Below are positions 1-64,000 of a stretch of 64,000 nucleotides of DNA, one piece after another. The position numbers and the translations under genes were made by a program. The notes beneath the pieces were generated by a model. The model was not told the DNA's origin and ran no database searches. It was given only the letters and a program-made list of their open reading frames with translations. Position 1 is the first letter of the stretch. Every line of letters begins with the position of its first letter. This DNA comes from Melioribacteraceae bacterium (GTDB lineage Bacteria > Bacteroidota > Ignavibacteria > Ignavibacteriales > Melioribacteraceae), in contig BQMY01000078.1 in NCBI GenBank assembly GCA_022181065.1, positions 1 to 64,000 on the forward strand. Reading direction: 5' to 3'.

Positions 1-1613
1 CGATTGAATCTACTTGTACCAAATGTCACGCCCCGATGGGATTAACCGAGGCGGTATATAATGGCGCGGCAGGATATTCAATGGATGAGTTGAAAGCAGA
101 TCCCCTTGCGAATGACGGGGTGAGCTGTACATTGTGCCATCAGGTAAGTGATGAAAATATGGGGTCAGATGATTCATACTCCGGCGGATATATAGTAAAT
201 GATACACGCCAGATTTTTGGACCTTATATGGATCCGTTTACCGGACCAATGTTCAATAACGTTGGATATGTTGCCGAGTTTTCAGATCATGTGAATGATT
301 CTGAATTATGCGCTACTTGCCATACCTTATATACACCTTATCTCGATGACGCGGGACAAATAGCGGGTACATTTCCCGAACAGACACCTTATCTTGAGTG
401 GAAAAACAGTGATTTTGAAGCCGAAGGAACCGAGTGTCAGACATGCCATATGCCCATAACCGAAACTCCAACGGATATTGCGACTATGCCTCCATGGCAT
501 TCCACAACTTATTCTCCATTCTGGAAACATGAGTTTACCGGAGGTAACACATTTATGCTTGGGATGTTAAAAAATAATATTGATATTCTTGGTCTCACAG
601 CGAATGAATCGCAATTTGATACCACAATAGCTTCGGCGTATAAAAGTTTGCTATCGGGTATTGGCTTCTCTCTCTCAGGCGCGGAGGTTGAAGGTAAAAT
701 TGAACTCGTAGCCGAAGTGGAAAACAAAAGCGGCCATAAATTTCCTACAGGAATACCTTTCAGAAGAATGTGGATAAAAGTAACCGTTACCGATGATGCC
801 GGTAATGTTGTGTTTAATTCGGGTGATTATAATGAGCATGGCGAACTGATTTACAAACCTGAGGAAGGTTACCAGACTCACTATGATTTGATAACAATTG
901 AAAATCAGACACAGATTTATGAGGGTATTCTGGGGGATGTAAATGGTGAACACACATATACGCTACTAAGGGCTTCAACATATTTGAAAGATAACAGACT
1001 TCCACCCAGAGGTTTTGTATCCACTCACGAGGATTATGAGGATATCGCGATTTACGGAGAAGCGGTTTCAGACCCGGATTTTAATAAAGATGGTGATGTT
1101 GAAGGTACAGGAAAAGACCTTGTGAGATATGTGATTGATCCGGGTTATGATGGCAATTTTTCTGTGAAAGCGGAATTGTTGTTCCAGTCGGTTAATCCGG
1201 GATTGCCCGAGCATCTTTCCGAATATGATACTGAAGATATAAACGCTTTCCTCGAGCTATATGAGAACAGCAATAACATGCCCGTATTGTTGGCTCAGGA
1301 CTCTTTATCCGGATTTACAGTAACCGATTTGGAGGATGGTACAGCTCCCGGAAGTTACTACCTTAACCAGAATTTCCCGAATCCTTTTAACCCCGAAACA
1401 AACATCACCTTCGCGGTTGCGGAAAAAACAATTTTGAACCTTGAGGTTTTTGATGTTACAGGAAACCGAATCGCGGTGCTTGCAGAGGGGGAGTATTTTC
1501 CCGGAGAGTATTCTGTAAATTTTTCCGGGAATAACCTGGCAAGCGGAATCTACTTCTACAGACTCACTACAGAAAAGTTCGCTGTTACAAAAAAGATGAT
1601 TTTGCTCAAATAA
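1..1613 (+). CDS. T9SS-sorted multiheme cytochrome c (5' partial)
   Basis: The reading frame is open from the window edge (codons start at base 3), so the N-terminus is missing. Four CxxCH heme-c motifs are visible: CTKCH starting at base 15, then CTLCH, CATCH and CQTCH at about codons 42, 103 and 145. Extra histidines near the last motif could be distal ligands. A beta-rich region follows. The C-terminus carries a T9SS type A sorting domain (NFPNPFNPETNI, then a beta-sandwich ending KKMILLK). Known family facts: such hemes are attached after Sec export and this C-terminal domain directs passage through the outer membrane. The inference is a cell-surface electron-transfer or redox protein; the substrate is unknown. 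It ends 31 bp before the next gene on the same strand and may be co-transcribed with it. Confidence 0.85.
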   Translation, partial: IESTCTKCHAPMGLTEAVYNGAAGYSMDELKADPLANDGVSCTLCHQVSDENMGSDDSYSGGYIVNDTRQIFGPYMDPFTGPMFNNVGYVAEFSDHVNDSELCATCHTLYTPYLDDAGQIAGTFPEQTPYLEWKNSDFEAEGTECQTCHMPITETPTDIATMPPWHSTTYSPFWKHEFTGGNTFMLGMLKNNIDILGLTANESQFDTTIASAYKSLLSGIGFSLSGAEVEGKIELVAEVENKSGHKFPTGIPFRRMWIKVTVTDDAGNVVFNSGDYNEHGELIYKPEEGYQTHYDLITIENQTQIYEGILGDVNGEHTYTLLRASTYLKDNRLPPRGFVSTHEDYEDIAIYGEAVSDPDFNKDGDVEGTGKDLVRYVIDPGYDGNFSVKAELLFQSVNPGLPEHLSEYDTEDINAFLELYENSNNMPVLLAQDSLSGFTVTDLEDGTAPGSYYLNQNFPNPFNPETNITFAVAEKTILNLEVFDVTGNRIAVLAEGEYFPGEYSVNFSGNNLASGIYFYRLTTEKFAVTKKMILLK

Positions 1614-1644
1614 TTTCAGCATATTTGATATTGGAAAAATTTGA

Positions 1645-2709
1645 ATGAATTTAATTACGGATAAATATTATAATAGTAATCGCAACGGTACAGCCGACCT
1701 CCTGAAAGGGTTGGCTGTTCTATTGATGATACAAGTTCATATAACAGAATTGTTTATACGTCCCGATCTTTACAATTCACTATACGGCAAAATATCATTA
1801 TTTCTTGGGGGTCCGCCTGCCGCACCTCTATTTATGTTAGTGATGGGTTTTTTTCTCGCGGGATCGAAACGTGGATTTACCGCAACATTAAAGAGGGGTG
1901 GTTTGCTGATAATTGGCGGACTATTACTTAATTTGGGACTAAATGCAAATTTGCTTTACAAAATATACTCCGGAAAGCTGCTGGTTAATCAATTTGAATA
2001 TATTTTCGGGGTTGACATTCTTTTCCTCGCCGGTTTATCTGTTATTTCGGTTGTGGTTATTAAAAAAATATTCAATGATAACATATATTTTATCGTAACT
2101 TTACTGATAATTACTGTAGTTATTCATCCCTATTTACCGCAAACAGATCATAACGTACTTAAGTATATTAACGCCTACTTTTATGGTGATTACACCTGGG
2201 GTTATTTCCCGTTTTTGCCGTGGTTCGGGTATGTTTTATCAGGTTACTTGTTCCATTTGTTGACGAATAAGTGGTCTGTTTTCGATGCGGGAAAAAGCAA
2301 TTATATCATTATCGCCTTGTCGATCGGGTTACTACTCACATTTGGTTTCGCGCTTGATGTTTCGTCAAATCTGGAAGTTTACTATCATCATGAAATTCTC
2401 TTTTTTATCTGGACGGTTCTATTTTTGATCGTAATAAGCTATTTATTTAACCGGCTCGAAAAAAAATATGGAGATAATAAGGCTGTTATACTCGTGAAGT
2501 TTTTAGGGCAGAATGTAACACTTGCTTATGTTTTTCAATGGTTGATTATCGGAAATATTGCGACAGAAGTATTTAAAACTTTTTCATTTATTGAGGGGAT
2601 ACTTTCATTTTTCGGCGTCACGTTATTAACATATTTGTTAATTTACCTTTACAGGTGGACGGAACAGAACTATTTTAATACGAAAGGAAAATCTTTTTCG
2701 ATAAAATGA
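1645..2709 (+). CDS. Membrane acyltransferase-like protein (DUF1624/HGSNAT type)
   Basis: A 354-residue protein with about ten hydrophobic segments spread over its length. The N-terminal stretch LLKGLAVLLMIQVH, followed by a glycine- and proline-rich loop (GGPPAAPLFMLVMGFF), resembles the first helices of DUF1624 / heparan-alpha-glucosaminide N-acetyltransferase-like membrane proteins, which move acetyl or acyl groups across the membrane to sugars. The exact substrate cannot be read from the sequence. Its stop overlaps the start of the following kinase gene by 4 bp (ATGA), so the two are translationally coupled. It could be a different membrane acyltransferase family; the membrane topology is certain, the chemistry is not. 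Confidence 0.6.
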   Translation: MNLITDKYYNSNRNGTADLLKGLAVLLMIQVHITELFIRPDLYNSLYGKISLFLGGPPAAPLFMLVMGFFLAGSKRGFTATLKRGGLLIIGGLLLNLGLNANLLYKIYSGKLLVNQFEYIFGVDILFLAGLSVISVVVIKKIFNDNIYFIVTLLIITVVIHPYLPQTDHNVLKYINAYFYGDYTWGYFPFLPWFGYVLSGYLFHLLTNKWSVFDAGKSNYIIIALSIGLLLTFGFALDVSSNLEVYYHHEILFFIWTVLFLIVISYLFNRLEKKYGDNKAVILVKFLGQNVTLAYVFQWLIIGNIATEVFKTFSFIEGILSFFGVTLLTYLLIYLYRWTEQNYFNTKGKSFSIK

Positions 2710-4682
2710 AAATTCCCGCGTTAAAATATCTTGGTGCCAAAAACGCTATTTACATTTTTGTAGCTGTAACAATTCTTATAGTGATTTCTACATGGTTTGA
2801 GATCATGGGTGGACGCGATAATATGCTAACGCTCATGGAAAAACAAAACCATACGTTAATGGAAACACTTCTTACAGCATCACGCAATTCGATAATATCA
2901 AGTGACCGATTTGAAGAATATATTCAGGAAAAGCTGCTTGATAACGCTGCCTATATTAAAACTGCATATGAAAACGGATCGGTTACTAATTTTTACCTGA
3001 GTGATCTTGCAGCAGCCAGAGATATATTCCGAATTAATATATTCGACAAAACGGGCAAAAACATTTACTCCAGCAGAAGAGGCAGAGGAGGCTCCGGGAA
3101 ACCCGCCGCGCTGTCACCGATATTTTCGGGAGAAGTAGATACTCTGATTATTGGTCTGAAGGAAGCGCGTTTCGCGGATGATTTCCGATATGTGGCAGCA
3201 TTGAAAACGGAGGATGGCGGGGTTATTGTCGTAAATGTTAACGCAACCGAGTTGATCAGTTACAGAAATAAAACCGGATTTGGGGCACTCATCAGGGAGG
3301 TTGCGCAACATCCGGGTATTGTATATGCAGCGCTTCAAAATGAATCCGGAATTCTGGCAGGCGCCGGTAGCCTTAATAATATTAATAGGGTTGAAGAAGA
3401 TCAATTTTTAATTAACGCAACTTCTGATACAAGCGTTTGCTCACGAATTTACAGTGATGAAACTATTGAAGTTTATGAGACGGTTCACGCGTTTTACATG
3501 GATGAAGATTTTATTGGTCTATTAAGACTTGGTATTTCTCTGCAACCCCTCGATGAAATGTATAACAGGATATATCGAAGAAGTTTTATCCTGGGTTTGA
3601 TATTGGCTGTTTTCGGTTCAATTATTATTTCTTATCTGTTTAATACTCAAAACTACAGTAACCTGCGCCGAGATTATGAAGCGGTGGAAGCAAAGGCATC
3701 AGGGATATTTTCCAGAATCTCGGAAGCGATTTTTATTGTGGATGAAAAACTGAACATAGTTGAAAAAAATAATTCAGCCGAAAAATATCTTATCAATGAA
3801 GGTACTTTGCACGTAGCGCTGCAAAATGTGATTTCTGAGTTGATATCGTATAAAGAGGATATACGCTCGGTAGAATTAAATCTGAATGGCAAAAAGGAAA
3901 ACCTGTTTATTAGTAAGAAGGAATTCCTGAGTTCGGAGAAAGAAAAAAATTATATCATTTTGATCAATGAGCTTACCAGAATTAAAGAACTTGAAGATAA
4001 AATAATCCGAAGTGAACGTCAGCGCGCGATGGGTGAGCTTGCGGCAGGAGTGGCACATGAAATAAGAAATCCGCTTAACTCAATTGGTGTAATTGTTCAG
4101 CATCTCAAAAAAGATTTTAGTGTTGCTGAGGATTCTGAAGAGTTTAATGAACTGACTTCGGTGGTGTATGATGAGGTAAAAAGAATCAACAAAACTATCT
4201 CTGACTTTTTACAATTTGTAAAACCGGGTGTTTATAATAAGAGGCTTATATCTGTAAGTGAATTGACTGAAAAAATTGAGTTACAGTATAAAAATCTTTT
4301 TGCGGATGAAAAGATAAGTTTTAATGTTTCCATTGATAGGGATGTTGATATATTTGTTGATAAAGAGAAAATATATCAATCCCTGGTAAACCTTGTTGAG
4401 AATGCCGCTGCTGCTGTTTCGAAGGGTGGCGAAATAAAGATATCTTTCATCTCTAAAGATGATAAGTTGAACATTGAGGTTTTTGATACCGGTTGTGGCA
4501 TAAAACCGGATGAGATTGAAAAAGTATTTAATTTGTATTTTACAACAAAAGCGGAAGGTACCGGTCTGGGTCTGGGAGTGGTTCAAAAAATTATTTATGA
4601 ACATGGTGGAACTATCACTGTTGAGAGTGAAGAAAAAAAGTTTACAAGATTTTGCATAAAACTGCCTTTAAAAGATGAATGA
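2706..4682 (+). CDS. Membrane sensor histidine kinase (NtrB-like)
   Basis: A 658-residue kinase. One membrane helix lies at about residues 12-30, an extracytoplasmic sensor region at about 31-290, and a second helix at about 297-317. A PAS-like segment follows (about 335-430), then HisKA with the H-box VAHEIRNPLNSIG (His451) and a HATPase_c domain with N-box (NLVENAAAAV), G1 (DTGCGI) and G2 (GTGLGLGV). This H-box and G-box style is typical of NtrB/ZraS-type kinases that partner NtrC-type regulators. The gene overlaps the upstream gene by 4 bp and the downstream sigma-54 activator by 8 bp, which makes that activator its likely partner. The ligand is unknown. Confidence 0.93.
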   Translation: MKIPALKYLGAKNAIYIFVAVTILIVISTWFEIMGGRDNMLTLMEKQNHTLMETLLTASRNSIISSDRFEEYIQEKLLDNAAYIKTAYENGSVTNFYLSDLAAARDIFRINIFDKTGKNIYSSRRGRGGSGKPAALSPIFSGEVDTLIIGLKEARFADDFRYVAALKTEDGGVIVVNVNATELISYRNKTGFGALIREVAQHPGIVYAALQNESGILAGAGSLNNINRVEEDQFLINATSDTSVCSRIYSDETIEVYETVHAFYMDEDFIGLLRLGISLQPLDEMYNRIYRRSFILGLILAVFGSIIISYLFNTQNYSNLRRDYEAVEAKASGIFSRISEAIFIVDEKLNIVEKNNSAEKYLINEGTLHVALQNVISELISYKEDIRSVELNLNGKKENLFISKKEFLSSEKEKNYIILINELTRIKELEDKIIRSERQRAMGELAAGVAHEIRNPLNSIGVIVQHLKKDFSVAEDSEEFNELTSVVYDEVKRINKTISDFLQFVKPGVYNKRLISVSELTEKIELQYKNLFADEKISFNVSIDRDVDIFVDKEKIYQSLVNLVENAAAAVSKGGEIKISFISKDDKLNIEVFDTGCGIKPDEIEKVFNLYFTTKAEGTGLGLGVVQKIIYEHGGTITVESEEKKFTRFCIKLPLKDE

Positions 4683-6030
4683 AACTATTAAAATACTTAT
4701 TGCCGATGATGAAAAGAGCATACTGCTTTCCTTAAAGAGTTACCTGAAAAAGAAAGGGTATGAAGTTTTTACCGCAGAGGATGGTGATGCGGCACTTGAA
4801 TTTATTAAATCCAACAGAATCGACTTTTTACTGACTGATTTCAGGATGCCGGGTAAAAACGGATTTGAATTACTCGCGGATGTTAAAAAATTCAACCCGA
4901 ATATTGATGTGGTTGTGATTACTGCTTTCGGGACTATCGAAGATGCTGTTAAATTTATGAAGGAAGGGGCGTACGATTATCTCACAAAACCTATCGATCT
5001 CGATGAACTGGACCTTCTACTGGCGAGAATGGCGGAACGCAAACTGCTTCTTGACGAAAACAGGGAATTGAAGAAAAAGCTGGAAACGCACGCAAGATTT
5101 GATGGAATTATCGCATCCGGCGCAAAGATGGATGAGGTGCTTAATACCGCATCCCGTGTGGCTGATAGCAGAGCAACAATTCTGATAAGAGGTGAAAGCG
5201 GCACCGGTAAGGAAATGGTCGCAAAAACTATACATCTTGCAGGTGATCCGGGTAAACCATTTGTAACAGTTAACGCGGCGGCTTTGCCGGATAACTTACT
5301 GGAAAGTGAGTTATTCGGATTTGAGAAGGGAGCTTTTACGGGTGCCGTTGAAAGGAGAAAAGGTCGTTTTGAAGAAGCATCCGGAGGTACTTTATTCATT
5401 GATGAAGTTGGCGACATTCCGATGAATGTTCAGGTCAAACTATTGAGAGCGGTTCAGTTCGGAGAAATTCAGCGACTCGGGAGTAATGAAACTATTACTG
5501 TGGATGTAAGATTTATAGCGGCAACGCACAGAAATCTGGAAGAAATGATAAAATCGGGAGAGTTCAGGGAAGACTTGTATTATCGACTGAATGTTGTGCC
5601 AATCTTTCTGCCGCCTCTCAGGGAAAGAAAAGAAGATATTCCTGCATTGACCGAACATTTTATTAAAAAACACGCTGAAAGGAATGGAAAGTTAGTTTCA
5701 GGAGTTGATTCAAGGGCATTGGATAAATTATCGAGGTACAACTTTCCTGGTAATGTGCGTGAACTTGAGAATATTATCGAACGAGCTGTTGTGCTTTCAC
5801 GCGGGGAATTTTTATCAGAAAGGGATATTCCGGATTTAACTATTTCTAAGGAAAAATCGGATGTTTTCAACCCCGCCAATCTTGATGCTAGTTACGATGT
5901 CAAGATGAAAGAGTTCGAAAAAAGGATGATAAATTCAGCTCTTGAACTTGAAAAGGGGAACAAGAGTGCCGCAGCTAGAAGACTGGGTATTTCAGAACGA
6001 CATTTACGTTCTCGTTTGGAAAGGCTTTAA
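4675..6030 (+). CDS. NtrC-family sigma-54-dependent response regulator
   Basis: A 451-residue protein with the full NtrC architecture. The receiver (residues about 5-120) has acidic pocket D11/D12 and phospho-acceptor D55 (LLTDFRMPG). The AAA+ domain (about 144-380) has Walker A GESGTGKE, the sigma-54 contact loop GAFTGA and Walker B GGTLFIDEVGD. A Fis-type helix-turn-helix forms the C-terminus (KSAAARRLGISERHLR). It should bind an enhancer and drive ATP-dependent open-complex formation by sigma-54 RNA polymerase when phosphorylated by the overlapping kinase. Targets are unknown. A tRNA gene follows 73 bp downstream with its own promoter. Confidence 0.96.
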   Translation: MNETIKILIADDEKSILLSLKSYLKKKGYEVFTAEDGDAALEFIKSNRIDFLLTDFRMPGKNGFELLADVKKFNPNIDVVVITAFGTIEDAVKFMKEGAYDYLTKPIDLDELDLLLARMAERKLLLDENRELKKKLETHARFDGIIASGAKMDEVLNTASRVADSRATILIRGESGTGKEMVAKTIHLAGDPGKPFVTVNAAALPDNLLESELFGFEKGAFTGAVERRKGRFEEASGGTLFIDEVGDIPMNVQVKLLRAVQFGEIQRLGSNETITVDVRFIAATHRNLEEMIKSGEFREDLYYRLNVVPIFLPPLRERKEDIPALTEHFIKKHAERNGKLVSGVDSRALDKLSRYNFPGNVRELENIIERAVVLSRGEFLSERDIPDLTISKEKSDVFNPANLDASYDVKMKEFEKRMINSALELEKGNKSAAARRLGISERHLRSRLERL

Positions 6031-6056
6031 AAATTTTCAATAATTTGTTAAAATGT

Positions 6057-6085
6057 TTGCATCGAAGTCCCAACATTAGTATATT
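6057..6085 (+). promoter_or_regulatory. Promoter of tRNA-Lys
   Basis: A -35 like box TTGCAT (6057-6062) and a -10 like box TATATT (6080-6085) are separated by exactly 17 bp. They lie about 19 bp upstream of the mature tRNA 5' end, which suits a housekeeping-sigma promoter for a stable RNA. The assignment is by consensus only. Confidence 0.6.
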
Positions 6086-6103
6086 AGGGGCTCAAAAAAA
6101 ATC

Positions 6104-6175
6104 GGGTGCATAGCTCAGTGGTAGAGCATCTGCCTTTTAAGCAGAGGGTCCCTGGTTCGAGCCCAGGTGCACTCA
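6104..6175 (+). tRNA. tRNA-Lys (anticodon UUU)
   Basis: The cloverleaf folds completely. The acceptor stem GGGTGCA/TGCACTC has one G-U pair, and the D arm is GCTC...GAGC. The anticodon stem TCTGC/GCAGA encloses loop CTTTTAA, which gives anticodon TTT. The T arm is CCTGG TTCGAGC CCAGG and the discriminator base is A. The 3' CCA is not encoded. A promoter lies upstream and a terminator 4 bp downstream. The 3' half of this gene is repeated at 6513. Confidence 0.95.
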
Positions 6176-6277
6176 CAAGAGCCGGTCAAAGATGATCGGC
6201 TTTTTTGGTTTAAACTCATTGGGATGGGACATGCATTGGGTTTATATAATCTATTCGGAGAAGATTGATAAATATTA
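6146..6277 (+). repeat. 132-bp direct repeat, copy 1
   Basis: It covers the tRNA-Lys variable loop, T arm and acceptor end, the terminator and the first codons of the GIY-YIG gene. It matches 6513-6644 without gaps and with two mismatches by eye. The copies start 367 bp apart. Confidence 0.9.
6180..6206 (+). terminator. Rho-independent terminator after tRNA-Lys
   Basis: The arms AGCCGGTC and GATCGGCT (one G-U pair) enclose a 6-nt loop and run into a T tract. It ends transcription of the tRNA. An almost identical copy is at 6547-6573. Confidence 0.8.
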
Positions 6278-6635
6278 TATTGGCGAAACTTCTAATATCT
6301 CAGATCGTATGCACCGGCATAATCAGGATAGAAACAAATTTACCAGAGGCAAAGGTCCGTGGAAGTTGGTTTGGCTGGTGGAGCGCCAAAACAGATTAGC
6401 AGGTAAAAAGTTGGAACAGAAGCTAAAAAGGATGAAGAATTCAAAAAAAGCAATTGAACATCTTTCAGGAAATTATAAGAATATGGTAGAGCACTCCGAC
6501 TTTTGGTCGGAGGGGTCCCTGGTTCGAGCCCAGGTGCACTCACAAGAGCCGGTCAAAGCTGATCGGCTTTTTTGGTTTAAACTCATTGGGATGGGATATG
6601 CATTGGGTTTATATAATCTATTCGGAGAAGATTGA
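6231..6635 (+). CDS. GIY-YIG nuclease-domain protein fused to a tRNA remnant
   Basis: The N-terminal domain is a compact GIY-YIG nuclease fold: HWVYIIYSE, then KYYIGETSN with the paired strands, then the conserved arginine and histidine region (SDRMHRHNQ). Stand-alone proteins of this UvrC N-terminal type are about 80-100 residues. Here the last 50 or so residues are translated from a truncated tRNA (6484-6542) and its terminator, so the true domain ends near residue 84. An in-frame ATG at 6192 sits inside the tRNA terminator hairpin and is an unlikely start, so ATG 6231 is chosen. A 15-codon copy of this gene's start lies at 6598. Function is inferred: a possible homing-type or repair nuclease. 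The exact activity is unproven. Confidence 0.7.
   Translation: MHWVYIIYSEKIDKYYIGETSNISDRMHRHNQDRNKFTRGKGPWKLVWLVERQNRLAGKKLEQKLKRMKNSKKAIEHLSGNYKNMVEHSDFWSEGSLVRAQVHSQEPVKADRLFWFKLIGMGYALGLYNLFGED
6484..6542 (+). pseudogene. Truncated tRNA (3' part)
   Basis: The right half of the D arm (TGGTAGAGC), an anticodon arm, the T arm and the acceptor 3' strand are present and match tRNA-Lys at 6104. The acceptor 5' strand and the left half of the D arm are missing; the preceding bases belong to the GIY-YIG reading frame. The anticodon arm differs from the intact gene: TCCGA/TCGGA around loop CTTTTGG, with one extra base pair possible on the outside. It cannot fold as a complete tRNA. Confidence 0.75.
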
Positions 6636-6644
6636 TAAATATTA
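6513..6644 (+). repeat. 132-bp direct repeat, copy 2
   Basis: Second copy of the tRNA 3' end, terminator (hairpin 6547-6573) and GIY-YIG start. The reading frame beginning at ATG 6598 stops at TAG 6643-6645 after 15 codons, so this GIY-YIG copy is a remnant. Sequence identity to copy 1 ends abruptly at 6644. Confidence 0.9.
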
Positions 6645-6743
6645 GCTCCGCGAAATTTTTGAAATCACTTTTTGTTTGAGCAGGCATACCAAGATCGGAG
6701 ACTTAGAATCTTTGCGCCTTGTATTTGCTCGATTTAAAAAGGT

Positions 6744-9293
6744 TTATCTTCCTTTATTCAAAGGTAATCTTATTTGAATTGTTGTGCCTTCACCTGATTG
6801 ACTGCTGGCTTTAAAGGTACCATGATGGGCGGCAACTGCATTTGTTATGATAGTCATCCCCAAACCATTTCCCTGGATATTCTGAGAGTTACTGCCCCGA
6901 ATAAACGGCTCCATTACTTTCTCCAGTTCTTCTTCCGGTATTCCAACACCTTCATCTCGTATTGATATTTCAAGCGCTTCCCTAACTTGGGTAAGCATGA
7001 TTTTTATTAGTTTTTCGGGTTTTGAAAATTTAATGGCGTTAGAAATTAAATTACTAAATATCTGTCTCAACAAGTTGGGGTCAATATCTTGCTCAAGAGT
7101 ATTCAGATTGTTTTCTACTTCGATAACATGATTTGATCTTAACCTCGACTTTTCTTCCTCTATTATTTCATTGAGTAAATCGAAGACATTTGTTTTTGCC
7201 GGATTAAAAGCCAGACGACCTCTTTCAGCTCGACTGATCGCCAGAACATCATTTAACATATGCGTCATAGTTTCAACTGCTGTTTGGATTTTGTTAATGT
7301 GTTTCATAATTGCAGGGGCGTCATTATGATTTTCCATAATTTCAAGAAGATCGGCTGAGGCAAGCACGGAAGTGAGGGGAGTCCTGAATTCGTGCGAAAC
7401 CATGGATACAAACTCTGTTTTGAGTCTGTTAAGTTCCTTTTCAACTACAAGGGCTTCCTTAACTCTCTCTTCAGACTCTTTCTGTTTCGCGATCTCTTCT
7501 TTGAGCATCCGGTTGGTTTTGTTTAGCTGTTCAGTTCTCTCTTCCACCAGGTCCTGTAAGTGCCCCTGATACAATTTTAGTTGATTCTCAGCGTATTTTC
7601 TATCAGTAATATCATCCAGTGTTACAAGAACGTGTCTTTTATTGTTTTTATATACAATATCGGTGCTAACCAGGAGTGTAATAGTACAGGTATTTCCATC
7701 CTGATCGAACGAGTTGATTTCCGCCTCTATTTTATTTTGAGGTAAACCGTATATTAATGTTTTTTTTACAGTATTTCTTACATCACAATCTTCACAGAGT
7801 TTTCCATCACCGCAACCGTTCGGGTTATTGATTGTTCCAATACAATTTACGAGATCGCCGCCTCTTTTTCCCAATACTTCATCTTTTAGTTTGCCGGTAT
7901 ATTTAAGACCGGTTTCATTCAGGGCAACAATGTTGGTATTTTCATCCAATAGCATCATAAGAACCGGGGCATGATTAAAAATTGCCATTAAAGTTGCTTC
8001 GCTTTCCCTGAGTGCTTCCTCTGTGGCTTTTTTATCTGTAACATCCATCCCGATTCCGGTCCATAAAACTGACCCATCCTCAAGTTTTTCAGGAATCGCG
8101 CTTGTGCTTAACCATTTTACTGTACCCGAAGCAGTTTTTATTCGGTGTTCACTATAATATCTGGTGAGGCTTTTATAAGATTTGGCTAGTGCTTCTTCGA
8201 AAGAACGTCTGTCTTCTTTCATAATGGAGTTCTGATATTTATTTGCATCCGCAAGTATCTCATGTTGCTCGAACTCAAATATTGTGGAAACGTTTCTGGA
8301 AATATAAGGGAAACTTCTATTTCCTTTAGAGTCGATCATAAACTGATAAAAAACTCCTGGAGCCTCATTTGAAAACGAATCAAGTATAAGCTGTGTTTCC
8401 TTGAGGGCTTTTTGCTTTTCTACTTCTTCCGTAACGTCGAAGATAATTCCATTAACGAATTCTATTGTATCAGGTTGTGAATCAAAAGGTATCCCCTGTG
8501 ATTTGACATGTAACCACCTGATTCCCTTTATCCTGTGAAGAAACCGGAATTTTAAATCGAATTTGAATGGAGGTTTTGAAGCAAGCTCGTCGTTTTCTTT
8601 TAGCAAATTATAATCATCCGGGTGCACCAGGGAGAGCCATTTCCCATAGTCAGTAATCTCGTCCTGCTCTAAACCCAGAATCTGTTTTGCCGAGGGACTT
8701 ACGTTCAAGATTCTGGTGAGCTGTCCCGGTTTTTCGCGATAGAGTTGATAAATAATATAGTTTACAGGATTTTCAATTATTGTCGATAATATACGTTCCC
8801 GACTCCCGAGTTTTTGTTCGGCTTCTTTTCTCCTTGTAATATCGTGAGCAATCGCGTAATACAAATTTTCATCGCTTATAAATATTGAAGACCAGACGAG
8901 CCATCGGTAATTTCCAGATTTGGTTTTATAGCGGTTTTCAAAATAAAAAGTTGTCTGACCTTCCTGCAGTTTACCCATTTCGGCTTTAGTTTGTTCTATA
9001 TCATCCGGATGAACAAATTCAAGCAAATTTTTATTCAGCACTTCATCGCTGGAATAGCCGAGAGATTCATGCCATCCGGGATTAATACGGAGTATACGAC
9101 CATCTATTGAAGCAATGAGTAATAAGTGAAGGGGGAGATTAAAAAATTTAAGAAGCTCGTTATTCTGATTTTGCGCGGAGTTATTATTGCTTTTCTTTAA
9201 GCCTTCAAGTTCTTCCTTTAATTCATCGTTTTCTTTTGAAAGCCTGATGACTTCAGCTTCCGGATTGCGCCCTTTTTCTTGATTTTTACCCAT
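6744..9293 (-). CDS. Multi-PAS sensor histidine kinase
   Basis: An 849-residue soluble kinase with no membrane helix. A short coiled-coil start is followed by four PAS/PAC units (about residues 50-160, 165-290, 295-430, 435-570). A coiled coil leads into HisKA with H-box SMVSHEFRTPLTS (His634) and HATPase_c with N-box (NLISNAIKFS), G1 (DEGVGI) and G2 (GNGLGM). The fourth PAS carries four cysteines (C484, C494, C500, C503) that could bind a metal or cluster. There is no receiver domain and no neighbouring response regulator, so its partner lies elsewhere. It is divergent from the Msr gene across about 280 bp. Confidence 0.93.
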   Translation of the reverse strand: MGKNQEKGRNPEAEVIRLSKENDELKEELEGLKKSNNNSAQNQNNELLKFFNLPLHLLLIASIDGRILRINPGWHESLGYSSDEVLNKNLLEFVHPDDIEQTKAEMGKLQEGQTTFYFENRYKTKSGNYRWLVWSSIFISDENLYYAIAHDITRRKEAEQKLGSRERILSTIIENPVNYIIYQLYREKPGQLTRILNVSPSAKQILGLEQDEITDYGKWLSLVHPDDYNLLKENDELASKPPFKFDLKFRFLHRIKGIRWLHVKSQGIPFDSQPDTIEFVNGIIFDVTEEVEKQKALKETQLILDSFSNEAPGVFYQFMIDSKGNRSFPYISRNVSTIFEFEQHEILADANKYQNSIMKEDRRSFEEALAKSYKSLTRYYSEHRIKTASGTVKWLSTSAIPEKLEDGSVLWTGIGMDVTDKKATEEALRESEATLMAIFNHAPVLMMLLDENTNIVALNETGLKYTGKLKDEVLGKRGGDLVNCIGTINNPNGCGDGKLCEDCDVRNTVKKTLIYGLPQNKIEAEINSFDQDGNTCTITLLVSTDIVYKNNKRHVLVTLDDITDRKYAENQLKLYQGHLQDLVEERTEQLNKTNRMLKEEIAKQKESEERVKEALVVEKELNRLKTEFVSMVSHEFRTPLTSVLASADLLEIMENHNDAPAIMKHINKIQTAVETMTHMLNDVLAISRAERGRLAFNPAKTNVFDLLNEIIEEEKSRLRSNHVIEVENNLNTLEQDIDPNLLRQIFSNLISNAIKFSKPEKLIKIMLTQVREALEISIRDEGVGIPEEELEKVMEPFIRGSNSQNIQGNGLGMTIITNAVAAHHGTFKASSQSGEGTTIQIRLPLNKGR

Positions 9294-9571
9294 CCTTTAC
9301 ACTCTTGTTTTTTTCGGTTTGAAAAATATGTGTAAATATGAAGACTACCATTTGAATATAATACTTTTATTGAAAAAAGATAGAAAGATATTGTCTACAT
9401 AGAAAAAAAGATTCAGGCTGAAATTATTGAAATTGATTAACGTGTTCTGTGGAAAAAAAGAAATGTGTCGGGAGAAATTACAGGGTATGTAATATTTATG
9501 CCAGAAACCGGTTTTGTTTTGAAACTGTTTAATAATAAAATACATTGTATCTATATTAAATGGGAGACAAA

Positions 9572-10660
9572 ATGAAAAATAATTATTTGGTTCTGGCAGG
9601 ATTGCTTTTCCTTCTTGTTGGCTGCACGGATGCTGATGGACAGAGAGAGAAAACGGAAACTGATATTATGAAGACAGTGAATGTCTCATCAGAAAGGAAC
9701 CGAGCAACATTTGCGGGTGGATGTTTCTGGTGTATTGAAGCATCTTTCGAGAAGTATGACGGAGTTATTGACGCTATTTCCGGTTACGCCGGTGGGGAAG
9801 AGGAAAATCCGACATATAAAGACGTTTCATCAGGAAAAACTGGTCATAGAGAAACCGTACAGGTTAATTATGATCCCCATGTAATAAGCTATTCAGAGTT
9901 GCTCGATATCTATTGGAGATTATTCGACCCAACTGATGAAGGCGGATCATTCCATGACAGAGGTCATCAGTATAGCTCGGCTATTTATTATCATGATGAA
10001 AAACAGAAAGCACTTGCTGAGAAGTCCAAAGCACTTCTCCAAAAATCAGGTATCTTTAGTAAGGATATAATAACCCCGATAATGCCACTTGACAAATTTT
10101 ATCCTGCTGAAGATTATCATCAGGATTATTATAAGAAAAATCCCGACAGGTATTATTCATACAGATCGGCATCAGGTAGAGATGAGTTTATCGAAAAACA
10201 CTGGAAAGGAATTAAACCTGGTGAATATTCAAAACCATCCAATTCCGAGATTAAAGCAAAACTTGATGATTTACAGTACCGTGTGACACAGGAACATGCC
10301 ACAGAGCGCGCATTTACCAATAAATATTGGGATAATAAGCGGGATGGTATTTATGTGGATATTGTTACAGGTGAACCTTTGTTCAGTTCGACAGATAAAT
10401 TTGATTCAGGAACCGGCTGGCCCAGTTTTACGAAACCAGTTGACCCCATTTTTGTGAAGAAAAATATTGATACCTCATATGGTATGGAAAGAATTGAAGT
10501 GAGCAGTAAACATGGTGATTCCCATCTGGGTCATGTATTTTACGAAGGTAATGAGCCGACAAATCTGAGATATTGTATTAATTCGGCATCGTTAAAGTTC
10601 ATTCCAAAAGAAAAAATGAAAGATGAAGGTTATGGAGAATATCTGTATCTTTTTGAATAG
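9572..10660 (+). CDS. msrAB: Bifunctional peptide methionine sulfoxide reductase MsrA-MsrB, lipoprotein
   Basis: It repairs oxidised methionine in exported proteins: the MsrA half acts on the S form and the MsrB half on the R form. A lipoprotein signal with lipobox LLVGC lies near residue 18. MsrA (about 45-200) has the catalytic GGCFWC motif and GYAGG. MsrB (about 230-360) has SGTGWPSF and the catalytic cysteine in RYCINS. The zinc CxxC of some MsrB proteins is replaced by YVDIVTGEP, as in the PilB-type subgroup. An earlier ATG at 9560 is possible, but its GGGAGA sequence forms a well-spaced ribosome binding site for ATG 9572. The gene is followed 17 bp later by the barrel protein. Confidence 0.96.
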
Positions 10661-10677
10661 AGAAGAATTGAGGAGAG

Positions 10678-11502
10678 ATGATGTTAAAAAAAATATTGCT
10701 GATACTATTATTGACCGGTTTAACGAGTGCCATGTACGGAAGCGGCTGGCCTGTTAAAAAGGGAAGCGGTTATTTTCAAATGAGCGCCCAATATATGGGT
10801 AGCGATAAATATTATGATTCGGATGGTGACAAGGTAGATATCCCAAAATTTAGCGATTTTACCATCAGCTTGTTTGGGTCTTATGGTGTAACCGATAAAA
10901 TATCTGTTTATGGTTCGTTTCCGTTTATGCGCTTTTTAACAACGGAAAATTCAATAACCGGGGGTGAGGCAACCAACACGGGATTATCAGATTTTACACT
11001 CGGTATGAAATACTATTTGGGTAAATTGGCGGGAACATATTTTAGCGCGAAAGTAAGCGTTGGCATTCCGGTAGGTGACAACGAAGATGAAAATTTTCTC
11101 TTTACCGGTGACGGTGAGTGGAACCAATACTTCGCCATAGCGGCTGGTCGCTCACTTGGAAATGGATTTTACGTCGGTGCTGACGCCGGTTTTAGTAACA
11201 GGAATGAAGGATACAGTGATGATATTCTTTATAACGCGGAAGTAGGCTATAAAGTCAGCACGAATCTTCTCGTTATTTTAAAGATTAATGGAAAACAACC
11301 TCTGGAAAATGGTTCAAATATTCAGTTTGGCGGAGTAGCGGGATTGGCCGCGAACAATCAAAAATATTTGGCGTACGGACCGGAATTACTCTATTCCATT
11401 AATGATAAGATTGGATTAAACGCGGCATTGCAAACCGGAACCAATACCGCGAATGTAATTTCCGCGCTGGTATTTAAAGGTGGATTATATTATAAACTTT
11501 AG
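10678..11502 (+). CDS. Outer-membrane beta-barrel protein
   Basis: A 274-residue protein with a signal peptide (residues 1-20). Alternating aromatic/polar strands follow, with Gly/Asp turns (KISVYGSFPFMRF, TDFTL-type strands), ending in a hydrophobic strand with terminal leucine (GGLYYKL). It resembles the transporter or phenol-degradation MetA-like barrel families, but no specific substrate can be named. A good Shine-Dalgarno (GAGGAGAG) lies just upstream of ATG 10678. It is probably co-transcribed with msrAB. Its stop overlaps the convergent gene by 4 bp. Confidence 0.7.
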   Translation: MMLKKILLILLLTGLTSAMYGSGWPVKKGSGYFQMSAQYMGSDKYYDSDGDKVDIPKFSDFTISLFGSYGVTDKISVYGSFPFMRFLTTENSITGGEATNTGLSDFTLGMKYYLGKLAGTYFSAKVSVGIPVGDNEDENFLFTGDGEWNQYFAIAAGRSLGNGFYVGADAGFSNRNEGYSDDILYNAEVGYKVSTNLLVILKINGKQPLENGSNIQFGGVAGLAANNQKYLAYGPELLYSINDKIGLNAALQTGTNTANVISALVFKGGLYYKL

Positions 11503-12458
11503 TTGTTAAATGGAACTTCCGAAAACTTGAAATCAGATCTCGTTACCGCCCGTGTAGCGAGATTTGTTTTTGATACCAGTTTCCAGTTTTTGTTATTGAT
11601 ATCAAACTTTTCCGGTAAAGCTTCACCACTCCATTTATATTTATAATTGTAGAGCACCTCTTTCCGTGCTTCAAACCAATTTGTCATCCATAATTTGAAC
11701 AATACCTCTTTCAGATCATTATTCTCGGTATCAATAGCATAAATGAATATTTCGTCTGCCAACTCGGCGGCACCCGAAAGGTTATCCTCATTAAAAGTTT
11801 CTGTTCTTCCGGCATGCATCCATATGAAAGCTACAGGTGTTCCCGGATAATATTCTTCCACACATTTTTTCCAGAACTCCAGATTAACACTGTATTTCAT
11901 TGGTGCCAGCATAACTTTCTGCGGATATAGAGAGAATAGCTTTCTGTAACGTTCAATGATATCTTCTCTTGCTGAATAAGTGCTGAATACAAGGTAGGTA
12001 TTCCGCGGCATACGTCGGATAAAATTTTCAACCTCTTCGAAAGTAAAGGGGTTACCCGATTTATCTTCCTCAATATATTGGTTTTCAAAAGGTTCATCGA
12101 TATAATAATATTTTATACCTGAGTACTCCGGATTGCCTATTATTGTTTCATAATTATCCTTGTGTATCTGGAAAATCATATTTTCTGTTATATTGAAAAA
12201 TTCTGATTTTTTTGCGAAATGCCCCCAATGAGGGGAATCTTCTTCTGCGGTCCACATTTTTGAAATTCCGAAATTAACATATTGCTGATAAGAGAAACGC
12301 TCTTCAACCGAAGAATTTTGTGGCCAAATACCGATGTTTTTGCCCTTAGCGGGTGTATAGCCTTCAACTTCCCACTGTTGAAAATTGTGAACATATTCCA
12401 CATTTTGTGAAAACAATAAACCTGTAACAAATAACAGGAAAGCAATTAAATATTTCAT
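11499..12458 (-). CDS. Secreted protein of unknown function
   Basis: A 319-residue protein with a clear signal peptide (MKYLIAFLLFVTGLLFSQ). I do not recognise the family. The rest is soluble and aromatic-rich, with strand/helix alternation and motifs such as KYYYIDEPFE and TPVAFIWMHAGR. These resemble the barrel strands of glycoside-hydrolase-like or polysaccharide-associated TIM-barrel proteins; the acidic pair in YIDEP could be catalytic. That is only a structural guess. It has no T9SS tail, so it is probably periplasmic or outer-surface. It is transcribed convergently to the barrel gene and stands near the GH53 gene on the same strand. Confidence 0.6.
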   Translation of the reverse strand: MKYLIAFLLFVTGLLFSQNVEYVHNFQQWEVEGYTPAKGKNIGIWPQNSSVEERFSYQQYVNFGISKMWTAEEDSPHWGHFAKKSEFFNITENMIFQIHKDNYETIIGNPEYSGIKYYYIDEPFENQYIEEDKSGNPFTFEEVENFIRRMPRNTYLVFSTYSAREDIIERYRKLFSLYPQKVMLAPMKYSVNLEFWKKCVEEYYPGTPVAFIWMHAGRTETFNEDNLSGAAELADEIFIYAIDTENNDLKEVLFKLWMTNWFEARKEVLYNYKYKWSGEALPEKFDINNKNWKLVSKTNLATRAVTRSDFKFSEVPFNN

Positions 12459-12550
12459 CCTGAGCCTTAAATTTTTGGTTTTAAGTTAGAATGAAAAGTT
12501 TTAATACACAATAGCGAATCTTAATTATATATAGTTAGTATCATATGATA

Positions 12551-14779
12551 CTACTTGAGGAGGACCATTTTTTTTGTGACTGAGCCTGATTTTGTGGAGA
12601 TTTTATAGAAATATACACCGCTCGTTAGTCCGGACGAATTTATAGTTATACTGTTTTCCCCTTCACTGAAAATCTGATCCGCGGCAGTAAAAACCAGCTT
12701 TCCGAGCACATCATAGATATCAATTTTAACATGCTGACGGTTATCCAGAACAAACCTGATTTGAGTAGTTCCGTTAAACGGGTTGGGGTAGTTTTGGGAT
12801 ACGTAAAAACTTTCAGGTATTTGATCCTTTAATGAGAGTGTTGCTTCTCCATGTCTGATTATTGACCCGGTTTGACCGTAAGCAAAAAAGAGCGAGCCTT
12901 CCACCTGCGCAATACCGTTAAAATCCTTGTTTGTAATGTTGGAAAGTTTAGCCCAGCTTTGTCCACCGTTCGCTGTTTGATAGAGACCGCCCATCCATCC
13001 GGCGCCCCAGCCATTTTGAGCATCTTCGAAATAAATATGATCTATTGACGGAAAATTTGTTGTGGAACTACTCCATGTTAAACCGCCATCTGTCGTTTTA
13101 ATTATTACATTCCCCTCAGAAACATACCCGGTTTGTTCATCAATGAATGATAATGAAGTGAAATAGGCATGGGCGCTGATTCCGGGTGAATCGTAGGCGT
13201 CAAAAACAACATCCCATGATTCCCCTGAATCTGTGGTTTTAATAACAACACCTTCGTACAGGTAGCTACCCCATGGATCGAGACCCCTGATATATCCTCC
13301 AACCGCGTAGCCGACATTACTATTCAGAAATTGCATTGCGTCTATTGTTTGACCATTTGTGTAGGAAAAACTAAGGATTCCGTGGTTGGTCCAGGTATTA
13401 CCACCATTTGTGGTTTTGAGCATAAATTTAGGGTCGCGCGCAATAAAGCCGGTATCTGCGGACACAAATTCCATAGCCTGATATTTGCCGAATCGGGGAA
13501 CGTTTATTTCAGTCCAATCATGACCGGAATTGGTTGTTTTGTAGAATTTCAGGTCATGGTTAGATTGGCGTGTGATCCAGCCTATATTCGGGTTGAAAAA
13601 CTCAATACTTAAAAAGCCATCGCTTGAGCTAAACTGCGTATTATCGAAATTGTAGATTATTTCCCAACCCTGTCCGATATTATTGGAGTAAATAACTTCA
13701 CCGTTTTTGGTGAGTGCCCAGCAATTTTCCTTGCTCAGAGCAGACATTGCAACTATTGAGCTAGAAATTTCATCTTCCACTACTTTTCTGTAATCACCGG
13801 TGGAAATATCAGTATAAATTGTTAGATGATCCTCACCATAAATCAGAACTTCGTTGCCGCTAAATGCACTTATCCCATCGAAAAGCGCCTGGTATTCACG
13901 TATCAGGGTCCATGTTGAATCAGCGGTGTTGTATTTTATAAGAACACTTTCATCTGCAGTGGAGCCGTAGTCCCTCCCAACCGCGTAGATATTTTCATCG
14001 ATCATTGCAGCCTGCATAATACGTTTGCTGTATTCTCCGGTGTGAATGGAGGAGAATGTTTTTTCAATTGTTTCAAAAATATAGACGTTCCCCGATTCGC
14101 CGGTGAGCAGGATTTTATTATCTTCGGGAAGAGGTGAGGTACTCAAAAGGGTGTAAACAAGTGTCTCCGCAGATAGGTCTTCCCAGGTAATTCCAAAATC
14201 AGTACTTCTGACAAATCCCCTCTGATGTGAAGTCAGGTATATTACATCATTGTATATTTCCGCGCTTGTAATATTACGATCATATTGGTGAAAGAGGGAG
14301 GAACTCCATGTATTACCGGCATCGGTGCTGCGTTTAACCTGTGAATCGACACCAAGTACCAGTAGTGTATTTTCATCCACAGCGAGTATTTGAGAAAAAG
14401 CTGTCCCGCTGAAGTTAATTTTTTGCCAGTTGGCTCCACCGTCAGTTGTAAGAAAAACTTCATTAAAATAATTGTAGAGATAACTTCCCTTGGTTAATAG
14501 ATACCCGATGTTATCATTGTAAAAGCTGATATCAACAATATCATAATTTGTAGGAAGCATTTGAACATCAACTTCACCGGTTGTTGTTGAAAGGGAAAGA
14601 ATTGTACCTGCTTCAGCACCAAGAAGAATAGAATTATTGATTTCTACATGACATAGCGGATCATTTGAAGTCGTAACAGGATTAGAAAAAAACAAATCTT
14701 CCTTGAAGAGGGATTGTGTAAAAAAAACTTCACTTAACATGAACACTAATAAAATTGCTAATAGTATCTTTTTACCCAT
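12551..14779 (-). CDS. T9SS-secreted ASP-box beta-propeller protein
   Basis: A 742-residue protein. A signal peptide is followed by at least nine ASP-box/BNR motifs of the type S/T-x-D/N-x-G-x-x-W (TDGGANW, TDAGNTW, TDFGITW, TNSGHDW, TNGGNTW, TDSGESW, TDGGLTW, TANGGQSW). These are the blades of a sialidase/Ycf48-like propeller filling residues about 25-650. The T9SS sorting domain follows (QNYPNPFNGTTQI to KKMVLLK). ASP-box propellers occur in sialidases but also in binding and assembly proteins. No sialidase arginine triad was identified, so I call only the fold. It is likely a secreted surface protein. Confidence 0.88.
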   Translation of the reverse strand: MGKKILLAILLVFMLSEVFFTQSLFKEDLFFSNPVTTSNDPLCHVEINNSILLGAEAGTILSLSTTTGEVDVQMLPTNYDIVDISFYNDNIGYLLTKGSYLYNYFNEVFLTTDGGANWQKINFSGTAFSQILAVDENTLLVLGVDSQVKRSTDAGNTWSSSLFHQYDRNITSAEIYNDVIYLTSHQRGFVRSTDFGITWEDLSAETLVYTLLSTSPLPEDNKILLTGESGNVYIFETIEKTFSSIHTGEYSKRIMQAAMIDENIYAVGRDYGSTADESVLIKYNTADSTWTLIREYQALFDGISAFSGNEVLIYGEDHLTIYTDISTGDYRKVVEDEISSSIVAMSALSKENCWALTKNGEVIYSNNIGQGWEIIYNFDNTQFSSSDGFLSIEFFNPNIGWITRQSNHDLKFYKTTNSGHDWTEINVPRFGKYQAMEFVSADTGFIARDPKFMLKTTNGGNTWTNHGILSFSYTNGQTIDAMQFLNSNVGYAVGGYIRGLDPWGSYLYEGVVIKTTDSGESWDVVFDAYDSPGISAHAYFTSLSFIDEQTGYVSEGNVIIKTTDGGLTWSSSTTNFPSIDHIYFEDAQNGWGAGWMGGLYQTANGGQSWAKLSNITNKDFNGIAQVEGSLFFAYGQTGSIIRHGEATLSLKDQIPESFYVSQNYPNPFNGTTQIRFVLDNRQHVKIDIYDVLGKLVFTAADQIFSEGENSITINSSGLTSGVYFYKISTKSGSVTKKMVLLK

Positions 14780-14908
14780 GTTTTAACCACCTCGCTTGTG
14801 CAGATAATTCATTACCGCGAAAAATATGCGCGGTAACCAGATTAAACTGTCTATTTATATTGGGAAATTGTATTTATTAGTAAATAATAAAACAATATTC
14901 GTTCCAGG

Positions 14909-16282
14909 CTATTTCAAAAGCATTATCGGTCTGTAAACCGAGAAGTTGCTTCCATCAATTTTCAGGAAATAGACTCCCGATGGAAACCCATAAATCTTTA
15001 CTTCTAACCGATGGTTTCCACTTTGATAGATTTTTTCAGAATAACTTTTTACACACTCACCCAATGAAGACCATATTGTGATTTTTAGAGTTTCCTGCTC
15101 TTTAAGAAAGAGATTAAAGTTTGTTGCAGAATTAAACGGGTTGGGATAGTTGTGTGAGATAAAAAACTTTTTATTAGTACTATTTTGAGTTTCAAAAGAA
15201 GTAAGATAACTCTCGAACACTTCAAAAGAGGGTAGGGCGTTGCCAATAAAATCGAATAAAAGTTGATTTTCCCAGGGTGAATCCATGCCCGGGATACCTC
15301 GAAAAGCCGGTTCCCATAACGCAACCCCTGTTACTTTACCGCTGTAAGATTCAAGAAGCGTTAGTAAATCTGTATAATATTGTTTTTGTCCGGCAGGTGT
15401 AGCGGGATAATTCTCAAGTAGTTGGGATTCTTCCCACACAAAATTGTTGGTGCCATCCTGATTGGCAAGAGTAAATGGATAGGCTGTTTCGGCAATAAAT
15501 ATATCTTGAGAGTATCGCCAGGTAAGATCATCCAGGTTATCTTTTAGATTATCCAATTCGCCATGCCACCAGGGATAGTACGAGAGTCCGATTATATCAA
15601 AGTCAAACCCATATGTTAGAAGCTTGCTGAAGAACCATCTGCATGATGCATTGTCTCCTCCACGGTCGGTGTGGATCATTATTTTAGTGGTGTTCTCGGG
15701 ACCAAGAGCGTCATTGATTGCCTGTTTCCCCGCGTTCAGTAGAGCCGCGAATTTTGTCCACTGGTCAAATGTGTTTAAATCATCACAAATTCGGGCTTCA
15801 TCCCACAGGAAACCGCAAGAAATTTCATTACCGAGCTGTACAATTTCGGGTATGGTGTTTTGTGCCTGAAGCGCGGATATTACAGAGTAAGTGTAATTGT
15901 ATAAAGAATCGACGAGGGTATCAAATTCAAGTCCCACCCATGCAGAGGGAATATCTTGCTTGCCCGGATCAGCCCACCAGTCGGAATAATGGAAATCGAG
16001 GTATAGTTTTAATCCTGCTTCTTTTGCGGCGAGTGCGGTGTTTAGTGTGCTTTCGAGATCATTGTAACCTTCGGCGGGGGTATGCCAAATTCTCAACCTT
16101 ACGTGCGTAAAACCCGTTTGAGAGAAAATATTGAGTAAGGGAGTTTCGTTTCCATGATGATAAAACTTCGCGTTGTTTTCGTTTAATTCTTCCCAAAAGG
16201 AAAGATCAGCAGCACGAATGAAGTTACTAGATTGGGCGATTGTGAGTGTTGATATTATAAGATATAAAAGGAGTGTTTTCAT
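14909..16282 (-). CDS. Secreted endo-beta-1,4-galactanase (GH53)
   Basis: It should cleave beta-1,4-galactan side chains of pectin (arabinogalactan type I) outside the cell. The GH53 barrel starts right after the signal peptide with FIRAADLSFWEEL and FTHVRLRIWHTP. The acid/base Glu lies in VQLGNEISCGFLW and the nucleophile Glu in IFIAETAYPFT, both at the expected strand ends. The core is about 345 residues, normal for the family. The C-terminus is a T9SS sorting domain (HNYPNPFNSATNF). The neighbouring secreted proteins on the same strand may belong to the same polysaccharide programme, but no SusC/SusD pair is next to it. Confidence 0.93.
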   Translation of the reverse strand: MKTLLLYLIISTLTIAQSSNFIRAADLSFWEELNENNAKFYHHGNETPLLNIFSQTGFTHVRLRIWHTPAEGYNDLESTLNTALAAKEAGLKLYLDFHYSDWWADPGKQDIPSAWVGLEFDTLVDSLYNYTYSVISALQAQNTIPEIVQLGNEISCGFLWDEARICDDLNTFDQWTKFAALLNAGKQAINDALGPENTTKIMIHTDRGGDNASCRWFFSKLLTYGFDFDIIGLSYYPWWHGELDNLKDNLDDLTWRYSQDIFIAETAYPFTLANQDGTNNFVWEESQLLENYPATPAGQKQYYTDLLTLLESYSGKVTGVALWEPAFRGIPGMDSPWENQLLFDFIGNALPSFEVFESYLTSFETQNSTNKKFFISHNYPNPFNSATNFNLFLKEQETLKITIWSSLGECVKSYSEKIYQSGNHRLEVKIYGFPSGVYFLKIDGSNFSVYRPIMLLK

Positions 16283-16453
16283 GATTATAAAATAAGGAAA
16301 TGGAAATTAAAAGGGAACAATTCAATGTTCTTCCCAGACATGAGGATTTATTTTAAATCACACAACCACGACAAATTTGTAACTGCGGGATGACCTAATC
16401 TTGTACAAATAGTAAAAAGTTTTCTGCGTCTTTCGAAGGAGGGGAATATAACA

Positions 16454-16474
16454 GAGACGCCATTTATGGCGTCT
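16454..16474. repeat. Palindrome flanking element A, left copy
   Basis: A 21-bp hairpin (GAGACGCC...GGCGTCT). It is repeated in direct orientation with one mismatch at 16675-16695, on the other side of element A. Confidence 0.8.
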
Positions 16475-16674
16475 GAGAATGTTGAAAAACCTGGTTGTTG
16501 ATTTTCACGTCCCCCTTCTGAAGGGGGAAATCACTCCGCCATCGGCGGATTTTGTGATGGGGGATGACCAAAAGTCATAAAAAATGTAATAAATCATCCT
16601 CCGTCTTTCGACTGCCGTCGAAATCCACCTCCTTCCAAGGAGGACTTTTAACGAAATGACTTTGTCGACAGGCT
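16475..16674 (+). mobile_element. Five-hairpin MITE-like element, copy A
   Basis: A 200-bp non-coding element in a 489-bp gene-free stretch. It starts GAGAATGTTGAAAAAC and ends ACTTTGTCGACAGGCT, giving imperfect inverted termini (TGTTGA/TCGACA). Inside, in order, are hairpins CCCCCTTC-T-GAAGGGGG, TCCGCC-ATC-GGCGGA (itself inside ATCAC...GTGAT), ATGAC-CAAAA-GTCAT, TTTCGAC-TGCC-GTCGAAA and CCTCCTT-CC-AAGGAGG. The rest of 16283-16771 holds only the flanking palindromes and AT-rich sequence. No open reading frame worth reporting is present. Confidence 0.75.
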
Positions 16675-16695
16675 GAGACGCCATTTATGACGTCT
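16675..16695. repeat. Palindrome flanking element A, right copy
   Basis: Direct repeat of 16454-16474 with one mismatch, immediately after the element end. It is extended to a perfect outer end (CGTCTC). Confidence 0.8.
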
Positions 16696-16771
16696 CTACA
16701 ATTTTGATTTCGGGTGCAGGAAGATAGGATAATGTAAATTTTTCCCGGCACTCAGTACTAACCACTCAGCA

Positions 16772-19700
16772 CTATTTTAACAGTATCATTTTTCGGGTTG
16801 AAACATTACCCATACCTTCGAGAGTATAGTAATATATTCCGGAAGGTAAGTTATCAGCCTTGAAGTTTATCTCGTACAAACCGCTGCTTAGCTGGGAATC
16901 GAGTAAACTTGTTACCTGCTCCCCAATTAAATTATAAACTGTAAGTTTGTAATTACCTGTCTCGGAAACTGTAAACCTTATTTTGGTTGAGGGGTTAAAC
17001 GGATTCGGGTAATTCTGCTCAAGTGTAAAATTATCAGGAGTTACGATAATTCGATTGTTTTCACGGACAGATGTTACCTCCGAGACTGATCTGTAGAGAT
17101 ATGAGTCGGAGGTTGCAATGATTATATTCCCGTCGGGAAGTGGTATGGAAGCTGATACTTCGCCACTCATTAAGCCGGCATTATGTGGAAGATAATCAGG
17201 TACTCCTTCATCTCCCATATCGCCGGTAGTGTACATACCATTTTCCCAAGTCATGACGAATGTTTGCTGATCCACAAATTGAACTCCGTAAATGTTGAGA
17301 TCGCGGAATTCTTCCACATAGTTCCAGTTGCTTCCAAAATCATTTGAAATATAAAGACCAAGTCCAACATCATCAGGACCACCGAAGGTACCGACAAACA
17401 GTTCATCTTCCGGACTAACATCAATCGACCAGATAAATTTGTAGGGTATATCAACAGCATTCCACGTATTACCATCATCATCGCTGTAAAATACTCCAAG
17501 TCCATCATACGCTCCTGCCCAGATCCTGTTCTGTGAATCAAAAGCGATTGAGTGTATCACATTGCTAGCCAGAGTTGCGCTTATGTTTGTCCATGTCTCA
17601 CCATCATCAGTTGATTTGAGAACACCGCCACCCCAACTTGAGATGTAAATGGCGTCTTCACGGATTGCTATATCGCGAACATCTTTGGAAGCATTTCCTA
17701 TATCGAGTGAGTCCCAGTTTTCACCATTATCAGTAGAGCGGATCACTCCATGCGAACTGGTACCTACGAAAACGTTATCATCATCGTCAATTGCGACTGT
17801 CCACACCCAGTAACCAGAAGTAAGATTGTCCCAGTTGATACCCTGATCACTTGAACGGAAAACTCCTGCGCCTCCCCAGTTACCGGAAAAGATCACTCCT
17901 TCGGAATTGATATCAAATGAATATGGGAATGAGTCGAACCCGGACACTTCCATAACTTCCCACACATCATCCTTTTGATGGAATGATTCGTAATAGCCAT
18001 CAATTTCCTCTTCGGTAACACTAAAACCAAGGAATGTAAATTCATCTATTTTGCCGTTGAAGAATTTCTGAGATCCGTTATCCGAAGCGAGGGCAAACGG
18101 ACGAGTATTTTGTTTAGGTGTTCCGGAAATATCTTTTGTGCCCTGCAGTTCACCATTTACATAAAACAATATCTGGCTGCCATCATATGTGATTACAAGG
18201 AGATACCATTCACCTAGTATTGGTCTTCCATGCTGCCATTCAATTGTGTATGCTTCATCCCCAATTGAGATAGTTCCCTGCCAGCCATTCCATTTATCCA
18301 TTCCGAGAGAATGGCCATCCCAGTCACCTTTCTGGAGTATCTTGGCTGTTTTATTTTCGGATGCGTTAACCCAGGCTACCAGAGTGAATTCATCCGGGAT
18401 TTCAAAATCTTCCGATCCCGAGAAAGATACCCACTGGTCATCCCCGTTAAATTTTAGCGCTGTTCCGGCATGACCGGCTATCCATTCTGCTGAATTTTCG
18501 ATGCTGCCTTCATACTGACGCTGAACATCATAAATTGATTCACCTTCACCTTCGTCGAGCTTGAATTGTATAACGATTTCCTCTTCCGGCGGATCGTCAT
18601 CCGGCTGGTAAGTGTGAAACTCCGATTCTATTTCCTCATCAGAAAGCACCTTGTTATAGATTTTTACTTCATCGATGGAACCCTGAAAATGTCTCGGGAA
18701 TTCGCCATGTTTTCCTATTAGCAACGGTTCATCACCAGGTAAAATTTTTCCTTCCTGGGAACGGGTTTTTTCTTTAACGCCATTAACGAAAATAGACATC
18801 TCTTCCCGAGAGCTGCTGTATGTACCAACAACATGGTACCATTTATTGTACTGCGGACCGGTGAGTGACTGAATCCATTTTCTGCCATCTACTGTTTCTA
18901 CGGCAAACTCAAATTTGGAATTGTTGTTATTATGCTGGATCTGGTATTGATTCTCACCGTTTTTGCTGATCAAATTCGCATACGTTTTGCCGGTTGAGGG
19001 CTCAATATCCCAGCGGAGCCAAAGACTGATTGTCATATCGGTTGAGGGATTCAGCGCGGCGGTGTTTTCAATTGAAAGAAAATCATCATCGCCGTCAAAT
19101 GAGACGCAACTACCATTAACACCGCCATTATCCCAGGATGCTCCTTCAAGCTGGGCTACAAGATTGTTCACGGAATCGGCTGCTGTGCCGCCGCTTCCCT
19201 CGGCAAAACCCCAATTAGCCTGAATACCAGGTTCGGGAGGAGGGGAGCCTGTGTAACCCTGATAAAGCACGAGGGCTTCATCGACTGATATAAATTCATC
19301 AAAGATCGCGACTTCATCGATGGCTCCATCCAGACCGAAGTACTCATAAGATTTGTTATATTTTTGTCTTAACTGACTTGCAATCTGCAGATTACCGTTC
19401 GTTTCTCTGGCAGCGCCGACAGTATTAATAATTTGTGCTTCCAATTCACCATCGAGATAGAGGCGGAGGAAATTTTGATCCCAGGTGAAAATAACATAAT
19501 ACCATACATTTTTTTCGAGTTCGGTTTCACCATCGATTTCAAGAGATTCTTCATCCTCGTTTACAATTGCCCCTTTGAGGGTTTTTCCGGTATTCCAGAA
19601 TTGCAGTGTGTATGCTTCGTCGCGCCAGTTTTTCTTTTCACCCTTGTGAATAATTCCCGCGAAAGGCAAATAACTATGCAGTTTAACCCACACAGCAATA

Positions 19701-19957
19701 GCTCCGTTTGTTGTGAGATCCAGATAATCCTCATCATCAGCGGATATTCTGTTATCGTAACCATTTGATACCAAACCGTATTCGATATATCCGTTTCCCC
19801 AGTTTGGACCGTCAATATCTGCCTCCAATCCCTCAATAGAGTCGGTTATTTTGTCATTATCGCCTTCGTTCATTTTCCAATAAACAATGGGTTCAGGTTG
19901 TGCTGTTACCAATATTGATAGTAACAACAATAGTAGTATGGTCATTCCTGCTTTCAT
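16772..19957 (-). CDS. T9SS-secreted protein with three LamG domains and a propeller
   Basis: A 1061-residue protein. After the signal peptide come three laminin-G/concanavalin-like domains (about residues 22-230, 245-450, 460-665). Each has the pattern of signal W-G-x-G near its start, a strand with W/YY followed by VxTYxxS, LYLDG or IFVNG, and a closing IDEVxI/F strand. A propeller with ASP-box motifs follows (SDQGINW, TDNGENW, TDDGETW, SDDGNTW, SNDFGSNW; about 680-960). A T9SS domain with NYPNPFNPSTKI ends the protein. LamG domains of this type bind carbohydrate. It is probably a large surface adhesin or polysaccharide-binding protein; no catalytic site is recognised. Confidence 0.88.
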   Translation of the reverse strand: MKAGMTILLLLLLSILVTAQPEPIVYWKMNEGDNDKITDSIEGLEADIDGPNWGNGYIEYGLVSNGYDNRISADDEDYLDLTTNGAIAVWVKLHSYLPFAGIIHKGEKKNWRDEAYTLQFWNTGKTLKGAIVNEDEESLEIDGETELEKNVWYYVIFTWDQNFLRLYLDGELEAQIINTVGAARETNGNLQIASQLRQKYNKSYEYFGLDGAIDEVAIFDEFISVDEALVLYQGYTGSPPPEPGIQANWGFAEGSGGTAADSVNNLVAQLEGASWDNGGVNGSCVSFDGDDDFLSIENTAALNPSTDMTISLWLRWDIEPSTGKTYANLISKNGENQYQIQHNNNNSKFEFAVETVDGRKWIQSLTGPQYNKWYHVVGTYSSSREEMSIFVNGVKEKTRSQEGKILPGDEPLLIGKHGEFPRHFQGSIDEVKIYNKVLSDEEIESEFHTYQPDDDPPEEEIVIQFKLDEGEGESIYDVQRQYEGSIENSAEWIAGHAGTALKFNGDDQWVSFSGSEDFEIPDEFTLVAWVNASENKTAKILQKGDWDGHSLGMDKWNGWQGTISIGDEAYTIEWQHGRPILGEWYLLVITYDGSQILFYVNGELQGTKDISGTPKQNTRPFALASDNGSQKFFNGKIDEFTFLGFSVTEEEIDGYYESFHQKDDVWEVMEVSGFDSFPYSFDINSEGVIFSGNWGGAGVFRSSDQGINWDNLTSGYWVWTVAIDDDDNVFVGTSSHGVIRSTDNGENWDSLDIGNASKDVRDIAIREDAIYISSWGGGVLKSTDDGETWTNISATLASNVIHSIAFDSQNRIWAGAYDGLGVFYSDDDGNTWNAVDIPYKFIWSIDVSPEDELFVGTFGGPDDVGLGLYISNDFGSNWNYVEEFRDLNIYGVQFVDQQTFVMTWENGMYTTGDMGDEGVPDYLPHNAGLMSGEVSASIPLPDGNIIIATSDSYLYRSVSEVTSVRENNRIIVTPDNFTLEQNYPNPFNPSTKIRFTVSETGNYKLTVYNLIGEQVTSLLDSQLSSGLYEINFKADNLPSGIYYYTLEGMGNVSTRKMILLK

Positions 19958-20101
19958 ATTATCCTTTTAATTATTAATATCCTGAGTAATACCATAATAA
20001 GAATAATTATCAAAAAAATCTTTGATTATAAACAATAAGCGATTAAATTATGTTAAATATTTCACTTCCGGTATAAGTTATTTCCTTTGGATGAAATTAA
20101 A

Positions 20102-21874
20102 ATGTTGAACAAATTCTCAATACTGATCAAAAAAAATATGCGCTACACAATTTTTCTTTTTGTGATAATGTGTACAAGTCTGTTCGGTAATACGGAAAGT
20201 AAGATTGACTCTGTTAACGCGTTCCCTCATGAATACATCATGTCGAATCTTGATATTTCCATTCAAAAGTTTTCAGAAAACCTGATAGCTGCCAAAGCAA
20301 TTGGTTACCGCAAGGGAGAAGCCGCATCACTTGCGCTCCTTGGTATGGCTTATACATTGCGTGGTAAATATGATCTGGCAACATCAAATTATATTAAGGC
20401 TGCTGCAACATATGAAGAATTGGAAATGTACTCAGAACTTGCTGATGTTTACGGGGAGTTCGGATATTTCTTAAAGCGAACGGATATGCAGCGCGCGAAC
20501 TACTATATGTTGCTTGCAATTCAGATCGGGGAAAGATATAATCTGCGGGTAGCTCTTGCAAAGCTTTATGACAATTATGGTGTTTTAAAGGAACTGGAGG
20601 AAGATTTAGATAGTGCCAAAGTTTATTATCAGAAATCGCTTGATATTAAGGAAGAGATCAGGGATAGTGTCGGGCTGCCATACAGTCTCAACCATCTTGC
20701 GGGAATAGTAGCAAGAGAAGGCGATTTGGATATGGCTCTCAACTATATGCGGCGTTCCAGCGCGATTCGGGCTACTCTGAATAGTGAATACGCTCTTGTT
20801 GAAAATATGGTAATTATGGGCGATATCTTTAATACGGTAACACCGAAAGACAGTGCACTCTACTATTATAAAAAAGCCCTTGAAAGAGCAGCCGATCTTA
20901 ATCACAGTTTTATGATCAGATACCTCTATAAACAGCTTTCCGATTTATACAAGGGGCTGGGAGCGTATGATCTCGCCTACGAATACTTTACAAAATATAG
21001 CGCTGTGAAAGATAGTGTGCTGAATGATGAGGTGCAGACCCAGATTGAAAAATTAAAGATCGATTTTGAAACAGAAAAAAAAGACAGGCAGATTGCGCAG
21101 AGCGAACTGGAGTTGAACCGGAGGGATTTTATGCTCTACCTTGCCTCCGGTGTGGTGCTATTTCTGGTGATTCTGGCATACTGGATTTATCGAACTCAAA
21201 AGCTGAAGCGTGAAAAAATCAGGAATGAGCTCGTTTTTCAGGAAAAACTGAACAAAGCCAATCTCGAAAAGAAGATAACAAATGAAAAGTTACGTATATC
21301 ACGGGACTTACATGATAATATCGGGTCGCAGCTGACCTTTATGATAAGTTCGCTCGATAACCTCACTTACAGGGTCAAAGATGATAAAACGCTGGATAAA
21401 GTTTCATATCTCGGTAACTTTGGGCGCAATACACTTTCTGATTTGAGAAATACTATCTGGGCACTAAAACAGGAAGATGCCGGTATGGAACAACTTGTGC
21501 TCAAGATAAATGAACTGGCTGTGAGTATTAACAATAATGTAGAGAGTATTGAAGTTACTGTAAATTCTGATAATACTAGTGATGTAGAACTTTCGGCAAA
21601 CTTGATGCTGAATATATATCGCATTATACAGGAGGGCGTGCAGAATAGCATAAAACATTCAGGGTGCTCTAAAATTCATATTCATTTGACTAATGATTCA
21701 GAAAAAATTGAACTGATTTTAAATGATAATGGAAAAGGCTTCGATGAAAATGAGATAATTGAGGGCTCCGGACTTGAAAATATGAGGAGTCGTTGTGAAC
21801 GGAGTAATGGTGAGTTTTCACTGGTAAGTTCATCAGAGGGTACCGAAATTGTCTGTGCAATTTTAATTAAATAA
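20102..21874 (+). CDS. TPR sensor histidine kinase (HisKA_3/DesK-like)
   Basis: A signal peptide or first membrane helix is followed by about six tetratricopeptide repeats (about residues 40-310), a coiled coil, one membrane helix (about 345-365) and a dimerisation/phospho-acceptor region of the HisKA_3 type (ISRDLHDNIGSQ, His404). HATPase_c has N-box IIQEGVQNSIKHS and G2 GSGLENM. Kinases of this layout pair with LuxR/NarL-type regulators, and one follows directly. A TTG at 20087 extends the frame by five codons; ATG 20102 is the more likely start. The TPR array probably senses a protein or peptide partner in the periplasm. Confidence 0.93.
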   Translation: MLNKFSILIKKNMRYTIFLFVIMCTSLFGNTESKIDSVNAFPHEYIMSNLDISIQKFSENLIAAKAIGYRKGEAASLALLGMAYTLRGKYDLATSNYIKAAATYEELEMYSELADVYGEFGYFLKRTDMQRANYYMLLAIQIGERYNLRVALAKLYDNYGVLKELEEDLDSAKVYYQKSLDIKEEIRDSVGLPYSLNHLAGIVAREGDLDMALNYMRRSSAIRATLNSEYALVENMVIMGDIFNTVTPKDSALYYYKKALERAADLNHSFMIRYLYKQLSDLYKGLGAYDLAYEYFTKYSAVKDSVLNDEVQTQIEKLKIDFETEKKDRQIAQSELELNRRDFMLYLASGVVLFLVILAYWIYRTQKLKREKIRNELVFQEKLNKANLEKKITNEKLRISRDLHDNIGSQLTFMISSLDNLTYRVKDDKTLDKVSYLGNFGRNTLSDLRNTIWALKQEDAGMEQLVLKINELAVSINNNVESIEVTVNSDNTSDVELSANLMLNIYRIIQEGVQNSIKHSGCSKIHIHLTNDSEKIELILNDNGKGFDENEIIEGSGLENMRSRCERSNGEFSLVSSSEGTEIVCAILIK

Positions 21875-21921
21875 GGCATTTGCCTTATAGGTATCGGGGT
21901 AATTATACGTTAATTTGCGAC

Positions 21922-22596
21922 ATGCTTAACACAAAAATCAAAATAGCGATTGCTGAAGATAATGATCTGCTCGCAGCCTCAGTGAAAGAAAAGCTCGAAA
22001 TTTTTGAAGATGAGGTAGAGCATATATTCCGCGGTAAAAATGGAATAGATTTTCTTGAGAAGCTCCAAAAAAATCGGGCTGTTGATGTGATTTTAATGGA
22101 TATCGAGATGCCACGCATGGATGGAATAAGCACTACCATGAAGGTTACCGAACTATATCCTCAAATTAAAATAATAATGTTAACGGTATTCGATGATCAG
22201 GAAAAAATATTTCAATCTATTCAGGCGGGCGCATCCGGATATTTGCTCAAGGATGAAACTCCTGATAAAATTATTGACGGTATAAAAATGATCATGGCGG
22301 GTGGAGCCCCAATGTCACCTACAATCGCGGCGAAAGCATTAAATCTTCTTCGCACACCTCCTTCGAAAGAAATTACTGAAAAGAATAAAAGCAAGAACCC
22401 CGAATTTACTCTGACTCAGCGTGAAACAGACGTGCTCACTCAGCTTAGCAAAGGACTTGATTATAATCAGGCATCGGAAAACTTATTTATTTCCCCCTCA
22501 ACCGTTAGAAAGCATATCGAAAATATCTATAAAAAACTTCAGGTGCATAATAAGATCCAGGCTGTTCAGAAAGCACAGAAGTATAACCTTATTTGA
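21922..22596 (+). CDS. NarL/LuxR-family response regulator
   Basis: A receiver domain carries the acidic pair AEDND, phospho-acceptor Asp in VILMDIEMPRMDG, T in MLTVFDD and K in YLLKDE. It is followed by a GerE/LuxR helix-turn-helix (TQRETDVLTQLSKGLDYNQ, then SPSTVRKHIENIYKKL). The gene lies 47 bp after the TPR kinase, so the two form a two-component pair. The frame is open back to a TTG at 21880, but the receiver fold begins at MLNTKIKIAIAED, so ATG 21922 is used. Target genes are unknown; the secreted protein 160 bp downstream is a candidate. Confidence 0.95.
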   Translation: MLNTKIKIAIAEDNDLLAASVKEKLEIFEDEVEHIFRGKNGIDFLEKLQKNRAVDVILMDIEMPRMDGISTTMKVTELYPQIKIIMLTVFDDQEKIFQSIQAGASGYLLKDETPDKIIDGIKMIMAGGAPMSPTIAAKALNLLRTPPSKEITEKNKSKNPEFTLTQRETDVLTQLSKGLDYNQASENLFISPSTVRKHIENIYKKLQVHNKIQAVQKAQKYNLI

Positions 22597-22618
22597 TTAA
22601 TTAGCCTTTTCGAATTGT

Positions 22619-22640
22619 CGTTATTCAGGGGTGAATAACG
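22619..22640. promoter_or_regulatory. Perfect 9-bp inverted repeat
   Basis: CGTTATTCA and TGAATAACG flank GGGG. No T tract follows, so a terminator is doubtful. It could be an operator or an mRNA end-stabilising hairpin between the response regulator and the next gene. Confidence 0.4.
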
Positions 22641-22758
22641 TCCTCTTTGAAAAAACTGTTTCTTCACTATTATACGTCATCTGCCTTATTGTAAAAAAGG
22701 TTACGGTGTAATAATTTGCATAAAAAGATAACCGGTATAAATAACACAGGCGGTATAT

Positions 22759-23700
22759 ATGAAATCTTTCTCCCTTATATTGATAATTCTAATTGGAATT
22801 TCTTCACTCTCAATTGCACAACGAAATACTCGCTGGGGTTTGCTGTTGGGTGTAGAAATGCAGTCAACTTCCCATACAAATCCTTATGTGGTTTATCAGG
22901 GTACTGAATACGCGCCAACATCTTATCAAGGCTTTGAAGATAACACAACACACTTCTATTTCCCCTTCGGTTATTACGCTTATAATGAAGATTTTTACAC
23001 GGAGTTTTCAACCAGCGCGGCACATCTGCTGATAGTAGGTATCGCAAATTTGTTAAACCCGAATAAGGAATATAAATACACCACAGACAAGGTTTACATT
23101 GGTGATTCATATGCTGATGGTTACATACCTGTATTTAATGATTTCGAACAAAATACATCCTCCGAGTGGGGACTTGGAAATGGTCAGGGAATTGAAGCGA
23201 GTTATAATGAACAGGAGTTGTTCAGACTTGCATTTTCAGGCTCTTTGAAGGAATATTACGTTCCGATATCTGCTGGGGTGCAGGGTGGAATTGGTAAAAT
23301 TGGTGTGCATTTCGCAAATGTACAGGAAGGACATGAACCTTCACCGGCTAATACAGACGGACCCGGTTTAACAAATTTTAATGACTTTACACACCTTAGT
23401 TATGGTGTAAACATTGGGAAAGGCATTTCAATTACCGGTAAGGACCTGCTTTATGTACTCGCCTACTATGACTGGTTTTACTTTATGGATGGTGTTGATG
23501 AAGCGCAGGGCGGAGGAAACAGATTAACTATTGAGGCTACTTATTTCCCATTTGAAAACGGCACTTTTTTGGGTAACCTTTCTTTCAAAGGCTATTATAA
23601 AAATATCAGCATACCTTTTATGAAGAATTTCAACGAAGTATTACCTGTTGATTATAGTAATTCTACCATCGGACTGGGAGTAAACCTGTTCTTGTTGTAA
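22759..23700 (+). CDS. Secreted protein, probable outer-membrane barrel, unknown function
   Basis: A 313-residue protein with a signal peptide (ending SSLSIAQ). The mature part is rich in Tyr, Phe and Gly, with alternating strands (LLYVLAYYDWFYFMDG, RLTIEATYFPF), and ends in a hydrophobic strand (IGLGVNLFLL). This is typical of outer-membrane beta barrels. I do not recognise a family. It lies downstream of a kinase-regulator pair on the same strand, which may control it, but 162 bp separate them. No T9SS tail is present. Confidence 0.6.
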   Translation: MKSFSLILIILIGISSLSIAQRNTRWGLLLGVEMQSTSHTNPYVVYQGTEYAPTSYQGFEDNTTHFYFPFGYYAYNEDFYTEFSTSAAHLLIVGIANLLNPNKEYKYTTDKVYIGDSYADGYIPVFNDFEQNTSSEWGLGNGQGIEASYNEQELFRLAFSGSLKEYYVPISAGVQGGIGKIGVHFANVQEGHEPSPANTDGPGLTNFNDFTHLSYGVNIGKGISITGKDLLYVLAYYDWFYFMDGVDEAQGGGNRLTIEATYFPFENGTFLGNLSFKGYYKNISIPFMKNFNEVLPVDYSNSTIGLGVNLFLL

Positions 23701-23833
23701 CAGGCGGTTGTATGCCGGCGGCGATTCCCCTTGCCGCCGGCGATTTTTCTAAACTCTTCTTCTGCGATCTTTACCAATCTAAAAATCAAATCTGTAAACT
23801 TTCTCGGAATATATCCCGTCCCGTAAATAAATA

Positions 23834-23856
23834 GAATCTTTTTACTAAAAGATTTA
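23834..23856. repeat. Palindromic direct repeat flanking element B, left copy
   Basis: A 23-bp sequence (GAATCTTTTTAC, then AAAAGATTTA). It forms the hairpin AATCTTTT-TACT-AAAAGATT. It is repeated perfectly at 24077-24099. Confidence 0.9.
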
Positions 23857-24076
23857 AGTATGTTGACAAAGTCATTTTGATACAAAGTCCTCCTTGGAAG
23901 GAGGTGGATTCCGACGAATGTCGGAAGACGGAGGATGATTTATTGCATCTTTTGTGACTTTTGGTCATCCCCCATCACAATATCCGCCGATGGCGGAGTG
24001 ATTTCCCCCTTCAAAACCTGTGCGCCTCAGGCGTAGGGGGACGTGAAAATCAACTGCCATGTTTTTCAACAATCTC
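23857..24076 (-). mobile_element. Five-hairpin MITE-like element, copy B
   Basis: A 220-bp non-coding element filling most of the gap 23701-24153. Read on the minus strand it starts GAGATTGTTGAAAAAC and ends ACTTTGTCAACATACT, the same ends as copy A. The termini are inverted repeats with 9 of 10 matching (TGTTGAAAAA against TGTTGACAAA). It has the same order of hairpins. The first hairpin loop carries about 20 extra bases with a small palindrome (CGCCTGAGGCG). The stretch 23701-23833 upstream holds only a GC-rich GCCGGCGGC segment after the barrel gene. Confidence 0.82.
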
Positions 24077-24099
24077 GAATCTTTTTACTAAAAGATTTA
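24077..24099. repeat. Palindromic direct repeat flanking element B, right copy
   Basis: Perfect 23-bp repeat of 23834-23856, directly adjoining the other end of element B. Confidence 0.9.
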
Positions 24100-24153
24100 G
24101 CTTTTTCTTCGAATATAGGTTGTGTATAACGGGATATTATCAGGGCTAAAATT

Positions 24154-26274
24154 TTGAATCTTACGAAAGCAAAAGGATTCCGGCTGCTTTTGAGTGATCT
24201 TTTTTTCACTCTTGCTGTCATATCAGGCGGGTATTACATCTGGCTGAGGGGTGGAGGAATATTCAGACAGGGAATCCCGGGTGTTATATCCTTTCTTTTC
24301 GAAACTCTAATCATCTTATCTACAAGTTACTACCTTTATGTATATCTCCAGCGTGATAGAAAAAAGAGTACTATTTCGGATATTCGGAGTGTTGCCGGAA
24401 GTATTGATATTTTTGTCATCATTGAAAATAAAAATATTGAAGCGGTAAAGGCTACACTTGAGAGCATTGGTAAACTTGATACTAATATGCAGGTTTACAA
24501 ATTTCTGATATGTGATGAATGTACTGATGAGATTGAAATATTCACTCAGGAATATAAATGCAGAGTTTTACATGATGATCCTAAAAATCCGTTTAACGAG
24601 GAAGGAATAAATCTGGCCTTCCTCAAATCGGAGGCAAAATATTTGATTTTCGTAAAATCGGGTTCGAAACTTGCGCCTAATTTCATAGGGAAAACTTTAC
24701 CACATTTTATTGATGAGAACGTTTGTCTGGTTCAGGGTGCGCGTAAAATTTCATTTGAAAGAGAAGTTGAACTTAAATCGGTATTTGGTTTTGCGGCAAA
24801 TATTCTTTCTGTAGTTGGTGTGAAAAGTATAAAACTTGATATGCTAAGTGATGATTCGATCACTTATACACAAGAGTATCTATCCGGTAAAAAGTTTTCT
24901 CTTTCCGAATGGAATGGAGTTATTATTGAAAAAGATTCTTTTACAAAACATCTTCCCTATCTCGAACCGGAAGTGGAGGAGGATTTAAGTCTGTTTGAAG
25001 ATTTGGATGATGACGGCCCCTTGTCAACATCTGATGACGATGATGATGATTTTTTACAGCAGGTATCTAATAGAAATACATCTGAAGATGAGGAAGTTCT
25101 GGTTGACGATCAGGACTATGAGGAAAAGGATGAGGATGAATCTGAGGATATTTCTGAAGAAGAAAGCACCGAGGATGAAAGCGGAGAAGGTGAAGAAGAA
25201 AACCTGGATGCAAACGCTATCGGTGACGAAGAGGAGAAACCTGACGATGTAGATGAGGAGGAGGCTGATAAAGATGAGGATACAGACGCTCCGGATGCGG
25301 AGGAAGAGACAGCAGGTGAAGAAGCCCAAACAGACGAGGATATTTCTTCTGATGATGAGGAGTCTGCAAATGAGGGAGTAGTGGATGAAAGTGAAGAAGA
25401 TGAATCTGAAGAAAACGAAGAAGATCAGGATGAGGTTATAGAAGGGGCAGCAGAAAACGATACTTCTGATGAAGACGATGATGATTACGAAGATGATGAT
25501 CTTGATGAAACCGAAGATGAAGATATTGAAGTAAATGAAAAAACTGATGTAAAGGAGTTGTCATTTCCCAAATTACCAAAGGATTTTGAACTTGGGTTAA
25601 GAGTATTTACACAGAAAGAAACAAAAGCTGTATTGCTCCCCGAGCAACTGGTGGAAAAAAACGTTCCTGCATCCATACATGAACGGATTTTATTTGATAT
25701 CAATTTTTTCAGGAAAATTATTACCGCGCTCAAAGCAAAAAAACAAATCAAATCATTTGGTCCCAGTGGAGAGGCAATAACCAATATGTTTGGCGCTCTT
25801 GCCGGATTTATTTCCCAGATATTGGTCTATTTTTGGGGCATTTATTTGATAATTGTCACTTCTCTTCAAATTGATGTAATAAGTGAGAAAGAGTTTTTAT
25901 TGGTACTCCCGTCATTTTTAATATTTGTTATGAGTCTGGAAATCAGGTCAAACCTGATATATGGTAGTGAAGGTTTTTTTACAAAAGTTAAAAGGGTTAT
26001 ACTTGCGCCCTATTATACCGGATTAATAAAGATAATTAGAGATGAAAATAGTGGAGAATATATAGTTGAAAACGCAATGGGGTACCTGAGGTATCTGCTA
26101 TTATCTCTTAATGTTACCGCTATAATTGTAACTGTCATCAGGATTATTTTTTACTATGAACCGAGGTTAAATATCGCGATTCTATTCTTATTGTTATTTT
26201 TCTTTTTTGTGCTCTCCGGTTCGCTGCTCTTTTTTTACACCCTTTCGAAAAAAGATGAGATAATTGTAGAATGA
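24154..26274 (+). CDS. Degenerate GT2-like membrane protein with long acidic insertion
   Basis: A 706-residue protein. Two N-terminal membrane helices (about 12-32 and 42-62), a GT2-like domain and four C-terminal helices match the layout of processive (cellulose-synthase/hyaluronan-like) glycosyltransferases. The catalytic signatures are damaged: the DAD position reads KSGSKLAPNFI and the QxxRW position reads FDINFFRKI. The TED-like region survives as KDFELGLRVF near residue 475. Between the acceptor-side strand (WNGVIIEKDSF) and that motif lies an Asp/Glu-dominated insertion of nearly 200 residues (about 271-468). The start is TTG; no ATG is close. It overlaps the DUF3131 gene by 4 bp. It is probably a non-catalytic membrane partner; the function is unknown. 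Confidence 0.65.
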   Translation: MNLTKAKGFRLLLSDLFFTLAVISGGYYIWLRGGGIFRQGIPGVISFLFETLIILSTSYYLYVYLQRDRKKSTISDIRSVAGSIDIFVIIENKNIEAVKATLESIGKLDTNMQVYKFLICDECTDEIEIFTQEYKCRVLHDDPKNPFNEEGINLAFLKSEAKYLIFVKSGSKLAPNFIGKTLPHFIDENVCLVQGARKISFEREVELKSVFGFAANILSVVGVKSIKLDMLSDDSITYTQEYLSGKKFSLSEWNGVIIEKDSFTKHLPYLEPEVEEDLSLFEDLDDDGPLSTSDDDDDDFLQQVSNRNTSEDEEVLVDDQDYEEKDEDESEDISEEESTEDESGEGEEENLDANAIGDEEEKPDDVDEEEADKDEDTDAPDAEEETAGEEAQTDEDISSDDEESANEGVVDESEEDESEENEEDQDEVIEGAAENDTSDEDDDDYEDDDLDETEDEDIEVNEKTDVKELSFPKLPKDFELGLRVFTQKETKAVLLPEQLVEKNVPASIHERILFDINFFRKIITALKAKKQIKSFGPSGEAITNMFGALAGFISQILVYFWGIYLIIVTSLQIDVISEKEFLLVLPSFLIFVMSLEIRSNLIYGSEGFFTKVKRVILAPYYTGLIKIIRDENSGEYIVENAMGYLRYLLLSLNVTAIIVTVIRIIFYYEPRLNIAILFLLLFFFFVLSGSLLFFYTLSKKDEIIVE

Positions 26275-27428
26275 AAAATGTTACTAGAGTGTTAGGTAGA
26301 GTTGGAATAATTATTGGGATAGTGCTGGGAGCCGCTGTGATCTGGTTTTACGATTTTCTTATACCGGAAGAGATTCAATATCCCGAGCTTAATAGAGCTC
26401 TTAAAGTAGAAGAGACTCTGGAGGAAAAGCAACTATCGCTTTCCGAGATGATGCCTGCTATATTCGCCTGGCACTACTTTCAAAATAATACTGATAGTTT
26501 AACCGGGATGTTTACTTCACATGAGGGTGGAGATATTGTAAAGATGGATGATATTCCCGGTTACATGCTTGCGGTTTTTTCCGCAAGAAAATTAGGGATA
26601 ATATCGAAAGAGGAAGTTTTAAACAGGATTGGAAGTGTATTAGATTTTTTAAGTAATGTACCACTTACAGAAAATGATAACTATTTTGCGATATATTCAC
26701 TCGATAGTAATTTTGTAGCGGAAAATTATGAGTGTGATATTACCACTTCGCTGGAACTAATCGCGCTGCTGCGTTCTGTTGTTGTCAACAATCGTAGATT
26801 CAGCGAGCAGGCATTTCGCCTGCTGAAGAATATAGATATTATCAGCAGGTTGAATGAATACAGATATACAAGCGATATTCCGGAAATAACCGGTAAGGTA
26901 GTTAATTTATATATAAAGAGCCTGCAGCTACCGGATTCATTGAAAATCATAAATACTGTTGAACATACTCGCTATCCCCTGGATTTTACGCCTTACTTTA
27001 TGTACATGCAGCAGAATATAAAATACTGGAACAATGAAGAGCTTAAGATAGATTATCTCAACAATGAGACGGCATATTTCAATAGAGATTCAAATTATGT
27101 AGTGTTTAGTCCTCTGTCACTTGGAAAAGATGAAGAACTCTTCTACTATGTATCAGAAGACTCGGTTTTTTCTGTATATTCCAGAAAAATGGTGCCGGTT
27201 GATCAAAAATACGTTGCGACTTCGGGAGCTTTCTACAGAAGACTGGTATCGGATGACGCAATTGCGGAAATGATAATTGCTGGTATAAATGATCTGTTTG
27301 ATCCGGAGAAAGGATGGTACGAAGGCAGACTCATCGATTCGGGGGATATAGTAACATATATAAATGCTCATACCAACGCGGCGGTACTTAATGTACTTTG
27401 TTTGAACACTTACAAAAATTATTACTAA
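26271..27428 (+). CDS. DUF3131-domain membrane-anchored protein
   Basis: A 385-residue protein with one N-terminal membrane helix (about 8-28) and an extracytoplasmic DUF3131 domain. Recognised pieces are AWHYFQNNTDSLTGMF, the DDIPGYMLAVFSARKLGII helix pair, a central helical part, and the closing GWYEGRL...YINAHTNAAVLNVL. The fold resembles alpha-toroid, glycosidase-like proteins and is often encoded beside glycosyltransferase-2 genes in exopolysaccharide loci. Its activity is not established. The 4-bp overlap with the preceding GT2-like gene suggests the two products work together at the membrane. Confidence 0.8.
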   Translation: MKNVTRVLGRVGIIIGIVLGAAVIWFYDFLIPEEIQYPELNRALKVEETLEEKQLSLSEMMPAIFAWHYFQNNTDSLTGMFTSHEGGDIVKMDDIPGYMLAVFSARKLGIISKEEVLNRIGSVLDFLSNVPLTENDNYFAIYSLDSNFVAENYECDITTSLELIALLRSVVVNNRRFSEQAFRLLKNIDIISRLNEYRYTSDIPEITGKVVNLYIKSLQLPDSLKIINTVEHTRYPLDFTPYFMYMQQNIKYWNNEELKIDYLNNETAYFNRDSNYVVFSPLSLGKDEELFYYVSEDSVFSVYSRKMVPVDQKYVATSGAFYRRLVSDDAIAEMIIAGINDLFDPEKGWYEGRLIDSGDIVTYINAHTNAAVLNVLCLNTYKNYY

Positions 27429-27534
27429 AAAAGTATGTTTTAATCTTGTATCTTTTGTAAAGAATTTTAAATTTAAGTAATCCTTATATGAGGGTATGGG
27501 GATAGTCTCAGTTCAGAGAATAAAAGAGAGCAGA

Positions 27535-30183
27535 ATGATACGAGTATTGTTTCAAAGGAATCGCAATGATTCCCGAGGTTTTGAATTTATCAACTCGATA
27601 GAGGGTGTTCAGATAATCGAGGCAAATGATAGTTTACAGACAATTAATGCTAATATTATAATATGTGAGTATTCTTTTAATAATCGTGATAAAATTTTAC
27701 GATTTACAGGTGGTTATGGTAAGTATTTACCGGTTATCATTTTGTATGATTCTCCTGAAGAATACAAATATATTGGGTATAATTATGGCTCGCTGTTTAG
27801 TAATATGGAGCCGAGTGAAGCAGCTCTTTTAATTAAAAACGCCATAAATCACTTTAAAGATTCGAGAAATAACAAAAGAGTTGAAATTCTTGGCGATCTC
27901 TTCTCGTTGTTGCGTCAAAAGATCGTTGAACGAAATGAACCGGAAAATATTGCGCATCTTTTATGTTCACAGTTTATCGAAACCGGTTTTTATGAGTATG
28001 TGAACATAAAACTGTTATCTGCTGCCGGTGATGAATATTACTCTGAAGTTTTTGTTGACAATAGTGTACCTGAAAATTCTCTTCAGGAACTGGTCACCGA
28101 TAATTCTTCAATACAAAAGCCAATAATAATTGAATACTCCGGTAAAAAACTGGGTAAACTTGTCACTGCGGTTCCCGGTATTTACGATGCCGGAAAAGCA
28201 GAAAAAGTGCTCCTGAAGGATTTATTGAATATTTTCGGCAAATATATTTTTAAGCGAAATTACCGATTGCAGAACCTCGAATCGGAACAGATACTGAGAG
28301 TTAATAAAACTTTAACTGATTCACAGCGGATAGGAAAACTTGGAAACTGGGATTTATTCTTGAAGTCAGGCGAGATTGTAGCTTCCGAGGAGGCATACAA
28401 CGTACTCGATCTTCCCGATTCCTCAGAATTTTTCCTGGATGATTTTAGAGAAATACTCATTTCCAATGAACACCCGAAGTTTGAAGGACTTCTTGCGAAA
28501 ATTCTCCAGTATAAGATACCCGTGGAGGATAATTTCAGAATTATCACTCCGGCCGGCAAGTCGAAGCATGTAAAAGTGAAAGCAGAATATATAACTGATA
28601 ATGGCAGCTCGAGGTTAAGTGGTATTATTCAGGATGTAACAGATTATTTTAAGGCCAGGGAAGCGCTCGTAAGAAGTGAGGAAAAGTTTCGTACATTTTT
28701 TGAAATGGGTTTGATAGGAATGTGCATTCTGGATGAGAATCTGGACTGGATAAATGTAAACTCTCATTTGTGCAACATGCTTGGATTTACAAAGGATGAG
28801 TTACGCCGGACTAACTGGTTGAATTTAACCCATCCGAAATATTCACAGGATGAATTAAGCGCGTTAACAAAAATTTGCAAAGGAGAATTAGACACTTTTT
28901 CCGGAAATAAACAATTTATTACAAAAGGGAATAAGAGTATTGATGCTTATGTCTCTATTAAAGCAGTAAGTGGAATAAGCGGAGAGGAAAAACAACTCCT
29001 CTGCCTTGTTGAAGATATAACTATCGATCTGGCAAATGAGAAAGCGCTGGAGGAGTATCGTGATGAACTTCAGGAGATGGTGCGTACCAGAACAATACAG
29101 GCCAGTGAGTCAGAGGAACGGTTCAGGACTTTGGCGGAGCATAGTGAAGACTCTATTATGAGGTTTAATACCAAACTGGAGCATCTCTATGTAAACAAAA
29201 TTGTCGAGAAACATACAGGTATTCCCGCAAGGGATTTTATTGGTAAAACTCATGTACAGTTGAATTTTGAAGGTGAAATCCTTGAACTGGTTGAGGGAAG
29301 CCTGAAAAAAACTATTGAAACCGGAAAGAAAAACCGCATTGAATTTGTTCTTCCAAACGGGATATGGATTGATTGGCTTATTATTCCGGAATTTGATACA
29401 AACAAGAATGTTATAGGGCTTCTCGCATACGGACGAGATATTACAGAAAGGAAGGGAATAGAAGAGAGCTTGAGGCGAGCATTAGCCCATGAGAAAAATG
29501 TAGGTGAATTACGAACGCGATTCATTTCAACTACTTCTCATGAATTCAGAACACCGCTTACTGCTGTTATGTCATCGGCGGAACTGCTTGAGATGGGGTA
29601 CGATAGAATGAGTCCGGAAAAAAGAACAGCTTCTTTCGGCAAGATATATAGTTCTGTTGAATATATGATCAGTCTGCTGGATGATCTTCTACTTATTAAT
29701 CATAGTGAATCGGGCAGACTTGAATTTCGTCCCCAATTATTGGATATAAACTCTATCTGTTCAGAAGTAATATCCGACGTGAAGTTGATTGCAAATGAGA
29801 CACACAAATTTAGTTTAAATGGTGATTCGGAAAAGCTTATAAAGAGAGTGGATGGTAAAATTATCAGGCAGATTCTCTCAAATCTTCTGACTAACGCGGT
29901 AAAATACTCACCTCGCGGAGGTAGAATTGAGCTTGAGTTAACCGCTCAATATGATAAGTTATTATTGAAAGTTTCGGACGAAGGTGTTGGAATCAGTGAT
30001 GATGATCTATTCAAAGTGTTTGAACCATTTTACCGTGGTCAAAATGTTTCTAATATCAAGGGCACCGGTTTAGGGCTGCCGATTGTTAAAAAATTGGTTG
30101 ATTTACATGGAGGAGAACTTCATGTAAAGAGTGAAATCAATTCCGGAAGTACATTTACGGTTGAACTCCCAATGAACACCTAG
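27535..30183 (+). CDS. Hybrid sensor kinase with pseudo-receiver and PAS domains
   Basis: A soluble kinase of about 882 residues. The first 110 residues look like a receiver fold, but the phospho-acceptor position reads IIICEYSF, with Glu45 in place of Asp. A GAF-like region follows, then three PAS units (about 255-370, 380-490, 515-640) and HisKA with H-box STTSHEFRTPLTA (His669). HATPase_c has NLLTNAVKYS, DEGVGI and GTGLGLP. ATG 27535, preceded by AGAGAG, matches the start of the receiver fold; the frame is also open from ATG 27496. It is the first of four kinases in a row. It has no partner regulator beside it. Confidence 0.88.
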   Translation: MIRVLFQRNRNDSRGFEFINSIEGVQIIEANDSLQTINANIIICEYSFNNRDKILRFTGGYGKYLPVIILYDSPEEYKYIGYNYGSLFSNMEPSEAALLIKNAINHFKDSRNNKRVEILGDLFSLLRQKIVERNEPENIAHLLCSQFIETGFYEYVNIKLLSAAGDEYYSEVFVDNSVPENSLQELVTDNSSIQKPIIIEYSGKKLGKLVTAVPGIYDAGKAEKVLLKDLLNIFGKYIFKRNYRLQNLESEQILRVNKTLTDSQRIGKLGNWDLFLKSGEIVASEEAYNVLDLPDSSEFFLDDFREILISNEHPKFEGLLAKILQYKIPVEDNFRIITPAGKSKHVKVKAEYITDNGSSRLSGIIQDVTDYFKAREALVRSEEKFRTFFEMGLIGMCILDENLDWINVNSHLCNMLGFTKDELRRTNWLNLTHPKYSQDELSALTKICKGELDTFSGNKQFITKGNKSIDAYVSIKAVSGISGEEKQLLCLVEDITIDLANEKALEEYRDELQEMVRTRTIQASESEERFRTLAEHSEDSIMRFNTKLEHLYVNKIVEKHTGIPARDFIGKTHVQLNFEGEILELVEGSLKKTIETGKKNRIEFVLPNGIWIDWLIIPEFDTNKNVIGLLAYGRDITERKGIEESLRRALAHEKNVGELRTRFISTTSHEFRTPLTAVMSSAELLEMGYDRMSPEKRTASFGKIYSSVEYMISLLDDLLLINHSESGRLEFRPQLLDINSICSEVISDVKLIANETHKFSLNGDSEKLIKRVDGKIIRQILSNLLTNAVKYSPRGGRIELELTAQYDKLLLKVSDEGVGISDDDLFKVFEPFYRGQNVSNIKGTGLGLPIVKKLVDLHGGELHVKSEINSGSTFTVELPMNT

Positions 30184-30304
30184 TTGAAATTAACCATTTT
30201 TTTCCCTAATTGACATTAACTACCTGAATATTAAGTAAGATTTATTTAAATTGAATTTAAGTTTCAGGTGTCGGAATTGTTATGACCAATAAAGTTGGCT
30301 GTTG

Positions 30305-31384
30305 ATGTATAAAATCTTAATAGTTGAAGACGAGATTACTGTAAGGGAGAATATTGCGGAGATATTACATTCATTTCAATATGAAGTACTCAGTGCCAGG
30401 GATGGGAAAGACGCTCTGGTTAAATTGAGCAGCTTCCAACCGGATTTAATACTCTCGGATATTATGATGCCTGAAATGGATGGTTATTCGTTTTATAATG
30501 AGTGTAAAAATAATCCGAAACTTGAAGATATCCCCTTCATCTTTTTAACGGCCAAATCACAGATTAAGGATATAAGAACTGGCATGGCTTCCGGTGCCGA
30601 AGATTATATTACAAAGCCTTTCCGCGCAAATGACTTGTTAAATTCGATTGCTGTTAGAATAGAAAAAAAAGAAAAATCCCGCTTAAGACTCGATAAAATT
30701 AAAGATAGTATCGCGAAATATATCCCCCACGAACTGCGAACACCCCTGATAAGTATCCTTGGTTTTTCCGACCTGGTTTTGTCAGAAGGTGATACTCTGT
30801 CACGCGAAGAAATTATCGATATGGTATCGAGAATTAACAGGGCTGGACGAAGACTCCATTCTCTCGTTGAGAAATTTATTATTTTTTCCGATTTACAATT
30901 AAGACTTTATGACTCGAATGAACTGACTCAAATCAGGAATCGTATTTCAGCAAATTTTCATGATAGCATTAAAATGATAGTTACAGAAAAAGGCGCTTAC
31001 TTTAACAGGAATGACGATATAGAGCTTGAACTTGAACCTGTGAATTTAAAAGGCGATGATTTTTATACCGAAACTATCGTTCGCGAGATAGTAGAAAACG
31101 CGTTCAAATTTTCTGAACAGGGTACTGAAGTGAAAGTTTCCGGGAAATTTGAGAATGGTTTTTATATCCTTAAGGTGAAAGACTCCGGGATTGGCTTTTC
31201 AAAAGAAATTATTGATAAAATTGATTCATTCACCCAATTTAATAAGGCATCTTTACAGCAAACAGGATTAGGGTTGGGGCTGCAGTTATCCAAAAAAATA
31301 GCTGTATTGCTTGATGGTAAAATAGAAATATTATCAGGCATAGACGCCAGTACGGAAGTGGTTATTTCGTTGCCGACAGTCTGA
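30305..31384 (+). CDS. Receiver-histidine kinase fusion
   Basis: A 359-residue protein whose N-terminal receiver (ILIVEDE, phospho-acceptor Asp52 in LILSDIMMPEMDG, T in FLTAKS, K in YITKPF) is joined directly to a kinase core. The core has H-box YIPHELRTPLIS (His142) and HATPase_c with N-box EIVENAFKFS, G1 DSGIGF and G2 TGLGLGLQ. A receiver at the front, with no sensor domain, suggests that it takes phosphate from another kinase and then controls its own kinase activity. The neighbouring kinases on the same strand are obvious candidates. A TTG lies one codon upstream of the ATG used here. Confidence 0.92.
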   Translation: MYKILIVEDEITVRENIAEILHSFQYEVLSARDGKDALVKLSSFQPDLILSDIMMPEMDGYSFYNECKNNPKLEDIPFIFLTAKSQIKDIRTGMASGAEDYITKPFRANDLLNSIAVRIEKKEKSRLRLDKIKDSIAKYIPHELRTPLISILGFSDLVLSEGDTLSREEIIDMVSRINRAGRRLHSLVEKFIIFSDLQLRLYDSNELTQIRNRISANFHDSIKMIVTEKGAYFNRNDDIELELEPVNLKGDDFYTETIVREIVENAFKFSEQGTEVKVSGKFENGFYILKVKDSGIGFSKEIIDKIDSFTQFNKASLQQTGLGLGLQLSKKIAVLLDGKIEILSGIDASTEVVISLPTV

Positions 31385-31408
31385 TATGATGTAAACCAGA
31401 GAAAGCTG

Positions 31409-33586
31409 ATGAGAAAACGATATCTGATACTCCTTGCATTTATCTCGATTTTATTGGGTATCTATTTTTTGTTCAGAGTTTATAAAAATGTTGAACAGCA
31501 GTCAATTCAACAATTATATAACGAAAAAGTTGTTTTTGCCAAGCAAGCCGCGAAAGGGATAGAGGCTTTCTTCAATTATTATAACAACTCAATGAATTTT
31601 CTTGCCGAAATGGATGGCATTGTAAAAATGGATTCACGGGGTAAGGAGCGTGTGAAACTTTTTTTTGAAAGCCATAATAACCAGATAACTGCTGTTACCA
31701 GAGTTTCAAAAGAAGGAAAGTTGTTATATACTTATCCTGAAAATCCTGCGGTCATCGGGGCAGACCTTTCCGGACAGGAGCATAACAGATATTTCATTGA
31801 AAATAAAAAATCGACGATTAGCGATGTAATTACTCTGGTTCAGGGTTACAAGGCTGTGGTTTCGGTTTATCCGGTCTTTAAGGATGGCGAGTTTGATGGA
31901 GGAATATCGGTTATAGTTCCATTCAGTTATCTCGCGCGTAATTTTTTAGACCGACTGATTATAGGCGTACAGGGTGAGGCATTTGTAATCAGTAAAAATG
32001 GCACGGTGATTTTCTCTCCTCACAATGAACATATCAGCTCAAAATTTGAAAACTTCCATTCTGAAAACAAGATGCTTGCCGGATTGTTTGAACGAATGAT
32101 AACAGGACAGCTTGGTGTCTACAAATTCGAGGATTATAATCAGGAAAACGAACTTGTTGAAAAACACTCTGTTTATTATCCGGTTCATTTGGGGGGCACT
32201 TTCTGGTCGATAGCTGTTGTGACTACCGATAATCATGTAGTTGCTCTGATGGAAAATTTTATCGAGAGCTATACTTACGTTCTGATAATAAGTATAACAT
32301 TTTCAATGCTCTTCATTCTCGCCTTTTTCTTAGCCGAAAAAAAATATACCAGAAGGATTAGAGAAACTGAGGAGAGTTATAGAATTCTTACAGAAAAAAC
32401 AGGACAAATATTTTTTGAGTACGACCGCCATACCAAAGCACTCTCGATCCAGGGGAACACAATGGAAATGCTTGGATACAGTCACAAGGAGATTGTAGAA
32501 TCCAGATACAGGATGTGGCGGTACGGGGTTCATCCGGAAGATCATCCAAAAGTTTGGGAAAAGGCGAGAAACTTCAAAAATAGATCAGGGAATTTTACTG
32601 CTGATTTCAGATTCCGCCATAAAAAGGGTTATTACATATACATTGAAACAAATAGTTTATCGATTATTGAAAATGGTGGAAAAAGATCACAGTTTATTGG
32701 CGTTATAAAGGATATTACTGAACGAAAAAGACTTGAAGCCGAACTGACCAACCACTCGGAGGAGTTGGAAAAGATCGTTAAACTAAGAACTGCCGCTCTT
32801 ATTAATTTAACCGACAGATTGAAAGATGATATAAAGCGCAGACAAGTAATTGAAGAGGAACTTGTAACCTCGAAGGAAAAGGCCGAACACAGCGATCGGT
32901 TAAAGTCAGAGTTTCTTGCGCAGATCTCGCATGAGATAAGAACGCCGATAAATACTATCATGAATTTTGTTTCACTGATTAAATTGGAGGCAGAAAGCTA
33001 TCTTTCACCGGAAGTCAAATCCGGGTTTACTTCAATTGATAATGCCACTTCACGTCTGCTAAGAACCATCGACCTTGTACTGGATATGTCGGATGTGGAA
33101 GCCGGCTCTTATGAACCAGCCTTTTCGCTTCTTAACCTTCATGATGATGTAATTATTAAATTGACGGAAGAATTCAAATCAAAGGCTGAGAAGAAGGGTT
33201 TGCGGCTTGATGTTGTTTGTGAAAACCCATCATTGCTCCCGAATATAAATCTTGATAAATATACCGTTTCACAGATATTTGCTAATCTCATTGATAATGC
33301 TATAAAATATACCGCCGAAGGATTTGTGAAGATACAGTTTGAAAAAACTGAAGAGGATATTTCAGTAAAAGTAGTAGATTCCGGAATTGGTATCAAAGAA
33401 GAGTTTATACCAAATCTGTTTGATAAATTCACTCAGGAAGAGCAGGGCTATACTCGCAAATTTGAGGGTAACGGACTTGGCTTGGCATTAGTTAAAAAGT
33501 ATTGCGAGATTAACGGATGTACGATCAATGTTACCAGTAAAAAAGGTGAAGGTTCTTCATTTATAGTTACATTCCCACTCCATTAA
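31409..33586 (+). CDS. Cache-PAS sensor histidine kinase
   Basis: A 725-residue kinase. A membrane helix at about 5-22, an extracytoplasmic double-Cache sensor (about 35-280; strands such as GKLLYTYPEN, GYKAVVSVYPVF, GEAFVISKNG), a second helix (about 290-310), a PAS/PAC domain (about 325-440), a coiled coil, HisKA (AQISHEIRTPINT, His508) and HATPase_c (NLIDNAIKYT, DSGIGI, GNGLGLAL). dCache domains usually bind small ligands such as amino acids or carboxylates. The kinase core is closely similar to that of the next gene, which indicates duplication. It starts 24 bp after the receiver-kinase gene. Confidence 0.93.
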   Translation: MRKRYLILLAFISILLGIYFLFRVYKNVEQQSIQQLYNEKVVFAKQAAKGIEAFFNYYNNSMNFLAEMDGIVKMDSRGKERVKLFFESHNNQITAVTRVSKEGKLLYTYPENPAVIGADLSGQEHNRYFIENKKSTISDVITLVQGYKAVVSVYPVFKDGEFDGGISVIVPFSYLARNFLDRLIIGVQGEAFVISKNGTVIFSPHNEHISSKFENFHSENKMLAGLFERMITGQLGVYKFEDYNQENELVEKHSVYYPVHLGGTFWSIAVVTTDNHVVALMENFIESYTYVLIISITFSMLFILAFFLAEKKYTRRIRETEESYRILTEKTGQIFFEYDRHTKALSIQGNTMEMLGYSHKEIVESRYRMWRYGVHPEDHPKVWEKARNFKNRSGNFTADFRFRHKKGYYIYIETNSLSIIENGGKRSQFIGVIKDITERKRLEAELTNHSEELEKIVKLRTAALINLTDRLKDDIKRRQVIEEELVTSKEKAEHSDRLKSEFLAQISHEIRTPINTIMNFVSLIKLEAESYLSPEVKSGFTSIDNATSRLLRTIDLVLDMSDVEAGSYEPAFSLLNLHDDVIIKLTEEFKSKAEKKGLRLDVVCENPSLLPNINLDKYTVSQIFANLIDNAIKYTAEGFVKIQFEKTEEDISVKVVDSGIGIKEEFIPNLFDKFTQEEQGYTRKFEGNGLGLALVKKYCEINGCTINVTSKKGEGSSFIVTFPLH

Positions 33587-33722
33587 AACAATAGAAAATC
33601 CTAAAGTTTTTACCTTCTTGCACGATAATGATATATCCGATTTTATCTTTTTTATTCGGGTAAAGAGTGAACTTTGCTCTATTTAGTATAAAATCTGTAT
33701 ATTTCTGGCTGAAGGGTACATT

Positions 33723-35714
33723 GTGGGATTCGAAAATAAAGACAAGCTTATGGCAAAGAGCGAAGTAAATAGTAATGTAGAACTTCTTAAACGCAGGCTT
33801 AACGATCTTGAGGAAATGATACTCACCTCAAAAGAATATGAGCAGCGCTTTAATTTTATACAGCATGTTCTTGATAACGTTCACGACGCGATAATTGCCA
33901 CCGATTTACAAGACAAGATAACCCTCTGGAATGAGTCAGCCGAGAGAATGTACGGTTGGAAGGCTGAAGATGTTATTGGCGAAAAACTTGATTCGGTTAT
34001 TCCTACAGAAATTTTCGGACTTTCTCTTAATGAGCTGAAACTCATTCTTCTTGCCCAGGGACATTGGCACGGGCAGGCAACACATCTTAATAAAAATGGC
34101 GAAGAAAAACGTATCGACCTTTCTGTATCAATACTCAAGAATAAAAGGGGTGTTGATATGGGTATGGTTTCGATAAACCGGGATATCACCGAGAAAAAAC
34201 ACGCCGAAAAAGTTTTAAAGGAGACAGAGCAAAAATTCAGAAGGCTGGTAGAACATATACCATCAATTGCTGTGTCAGGATTTAATAAGGATCGCAAGGT
34301 GATTTTCTGGAATTCCGCCTGCGAAGCCTTATATGGATATACAAAAGATGAAGCTTTTGGCGCTGTATTTGAGGACCTTATTTTCCCCGAATCGATGAAG
34401 CCGAAAATTGTAAGTGAAATTGAAGACTGGATTGATAAAGGTATCCGGATTACACCGGGTGAGTTTGGACTTAAAAAGAAAGATGGCGAAATTATTCCTG
34501 TTCATTCAAGTCATGTTATGCTCCGCAGTCATATCAATGAAATTGAGATGTACCAGATAGATATCGATCTAAGCGAAATAAAAAAAGCTGAATTGGCTTT
34601 ACGAACCGAGCGTGATAAAGCACAGAGATATTTTGAAATTGCCGGCGCGATTTTAATGGTACTTAATGACAAAGGTGTTATCACCCTAATAAACCAGAAA
34701 GGCTGCAAAGCTCTTGGTTACTGGGAACAGGAAATAGTAGGTAAAAACTGGTTCGATAATTTTTTGCCAAAAGAGAATATTCAGGAAGTTAAGGAAATTT
34801 TCAACCGGGTAATGAAGGGTGAAATAACCCAGTCAGAAAGGTTTGTCAATTATATTAACACACGCTCGGGTGAGAAGCGAACTATTGCATGGCACAACAC
34901 TCTTTTGCGTGATGATGACGGGAAAATCACAGGTATTTTAAGTTCCGGTGAAGATATTACCGATACCAAAAAAGCGGAAGAAGCGCTAAGATTTGCTAAG
35001 GAGAAGGCTGAAAAATCGGACAGACTAAAATCAGAATTTCTCGCTCAAATGTCGCATGAGATAAGAACACCGATAAATTCTATTTTGAGTTTCACTAATT
35101 TTATCGAAGAGGAACTTGATGATAAGATGACAGAAGATCTCGAAATGGGGTTTGATATCATAAAAATAGGTGGAAAACGGCTGATCCGAACGATTGATCT
35201 TATCCTTAATATGTCGGAGATTCAGGCGGGAACTTATGACTATGTGCCGAAGAAACTTGATTTTTATCTTGATATCTGCACCAATCTGATTGATGAGTTC
35301 AAACATCAGGCTGAAACGAAAGGATTGAGTTTTAATCTTAATAAAAAAGTTGAAGACAGTTCAATAAAGGCGGATGAATATACCGTTATTCAGATATTCA
35401 ACAATCTGCTTGATAACGCGGTTAAATACACTATGGAAGGGAAAGTGGAATTGGTTATTGACCGTGATACGAAAGGAAGACTTGTAGTGGATGTTGTCGA
35501 TACAGGTATTGGAATCAGCAAGAATTATTTACCTAAACTATTTAATATGTTTAGTCAGGAAGATACAGGATATTCAAGAACATTTGAAGGTAATGGCTTG
35601 GGACTGGCGCTTGTGAAAAATTATGCCGAGCTGAACAAAGCCGAAATAAAAGTAAAAAGCGAGAAAAATAAGGGTTCAGTATTCCGTATCATTTTCCCCG
35701 CTTCAAAAATTTGA
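33723..35714 (+). CDS. PAS sensor histidine kinase
   Basis: A 663-residue soluble kinase with three PAS units (about residues 40-165, 170-295, 300-425), then HisKA (AQMSHEIRTPINS, His445) and HATPase_c (NLLDNAVKYT, DTGIGI, GNGLGLAL). The last 230 residues are a clear paralogue of the neighbouring Cache kinase, including the shared SDRLKSEFLAQ linker and YTVxQIFxNL region. The GTG at 33723 is preceded by GAAGGG at a suitable distance; ATG 33750 is an alternative. No receiver domain is present. It is the last gene of the four-kinase run and faces the convergent peptidase gene 4 bp away. Confidence 0.92.
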   Translation: MGFENKDKLMAKSEVNSNVELLKRRLNDLEEMILTSKEYEQRFNFIQHVLDNVHDAIIATDLQDKITLWNESAERMYGWKAEDVIGEKLDSVIPTEIFGLSLNELKLILLAQGHWHGQATHLNKNGEEKRIDLSVSILKNKRGVDMGMVSINRDITEKKHAEKVLKETEQKFRRLVEHIPSIAVSGFNKDRKVIFWNSACEALYGYTKDEAFGAVFEDLIFPESMKPKIVSEIEDWIDKGIRITPGEFGLKKKDGEIIPVHSSHVMLRSHINEIEMYQIDIDLSEIKKAELALRTERDKAQRYFEIAGAILMVLNDKGVITLINQKGCKALGYWEQEIVGKNWFDNFLPKENIQEVKEIFNRVMKGEITQSERFVNYINTRSGEKRTIAWHNTLLRDDDGKITGILSSGEDITDTKKAEEALRFAKEKAEKSDRLKSEFLAQMSHEIRTPINSILSFTNFIEEELDDKMTEDLEMGFDIIKIGGKRLIRTIDLILNMSEIQAGTYDYVPKKLDFYLDICTNLIDEFKHQAETKGLSFNLNKKVEDSSIKADEYTVIQIFNNLLDNAVKYTMEGKVELVIDRDTKGRLVVDVVDTGIGISKNYLPKLFNMFSQEDTGYSRTFEGNGLGLALVKNYAELNKAEIKVKSEKNKGSVFRIIFPASKI

Positions 35715-35718
35715 TTTA

Positions 35719-36918
35719 CTAAAGTTTGGCAAGTATTTCCTTTAGCGCGTCTTTGTGCGCAACAAAAAAGAGCACTTTAAGTTTTACGTAATCCTCGTTA
35801 TAGAAGAAGTATCCCGGATGTTTACCGTTAAATGCTCCCGACATCGAATCCTTGATCAAATACCATTTCTCACCATCAATTTCTTTTTTCGCAATCATGT
35901 GCACGAGGTGATCATCTGTCGTCATACCATTGTCGAATCGATAAAAACGGGCATCTTCGTTGACATACTCTGAAGGAATGTCATAGCCCGGAATTACACC
36001 AACATCATAGTCGCCGTTAAGACCCGATTCACCAACATCAGCGTCAAGGCAAAGTGAGTATCCATTTTCGAGGGCGTTATCAATTGTAGTAATGTAAGTA
36101 TCGAGCGGAACATTTATATAATCATCACCTTTCCACCAGTTATCGGGGACATCAAAATAAACTCGCTCAAAGTAAGGCTTATCCTTGAATGAAATAATAA
36201 TTTCATAATCGGCAGGATCAAGTTTAAGATAATCGGAAACAAAAGAAACGGGTGTATATTTTTTCCCTTCGAACTCAAATTCTGCGGGTGGTTCCCCGAT
36301 ATGATGATCAAGAATAGATTTTACGGTGGAGAGTACAAAATCAAGATTCCAGTTTCCTGATTCCTTAACTGAAGTCAGGAATTTATCTATTTCTTCAAAG
36401 AGTCCCTTATGATCATGGCAGGCTTTCCCGCCCATGCCATCATAGATAGCTTCGGGAACCGCGCCATAGTCACCCCAAATCTTTAAGACCGCGCCCGAGA
36501 GTGAGCCTTCGGCAATTCTGGAGTTTCCCCTTTCTTCCACGAAGCGTTTTGCTTTTTCAATATACTCGTAATAAACTGTGAAAAGTTCTGACAGTTTTAC
36601 TTTTACCCCACTTATCCTGTTAGCTTCTGATTCCAGAAATGAAGTTGTAGAAAATGACCAGCACATTCCGCTTCTTCCTTGTGAAAGGGGATCGTTATGC
36701 CAAACAGAGTTGAATACATCAGGTGATTCGGGGATATTATAATTTTCTAATTCGAGCAAAAACTTCTTTCTGGCTTTTACTTCAGCGTCATCACCATCAA
36801 GTTTTTTTACAATTTCCTCGTAAAACTTATTTTTCTGTTCAACAAGTTTTCCTTTATCCTTTTCCTGCGCAAAAAGTGATAAAGTAAAAATCATCAATAG
36901 AATAAAAACTTTTTTCAT
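35719..36918 (-). CDS. Exported C1-family (bleomycin hydrolase-like) cysteine peptidase
   Basis: A 399-residue protein with a signal peptide (ending LSLFAQ). The papain-like catalytic site is QGRSGMCWSFSTTSFLE (Cys86) with its oxyanion Gln. The catalytic His probably lies in TTDDHLVHMIAKK. The usual Asn of the C1B motif ENSWG appears replaced by Asp in YLIKDSMSG. Length and order resemble aminopeptidase C/bleomycin hydrolase (peptidase C1B), but here exported. It lies 90 bp downstream of crtW on the same strand, and could be read through from the carotenoid operon or be independent. Confidence 0.85.
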   Translation of the reverse strand: MKKVFILLMIFTLSLFAQEKDKGKLVEQKNKFYEEIVKKLDGDDAEVKARKKFLLELENYNIPESPDVFNSVWHNDPLSQGRSGMCWSFSTTSFLESEANRISGVKVKLSELFTVYYEYIEKAKRFVEERGNSRIAEGSLSGAVLKIWGDYGAVPEAIYDGMGGKACHDHKGLFEEIDKFLTSVKESGNWNLDFVLSTVKSILDHHIGEPPAEFEFEGKKYTPVSFVSDYLKLDPADYEIIISFKDKPYFERVYFDVPDNWWKGDDYINVPLDTYITTIDNALENGYSLCLDADVGESGLNGDYDVGVIPGYDIPSEYVNEDARFYRFDNGMTTDDHLVHMIAKKEIDGEKWYLIKDSMSGAFNGKHPGYFFYNEDYVKLKVLFFVAHKDALKEILAKL

Positions 36919-37007
36919 ACGGTTGCCTTGGTCGATGAATGAAAATAATACGCTAAAATAGCAAAATATTTTTTCGTTTTCATCATTCGTGGCAATATGA
37001 AAGAGGA

Positions 37008-37697
37008 TTATTTCCCGAAGAGTTCTTCTTTAACCGAATAGAGTTTCCACCAGGGTTTATGAGGAGCGTGATGATGTTCGAAATGATATCCGAAAAAGTA
37101 ACAACTAAGCATCGCCAGAAGATGATTTTTTTTCTGGGTGCGTGCCTTGTGAGGTTCCATATCATGATCATGCGGTTTACGGTGAGGGAGATACGTTCCA
37201 AAATAAAATAGTTGAAATGTGCCAAGAAATGCCGGGATTATCCAAAAGAGCCAAAGATTCAGTTCACTCACATAAAGATTCATTAAATTGTAAGCGACTG
37301 CCATAATTATCAACTGAGAGATAGTAGTGTACCTGAGTAAAAATGAACCCCACCAGAGAAAAAAATTCTGCGAGGGTATATAGAAATCAGGGTCCTGCGC
37401 GGTACCGGGATGTTTGTGATGTTTAAAGTGATTTACTTTCAATCGTTTATAACTCATTCCCGCGAAAAGAAGTGAGGCTACTGAACCAATTGTTTTATTT
37501 ATCATCTTTTTGCCCGGCGCAACTACTCCGTGCATAGCGTCGTGTGCGGTAATAAATAGCCCCGTGTATAGATAACCCTGGAAAAGTATGTGAAAGTATA
37601 ACCATGGGGAAGCAAAATCGGGTGTTACGTATCCCAGAATATACACAAGGTGTGAACCCCATGCAGCGATTATGATCAAAGCTATTATTGTACCCAT
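37008..37697 (-). CDS. crtW: Beta-carotene ketolase CrtW
   Basis: It introduces the 4-keto group on a beta-ionone ring, using iron, oxygen and ferredoxin-type electrons. The membrane di-iron histidine motifs are all present: TAHDAMHG, HFKHHKHPGT followed by DPDF, FGTYLPHR and HFEHHHAPHKPWW. Length (229 residues) and the four membrane segments fit bacterial CrtW. It is the last gene of the carotenoid operon, 1 bp after cruF. Because the other end of the carotenoid is predicted to be hydrated and glycosylated, the likely substrate is a monocyclic carotenoid. Confidence 0.92.
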   Translation of the reverse strand: MGTIIALIIIAAWGSHLVYILGYVTPDFASPWLYFHILFQGYLYTGLFITAHDAMHGVVAPGKKMINKTIGSVASLLFAGMSYKRLKVNHFKHHKHPGTAQDPDFYIPSQNFFLWWGSFLLRYTTISQLIIMAVAYNLMNLYVSELNLWLFWIIPAFLGTFQLFYFGTYLPHRKPHDHDMEPHKARTQKKNHLLAMLSCYFFGYHFEHHHAPHKPWWKLYSVKEELFGK

Positions 37698-37698
37698 G

Positions 37699-38340
37699 TT
37701 ATAAAGTAAAGTTTAGTATTGCAAAAAATATAGTCTGAATTAAAAAATATTGTAACGCGATTTTTGTAGTTATCACAAGTTTCATCTTCTCAGCCGTAAA
37801 TCCGAAGATGACGGCAAGAACAAACCACGCGACAAAATTTTGAATTGGGATATAACCGCCTTCCCAATTCCAATAACCAAGATTTATAGCAACAGGTTCA
37901 AGAATTACATCAAACGCAACAGCGAGTAACCCGGTAAAAAGAACTTTGGAGCCGGTGGAATTGAATATTTTCCCGGATAAGGAGTATGCCCCGGCAATGA
38001 CAAATACCCAGTTAAGTCCGATTATAAGCGGGGTATCGAAAACTTTCAAACCAAGTACGTTACCATAATCATAACTGCCGAAAACCAGACCGGTTTTTAC
38101 CCCTATAATTTCAACAAGGAGAGTAAACAAGTAAGTTATTATATACCAGAGAAAAAACTTTTTACCGGCATCACCCAAAAGCAGATAAAAGACAACTCCA
38201 CCTGTGAGAACGAGTGTAAATGGTGTAAGTGTTTTCATTAGTGGAAGAGTCAATTGTATAGAATGCCCAACTACCCCTACGGTGTACATGATGATCAAAA
38301 ATGGTAAGCTATATTTCTCTATATTTTTCTTGATTTCCAT
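37699..38340 (-). CDS. cruF: CruF-like carotenoid 1',2'-hydratase
   Basis: A 213-residue integral membrane protein with about seven helices, of the DUF422 carotenoid hydratase family. Signature pieces are TLLVEIIGVKTGLVFGSYDYG, split here across 2 helices, LNWVFVIAGAY, DVILEPVA and the W-x-W segment GYWNWEGGYIPIQNF. CruF adds water to the psi end of gamma-carotene-type molecules, creating the 1'-hydroxyl that is then glycosylated. The gene overlaps the glycosyltransferase gene by 22 bp, consistent with consecutive steps. Confidence 0.85.
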   Translation of the reverse strand: MEIKKNIEKYSLPFLIIMYTVGVVGHSIQLTLPLMKTLTPFTLVLTGGVVFYLLLGDAGKKFFLWYIITYLFTLLVEIIGVKTGLVFGSYDYGNVLGLKVFDTPLIIGLNWVFVIAGAYSLSGKIFNSTGSKVLFTGLLAVAFDVILEPVAINLGYWNWEGGYIPIQNFVAWFVLAVIFGFTAEKMKLVITTKIALQYFLIQTIFFAILNFTL

Positions 38341-39428
38341 TCGATCTTCCCGGTGAGGTTATTTTTAACAGAGACAATCCCGACATAAAAAAGGATTAAC
38401 ATTTGAAACGGGTGGAGCAGTAAATTTTGCAAGATATTCTGTCTGCTTGAGATGCTGATAAAAATTCGTTGCAGCAAAATTATCCCGGCAATTATATCAA
38501 ACCCCTTGTATGGCAATAAAAGAATCGGTAAAAAGAATAAAGTCAAAAATAATATTAAAGTCATGATAAAAATTGGTGCTGAAATACCAAATCCCGGAAA
38601 GAAATTTTTCGAAAATCCTTTAACTGCCGAGTTGAAACCGTCATACATACCGCACGAAACAGCATCCCCGCCAAGTGTTGTCGAGATTTTATAGCCGGTA
38701 GATTTCAGCTTCTTTGCGAAAGCCATGTCTTCCAATACTTCCTTCTTTACGGCTTCATGCCCTCCAATTTTTTTGTAGATATCTTTTGATATCATTATAA
38801 ATTGACCATTTGCAGCGGCAAATTTCGGATTACTACTCTTCCTGACCATAATCAGAGGAAGGAACGCAAGCAAAATCCAGTTCATCATTGGCACGACAAA
38901 ACGCTGACCAAAACCGGTGAAATGTTGAGTAGGAAATGAACTCAGCATATCAAGTTCTTCTTCACGGAACATATTAACTGCATATGATAGAGCGTGCTTT
39001 GCAAGAGATACATCGGCATCAATAAAAAGTAGTAGCTCACCTTTCGCGGCTTTACTGAGTTGTTCACATGCAAAATTTTTACCGAGCCAGTCTTCGGGCA
39101 ATGGCTTCCCTTTAATAACTTTGAAGTTACTGTTATAAACAGCAAAGTCATCAAGTATTTCCGCCGTTTTGTCTGTAGAGTTATCATCAAGGACAATAAC
39201 CTCAAAATTTGTGTATGACTGCTGAAGAGCTGACCAAACGCTGTTGTAAATGTTAGCCTCTTCGTTCCTCGCCGGGATTAGTACAGAGACAAAGGGTGTG
39301 TCTTCTGTTGCTGTGAAAATATTTCTCAACACCGGTGCGGCAATCAGATTGAGCAATGAAACAATCAATACGATAATATTCGGAATAAGGATTGCCCAAA
39401 ATAATATTTCAACAAAAGTTATGTTCAA
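38319..39428 (-). CDS. Carotenoid glycosyltransferase (GT2, CruC/CrtQ-like)
   Basis: A 369-residue GT2 enzyme with an N-terminal membrane helix, nucleotide-sugar site VSVLIPARNEE and DDNSTD, metal motif LLFIDADV, the acceptor-side base region VLEDMAFAKKL, and two or three C-terminal helices. This layout matches CruC/CrtQ-type enzymes that place glucose on carotenoid hydroxyl or carboxyl groups. In this operon the acceptor is presumably the 1'-hydroxyl made by CruF. It overlaps the acyltransferase gene by 4 bp, which would act on the sugar next. Confidence 0.85.
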   Translation of the reverse strand: MNITFVEILFWAILIPNIIVLIVSLLNLIAAPVLRNIFTATEDTPFVSVLIPARNEEANIYNSVWSALQQSYTNFEVIVLDDNSTDKTAEILDDFAVYNSNFKVIKGKPLPEDWLGKNFACEQLSKAAKGELLLFIDADVSLAKHALSYAVNMFREEELDMLSSFPTQHFTGFGQRFVVPMMNWILLAFLPLIMVRKSSNPKFAAANGQFIMISKDIYKKIGGHEAVKKEVLEDMAFAKKLKSTGYKISTTLGGDAVSCGMYDGFNSAVKGFSKNFFPGFGISAPIFIMTLILFLTLFFLPILLLPYKGFDIIAGIILLQRIFISISSRQNILQNLLLHPFQMLILFYVGIVSVKNNLTGKIEWKSRKI

Positions 39429-40075
39429 AGTAAATTTTTTCCCGATTCCTTTTTGTCAAAAATATGATTGTTAAGCGAATCGCGGGTTTTAATAAACTCC
39501 TCCTCAAATAAAGCAAAATCCCTGAGAACATCCACGGCAGGAAGAATGGAACCGTAGCGTACATAAATTGATGGAAATTTTTTGTTTTCATGCTGTATCT
39601 TAAACGCGACCGGCAAGACCATTGTGTTAGTCGTTTTGATAAAAAGTTGAATCCCTTTTTTGATAGAGAGCTTTGGTTTTTCAAACGGCTCTATTTCGCC
39701 CTGGGGATAAACAACACAATAATTCAGGGAGTTTTTCAATACTTCTCTTGTATATAAAATCGTTTCTTTAGTGGAAGCGGAATTTTCCTGGTCAATTGAA
39801 AAAGCACCAACTTTTGAGAAAAAATTTACTTTTTTAAGCTCCTTTTCAAGCATCATTAGATGAATTGTTTTGTTAACTCTTTTGGTTAGAAGTTTTTCAA
39901 TAATAAAACCGTCCCACCAGCTAATGTGATTTGGGGTTACAAGTAGTGATTGATTTTCGGGAATATCGGGTAATTGATTTGTCTCAAACATTCCGGTGAA
40001 GTTTTTTCGCATCTGGCGATAAATATATGCCTCGTATAACGCCCGAGCCCATTTTTTATGGTTAGCTTTAATCAT
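39425..40075 (-). CDS. PlsC-type acyltransferase, probably carotenoid glycoside acyltransferase
   Basis: A 216-residue protein of the lysophospholipid acyltransferase fold: catalytic H(x4)D in NHISWWDG, the acceptor-region motif YPQGEIEPFEKP (the FPEGT-type block), and KGIQLFIK. General phospholipid acylation is possible, but its place between crtD-like and glycosyltransferase genes, with 4-bp overlaps on both sides, suggests acylation of the sugar on the carotenoid, as proposed for CruD of green sulfur bacteria. Confidence 0.82.
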   Translation of the reverse strand: MIKANHKKWARALYEAYIYRQMRKNFTGMFETNQLPDIPENQSLLVTPNHISWWDGFIIEKLLTKRVNKTIHLMMLEKELKKVNFFSKVGAFSIDQENSASTKETILYTREVLKNSLNYCVVYPQGEIEPFEKPKLSIKKGIQLFIKTTNTMVLPVAFKIQHENKKFPSIYVRYGSILPAVDVLRDFALFEEEFIKTRDSLNNHIFDKKESGKNLL

Positions 40076-41580
40076 AAAAACGACTCATGCTTTTTCATCT
40101 GGTCTATCGCGATTTTACCGCTGAGGATAACAAGAGGGATACCTCCTCCGGGATGCGCGGAGCCGCCCACAAAATATAATCCCCGATAAAAATTTGAGCG
40201 ATTTTGCTGACGCATGAAGGCTGCCATTCTGTTGTTTGAAGAAATTCCGTAAAGGCTTCCTCCGCGGCTGCCGGTTAGCTGCTCGATCATAGGTGGAGTT
40301 AAAATTCTCTCGAACCTAATATATTCCGAAATGTCGAACCCAAGTGTTTCCGAAATTTTTGAAAGAATTACTCTTCTGGATTTATCAATCTCTTCCGTCC
40401 AGTTTTGCCCGTTATCATATGGAGCGTTTATCATTACGAACCAGTTCTCGGAGTTTTCCGGTGCGTCGTCAGCATTTATTTTTGAGGAGATATATAGATA
40501 TACCGTAGGATCATCCGGACAAACTTTATCCTGGAAGAGTTGTTGAAATTCATGCTGATAATCCCGGGAAAAAAGTATGTTATGAGTTTCGAGCTTAGGA
40601 TATGTACCTTCCACACCAAAATAAAAAACCATTGCTGAAGATGATGGTTCCATTTTGTTGTATCGCCTTGCTGGTCGGGAGTCTTCATCCTGAAGTAAAA
40701 ATTTATATGTATTGTTCACATCCATATTGGAGATGACAATATCATATACTTCCTCTATTTCTTCACCCGACGCGGTTTTTCTAATAATTCCACGCACCTT
40801 GTTGTCAAGGGTGAGGATCCTCTCAATTTTGGAGTTGAAATGTACGTTAACACCCATATCGATATTGAGCTGCAGCAAAGCCTGAGCTATTTTGAAAATC
40901 CCCCCTTTTACGGTGTAGCCACCCATATTGTATTCGACATGTTGAATGATATTCAGGGTTGCCGGAGCTTCATATGGATTTGATCCGTTGTACGTAGCAT
41001 ATCTGTCAAACAACTGAATGTTTTTTCCATCCCGGAAAAATGAACTGTTAGCTTTGTGCATCGAGCGAAACGAATCAATTTTTTGTACCTGAAGCAATGT
41101 GGATAAACCTTGTTTGCTTAAGAAAGTATCAAAGTTCAGGAAACTTTTTTGAAGGAATAGTTCTGCAGTCAGGTCGTAGATTTTTTCGGAATATTTCAGA
41201 TAATTTTGAACGGTCTCATAGGAATCAGATGTATTCTCAGCGATTTCCCGCGCGAATTTATCAGTATCGTTGTACGCGTTAATTATTGTTCCATCGGGAT
41301 AGAAATATTTGCAGAGGTTTTCGAGTGGAATAAGCTCAATGTAATCTTGTAAGTTTTTTCCGAGATCAGCGAAAAGTTCTTCCAGCACGAACGGCATAGT
41401 AAGTAATGACGGACCTGTATCAAACCGGAATCCTTCGTGTCTGATCTCATTGGCTTTCCCGCCGGGATTGCCGGATTGTTCAAATATGTGGACTTCAGCA
41501 CCGGTAGCAGATGCTCGTGCAGCCGCCGCAAGACCTCCGAGTCCGGCACCAATAACCGCTATTTTTTTCTTTTTTGCCAT
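40072..41580 (-). CDS. crtD: CrtD-like carotenoid desaturase (CrtI family)
   Basis: A 502-residue FAD enzyme. The dinucleotide motif is VIGAGLGGLAAAARASATGA, and the CrtI-family tail contains GGSAHPGGGIPLVILSGK. The family covers phytoene desaturation and 3,4-desaturation of hydroxylated carotenoids. Position between the lycopene cyclase and the sugar-modifying genes suggests it makes the 3',4' double bond of a 1'-hydroxy end group (CrtD role); a second CrtI further upstream would handle phytoene. The assignment between CrtI and CrtD is inferred from context. The start overlaps the cyclase gene by 22 bp. Confidence 0.8.
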   Translation of the reverse strand: MAKKKKIAVIGAGLGGLAAAARASATGAEVHIFEQSGNPGGKANEIRHEGFRFDTGPSLLTMPFVLEELFADLGKNLQDYIELIPLENLCKYFYPDGTIINAYNDTDKFAREIAENTSDSYETVQNYLKYSEKIYDLTAELFLQKSFLNFDTFLSKQGLSTLLQVQKIDSFRSMHKANSSFFRDGKNIQLFDRYATYNGSNPYEAPATLNIIQHVEYNMGGYTVKGGIFKIAQALLQLNIDMGVNVHFNSKIERILTLDNKVRGIIRKTASGEEIEEVYDIVISNMDVNNTYKFLLQDEDSRPARRYNKMEPSSSAMVFYFGVEGTYPKLETHNILFSRDYQHEFQQLFQDKVCPDDPTVYLYISSKINADDAPENSENWFVMINAPYDNGQNWTEEIDKSRRVILSKISETLGFDISEYIRFERILTPPMIEQLTGSRGGSLYGISSNNRMAAFMRQQNRSNFYRGLYFVGGSAHPGGGIPLVILSGKIAIDQMKKHESFL

Positions 41581-42242
41581 AATTCACCGGTGAATATATA
41601 CACCAACAAATATAAAGATAACATAGAAAAGGAGTAGAAAAAATCTTCGAGCGGAATTGTTGTGAGCCTGATACCCCAGATAGCGTCGGGGTTGTAAGTT
41701 ACGATTGGTCGGGATGTTAGGATGTAGTTTACTGCTACAAATGGTAAAAAGCTGGATACTATGAAGATCCAGTAGCGCATTGATTTTAGAAGTGCTGGAA
41801 AAGTATTGGCGGCAACTATAAAAAACAATCCCATTGTCAACAGAACTGTAAAAGTGTAGTTCTGATCATAAAAGAGTGCGGCAAGTATAAAAAATAGAAT
41901 TCCGATTAAATTGAATATCCAATCCTGAACTGAAAATTGACGTTCCGGCAGATAAAGTTTAATTGTTTCATATAAAAAGAGGCACGCGTAGGGAATAGTA
42001 ATAAAAAAGAGAAATTCTTCCAGTGGAAGATTATAAACGTATATACCATTGAGGTACTCGGGATTAAAACCCCAGTCGGTTCTTTTAGTGGCTATTACAT
42101 CCCAAACTAAATAGTATAGACCCACGGTAAAAAAAGACGCGAGAAAAAAAGGTGCTTTTTTGTAGAATTTAATTTTACTCTCGAATGAAAGCAAAAGAGG
42201 CATTACAATCACAAGTATGTTTATCAGGAGGTATAGACTCAT
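41559..42242 (-). CDS. crtYcd: Lycopene cyclase, fused CrtYc-CrtYd type
   Basis: A 227-residue membrane protein with six or seven helices made of two related halves. Each half ends in the cyclase signature: YNLPLEEFLFF in the first and TTIPLEDFFYS in the second. The two copies correspond to the separate CrtYc and CrtYd subunits of actinobacteria and to archaeal fused cyclases. It converts one or both psi ends of lycopene to beta rings. Given CruF in the same operon, one ring is the likely outcome. The start overlaps the preceding small gene by 4 bp. Confidence 0.93.
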   Translation of the reverse strand: MSLYLLINILVIVMPLLLSFESKIKFYKKAPFFLASFFTVGLYYLVWDVIATKRTDWGFNPEYLNGIYVYNLPLEEFLFFITIPYACLFLYETIKLYLPERQFSVQDWIFNLIGILFFILAALFYDQNYTFTVLLTMGLFFIVAANTFPALLKSMRYWIFIVSSFLPFVAVNYILTSRPIVTYNPDAIWGIRLTTIPLEDFFYSFSMLSLYLLVYIFTGELWQKRKK

Positions 42243-42796
42243 TTTTCTAAAGTAAGGAGAATGTTTGTATTAAGGAGATTGATTTTTTCATGTGACAGGC
42301 GTTCACTCTCAATCAGAAAATTTGTGATCCCTAAAACCAATTCAGATGGTATATTGTCATAACTGCCATCCAGAAGCAATGAAACTATCATATCTTTATC
42401 GGCATTTTTTTCTTCGTTCCAGCCAAGAAAATCAGGTACATAATGCAAGATAGAAAAACGTATAAACCGAATTTCGAGATTTTCGGGGGAGTTTGTCACT
42501 GCCTTATCAAGCAGACGCATTGAGTCTTTCAGGTAAGTGAGTTTTGAAAAGGGCCAGAAAGCGTGTTTCGATTTTACGGCAAAGAGAGCTCCTTCGTAAG
42601 CAGTAATTATATTTGATTCACCATACTCTTTTGACAGAGTATTGAGATGCTCTTCAAAAATAGAAACAGAATCTTCATTTTCAACGGCGCTATAATACTT
42701 CAAACGCAAAGTTTCAAGTAACTCTGCGTTTGTAATATTCTCACCCGCAAAAAGTGAGGAGTAAAATATCAATATCAAAATTATAGTTTTAATCAT
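42239..42796 (-). CDS. Exported protein of unknown function in carotenoid operon
   Basis: A 185-residue protein with a signal peptide (MIKTIILILIFYSSLFAG). The mature part is helical, with a TPR-like spacing (NAELLETLRLKYY, EYGESNIITAYEGALFAVK, DKAVTNSPENLEIRFIRF). I do not recognise a family. It overlaps crtB and crtYcd by 4 bp each, so it is firmly inside the operon although it cannot be a carotenoid enzyme by any visible motif. A periplasmic scaffold or carotenoid/lipid handling role is conceivable but unproven. Confidence 0.75.
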   Translation of the reverse strand: MIKTIILILIFYSSLFAGENITNAELLETLRLKYYSAVENEDSVSIFEEHLNTLSKEYGESNIITAYEGALFAVKSKHAFWPFSKLTYLKDSMRLLDKAVTNSPENLEIRFIRFSILHYVPDFLGWNEEKNADKDMIVSLLLDGSYDNIPSELVLGITNFLIESERLSHEKINLLNTNILLTLEK

Positions 42797-43638
42797 GTTA
42801 CCTTGAACAGTTTTACCTCAATTACAGATTTAATTAATAACAATACCTTTTTGATGTTAGAAATCCTCACACGTTTCTTGAGAAGTGTTCTTACATCTGT
42901 GCTTTTTATTTTTTTGAATAAAAAGAGATAGTATAAAAAGGCTGAATAAACCCCAAGTTTAGCTGCAATTGGTAACCTTTTTATACCTTCATAAGCCTGA
43001 TCAAATTCCTTCTGTACTTCGTTCTCGAGCAATTTTTTAGATTCGTTAGTTATACCTTCATTCGAATGTACATTCGGAAGGTATATTCTCCCGCGCTCGT
43101 CAATATCGGATTTTATATCGCGAAGGAAATTAACTTTCTGAAAGGCAGAGCCAAGCATCTTTGCCGAGTGTTCAAGTTCTTTGTATTTTTCCTTGTCACC
43201 ATTTACAAAAACATACAGACACATCAATCCGACAACTTCTGCAGAACCATAAATATATTCATCGTAGGCGCTTCTTGCGTAAGAAGCTTCTGTTAAATCG
43301 CGCTCCATACTGGAAAGAAACGCGTCGGTCAGATGCCATTCGATATTATATTGGTTCACCACTTTCTGGTATGCGTTTATTACAGGGTTTGTAGATAACC
43401 CGGTATTAATAGCACGGACAGTTTCTTCACGAAATTCTTTGAGTAAAACTTCTTTATCGTGTCCATGAAAAGTATCAACAATTTCATCGGCAAGGCGAAC
43501 GTAGCCATACACGGCATAAATTGGTCCCCGCAATTCGGGAGCGAATGCCTTTATTCCAAGGCTGAATGAAGTGCTGTACATGTTAGTAAGTAAAGCACTC
43601 ATTTTTTCGGACGCGTTATGATACAGATTTATACTCAT
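42793..43638 (-). CDS. crtB: Phytoene synthase
   Basis: It condenses two geranylgeranyl diphosphates to phytoene, the first committed step. Both Asp-rich magnesium/diphosphate sites are present: YVRLADEIVDTFHG and VNFLRDIKSDIDERGRIYLP. The entry motif SFSLGIKAF is also there. Length about 281 residues, typical of bacterial CrtB. A TTG two codons earlier extends the frame, but GAGAGG sits correctly for ATG 43638. The start overlaps the end of crtI by 23 bp. No GGPP synthase gene is found in this window. Confidence 0.95.
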   Translation of the reverse strand: MSINLYHNASEKMSALLTNMYSTSFSLGIKAFAPELRGPIYAVYGYVRLADEIVDTFHGHDKEVLLKEFREETVRAINTGLSTNPVINAYQKVVNQYNIEWHLTDAFLSSMERDLTEASYARSAYDEYIYGSAEVVGLMCLYVFVNGDKEKYKELEHSAKMLGSAFQKVNFLRDIKSDIDERGRIYLPNVHSNEGITNESKKLLENEVQKEFDQAYEGIKRLPIAAKLGVYSAFLYYLFLFKKIKSTDVRTLLKKRVRISNIKKVLLLIKSVIEVKLFKVT

Positions 43639-45097
43639 TTTCAATCCTCTCGGTTACTAATTTGGAACTTATTATTACCATTGGTAATCCTGTGCCGGGA
43701 GTGGTTGAAGCTCCCACATAATACAAGTTGTTAAATTTTTCGTCTTTGTTTTTAGGCCGGAAAGCACCTACCTGGTTGATATCGTGCGCAAGACCCAATC
43801 CCGAACCTTTGTAAAGATTAAGTGTCGATGCCCAATCATCCGGTGCCATAACAGTTTTTGTCACAATATTGCTGTTGATATCAAACCCCGTACGTTTCGA
43901 TAAATCTTCAATAATATTATTTGCAAGCTCGTCTTTATCGGACCAATCCTTTTTATACCGCAAGTCGGGCACAGGGCAAAGGATATAAATATTTTCGCAG
44001 CCTTCTGGCGCTACGTCGTCTTCACTTTTCGAAAGCACATTTACATAATAATATGGCTTTTGCGGACTAATAGATGACGTGAAAATAGTATCAGCATACC
44101 CGCGGAAGTTGCTTCCGAGGAAATAATTGTGGTGCATAAGATTATCAACTTTACCTTTCACTCCAAGGTAGATAGTGAATGGAGCGAGAGTCCAGTGCAT
44201 TTTGTCGAGCTTTTCTTCCGTAAATTTTGGTCTGTTCAGAATTTTACCCCGGAAAGATGCGGCATCGGAATTACTAATAAAAATATCAGCTTTCCAACGA
44301 TTTCCTTTATTATCAACTACTTCAGTAACGGAGCCATTCTGGTTATTGACTGAAACAATTTCAGTATTGTACTCTATCTTGACACCATATTTTTGAAGAA
44401 GCGTCATGATTTCTTCCACGAGTCTGTACATACCACCTTTTACTCGCCAGTAACCGTTGTGACGCATCTCGGTGTAACTTAACAACGAGTAAATTGCCGG
44501 AGTCTGGAAAGGTGTTGCACCAAGGAAAAAAGCTACAAGCGAGAAAATTATCCGTACTTCTTCGGAAGTGAATTTTTTCTCAACTTCACTCCACATTGTT
44601 TTCCACAAGTATGGAAGATGTTTTAATGGAACACGGCTTAGTTTAAGAACATACTCAAGCTTGTTGTTAAAGTTGGATTTTACAACTTTATCTTCGGTAT
44701 CATGGAAAAATTGACCGGCACGAGTGAGATATTCATCAGCTTTACGAGCCAAATCCGGTTCTACATCTGCAAATTCTTCAGCAAGTTTATCGAGGTTCTT
44801 GAAAATTTTTCGAGGTTTTTCCTTACCTTCAAAGAAAACCTGATAAATTGGATCGAGTTCTTCCAATTTGACCGGATTTTTTTCACCGATACTATTGAAA
44901 AGTTCTTCAAGCTCGAAAGTCATACTCATGAAAGAGGGGCCAAGATCAAATTTGAATCCATCTTTCTGCAAAATGTTTAATCTTCCACCCGGAGTGGAGT
45001 GTTTCTCAAGAATAGTAACATCATACCCTTTCTTTGAGAGTCGAAGAGCGGTAGATAATCCACCTAATCCCGAACCAATAATGATAACTTTTTTCAT
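43616..45097 (-). CDS. crtI: Phytoene desaturase
   Basis: A 493-residue FAD enzyme with dinucleotide fold VIIGSGLGGLSTALRLSKKG at the start and the CrtI bacterial signature near the C-terminus (NNLYYVGASTTPGTGLPMV). It pairs with crtB immediately downstream, the usual crtI-crtB arrangement. It should convert phytoene to lycopene. The operon holds two further CrtI-family members; this one is the best phytoene desaturase because of adjacency to crtB. It starts 81 bp after the upstream isomerase-like gene. Confidence 0.92.
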   Translation of the reverse strand: MKKVIIIGSGLGGLSTALRLSKKGYDVTILEKHSTPGGRLNILQKDGFKFDLGPSFMSMTFELEELFNSIGEKNPVKLEELDPIYQVFFEGKEKPRKIFKNLDKLAEEFADVEPDLARKADEYLTRAGQFFHDTEDKVVKSNFNNKLEYVLKLSRVPLKHLPYLWKTMWSEVEKKFTSEEVRIIFSLVAFFLGATPFQTPAIYSLLSYTEMRHNGYWRVKGGMYRLVEEIMTLLQKYGVKIEYNTEIVSVNNQNGSVTEVVDNKGNRWKADIFISNSDAASFRGKILNRPKFTEEKLDKMHWTLAPFTIYLGVKGKVDNLMHHNYFLGSNFRGYADTIFTSSISPQKPYYYVNVLSKSEDDVAPEGCENIYILCPVPDLRYKKDWSDKDELANNIIEDLSKRTGFDINSNIVTKTVMAPDDWASTLNLYKGSGLGLAHDINQVGAFRPKNKDEKFNNLYYVGASTTPGTGLPMVIISSKLVTERIENEYKSVS

Positions 45098-45178
45098 TGA
45101 CTTTAAATTTTCCTTAATTCCTTTTCTTGCAAAACTTCATTTTTTTGAATTCAGTTCCATATTGAATAAAAAATATTT

Positions 45179-46684
45179 TTAATTTGAAATAATTCTTTTT
45201 ATTGTATTTAACGCCCCTAAAACAACCGCGGGTGTTCCTTGCCCCGGGAAAGCGGTATCGCCGGTAAGATAGAAGTGGTTGAAAGGGGTTTTATTCGAAG
45301 GCATCGAAAGTAAATTTTGTTTGACCGAGTGAGGAATCCCGCCGACGAAGCCGTTATGCCTCCCTGTAAAAAACTCAAAAGTTTTAGGTGTGCCTGTCAT
45401 CAAAAAGGATTTTTCTTCACCTGAATATTGAGGAAAGGCTCTGTCAAATTCTTTAATAATGCCATTCGTTACAATGTTTTTCCTGCGTTCGTATTCCGTT
45501 TTTTCGAGATCAAGCCAGTTTTCAACTTTGGTATGGAGTGAAATAGTCACAGCGCGAACACCTTCAGGTGAACGTTCCCGATCATCTTCTGCAGAAAATG
45601 ATACAAAAAACGCATCGGAGTTGACGAATGGAATTTTATCCTCGATATGGATTTGATAATAGAGAGATGGTAAACTTACGTCGCTTTTCACCGCGAAGTT
45701 GAGAGTAATTGCTCCCCATGAAAAAGTAAATTTGTTACTTATTTCGTTAAAGTATTTCTGAAGGTTTCCCGAAGTAATATTTGTCAGATTCCAGACAGGT
45801 ATATTTGAAACCACTCCACGCGTATTAAATTGTTCACCCTTTGCGGTGGTGAGTTTATATCCAAAATCGGTTTTTTCAATCTGTTCAACTTTAGCTTTAA
45901 ACTTTAATATGCCATCATATTCCAGATATTTGTTCTTAATCAACTCTCCGGGCATATGCATGCCACCGTATGGATAGTATGTCTCAGATGGATATGTGAG
46001 TCCGAGCGCTGCTGGGAGGATCGGAGTATCTTCAATGTCATTTTGTGATGTAATCAATAACTGTTCCCGCAAAAAGCGAGAGAACTCTGTGCTTTGGTGC
46101 AAATTGTATTTAGCCAACATTTTGCTGATCGGTTGAAACAACTTGGTCGCCAAAGGCAATGCTTTGATATTGGAAAGTTTAGCGAGTTTTAACAGATCGC
46201 TCAGGTTTTGTGGTGGAAGCATATAGTTTGAAGAAGTTAAATCCCACGATTTTTGTTCGAGACTGTAAAGCTCTTTCCAAAATTCTGTAAGTCCGGGTAA
46301 ATGAAAAACTCGTTCATTTTCGGCAATCCATGTAATTTTATCGGCATAGCGGAAAATTTCCTTTTCACCAAGTTTAATTATCATTCCCGGGTCAACTTTT
46401 TTGAGATTGGGTTGTATATCAAGTTCTTTGAACAATCTTCCCAGCGGCTGATGCGGAAGTACACCGCTGAAAGTTGTAGCTCCAACATCAAATAAAATAC
46501 CCTTCCGTTTATAAAATGACGCACAGCCACCAATGGCTATATGAGATTCCAATAACAAGGTTTTATAACCCTCTCGGGCAAGTAGCGCCGCCGCGGATAG
46601 ACCGCCATAACCTGCGCCAATAATAATGTAGTCGTAAATATTATTTTCCAATTGATCCTTCTGATACGATGATTGTTTGTTCAT
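45179..46684 (-). CDS. CrtISO/CrtD-like FAD oxidoreductase
   Basis: About 501 residues, with FAD motif YIIIGAGYGGLSAAALLARE, an IGGCASFYKRKG segment and the C-terminal block FYLTGDTAFPGQGTPAVVLG. This third CrtI-family protein is closer in look to CrtISO or cyanobacterial CrtD than to CrtI. It may isomerise carotenoid double bonds or perform another desaturation. It is the first gene of the operon; an in-frame ATG four codons upstream (46696) is an alternative start. The substrate cannot be settled from sequence alone. Confidence 0.78.
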   Translation of the reverse strand: MNKQSSYQKDQLENNIYDYIIIGAGYGGLSAAALLAREGYKTLLLESHIAIGGCASFYKRKGILFDVGATTFSGVLPHQPLGRLFKELDIQPNLKKVDPGMIIKLGEKEIFRYADKITWIAENERVFHLPGLTEFWKELYSLEQKSWDLTSSNYMLPPQNLSDLLKLAKLSNIKALPLATKLFQPISKMLAKYNLHQSTEFSRFLREQLLITSQNDIEDTPILPAALGLTYPSETYYPYGGMHMPGELIKNKYLEYDGILKFKAKVEQIEKTDFGYKLTTAKGEQFNTRGVVSNIPVWNLTNITSGNLQKYFNEISNKFTFSWGAITLNFAVKSDVSLPSLYYQIHIEDKIPFVNSDAFFVSFSAEDDRERSPEGVRAVTISLHTKVENWLDLEKTEYERRKNIVTNGIIKEFDRAFPQYSGEEKSFLMTGTPKTFEFFTGRHNGFVGGIPHSVKQNLLSMPSNKTPFNHFYLTGDTAFPGQGTPAVVLGALNTIKRIISN

Positions 46685-46696
46685 AACATCAACCAT

Positions 46697-46999
46697 GGGA
46701 TAATATGTTCAATATTACGGGAAATAATTCTGCTATCGAGGAAGGGAAATAAAAGAGTTAGGTGATTACTGCAAGTCACTACTATATCGTGTAGTTGATT
46801 TTACAAAGTGTTATCGGGAATTTAATTTTCAGAAAATTCTAACTTTTGCTTTAAGACTTTTATAAAATGAGCTATTTGAAAAATAACGGAAAGCAGATTT
46901 ATCTGTTAGATTGTAAGCAGACCTTCCGGTATTATTCCAACCATTTCGAGTTCAATTCAATTATTCAAATAAACTAACCAGATAAAAATGGGAGTAACC
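46697..46999. other. Divergent intergenic region
   Basis: About 300 bp between the carotenoid operon (leftward) and the DUF4623 gene (rightward). It is AT-rich and should hold both promoters. I see no convincing -35/-10 pair, operator or RNA gene. Confidence 0.5.
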
Positions 47000-49900
47000 A
47001 TGCGTAAAGTATTACTTTTCTTGTTTGCGATGTCGGTTTTTTCAGCCACTTCGGGACAAGTGACCACTTTGTGGGAAAAATCTGATAATAACGGTACTCT
47101 GCCGACCTGGTTTGACACAGGTAACCTTACCCGCGGTTTTGATTATGGTGAAATTGGCGGCGAAGAAAGATTATTTGTTGTTAGCAGAAACGGCGGAAAT
47201 TTCATCTATATTTTAGATGCAGCTTCCGGAGATTCACTCGGGCATCTGGACGCAACAGGTATTGCCGGCGGTACGTATAATGTCAGCGATGTTGCTGTTT
47301 CTGACGATGGTGTTGTATTTGTTTGCAACCTGGCGATAAACGGTGAGTTCCGGGTATATCAGTATAATGATATTTCTGCGGCTTATTCCGCTGTTATTAC
47401 AGCTGATGGAACTAACAGACGATTGGGTGACAAATTTGAAATTACGGGTCGGTTGGATGATAACTCCATAATTATATGGGCGGCATCAGGCAGCTCACAG
47501 GAAGTTCTTAAAATCACTACAACTGACAATGGCGCAAACTGGTCAACAGATGTTGTAAATATCAATGCGACAGGTGGAAGTGCAAGTGCTTACGGTCTTG
47601 CTGACGGATCATTCTATTACAACGCGGGTGGCATTAATGTCAAAAAATATGACGCATCCGGAAACGAATTGGGTACCGTTGACGGTAGTATAGTTTCAAC
47701 CGGCTCAAACTCGATACAATATATTACTACAAAAGAAGGTGATGAATTTTTTGCTACTTTCGCCTACGGAGCGGATAATGAGAACGCAAGAATAGGTAAA
47801 GTTGTTGGCGGCGATCTTTCGGCAACAGAATTATACGCCGTTACACCTTCATTATACCAGAATGGAAACGTTGGCGGAACGGGTGATGTTTCAGTCAAGG
47901 ACAATGGTGATGATACTTATACTCTGTATGTGCTTTCTACAAATAATGGTCTCGGAGCCTATAAACTTGAATTTATTAATATACTAAACCTTACTATTGC
48001 TGAAATACAAACTACTCCCGATTTGCAATCCGGTCCTTCACCGTATGTTGATGAAGTTGTTAAAACGAGCGGTATTGTAACCGGAGTTGAAGAAGACGGA
48101 TTTTTTATTCAGGATGGCGCAGGGGAATGGAATGGTGTATGGGTTTATAATCCTGGTGCTACCGTCGCTGTTGGTGATGACGTTACCGTAACAGGTACAG
48201 TTGTTGAGTATTTTGACCTGACAGAAATTGACGATATTACCGAGATAATCGTGAATTCTTCAGGAAACCCGGCTCCTGATATTTACATGACGACTACAAT
48301 TGGTTTTCAGGTAGAGGCATTGGAAGGAGTTTTAGTTGGAGTAGAAAACGCTGAATGTGTTAATCCTGACCTGAATCATGGTGAATGGGGAATTGATGAT
48401 GGTTCCGGCGAAGGCAGAGTTGATGATGTGTTTTTTGCATATGTTCCGACTTTGGGAAATATTTATAACGTTACCGGCATCGTAAACTATTCGTTCGATA
48501 ACTTCAAGATTGAGCCAGGAAACGCTGATGATATAATTGATCTTACTGTGCCTCCCCTGGTTTACTCTCCACAGAATGTTAATGGCGAAGTTGTTGGTAG
48601 TAATGTTGAACTTACATGGGAAAGTGGCGATCCTGATACATCAATATCATTAAGTAACTTTGTTGCTTCGAGTGGATTCTACCATGCAGCGGAAAAAGCT
48701 TACGGTTCGATAATTGATTTAACAGGATTTGTTAGTCCAACCGTTACAAAATTCGATTTTGCACAAGGTGGATTCGATTTCTTCGAAGGTGAAGCGAAAT
48801 ATATAGCACATGCCCTTGATATGGACGCTCAGACAGTTCTCTATAGTTCCGACACTCTTACTGCTGATGTTCCATTTTCCGGAGTGGTTTGGGAACGTGT
48901 TGATCTTCCCGACCTTAGCGGTGTAACAACTTTAGGTCTATTTATCGAAAGTCTGACTCCCGATTCATTTGGTGATGTTTGGCCTACACTCTTTACAGAT
49001 GACCAGATACCTCCTCCGGCAGGTGGAAACGTCAGGATTGAAGACCTTACAGACATATTTAATAATGTAACCAATCCTGCAAGTACGGAGCTTGGCGCGT
49101 TTGTAATAAACGTATATCTGGATCATGAAGGTGTTACTGGTATTTCTACACCAATAAATCCAAGTGGTACACCAAGTTCAGAAGAACCAAGGAAAGCGGA
49201 AAGATTTTCAATTCTTCCACATGCCGGCGGAACTATCGAAGCGGTGGGTTATAATATTTACAAGGGTGATGATCCCGCAGCGATGCAAATGATCGGATCA
49301 GTTGATATACAAACGTATTCTTACACCGATGAAGGCATAGCGTATGGAACATATTATTATGGTATCTCGGCAGCCGCGGGTGAAGAAGAAAGTGAAATCA
49401 CGTCGGTAATGGTGGATAATCCCTTCCCTGAACCAGATTCGCTATATACTTATTGGGAAATGAGTGCTGCCACGGGTAATTTACCAAGTTACTTTTCTAG
49501 TGACAGTTATGAACGCGGAATGGCTTACGGTCACGTAAATGGAAATGACAGACTATATGTTGTTACACGTAATGGCGGACCGCGCATTGTTGTGCATGAT
49601 GCAGCGAATGGCCAGGAGATAGGAACAATACCTGCTCCTACACCTGCGGTTGGTTATTTCCCGCTCAATTATATTGATGTTTCTGATGATGGTTATATTT
49701 TTGCTTGTAATATGACTCTCACAGCAAATGACGCTAATGCGTTTACTGTTTATATGTGGAGTTCTGAAGATGCGACACCACAAGTAGTCGTATCAGAAAC
49801 AACCACAAATGCAAGAATGGGCGATAAATTTTCCGTTTACGGAAGCGTTGAAGATAACACAATTGCCATTTACGCCGGGTTATCTAATCAAAGTAGTGTA

Positions 49901-51577
49901 ATGAAATATACTACGGTCGATAATGGCGCAACTTTTACAGGTGAAATGATCACTCTTGAAGGTGCTACAGTTGGAACCTCTCCGATGGTTGCTCAGGTAC
50001 CCGATGGATCATTTTACTTCAAATCATACGGCAAACCTATGGTTTACTACAACGCGGATGGAACAGTTATAGACACTATTTCTACAGCAGTGCTTGGTAC
50101 AGCCGTTGCCACTGTCAAGTTTACGGGTGATGTAAATGAGCATTATCTTATCTGTACCGAACCTGATGAAGATGGAGCAGGTGATGGTGAATATCTTTAT
50201 GTAGTTGATGTGAGCGAAGGAGTTGAAAACGCGCTACGTGTTGCGTACACAGCATCATTAGGTAACGTTCCGAATGGAAATGCCGGCGGTGCATGTGATT
50301 ATATGGAATATGCCGAAGATGTACATGTATTCTTTATTCTTGGCACAAATAATGGTATCGGCGCGTTCTCGACTGAAGAACTTTCCTCGCCACCTGTATT
50401 GTATGCTCCGGGTAAACTTAACGCGGTAACATCAGGCGCAAATGTTGAACTAACCTGGGAGACCGGTGACCCGGATTCAACATTATCACTAAGTAGTTTC
50501 GTGGCGTTGAGCGGATTCTACCATGCTGCGCAGAAAGCGTACGGTTCTATATACGATCTTTCAGGGTTTACAAACCCGGTAATTAAAAAATTCGATTTCG
50601 CACAGGGTGGATTTGATTTCTTTGAAGGTGATGTGGGTTATATAGTCTATGTTTATGATATGGATGCCCAGACTGTATTATATACTTCTGACACGCTTTC
50701 TGCTGAAGTCCCTTTTTCCGGTGCTGTTTGGGAACGAGTTAATCTTCCGAATATCAGCGGTGTAACCACGCTTGGTATTTTTATCGAAAGTCTGACAGAA
50801 GATTCAGCCGGTGATGTATGGCCGACTATCTTCACAGATGATCAGGTCCCTGTGCCGGCAGGTGGAAACGTTAGAATTGAAGACCTTACAGATCCGTTTA
50901 ATAATGTTACCAATCCGGGAAATTCGGAATTAGGCGCATTCTTATTTAATGTTTATCTGAATTATGAGGATGTGACTGGTGTTTCTACACCTATCGTTCT
51001 TAGTGGTACGCCGACAAATGAAAAACCGAGAGAGGCAGATTCATTCATATTCCCTGCTATTTCAAATGTAAATGTTGAAGCTGTTGGTTATAATATTTAC
51101 AGAGGCGAAAACGCGGGTGCTATGGAAATGATAGGTTCTGTTGATATAATGACAAATACCTACGTTGATGCTGACGTAGCAAGTGGCATATATTATTATG
51201 GTGTAACTACTGCCCTTGGCGAAAATGAAAGCGCGATGACAGTGATTACTTTCGTACATACTCCTGTTGGTGTTGAGGATGAAACAGGTTTACCTGAAGA
51301 TTTCGCGATCTATCAGAACTATCCCAACCCGTTCAATCCCGCTACAACGATCAAATTTGCTTTGCCGATGGAAAGCAATGTAAGAGTAGTTGTTTACAAT
51401 CTTTTGGGTGAAGTAGTGAGGGAATTGAGTAACCTTAATTACAAGGCGGGTTACCATCATGTCAACTTTAACGCTTCCAATCTTTCTTCCGGAATTTATT
51501 TCTATTCCATTGAAGCTTCTGCCGTTGATGGTTCAGATAACTTCAAGGAAGTGAGAAAAATGATGCTGCTAAAATAA
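47000..51577 (+). CDS. Giant T9SS-secreted DUF4623 protein with internal duplication
   Basis: About 1525 residues. A signal peptide leads into a DUF4623 propeller-like region (about 20-325), an OB-fold-like insert (FIQDGAGEWNGVWVY), then a fibronectin-like/beta-sandwich module (about 540-740). A second DUF4623 region (about 810-1105) and a second sandwich module (about 1140-1340) repeat the pattern, and the T9SS tail NYPNPFNPATTIKF closes the protein. The repeated modules share long, nearly identical segments such as KFDFAQGGFDFFEG and GNVRIEDLTD. The GGGAG at 46991 is well placed for ATG 47000, so the ATG at 46988 is not used. It is probably a surface structural or binding protein. Confidence 0.88.
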   Translation: MRKVLLFLFAMSVFSATSGQVTTLWEKSDNNGTLPTWFDTGNLTRGFDYGEIGGEERLFVVSRNGGNFIYILDAASGDSLGHLDATGIAGGTYNVSDVAVSDDGVVFVCNLAINGEFRVYQYNDISAAYSAVITADGTNRRLGDKFEITGRLDDNSIIIWAASGSSQEVLKITTTDNGANWSTDVVNINATGGSASAYGLADGSFYYNAGGINVKKYDASGNELGTVDGSIVSTGSNSIQYITTKEGDEFFATFAYGADNENARIGKVVGGDLSATELYAVTPSLYQNGNVGGTGDVSVKDNGDDTYTLYVLSTNNGLGAYKLEFINILNLTIAEIQTTPDLQSGPSPYVDEVVKTSGIVTGVEEDGFFIQDGAGEWNGVWVYNPGATVAVGDDVTVTGTVVEYFDLTEIDDITEIIVNSSGNPAPDIYMTTTIGFQVEALEGVLVGVENAECVNPDLNHGEWGIDDGSGEGRVDDVFFAYVPTLGNIYNVTGIVNYSFDNFKIEPGNADDIIDLTVPPLVYSPQNVNGEVVGSNVELTWESGDPDTSISLSNFVASSGFYHAAEKAYGSIIDLTGFVSPTVTKFDFAQGGFDFFEGEAKYIAHALDMDAQTVLYSSDTLTADVPFSGVVWERVDLPDLSGVTTLGLFIESLTPDSFGDVWPTLFTDDQIPPPAGGNVRIEDLTDIFNNVTNPASTELGAFVINVYLDHEGVTGISTPINPSGTPSSEEPRKAERFSILPHAGGTIEAVGYNIYKGDDPAAMQMIGSVDIQTYSYTDEGIAYGTYYYGISAAAGEEESEITSVMVDNPFPEPDSLYTYWEMSAATGNLPSYFSSDSYERGMAYGHVNGNDRLYVVTRNGGPRIVVHDAANGQEIGTIPAPTPAVGYFPLNYIDVSDDGYIFACNMTLTANDANAFTVYMWSSEDATPQVVVSETTTNARMGDKFSVYGSVEDNTIAIYAGLSNQSSVMKYTTVDNGATFTGEMITLEGATVGTSPMVAQVPDGSFYFKSYGKPMVYYNADGTVIDTISTAVLGTAVATVKFTGDVNEHYLICTEPDEDGAGDGEYLYVVDVSEGVENALRVAYTASLGNVPNGNAGGACDYMEYAEDVHVFFILGTNNGIGAFSTEELSSPPVLYAPGKLNAVTSGANVELTWETGDPDSTLSLSSFVALSGFYHAAQKAYGSIYDLSGFTNPVIKKFDFAQGGFDFFEGDVGYIVYVYDMDAQTVLYTSDTLSAEVPFSGAVWERVNLPNISGVTTLGIFIESLTEDSAGDVWPTIFTDDQVPVPAGGNVRIEDLTDPFNNVTNPGNSELGAFLFNVYLNYEDVTGVSTPIVLSGTPTNEKPREADSFIFPAISNVNVEAVGYNIYRGENAGAMEMIGSVDIMTNTYVDADVASGIYYYGVTTALGENESAMTVITFVHTPVGVEDETGLPEDFAIYQNYPNPFNPATTIKFALPMESNVRVVVYNLLGEVVRELSNLNYKAGYHHVNFNASNLSSGIYFYSIEASAVDGSDNFKEVRKMMLLK

Positions 51578-51606
51578 GATAGTTAGTATTTAGTAGATAT
51601 TTTTTT

Positions 51607-51655
51607 AAGAGTATCCGGATCGTAAAATATTGCGGTTCAGGATACTCTTTTTTTA
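51607..51655 (+). terminator. Terminator after the DUF4623 gene
   Basis: AAGAGTATCC and GGATACTCTT form a 10-bp stem with a 23-nt loop that has some further pairing, followed by a T tract. Confidence 0.7.
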
Positions 51656-51781
51656 TACCCAAATAATTCCAGTCTTGAAACAACTAAATCCCCTCGATGA
51701 ACAGTTTTGTTTTCAAATTCAATTTTTATAATTTCGTAATAATCTGACAGCATAAAACACACACAATAACTTGGGGTAAAT

Positions 51782-53965
51782 ATGATCAAAACCGGCAGAA
51801 AAATCTTTTATGTTTTTTCGGTGTTAGTTCTTGCAACGTTGTTTTCGGGTTATCTTTTGTCACCGCCGGCAGAGGGTATGTACCCGCTTAGTGAAATAAG
51901 CAATCTTGATCTTACAGAAGCAGGTTTAAAAATAGATCCGAAAGAAGTTTACAATCCGGATGGCGTGAGTCTGATTGACGCGCTTGTAAAAGTTGGCGGA
52001 TGTACCGGCTCATTTGTTTCGCCCGACGGACTTATAATTACCAATCATCATTGTGCTTTTGGCTCATTGAACAGAGCGAGCACAACAGAAAACAATTACC
52101 TTGAAAATGGTTTATTGGCTGAAACAAAGGAAGATGAAATCCCTGCTACGGGAGTTGTTTGCCGTATAACCGAATCATACGAAGATGTGTCGGAAGAAGT
52201 TCTCAATGCCGCGGATGAGGCAGAAACTTTAGCGGATAGAACCAAATTGATCGCGGAAAAAATAAGAGAGATTGAAGCGAGAGAATCTGACTTGGATAAT
52301 TCGATCGAGGCAGGTGTTTCTGAAATGTTTGTCGGAAAAACCTACATATTGTTCAGATACAGAATGATAAAGGATGTTCGTCTGGTTTATGCTCCACCAA
52401 AATCGATTGGTAACTTTGGCGGAGAGACTGATAACTGGGTTTGGCCTCGTCATACCGGTGATTTTACTTTCATGCGTGCTTATGTTGCCCCTGATGGAAG
52501 TGCTGCGGAATATAGCGAGGAGAATGTACCATTTAATCCTAAAAAATACTTAAAGGTAAATCCGAATGGTGTAGATGAAGGTGATTTCCTTTTTATACTA
52601 GGTTATCCTGCGAGAACATTCAGGCATCAACCGGCAAATTTTCTCAAATATCAAAATGAATATCAATTACCATATATTCAGAAAATTTATTCCTGGATGA
52701 TTCATGCGCTGGAGGAGATCGCGGGTGATGACGAAGCTTTGCAGCTTGAGTTTGCTTCTACAATTAAATCTTTCGCGAATGTTGAGAAAAATTATCGTGG
52801 TAAAATGCTTGGTATCAGAAGACTGGAACTGGTTGATAAAAAGTATGAAGAGGAAAAGCAACTTGCCGAGTTTATTAAGTCAAAACCTGAGTTAGCCGAG
52901 AATTACAGCGGGTTGTTTGATGAGATAAATAGTGTTTATGAGCAGAAGTTTGCCAACGCAGAGGCTGATCTTTGGTTTGGTCAATTGTTCAGAAGATCAA
53001 AAATTATGTATTCGGCAAGGTTTATTGTTAACTATGCGGAGCAGCTACAGAAAGATGATTCGGAAAGGACACGGAGCTACAAGGAAGAGAAATTGTCAGA
53101 AACAATTACGCGTGTTTCCGCGACTGCGGATGATTTTAATCCGGAATTTGAAAAGCGTCTGCTGGTAAAAATGTTTTGTGATGCATTAAAGTTTGAAGGT
53201 AGCTCTAAAATTCCTGCGGTTGAAAGTAAGTTTGGCGGTTCTGAGAGTAAAGATGAAATTGAAAAGTTTGTTGAAAATCTGGTAAATATGGTAACTGCGG
53301 GTGAAGAAAATCCGATTATGTCGATGGTTGCAAACGATCCCGAAGAGATTATGAATAGTGATCTGGAAATTATCAAACTGGTCATGGAGCTAAAAGAGCA
53401 AGATGATAAAATAGAAGAGCAGCTCGACGAATTTGATGGTGCTATGAACACTCTTCTTGCCGATCTGGTTGAGGTAAAAAGGTTGTGGAATGAAGCTGCA
53501 TTTGTTCCTGACGCAAACAGAACATTAAGATTAACTTACGGTTTTGTCAAAGGTTATGCACCTGCGGACGCGATCAATTATTCACCCATCACTACTCTTG
53601 ACGGTGTTATTGATAAGGCACTTACCGGAAATCCTGACTATGAGATACCGGCAAAACTTCGTGAACTTTACGAGGCAAAAGATTTCGGAAGGTTTTACGA
53701 TGATAAGCTCGGAGGTATCCCAACCGGTATTTTGTATAACACTGATACTTCCGGTGGAAATTCCGGATCGCCAATAATGGACGCGAATGGTAATCTGGTA
53801 GGTGTGAATTTCGACCGCGCTTTTGAAGCGACAATAAATGATTTCGCGTGGGATGACGCCTATAGCCGCTCAATTGGTGTGGATATCCGTTATGTATTGT
53901 GGGTAACACAAAAGATAGGCGGAGCCGGCTTCCTGCTCGAGGAAATGGGCGTGAGTCTGAAATGA
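51782..53965 (+). CDS. S46-family dipeptidyl-peptidase (DPP7/DPP11-like)
   Basis: A 727-residue exported serine peptidase that removes dipeptides from peptide N-termini in the periplasm. The chymotrypsin-fold sites are TNHHCAFGSLNRAS (His), GGETDNWVWPRHTGDF (Asp) and SGGNSGSPIM (Ser661). Family length is about 700-720 residues, so it is complete. Eighteen residues after the serine, in VNFDRAFE, stands Arg679, matching the arginine that gives DPP11 its preference for Asp/Glu at P1; DPP7 enzymes have Gly there. I infer a DPP11-type specificity. The signal is an uncleaved-looking or Sec helix (about 10-28). It is monocistronic, between a terminator and the element C region. Confidence 0.93.
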   Translation: MIKTGRKIFYVFSVLVLATLFSGYLLSPPAEGMYPLSEISNLDLTEAGLKIDPKEVYNPDGVSLIDALVKVGGCTGSFVSPDGLIITNHHCAFGSLNRASTTENNYLENGLLAETKEDEIPATGVVCRITESYEDVSEEVLNAADEAETLADRTKLIAEKIREIEARESDLDNSIEAGVSEMFVGKTYILFRYRMIKDVRLVYAPPKSIGNFGGETDNWVWPRHTGDFTFMRAYVAPDGSAAEYSEENVPFNPKKYLKVNPNGVDEGDFLFILGYPARTFRHQPANFLKYQNEYQLPYIQKIYSWMIHALEEIAGDDEALQLEFASTIKSFANVEKNYRGKMLGIRRLELVDKKYEEEKQLAEFIKSKPELAENYSGLFDEINSVYEQKFANAEADLWFGQLFRRSKIMYSARFIVNYAEQLQKDDSERTRSYKEEKLSETITRVSATADDFNPEFEKRLLVKMFCDALKFEGSSKIPAVESKFGGSESKDEIEKFVENLVNMVTAGEENPIMSMVANDPEEIMNSDLEIIKLVMELKEQDDKIEEQLDEFDGAMNTLLADLVEVKRLWNEAAFVPDANRTLRLTYGFVKGYAPADAINYSPITTLDGVIDKALTGNPDYEIPAKLRELYEAKDFGRFYDDKLGGIPTGILYNTDTSGGNSGSPIMDANGNLVGVNFDRAFEATINDFAWDDAYSRSIGVDIRYVLWVTQKIGGAGFLLEEMGVSLK

Positions 53966-54118
53966 AAAGTTGGAAAATAAAAAATAATGCCGTCTGAGTT
54001 TTGACCTCAACCCCTGCGTCGCGGCGCACCCTTCTCCTGACAACAGGAGAAGGGGAGTAAAAATTATTATCATCCTATCTTTACTTCTGGATAAACCTGC
54101 TAGAAGTTTTAATGCCTC

Positions 54119-54151
54119 TGAGACGGGTCCGCCGCGGCGGATATCCCGTCT
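54119..54151. repeat. GAGACG palindrome
   Basis: GAGACGGG and CCCGTCTC enclose a GC-rich self-complementary core (TCCGCCGCGGCGGA). It belongs to the same hairpin style as the palindromes beside element A. Confidence 0.6.
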
Positions 54152-54225
54152 CTACGACGATTGGATCATTTTTCCGTAGAGATGCCATACGCTTGCTGAG
54201 ATTGTCGAAGTACATGGCGTCTATT

Positions 54226-54400
54226 TGTGTTAAAAACAAGTTGTTGATTTTAAAGTCCCCCGTCGAAGGGGGTGCCACAACGTGGCGGGGGATGACCAAA
54301 AGTCACGAAAAAAGAACAAGTCATCCTCCGTCTTTCGACTATCGTCGAAATCCACCTCCTTCGAAAGGAGGACTTTTAAAGCTAGCAGATTTGCCAACGG
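54226..54400 (+). mobile_element. Five-hairpin MITE-like element, copy C (degenerate)
   Basis: It shares with copies A and B the order TGTTAAAAAC, GTTGATTTT, a CCCCC/GGGGG hairpin, GGGGGATGACCAAAAGTCA, then CATCCTCCGTCTTTCGAC, the fourth hairpin TTTCGAC-TATC-GTCGAAA and the fifth CCTCCTT-CGA-AAGGAGG. The second hairpin is replaced by GCCAC-AAC-GTGGC and the right end is only weakly recognisable (TTTGCCAACGG). The rest of 53966-54590 is AT-rich and carries a GAGACG palindrome on the left and a hairpin on the right. Confidence 0.65.
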
Positions 54401-54409
54401 TCAAAAGTC

Positions 54410-54436
54410 GGGGCTGACTACTTTTTAGTCAGCCCC
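54410..54436. terminator. GGGGCTGACTA hairpin
   Basis: An 11-bp perfect stem GGGGCTGACTA/TAGTCAGCCCC with loop CTTTT lies between the S46 peptidase and eno. There is no clear T tract. The same stem sequence, slightly altered, is used at 63266-63294, so it may be a family of terminator-like hairpins. Confidence 0.55.
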
Positions 54437-54566
54437 TCTAAGCATGGCTAATTATTTTTCCGCTTTACTTCATACTTTTTCACACCTTCACCTTAATATT
54501 TTATTAATCGAAAGTAATTGAAAATCACGCGTCATTTAGGTAAATTTATATGATTGAATTTTTTAA

Positions 54567-55883
<1,317 letters not shown>

Positions 55884-55915
55884 ATTTATTATCAGTTCGT
55901 AAGTTCGAATTTGGA

Positions 55916-55948
55916 AGCCCGACGCTTTTTAGCGCTCGGGCTTTTTTT
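55916..55948 (+). terminator. Rho-independent terminator after eno
   Basis: The stem AGCCCGA(C)GC pairs with GC(GC)TCGGGCT around a short T-rich loop and is followed by seven T. Confidence 0.85.
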
Positions 55949-55992
55949 ATATTTCATATATACATTTTACATTAATGGATGTTGAGGTATTT

Positions 55993-57375
55993 ATGACGAC
56001 CAGATCTTTGCAAGATATTTACGCTATGATAAGAGAGTTTAATATCGAGTTTATTGACATTAAGGCAAACGACCTTGCCGGCAGATTACACCATATAACA
56101 CTGCCGGTTTGCGATGGAATTATGGAACGTCTCGTGAACGAAGGTGTAGGATTTGACGGTTCGAGTTATGGTTTCAGGAAGGTTGAAAATAGTGATATGA
56201 TATTGATCCCTGATCTTGCTACGGCTATAGTTGATCCATTCAGGGAAGCGCCAACATTGAGTTTTTACTCCCACATAATTCTTACTGATGATAATCGTTC
56301 AAGATTTATGCAGGACGCCAGATGGCTTGCCAAGCAGGCTGAAAAATTACTGAAGGAGACGACGGGTGCTGATGCATCGATGTGGGGCCCCGAGTTTGAA
56401 TTTTACATATTTTCAAATGTGGAATATGATACACGTACTTCAACTTCGTACTACAATGTTGAACATGCCGAGGAGTTTTATAAACGCGCTTATCATGCCG
56501 CGAATCCTTTTGATTTGTACGATGATTTCAGAGATGAAGCTTCCAAGTTGATGAAATCGCTTGGTATAGATGTTAAGTACCACCACCATGAAGTTGGTGA
56601 GAGAGGTCAGCAGGAGATTGAAACTTACTTTTTCGATCTTGTCTCCGCTGCGGATAACATTGTTACAACAAAATATATTTTGTTCAATCTCGCCAGAAAG
56701 CATGATCTGCACGTTACGTTCATGCCGAAACCGATGTATCAGCAGGCAGGGAACGGAATGCATCTCCATATGTTTCTTACCAAGGATGGTAAAAACGCCT
56801 TTTATGAAAAAGGAGAATATGGCAATATAAATGAACTTGGCAGATATATGATTGGCGGAATGTTAAAACACGGTCCCGCTTTATCGGCTTTCACAAATCC
56901 AAGTACAAACTCGTATAAACGTCTTGTTCCCGGTTTTGAAGCTCCTGTAGCACTAACTTATGGGCAGGGTAACAGAGCATCCGCCATACGTATCCCGAAA
57001 TATGTTAGTAATCCTGAAGAGACCAGATTTGAATATCGCCCGCCAGACGCTACCGCAAACCCGTATTTGGCCATGACAGCTATGTTGCTCGCGGGAATCG
57101 ACGGCGTTGTAAATAAAATTGATCCTGTTAAGGAGGGTTTCGGACCGTTTGACAAGAACATCACAGATGATTCGATGAAGGATGAAATACGGTTCCTGCC
57201 GCGTAACCTAACAGAATCGATCGACGCGCTTGAAAACGATTGCGACTTCCTGAAGTATGGTGAAATTTTCACAAAGGAATTGTTGCAGCAGTGGATAAGT
57301 ATCAAGAAGGAAGAAATTAAAGCGATAGGCACAATGCCTCATCCCTTTGAGTATAAAATGTACTTTAATTTATAA
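55993..57375 (+). CDS. glnA: Glutamine synthetase type I
   Basis: It makes glutamine from glutamate, ammonia and ATP; cytoplasmic dodecamer. About 460 residues. Signatures: beta-grasp start with FIDIKANDLAGRLHH, VGFDGSSYGF, the metal site WGPEFEFYIF, GNGMHLHMF, and the ATP/glutamate loops SYKRLVPGFEAP and NRASAIRIPK, then RFEYRPPDATANPY. The adenylylation segment of enteric GSI (NLYELP with its tyrosine) is not present; the end is HPFEYKMYFNL. A GAGG lies five bases before ATG 55993, so I prefer it to the ATG at 55975. It stands alone with a strong terminator. Confidence 0.97.
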   Translation: MTTRSLQDIYAMIREFNIEFIDIKANDLAGRLHHITLPVCDGIMERLVNEGVGFDGSSYGFRKVENSDMILIPDLATAIVDPFREAPTLSFYSHIILTDDNRSRFMQDARWLAKQAEKLLKETTGADASMWGPEFEFYIFSNVEYDTRTSTSYYNVEHAEEFYKRAYHAANPFDLYDDFRDEASKLMKSLGIDVKYHHHEVGERGQQEIETYFFDLVSAADNIVTTKYILFNLARKHDLHVTFMPKPMYQQAGNGMHLHMFLTKDGKNAFYEKGEYGNINELGRYMIGGMLKHGPALSAFTNPSTNSYKRLVPGFEAPVALTYGQGNRASAIRIPKYVSNPEETRFEYRPPDATANPYLAMTAMLLAGIDGVVNKIDPVKEGFGPFDKNITDDSMKDEIRFLPRNLTESIDALENDCDFLKYGEIFTKELLQQWISIKKEEIKAIGTMPHPFEYKMYFNL

Positions 57376-57379
57376 TAAA

Positions 57380-57404
57380 AAGGGGAGCGACGCTCCCCTT
57401 TTTT
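57380..57404 (+). terminator. Rho-independent terminator after glnA
   Basis: AGGGGAG and CTCCCCT pair around CGACG, followed by a run of T. Confidence 0.85.
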
Positions 57405-57618
57405 GTATTCTTAAACTCGTATGAAAGGTGGGTGAGGCTCTCGAACCCCCGGCATCTCCCGACAAATTTTATTGGTGAAAGTTACGGAGCGGGTTGCTGA
57501 GTTATATCGAAGCACCGTCAATGTCTTCAATTTAGTATCTCCCGGCCCTTCGACTTGGCTCAGGGACCTTTAAATAAGCTCTCGATGCGCCCGTCATCGG
57601 CTGAAATATCCACCTTGT

Positions 57619-57669
57619 CCGGCACTTCGAGAACCTCAGTAGCCTTTTGTAAATCACGGGGCAGGCGAC
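57619..57669 (+). repeat. 50-bp intergenic repeat, copy 1
   Basis: It begins CCGGCACTTCGAGAACCTCA and includes AATCACGGGGCAGGCGAC. Its partner at 57878 differs by a few bases and one gap. Confidence 0.8.
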
Positions 57670-57877
57670 GCGACAGAAGAAACTGGTTCCTCGAACGAAA
57701 GAAATTTTGTTTGTTAATCAGTTATAACAGAATCTTTCAACCTGAAATAATAGATTTCCACTTTCGTGGAAATGACAATTACTATTTTGGATTTTTTTTC
57801 TCCTTGATATAACGTCGGATGGGTGGGCTCGATCAGGCATCCAGTTTGTTAGTATGGTAAAAAAAAGCCGCAATCTC

Positions 57878-57927
57878 CCGGCACTTCGAGAACCTCAGTG
57901 GCCTTTTTGAATCACGGGGCAAGCGAC
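57878..57927 (+). repeat. 50-bp intergenic repeat, copy 2
   Basis: It is nearly identical to 57619-57669, with CACT...AGTG ends forming a small stem. A related piece at 57547-57566 has CCCT...AGGG at the same positions. Confidence 0.8.
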
Positions 57928-57997
57928 TTGGGTCAGGAACCTGTGTTCCCGGCTTAAAGATTGGGAATGAATAATTTTATTCACTCGTAAATTTATA

Positions 57998-58031
57998 AAA
58001 AGGTCGTATTGATAATCCAATACGACCTTTT
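57998..58031 (-). terminator. Terminator of the TonB receptor gene
   Basis: A 14-bp perfect stem (AAAAGGTCGTATTG/CAATACGACCTTTT) with a 6-nt loop, immediately after the minus-strand stop and ending in T-rich sequence on that strand. Confidence 0.85.
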
Positions 58032-58035
58032 GTTT

Positions 58036-60321
58036 TTACAAATTCATTACACTTTTAACAAAGATATTTCTTCCGGGTTCGTAAACATCTATTCCACGAT
58101 AGGTTGAGAGATGCTGTATATACAGTCGGTCGAAAATATTTTCAACGCCGGCGTAAAGTTTGAATTGCACATAACCCAAATCTATCGGGGCGGAAGAGAG
58201 GTAGAGGTTATATATGGCATAGCCTCCGGTTTTATGTTCACCCGATGCGCTATTTTTTTGAGTCGATACCATTTTTGCAGAGAAATCGAATGATAAGGCT
58301 CCGCCAATGTATGGCGATCTTAGAGATATCACAGATGAAAGCGGTGGGATTGAAGGAAGATTTGTACCCGCTTTTAAATCCTCGCCTCTTACATAGGAAA
58401 GATTACCGTAAAGTGTGAAATTTGCCGGTAGAGCAAATTCACCGGTAAAATCGTAGCCGTAGAATACTGCTTTGCCAACATTTTGTTTTATGTATAAGCC
58501 AAGAGTATTATTCAACTCATCAATCACCAGATTGTCAACTTTATTGTAAAAAGCGTTGAATTTGAATGACGCCGATTTATTCCACAACCTGAATCCGAGA
58601 TCAAAATAGTTTCCGGTTTCAGGTTCAAGATCGGGGTTTCCGAGATATGTATTTCCAAGAAGCTGAAGGAACTGGTAACGTTCTTCAAGGTTGGGTGAAC
58701 GGAATGATCTTCCTGCGTTAAATGTAAGATCAAATGAGTTGGTCAACTTGTATAATAGCGAGAGATTCCCGCTCCATGCTCTGTTGATCGCGGTTGCTTC
58801 CGCAAATGAACCAGGCGCGTTCGTTGGCGGATTGTCGTTTCTTATACCGTTAACGATCATATAAAGCGGATTATTTACACTGTCATTTGTTACATCTATG
58901 TAGTCATACCTTGCTCCGAGCCGCAGATTAAGTCGATCATTCAGTAGCGAAATATCGTTCTGCACAAATAATCCCGCGCTTCGGTACTTTGAGTCAGGGA
59001 CAGGTTTTTCGAATATCTGTGTATTTGTTGGAATTATAGAACGTGTACGGATACCCTCATACTCGCGCTGCCATGCGTCAATTCCGGCAGTAACAATATT
59101 TTTTTCTGCAATTTCCCAGAAAGTATTCAAGACGGCGCCATGCATCGTGTGGTCCGCGTTGGGATTCACACGCGCGTTAGGATTTGGTACAAGCTCAACA
59201 TCGCGGGTGATTTTCTGATAAAAATATTTTGCCGAAATCTGTTTCATTGCCGGGAGCAGGTCATTAATTTTATATTCAGCGGAGTACATCTCTCTGTCTG
59301 CTTTCAGGTAAGTCGCTTTCGCTGAAGTCGGGAAAGGCTCTCCACCCGGAATCCCAACATCTGAGGCTCTGAATTGTTGTAGCGAAATTTTGAATTCGTG
59401 ATTATTTACCGGTCTGAATCCAATTTTTAACATACCCGAGTTATCGCGAAAACTACTGTTTGGCAATATACCGGCGGGAGTTTCGGCATCAGACGCGCTT
59501 GCAGTGGAAACTCCGAAATTAACATACCAGTTTTGGTCTCCAAAGTTTCCGTAAATATAGTTGTTAATACCTTGATTTACACTGTTATAACCTGAAGTAA
59601 GCGACATATTATAATTGAAGTTATCGCTGTAATAACCGTCTTTGGTGATAATATTTACAACTCCACCCATCGCGCCTGTGCCATAAAGGCTGGATGTACC
59701 ACCCTTGATTATTTCAACACGTTCAACCTGCTCCGGACTGATAAGTGACATACCGGCGGTGATTGCGGTTGATGTTTCAACACGGTTACCGTCAATCAAA
59801 AGTACAAGATTTTGTTTGGCGAGACCACGTATATTCAGCTCTGTTCCCCATACACCATCCTTTCCGATAGTTACACCGGGAGCGTAATCAGCGAGATCAG
59901 CGATGGTTTTAGGAGAGCTTCTGGCGAATTGGTCTTTGTCCAATACTTCCACCGGAATAGCTTCATCTTTTAAGAACCTGGCGTATTTTATTCCGGATAC
60001 CGTTACTTCACCCATGTTAACAGGTGCCGATTGAAGAACGATATTTAATTCTTCGGATGGTTTCCCATCAATTCCAATTTCAGTTTTTTCATATCCCAGG
60101 TGAGTAAAGATAACTACGGTTGTGTTTGAAGCTTTGTATTCCAGATAAAACCTTCCGGAGTTATCGGATGTTGTTCCTGAAAGGGTTCCGTCCACTTGAA
60201 TATTGACTCCGGAAACCGGATTTCCATCAGAATTTGTTACTTTCCCCTTAATAACATCATTTTGTGCGTACAGACCGCTTGAAATAAACAGTACAACAAA
60301 TAGAATAATATAATTTTTCAT
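58036..60321 (-). CDS. TonB-dependent outer-membrane receptor
   Basis: A 761-residue protein. After a signal peptide comes a carboxypeptidase-regulatory-like beta-sandwich (about 22-105; IKGKVTNSDGNPVSGVNIQV), then the plug domain (about 120-235; LNIRGLAKQNLVLLIDGNRV and VERVEIIKGGTSSLYGTGAM), and a 22-strand barrel ending in YEPGRNIFVKSVMNL. The barrel looks closest to siderophore, heme or vitamin receptors (FepA/BtuB-like layout), not to SusC, since no SusD lies beside it. The cargo is unknown. It is co-transcribed with the small upstream gene (10-bp gap). Confidence 0.93.
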   Translation of the reverse strand: MKNYIILFVVLFISSGLYAQNDVIKGKVTNSDGNPVSGVNIQVDGTLSGTTSDNSGRFYLEYKASNTTVVIFTHLGYEKTEIGIDGKPSEELNIVLQSAPVNMGEVTVSGIKYARFLKDEAIPVEVLDKDQFARSSPKTIADLADYAPGVTIGKDGVWGTELNIRGLAKQNLVLLIDGNRVETSTAITAGMSLISPEQVERVEIIKGGTSSLYGTGAMGGVVNIITKDGYYSDNFNYNMSLTSGYNSVNQGINNYIYGNFGDQNWYVNFGVSTASASDAETPAGILPNSSFRDNSGMLKIGFRPVNNHEFKISLQQFRASDVGIPGGEPFPTSAKATYLKADREMYSAEYKINDLLPAMKQISAKYFYQKITRDVELVPNPNARVNPNADHTMHGAVLNTFWEIAEKNIVTAGIDAWQREYEGIRTRSIIPTNTQIFEKPVPDSKYRSAGLFVQNDISLLNDRLNLRLGARYDYIDVTNDSVNNPLYMIVNGIRNDNPPTNAPGSFAEATAINRAWSGNLSLLYKLTNSFDLTFNAGRSFRSPNLEERYQFLQLLGNTYLGNPDLEPETGNYFDLGFRLWNKSASFKFNAFYNKVDNLVIDELNNTLGLYIKQNVGKAVFYGYDFTGEFALPANFTLYGNLSYVRGEDLKAGTNLPSIPPLSSVISLRSPYIGGALSFDFSAKMVSTQKNSASGEHKTGGYAIYNLYLSSAPIDLGYVQFKLYAGVENIFDRLYIQHLSTYRGIDVYEPGRNIFVKSVMNL

Positions 60322-60331
60322 GGCTGCCTCT

Positions 60332-60580
60332 TTAGATTTTGAGTGTTCCTGATTTTACTTTTGTTTTGTCGAGCTGCCCAAGTTTTCCGCTTAGTGAACC
60401 GAGTTCATCCTGGGTGCAGTTTAGCATAAGAAATATCACTGAAGCCTCGGATTCGGGTACAGGATATCCAACGCGTAACAGAATATTGCCGGAAAACTGA
60501 TGCAGGAGTTCACCTACTTTACGATAAATCTCACCACGGTCGTAAACTGTGATGGTTATTGTGTGATGTTTTTTTTCCAT
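60332..60580 (-). CDS. Small ACT-like protein of the TM1266 family
   Basis: About 82 residues. The sequence fits the NikR C-terminal/ACT-like fold of TM1266 proteins, the putative iron-only hydrogenase system regulators: a first strand HTITITVYD, EIYRKVGELLHQFSGNIL, then RVGYPVPE, VIFLMLNCTQDELGSLSG and KLGQLDKTKVKSG. Family members probably bind a small ligand or metal. Here it precedes a TonB receptor by 10 bp, suggesting ligand-responsive control or a linked metal role. ATG 60580 is used; a TTG two codons upstream extends the frame. A palindrome covers the region just upstream of the start. Confidence 0.72.
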   Translation of the reverse strand: MEKKHHTITITVYDRGEIYRKVGELLHQFSGNILLRVGYPVPESEASVIFLMLNCTQDELGSLSGKLGQLDKTKVKSGTLKI

Positions 60581-60581
60581 T

Positions 60582-60598
60582 CGCAAACCGGGTTTGCG
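60582..60598. promoter_or_regulatory. Palindrome at the start of the TM1266-like gene
   Basis: CGCAAACC and GGTTTGCG form a perfect inverted repeat around one base, ending 1 bp before the start codon on the minus strand. It could be an operator or a translation-controlling hairpin. No ribosome binding site is visible at the usual place. Confidence 0.5.
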
Positions 60599-60985
60599 GG
60601 GAGGCGTTAAACCATAGATTGTATTATGTTGATAACCTCTCCCCTGATGTTAGAAATAATTCCTACAACACAGGATTTAGTTAATTGTAGTTTCCTTCCT
60701 GTCACAAAATGCTTCAGGTTGGAAAGCAGATTACATGGTCAATTATATCTAATTAACAATGTTAAATAAAGAAATTTTTCTCTATATATCAAGTTGATTA
60801 GATTTATTTTAATATACTCTAGCAAAATAATTGATCGGCTTTTAATAAATTCTGTTTCATCAATGCTATTTAAAGATAAAATAATCAAATTGACCAACTT
60901 CCCTGAATAGAATCCGAAGAAAACTTTCCGCTAATTGCCTTGTTAAATAGTCCATTTTTAGTGATATTTAGCTTAAAACATTCGG
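60599..60985. other. Divergent intergenic region
   Basis: About 390 bp between the TonB operon and the small T9SS gene. The left 150 bp is more GC-rich with short inverted repeats; the right 230 bp is strongly AT-rich and should contain promoters for both sides. No cobalamin, TPP or other riboswitch consensus was recognised. Confidence 0.5.
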
Positions 60986-61798
60986 ATGGAAATGAAAGTA
61001 CAATTTTTTTTGTTATCGTTAATGTTGTTCATCGGGGTCTACGGACAACCGGTTGTTAAAATAAACTTTCTTGCCGAGGACATGTCGCGCGGCACTTATG
61101 ACATGTCGCTTGGCATTGACCCTTCTGCTACCGATGGTCTGGACAGAGACCTTGGTGAAGCCGAATTACCTCCATTACCACCTTCGGGTGTCTTTGATGC
61201 CAGATTTATTTTCCCTGATGGCTTAACATCTTCTTTGCATGACTACAGAACCGGCGACGGTAATTTTGTTGGTACACACGTCCATGAGATTTCATGGCAG
61301 CTTGGAACAGGCTCGCCGGGATTATCATTGTCCTGGAATCTGCCTGACGGTGTGACAATGAATATCACCGATCCATTTGGCGGGGTGCTGATAAATTATG
61401 ATTACGGAAGCGGTGTAAACCAGTTATTTGTATCCGGGTCTTCCCTCAACAAGTTAATTGTCACGCTAAATTATGACCATGTTAGTTCCCTGTTTTCACA
61501 TGAACCCCCTGATGATATAAGACTAATGCCAAATTACCCTAATCCTTTCAACGGGGTTACCAATATTCCGTATTTCCTGAACGCGGAAACATTTGTTAAG
61601 CTTGCGATTTATGATACTCTTGGTTCGCGGATAGCAATACTGGAAGAAGGAACTCAGAGCGCGGGAGAATACACTAAACAGTTTAATCCGGCTAATTACG
61701 GTATCTCTTCCGGTGTTTACTATTATGTTATGGAAGCAATGAACGAAAACGGAAAACAGGTTTTCAGGGAAAGTAGAAAAATCATGTATATGAAATAG
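60986..61798 (+). CDS. Small T9SS-sorted secreted protein
   Basis: A 270-residue protein: signal peptide (ending FIGVYGQ), an N-terminal beta-rich domain of about 150 residues with no family recognised (Gly/Pro/Asp-rich; LPPLPPSGVFDARF resembles peptidoglycan or carbohydrate surface domains of Bacteroidota), then a T9SS sorting domain (PNYPNPFNGVTNIPYF to SRKIMYMK). It may act on or bind something outside the cell. It is followed on the same strand by an AraC-family regulator gene. An ATG at 60992 is an alternative start. Confidence 0.78.
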   Translation: MEMKVQFFLLSLMLFIGVYGQPVVKINFLAEDMSRGTYDMSLGIDPSATDGLDRDLGEAELPPLPPSGVFDARFIFPDGLTSSLHDYRTGDGNFVGTHVHEISWQLGTGSPGLSLSWNLPDGVTMNITDPFGGVLINYDYGSGVNQLFVSGSSLNKLIVTLNYDHVSSLFSHEPPDDIRLMPNYPNPFNGVTNIPYFLNAETFVKLAIYDTLGSRIAILEEGTQSAGEYTKQFNPANYGISSGVYYYVMEAMNENGKQVFRESRKIMYMK

Positions 61799-61854
61799 CG
61801 GAGTGAAGGCTGTACGTAACGGATTATATTGTTCCCGAAGATATTGAACCTTAT

Positions 61855-62598
61855 GTGAACTGCATCATGCTGGAAGAAAATGATGACCCGGACGCGAATG
61901 TTGAAATACCGATTTACGCCGATGGTTATCCGGGTATTATGTTCCAGCAATCGGAGGATGATTTTTACATCCTGCCCAAGGGGAAAAAGTTATCAGAGTT
62001 ATTTTTGTTTGGTCAAACAATAAATCCCTTTACTCTTAATACAACCGGCAAAGTAAAATTTATTGTTGTTCAATTATACCCTTTTGCATCAAAATATTTG
62101 CTGAATATAGACCCGAAAGAATTGAATGATGATTGTTTCGACCTCCTCGATCTAACAAATCCTGATACTGAAAATTACCGCCAGCGGCTAATCAACGCCC
62201 CCAATATGAAAAAACGGGCCGAAATAATATATCAACTGATAGCAGACCTGATTAATGTAAACAAGGTGCCTCAGGACGATCAAATACAGGTAGCGATTGA
62301 ATATATATTGAAAAGAAAAGGTCAGATCAAGATTCAAAATCTTACGGAAGAACTCTATATTACCGAAAGAACATTCCAGCGCAAGTTTATTTCACAAGTT
62401 GGACTCACACCTCAGCAATTTTCCAAAATTGTGCAGTTCCAGTCCTCCCTGCATTCTTTAAACGAGTCAAAGTTTAAAAAACTGACTGAAATAAGTCATG
62501 AAAGCGGCTTTTCGGATCAGTCCCATTTTATAAAAACTTTCAAAAGGTACACAGGGCAAACTCCTTCCTACTATCTCAATCAGATAATATCAAAATAG
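61855..62598 (+). CDS. AraC-family transcriptional regulator
   Basis: The C-terminal AraC domain (about residues 145-245) has both helix-turn-helix units: KIQNLTEELYITERTFQRKF and LTEISHESGFSDQSHFIKTF, then the closing TGQTPSYYL. The N-terminal part (FYILPKGKKLSELFLFGQ) matches the ligand/cupin-like half of Bacteroidota-type AraC regulators. The only nearby usual start is GTG 61855. Yet similarity-like sequence (DYIVPEDIEPYV) continues upstream in frame to a TGA at 61804, so the true start may be a rarer codon. It is likely to regulate the flanking DUF1772 or T9SS gene. Confidence 0.85.
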   Translation: MNCIMLEENDDPDANVEIPIYADGYPGIMFQQSEDDFYILPKGKKLSELFLFGQTINPFTLNTTGKVKFIVVQLYPFASKYLLNIDPKELNDDCFDLLDLTNPDTENYRQRLINAPNMKKRAEIIYQLIADLINVNKVPQDDQIQVAIEYILKRKGQIKIQNLTEELYITERTFQRKFISQVGLTPQQFSKIVQFQSSLHSLNESKFKKLTEISHESGFSDQSHFIKTFKRYTGQTPSYYLNQIISK

Positions 62599-62675
62599 TT
62601 TTTGTCGGATTTATACAATTTATGACGAGGCAGGTTCTTTAGTTTTACCGTAAACAATAATTAAAGGTGAAACAA

Positions 62676-63176
62676 ATGAATGTTACATTACTATTCGTAT
62701 CAACATTATTTTCCGGGTTGATGGCAGGGCTGTTCTACGCGTGGTCAATATCAGTAACTCCGGGGATAGGTCAAATTGATGACGCGAGTTATTTACGCGC
62801 ATTTCAATCGATGAACAGGGCGATTATAAATCCGTTGTTTATTGTTGTTTTTTTGGGGTTGCAGATACTTCTCTTTTTTGTGGCATATCAATACTACCAG
62901 GCTGAATCGGGCACACAATTCTGGTTGATCCTGACGGCGGCGATACTATACGCGGGCGGAGTAATGCTTGTAACCGGTATCGGAAATGTACCACTGAATA
63001 ATACTCTGGAAGCGTTGAATATTCCTGAAATGAATCTGGCTGAAATGCGTGAATTCAGAGAAGGTTTTGAGCAGAGATGGAACAGGCTGAATAACCTGAG
63101 AACATTGATGTCATTGGCAACATTCGCAAGTTTAATTGTAGCGTGTTTAATAGAAAATAACTTTAGAGTAAGTTAG
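62676..63176 (+). CDS. DUF1772 (anthrone oxygenase-like) membrane protein
   Basis: About 166 residues with four membrane helices. The DUF1772 pattern is clear: GLFYAWSISVTPGIGQIDDASYLRAFQSMN, split here over the first loop, INPLFIVVFLGL, GIGNVPLNNTLE and a C-terminal RWNRLNNLRTL helix. Some family members are linked to anthrone oxygenation, but most are unassigned membrane proteins. AGGTGA is well spaced for ATG 62676; a GTG at 62667 is weaker. It lies just after the AraC gene. Confidence 0.85.
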   Translation: MNVTLLFVSTLFSGLMAGLFYAWSISVTPGIGQIDDASYLRAFQSMNRAIINPLFIVVFLGLQILLFFVAYQYYQAESGTQFWLILTAAILYAGGVMLVTGIGNVPLNNTLEALNIPEMNLAEMREFREGFEQRWNRLNNLRTLMSLATFASLIVACLIENNFRVS

Positions 63177-63265
63177 GGTTATTATCACGTAGAACATTCT
63201 ACAAATCCTATGTAATAATGTGACACGGTTGAAGGGCTGTCGAACCAAAGCCGGTTACAAAATTC

Positions 63266-63294
63266 GGGGGCTGACTACTTTTTTGTCAGCCCCC
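63266..63294. terminator. GGGGGCTGAC hairpin between convergent genes
   Basis: GGGGGCTGAC and GTCAGCCCCC form a 10-bp stem with a 9-nt T-rich loop. It lies between two convergent genes and can serve both. It resembles 54410-54436. Confidence 0.65.
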
Positions 63295-63299
63295 GTTAA

Positions 63300-63788
63300 T
63301 TATCGGTCTCGTCTTCCGAAATCTTTTCCCCTTTCGTTTTTTGGGGACCAATTTTTTTTCTGTGCCATCTGATGGCGTCCCTTCTGAAGCATATGCTCCT
63401 TCCACAACTTTTTTTGGTTTTCATCTAACAGATCGTTAATTTCGAGCATTATTTTAAGCTTCCCCTCTTTAATCTGTCCTGAGAGATTGTTGATTTTATC
63501 ATGGAGGCTCAATACTCTGTTTTTGTCGATGTTATCCGCTGTCATCGCTTCTTTCATTTCAAGTCGCGCCAGTTTAAGGTTCGCTTCAATTTCAATTTCA
63601 GCTTTCTCATTCGCAAAATGCATATCTTTTATCTGATCTTTTTGCGCATCGGTAAGGTTAAGTTTCTCCATCATAAAAAAGGGATTACCCTTTCTACCCA
63701 TATCACCTTTCCCGTGAAATGGTTGCGCGTTAAGATTTACAACCAGAAAAGCAAATATCATCACGATCAAAACGATTGCTCTTTTCAT
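63300..63788 (-). CDS. Spy/CpxP-like periplasmic protein
   Basis: A 162-residue protein: signal peptide (ending NLNAQ), then a helical domain with the LTxxQ motif (KLNLTDAQKDQIKDM) and a second repeat-like segment (INDLLDENQKKLWKEH), the Spy/CpxP/heavy-metal-sensor (ZraP-like) fold. Known members are periplasmic chaperones or sensors of envelope or metal stress. A basic tail (KGRHQMAQKK, NERGKDFGRRDR) follows. It is divergent from a probable ECF sigma factor gene, a common pairing in envelope-stress systems. Confidence 0.85.
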   Translation of the reverse strand: MKRAIVLIVMIFAFLVVNLNAQPFHGKGDMGRKGNPFFMMEKLNLTDAQKDQIKDMHFANEKAEIEIEANLKLARLEMKEAMTADNIDKNRVLSLHDKINNLSGQIKEGKLKIMLEINDLLDENQKKLWKEHMLQKGRHQMAQKKNWSPKNERGKDFGRRDR

Positions 63789-63949
63789 TTTATTTCTCCT
63801 TTTTTTTGTTTGGTTATTTTTGGTTTCACTACATTTGACAGGAGAAAAATAAGTTCGGTTTAAATCGTGAATAATAAAATTTTGTTTATTTTGCGATTAA
63901 ACCAAAAGGCTTAATAAGGTGTCTAATAGTTGAATTAAAAATTGAATGG

Positions 63950-64000
63950 ATGAAAAAAGAGAGAGAAAAAAGACTGATTGAGGAATTTTTAGGCGGTAGT
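63950..64000 (+). CDS. Probable ECF sigma factor, 3' partial
   Basis: Seventeen codons run to the window edge: MKKEREKRLIEEFLGGS. The KRLIEEFLxG segment is typical of the first helix of ECF sigma-70 factors (sigma2 region), which usually begins RxLIxxFLxGD. The short length makes the call tentative. It is divergent from the Spy/CpxP-like gene across about 160 bp. Confidence 0.45.
   Translation, partial: MKKEREKRLIEEFLGGS

Follow-up and report, generated by a model that had tools for sequence, protein, structure and literature searches.

A gene-free element between two copies of a hairpin

The window, by which we mean the whole 64-kb stretch of Melioribacteraceae DNA that was analysed, carries a short element bounded by hairpins between two open reading frames on its plus strand. 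A second full copy and a third, differently framed copy of its interior core lie elsewhere in the window. The features are as follows.

22759-23700, plus strand: upstream neighbour ORF, 313 aa
23713-23742, plus strand: separate terminator-like hairpin, outside the element and 3′ of the upstream ORF
23834-23856, plus strand: left copy of the target hairpin, GAATCTTTTTACTAAAAGATTTA, with stem AATCTTTT/AAAAGATT (repeat search and folding)
23857-24076, plus strand: the MITE proper, 220 bp, gene-free (sequence, copies and ORF check)
23857-23871, plus strand: left terminus AGTATGTTGACAAAG; consensus of the copies AGTCTGTTGACAAAG; counterpart in the IGN16 insertion sequence (IS) AGACTGTTGACAAAG
23900-23935, plus strand: interior repeat core, GGAGGTGG-(TTCCGAC/GTCGGAA hairpin)-GACGGAGGA, common to repeats adjoining DUF559 genes
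24061-24076, plus strand: right terminus GTTTTTCAACAATCTC; counterpart in the IGN16 IS GTTTTTCAACAACCTG
24077-24099, plus strand: right copy of the target hairpin, with TTTTT 2 bases downstream
24154-26274, plus strand: downstream neighbour ORF, 706 aa
16475-16674, minus strand: second full MITE copy, 200 bp
16675-16696 (GAGACGTCATAAATGGCGTCTC) and 16455-16474 (AGACGCCATAAATGGCGTCT): hairpin duplication of the second copy
54324-54359, minus strand: third core in the window, without the left IS1182-type end

The preliminary description had read the locus as a 220-bp element between two perfect 23-bp direct repeats, each itself a hairpin, with near-perfect inverted repeats at its inner termini and no coding capacity, and each part of that reading was borne out. 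The copies at 23834-23856 and 24077-24099 are identical, and a search of the window for the 23-mer that tolerated up to 3 mismatches gave these two and no others, with 0 matches in 100 shuffles. The repeat folds into a hairpin whose stem of 8 bp is closed by a 4-nt loop (z = -4.6), and the termini pair as claimed. The longest ORF touching 23834-24099 spans 77 aa and enters from outside. A search of 23500-24400 against Rfam returned 4 matches, every one of them under its gathering score.

Copies in the host genome and their flanks

The element is repeated throughout the host genome (4.9 Mb, 164 contigs), which is the only genome of its genus. At least 39 further places matched the stretch at E <= 5e-56 among the best 40 of 194 first-look candidates, and a 57-base core of the MITE, with up to 3 mismatches allowed, gave 58 matches against 0 for a reversed control pattern; a strict pattern joining the left end to the core gave no match. 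Beyond the host, the MITE was matched in one other of the 79 family genomes, by a 43-bp core-like stretch in G075 (up to 10 scored candidates per genome). In the 391 class genomes, at 2 scored candidates per genome, 6 were matched, and the 5 non-host matches fell only within query positions 22-80.

Among the 58 core matches a left end was recognisable in 41 and a right end in 33. Flank statistics were taken from the 27 copies in which both ends were recognised and the flanks were long enough, the other 31 missing one end or sufficient flank, and hairpins were scored by simple stem counts. Stems scoring 6 or more abutted the left end in 18/27 copies (control, 4.6% of 527 random positions) and the right end in 16/27 (5.7% of 527 random positions). 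In 20/27 copies the left and right flanks repeated one another with a score of at least 11, compared with 4.3% of 702 mismatched pairs; 7 copies missed this cut-off. The flanking hairpins vary in sequence between sites and are mostly present on both sides; examples are AGGGGCTTGCGCCCCT (L002/L088) and AGCCGGAATATCTTTTTGATACTCCGGCA, which is 29 bases long (L006/L064). An A-run 5′ of the left hairpin or a T-run 3′ of the right one accompanied 11/16 MITEs, with single-run controls of 9.6% and 5.6%. The multiple copies and the paired flanks support the view, put forward in the preliminary description, of a MITE-like, non-autonomous element with a hairpin-copying target duplication. They also extend it, in that the hairpin is not peculiar to this locus: in most MITE copies with both ends, and in most scorable insertions of the autonomous relatives described below, a hairpin serves as the target and is duplicated whole.

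At two contig ends of the host assembly (C104:1-67 and C152:1-76; L022 and L018) the MITE continues into the same foreign sequence, CCTGAAATAGGTTGACT, which is perhaps another IS that inserted into the MITE and was collapsed in assembly.

An IS1182-family insertion sequence with matching ends

Matches to PF13751 were present in 32/79 family genomes, and 30 IS1182-type loci were checked for their ends. One of them, in G033, has the MITE termini and a palindrome on each side; this locus is that of Ignavibacteriae bacterium isolate IGN16, the two being 100% identical (L038/L122). The IGN16 IS was thus chosen for its matching ends out of 30 loci. Its 481-aa protein scores 472 bits against the IS1182 model NF033551 of NCBIfam (cut-off 270) and contains the Pfam domains DUF772 and DDE_Tnp_1_6. 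The IS ends share 14/15 and 15/17 bases with the MITE consensus, and the left/right asymmetry is the same in both, with TGTTGACAAAG on the left and TTTTTCAACA on the right. When the IS ends were compared with the window, both MITE copies gave the best matches at their own ends, with 13/15 and 14/17 bases, followed by next-best matches of 12/15 and 13/17. Outside the ends, no likeness is visible between the MITE interior and the IGN16 IS. The hairpin copies at the IGN16 IS have loops that are mutually reverse complementary, which makes them an inverted rather than a direct repeat, and with a score of 11 this IS falls under the duplication cut-off used for its relatives below.

The host's own IS1182 transposase was considered as a partner and rejected, having ends of GGGGCTGACTAAAAAG and 31% similarity over part of its length only. 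No transposase of the IGN16-IS clade was found in the host genome, the search there giving only this one distant IS1182 relative with other ends, and among the 391 class genomes (up to 4 scored candidates per genome) a close relative of the transposase was found in IGN16 only. Since no transposase of the type that fits the MITE termini was found in the host, the partner was probably lost from the lineage, and mobilisation in trans is suggested by the termini and the target. The element has what an IS1182-derived MITE should have: termini shared with an IS1182 partner, multiple gene-free copies, and the same target choice as the partner group. A partner in the same genome, which is usual and not required, was not found.

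Whole-hairpin duplication among autonomous relatives

With the IGN16 transposase as query, 80 loci were fetched, of which 58 were distinct insertions with two ends and unique flanks; the remaining 22 lay near a contig end or had one or both ends missed by the terminus pattern, which had been written after ends had been seen. Hairpins abutted both IS ends in 50/58 insertions, with single-end controls of 7.8% and 6.0% of 870. In 45/58 ISs the entire hairpin was directly repeated on the two sides (score of at least 14), compared with 0.18% of mismatched pairs, and 13/58, the IGN16 IS among them, fell under this cut-off. The feet of the stem were placed 0-1 nt from the IS end on both sides in 49/50 cases, and in 41/50 ISs the two hairpins were identical, at lengths of 16 to 33 bp. 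In a second scan, which covered 51 ISs with hairpins on both sides and left out one further IS, an A-run 5′ of the left hairpin or a T-run 3′ of the right hairpin, the arrangement of an intrinsic terminator, was found in 47/51; the single runs occurred at 7.9% and 8.8% of random positions. The hosts of the clade include Bacillota, Pseudomonadota, Lentisphaerota and a Flavobacteriaceae bacterium.

Five of the 58 ISs (L128, L144, L149, L186 and L195), together with the plasmid insertion L241, are situated between two different hairpins. These need recombination or another route, as if copies had recombined after insertion. On plasmids, relatives were present in 329 records. Among nine insertions hand-picked from the 40 of these that were listed, seven showed the duplication; L241 was one of the others, and the ends of L243 were unclear.

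A tree was drawn for 62 transposases, which remained from 101 loci offered once 14 without a usable ORF and 25 that were too short (including L043) had been removed. All 39 rows labelled as duplicating, 31 by score and 8 by eye (including L038, whose score is under the cut-off), fell into one 54-row clade with a support of 99/100. The same clade holds 6 rows scored otherwise and 9 unscored rows, and two loop-insertion rows lie outside it, in a part of the tree that several long branches make uncertain.

Three other IS1182 loci from the same bacterial family (L037, L041 and L043) lie between both arms of one hairpin, without duplication of the whole hairpin, and insertion between hairpin arms is a third outcome besides deletion and duplication. 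Reading by eye gave no clear hairpin pattern for L035, L036, L039, which ends at a contig end, or the host's own L031.

Empty sites on plasmids

Three plasmid backbones were found both with and without an IS, and in each the IS-free form has one hairpin where the IS-bearing form reads hairpin-IS-hairpin. The duplicated unit is 19 bases in Bacillus plasmids (filled, L231; empty, L235 and L236), with the aligned pieces of L231 and L235 100% identical; 23 bases in Rhizobium plasmids (filled, L232; empty, L237 and L238, in which one hairpin base differs); and 20 bases in a Salinivibrio plasmid (filled, L234; empty, L239). A second Salinivibrio empty-site record, L240, was left out as it was not anchored. 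Stem-loop replacement of the IS1272 type thus describes these three clade ISs in its choice of a hairpin as target and not in its outcome, the hairpin being duplicated rather than deleted. Identical hairpins of varying length, together with empty sites of 19, 20 and 23 bp, indicate that the length of the duplication follows the hairpin and not a fixed stagger.

These results also bear on what the preliminary description had expected of the element's history. Empty sites with a single hairpin, which it had named as the trace to look for, exist for the autonomous relatives on plasmids and were not found for the window MITE. It had also supposed that the element depends on an unknown transposase; the match of the termini to an IS1182-family IS allows the type of this enzyme to be named with fair confidence. 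A transposase gene with nearly the same termini was found in IGN16 and not in the host genome.

The interior repeat and its possible link to DUF559 genes

The interior core, GGAGGTGG-hairpin-GACGGAGGA, occurs 116 times in the host genome and 15 times in G305, a genome of the same order. Eight others of the 391 genomes were matched once, and 1 match in total came from the reversed control. In 59 of the 62 distinct host cores the stem is perfect over at least 6 pairs though stem sequences differ, with changes on both sides; the host stems include TTCCGAC/GTCGGAA, TTTCGAC/GTCGAAA and ATTTAAC/GTTAAAT, and those of G305 include ACCCGC/GCGGGT and ATCCGCC/GGCGGAT. In the host, a DUF559 gene is enclosed by the core and the right-hand part of the repeat, GACTTTTGGTCATCCCCC (L209, contig C108, with minus-strand cores at 1249, 1405 and 1971); in G305 (L225) a core adjoins another DUF559 gene in opposite orientation. 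The link consists of these two loci, with the gene in the orientation of the core in one and opposite to it in the other, in genomes of different families within one order. DUF559 proteins are Vsr-like nucleases. Because IS1182-type ends here enclose a core common to DUF559-flanking repeats, the MITE resembles a DUF559-type repeat that lacks the gene and is set between IS1182 ends, although the evidence for such a composite is suggestive only. The DUF559-adjoining repeat, with its conserved frame and changing but nearly always paired hairpin, might constitute a separate mobile repeat system.

Discussion

The element is very probably a MITE of an IS1182 subgroup whose transposase targets stem-loop DNA, usually a terminator-like hairpin, and we consider it best read as a relic, composite in structure, of a terminator-targeting and terminator-duplicating IS1182 group. 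Termini that agree with those of an IS1182-family IS, direct whole-hairpin copies on both sides of most scorable MITE and IS copies, and a single hairpin on IS-free plasmids where IS-bearing ones have two show a hairpin target and a foot-to-foot duplication whose length varies with the hairpin. The MITE would have been amplified in trans by a transposase of the clade that has since disappeared from the host, and its interior would derive from a DUF559-associated repeat that came to lie between two IS ends. As a terminator would be rebuilt on each side, insertion should do little damage to neighbouring genes and should leave the element insulated. Most DDE transposases make a target duplication of fixed short length. 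Here the duplication follows the length of the stem-loop, and the transposase therefore probably engages both feet of the folded palindrome. We further favour, with somewhat better than even confidence, a more general model in which the transposases of this widespread IS1182 clade cut a cruciform at the 5′ foot of each arm and duplicate whatever hairpin is present, a DDE transposition with a stagger read from the shape of the DNA; rebuilding of the terminator would then place the element, along with its MITEs and what they enclose, at an insulated site where it does almost no harm, and would spread terminators through genomes.

Other explanations account for parts of the data. The interior repeat might itself be the mobile unit, moved by the DUF559 nuclease or another enzyme, with the IS1182-like termini as passengers or a coincidence. 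With 116 occurrences the core is twice as frequent as the 58 close MITE-type matches, it adjoins DUF559 genes in two genomes that belong to separate families of one order, and some of its copies have other outer frames (L081, L091, L092, L105, L109, L115 and L118). We nevertheless regard this as unlikely, since the direct repeats of the MITE copies begin at the IS1182-like ends and not at the edges of the core, and since both termini, including their asymmetry, match an intact IS. Less likely still is a fixed duplication of about 20-30 bp made by a palindrome-preferring transposase, in which the hairpin would not set the length. The mean hairpin of about 21-23 bp would agree with it, but it does not accommodate the 41 ISs flanked by identical hairpins of 16 to 33 bp with stem feet at the IS ends, or the 19, 20 and 23 bp obtained from the three empty sites. 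That the hairpins are separate terminators, homogenised by recombination or gene conversion without any target duplication, appears highly improbable given the single hairpin at the empty sites and the matching whole hairpins at 45/58 ISs, 41 of them identical; what speaks for it are the six insertions between different hairpins and the MITE copies in which the pair of hairpins differs.

The targeting of stem-loops by a MITE and its IS1182 relatives can be set beside several known systems. IS1272 and TnSha1 of staphylococci resemble the present clade in having an IS1182-family transposase and hairpin targets of no fixed sequence, several of which are confirmed terminators. Part of the hairpin is reported to be deleted without target duplication (PMC4923244), and a second account describes stem-loop replacement by IS1272, with duplication of the whole stem-loop drawn only as a possible pathway b in its Figure 13 (PMC5678879). 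IS1272 and TnSha1 delete or replace the hairpin, whereas the present clade keeps it whole on both sides and is thus their hairpin-keeping counterpart. An ISBspe1-type element on plasmid pBpOF4-01 of Alkalihalophilus pseudofirmus has a transposase of the IGN16-IS clade, ends of the CAG..TGT.GA.AAA type and a duplicated hairpin; it carries its own transposase, unlike the window element, which has no gene and encloses foreign sequence. Bacterial MITEs, as described in the accessible text of a review (PMC10969869), are likewise short, gene-free and multi-copy, with terminal inverted repeats and a target duplication, but in the window the duplication is an entire stem-loop; neither 'IS1182' nor 'hairpin' occurs in that text. 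Palindromic targets are also used by IS1397 and ISPpu10 (PMC10433421) and by IS1111 in QMITE2 (PMC10969869). To judge by the titles and the passage available, those targets are particular repeat families, while here the hairpin varies between sites.

In a search of the open-access literature, no account turned up of an IS or a MITE that duplicates a whole hairpin, and passages of PMC8868234 had nothing relevant. ISfinder reportedly gives duplications of 0-60 bp for IS1182, and parts of the hairpin duplication may already be known to specialists. The hairpin-keeping clade and the hairpin-deleting IS1272 belong to one family and can be compared residue by residue, and the findings open the direct question of whether cruciforms form at terminators in living cells. 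They also provide a search rule for such ISs and MITEs, namely directly repeated terminators, and point to a possible natural system for insertion at safe sites 3′ of genes.

Additional arrangements of the interior core

In G305, cores are arranged head-to-tail with a spacing of about 244-262 bp at three places (C16:190-484, C88:35810-36092 and C96:12034-12558). Tandem cores also occur in the host, at C89:31471 and 31737 (L092), where they are 266 bp apart and placed by GAGACG/CGTCTC, in an outer frame that is not of the IS1182 type. The third core of the window (54324-54359, minus strand), in the region 54050-54520, comes after a perfectly paired hairpin, GGGGCTGACTA/TAGTCAGCCCC, similar to the end of the host's other IS1182 element (L031), and this arrangement is perhaps a second type of composite.
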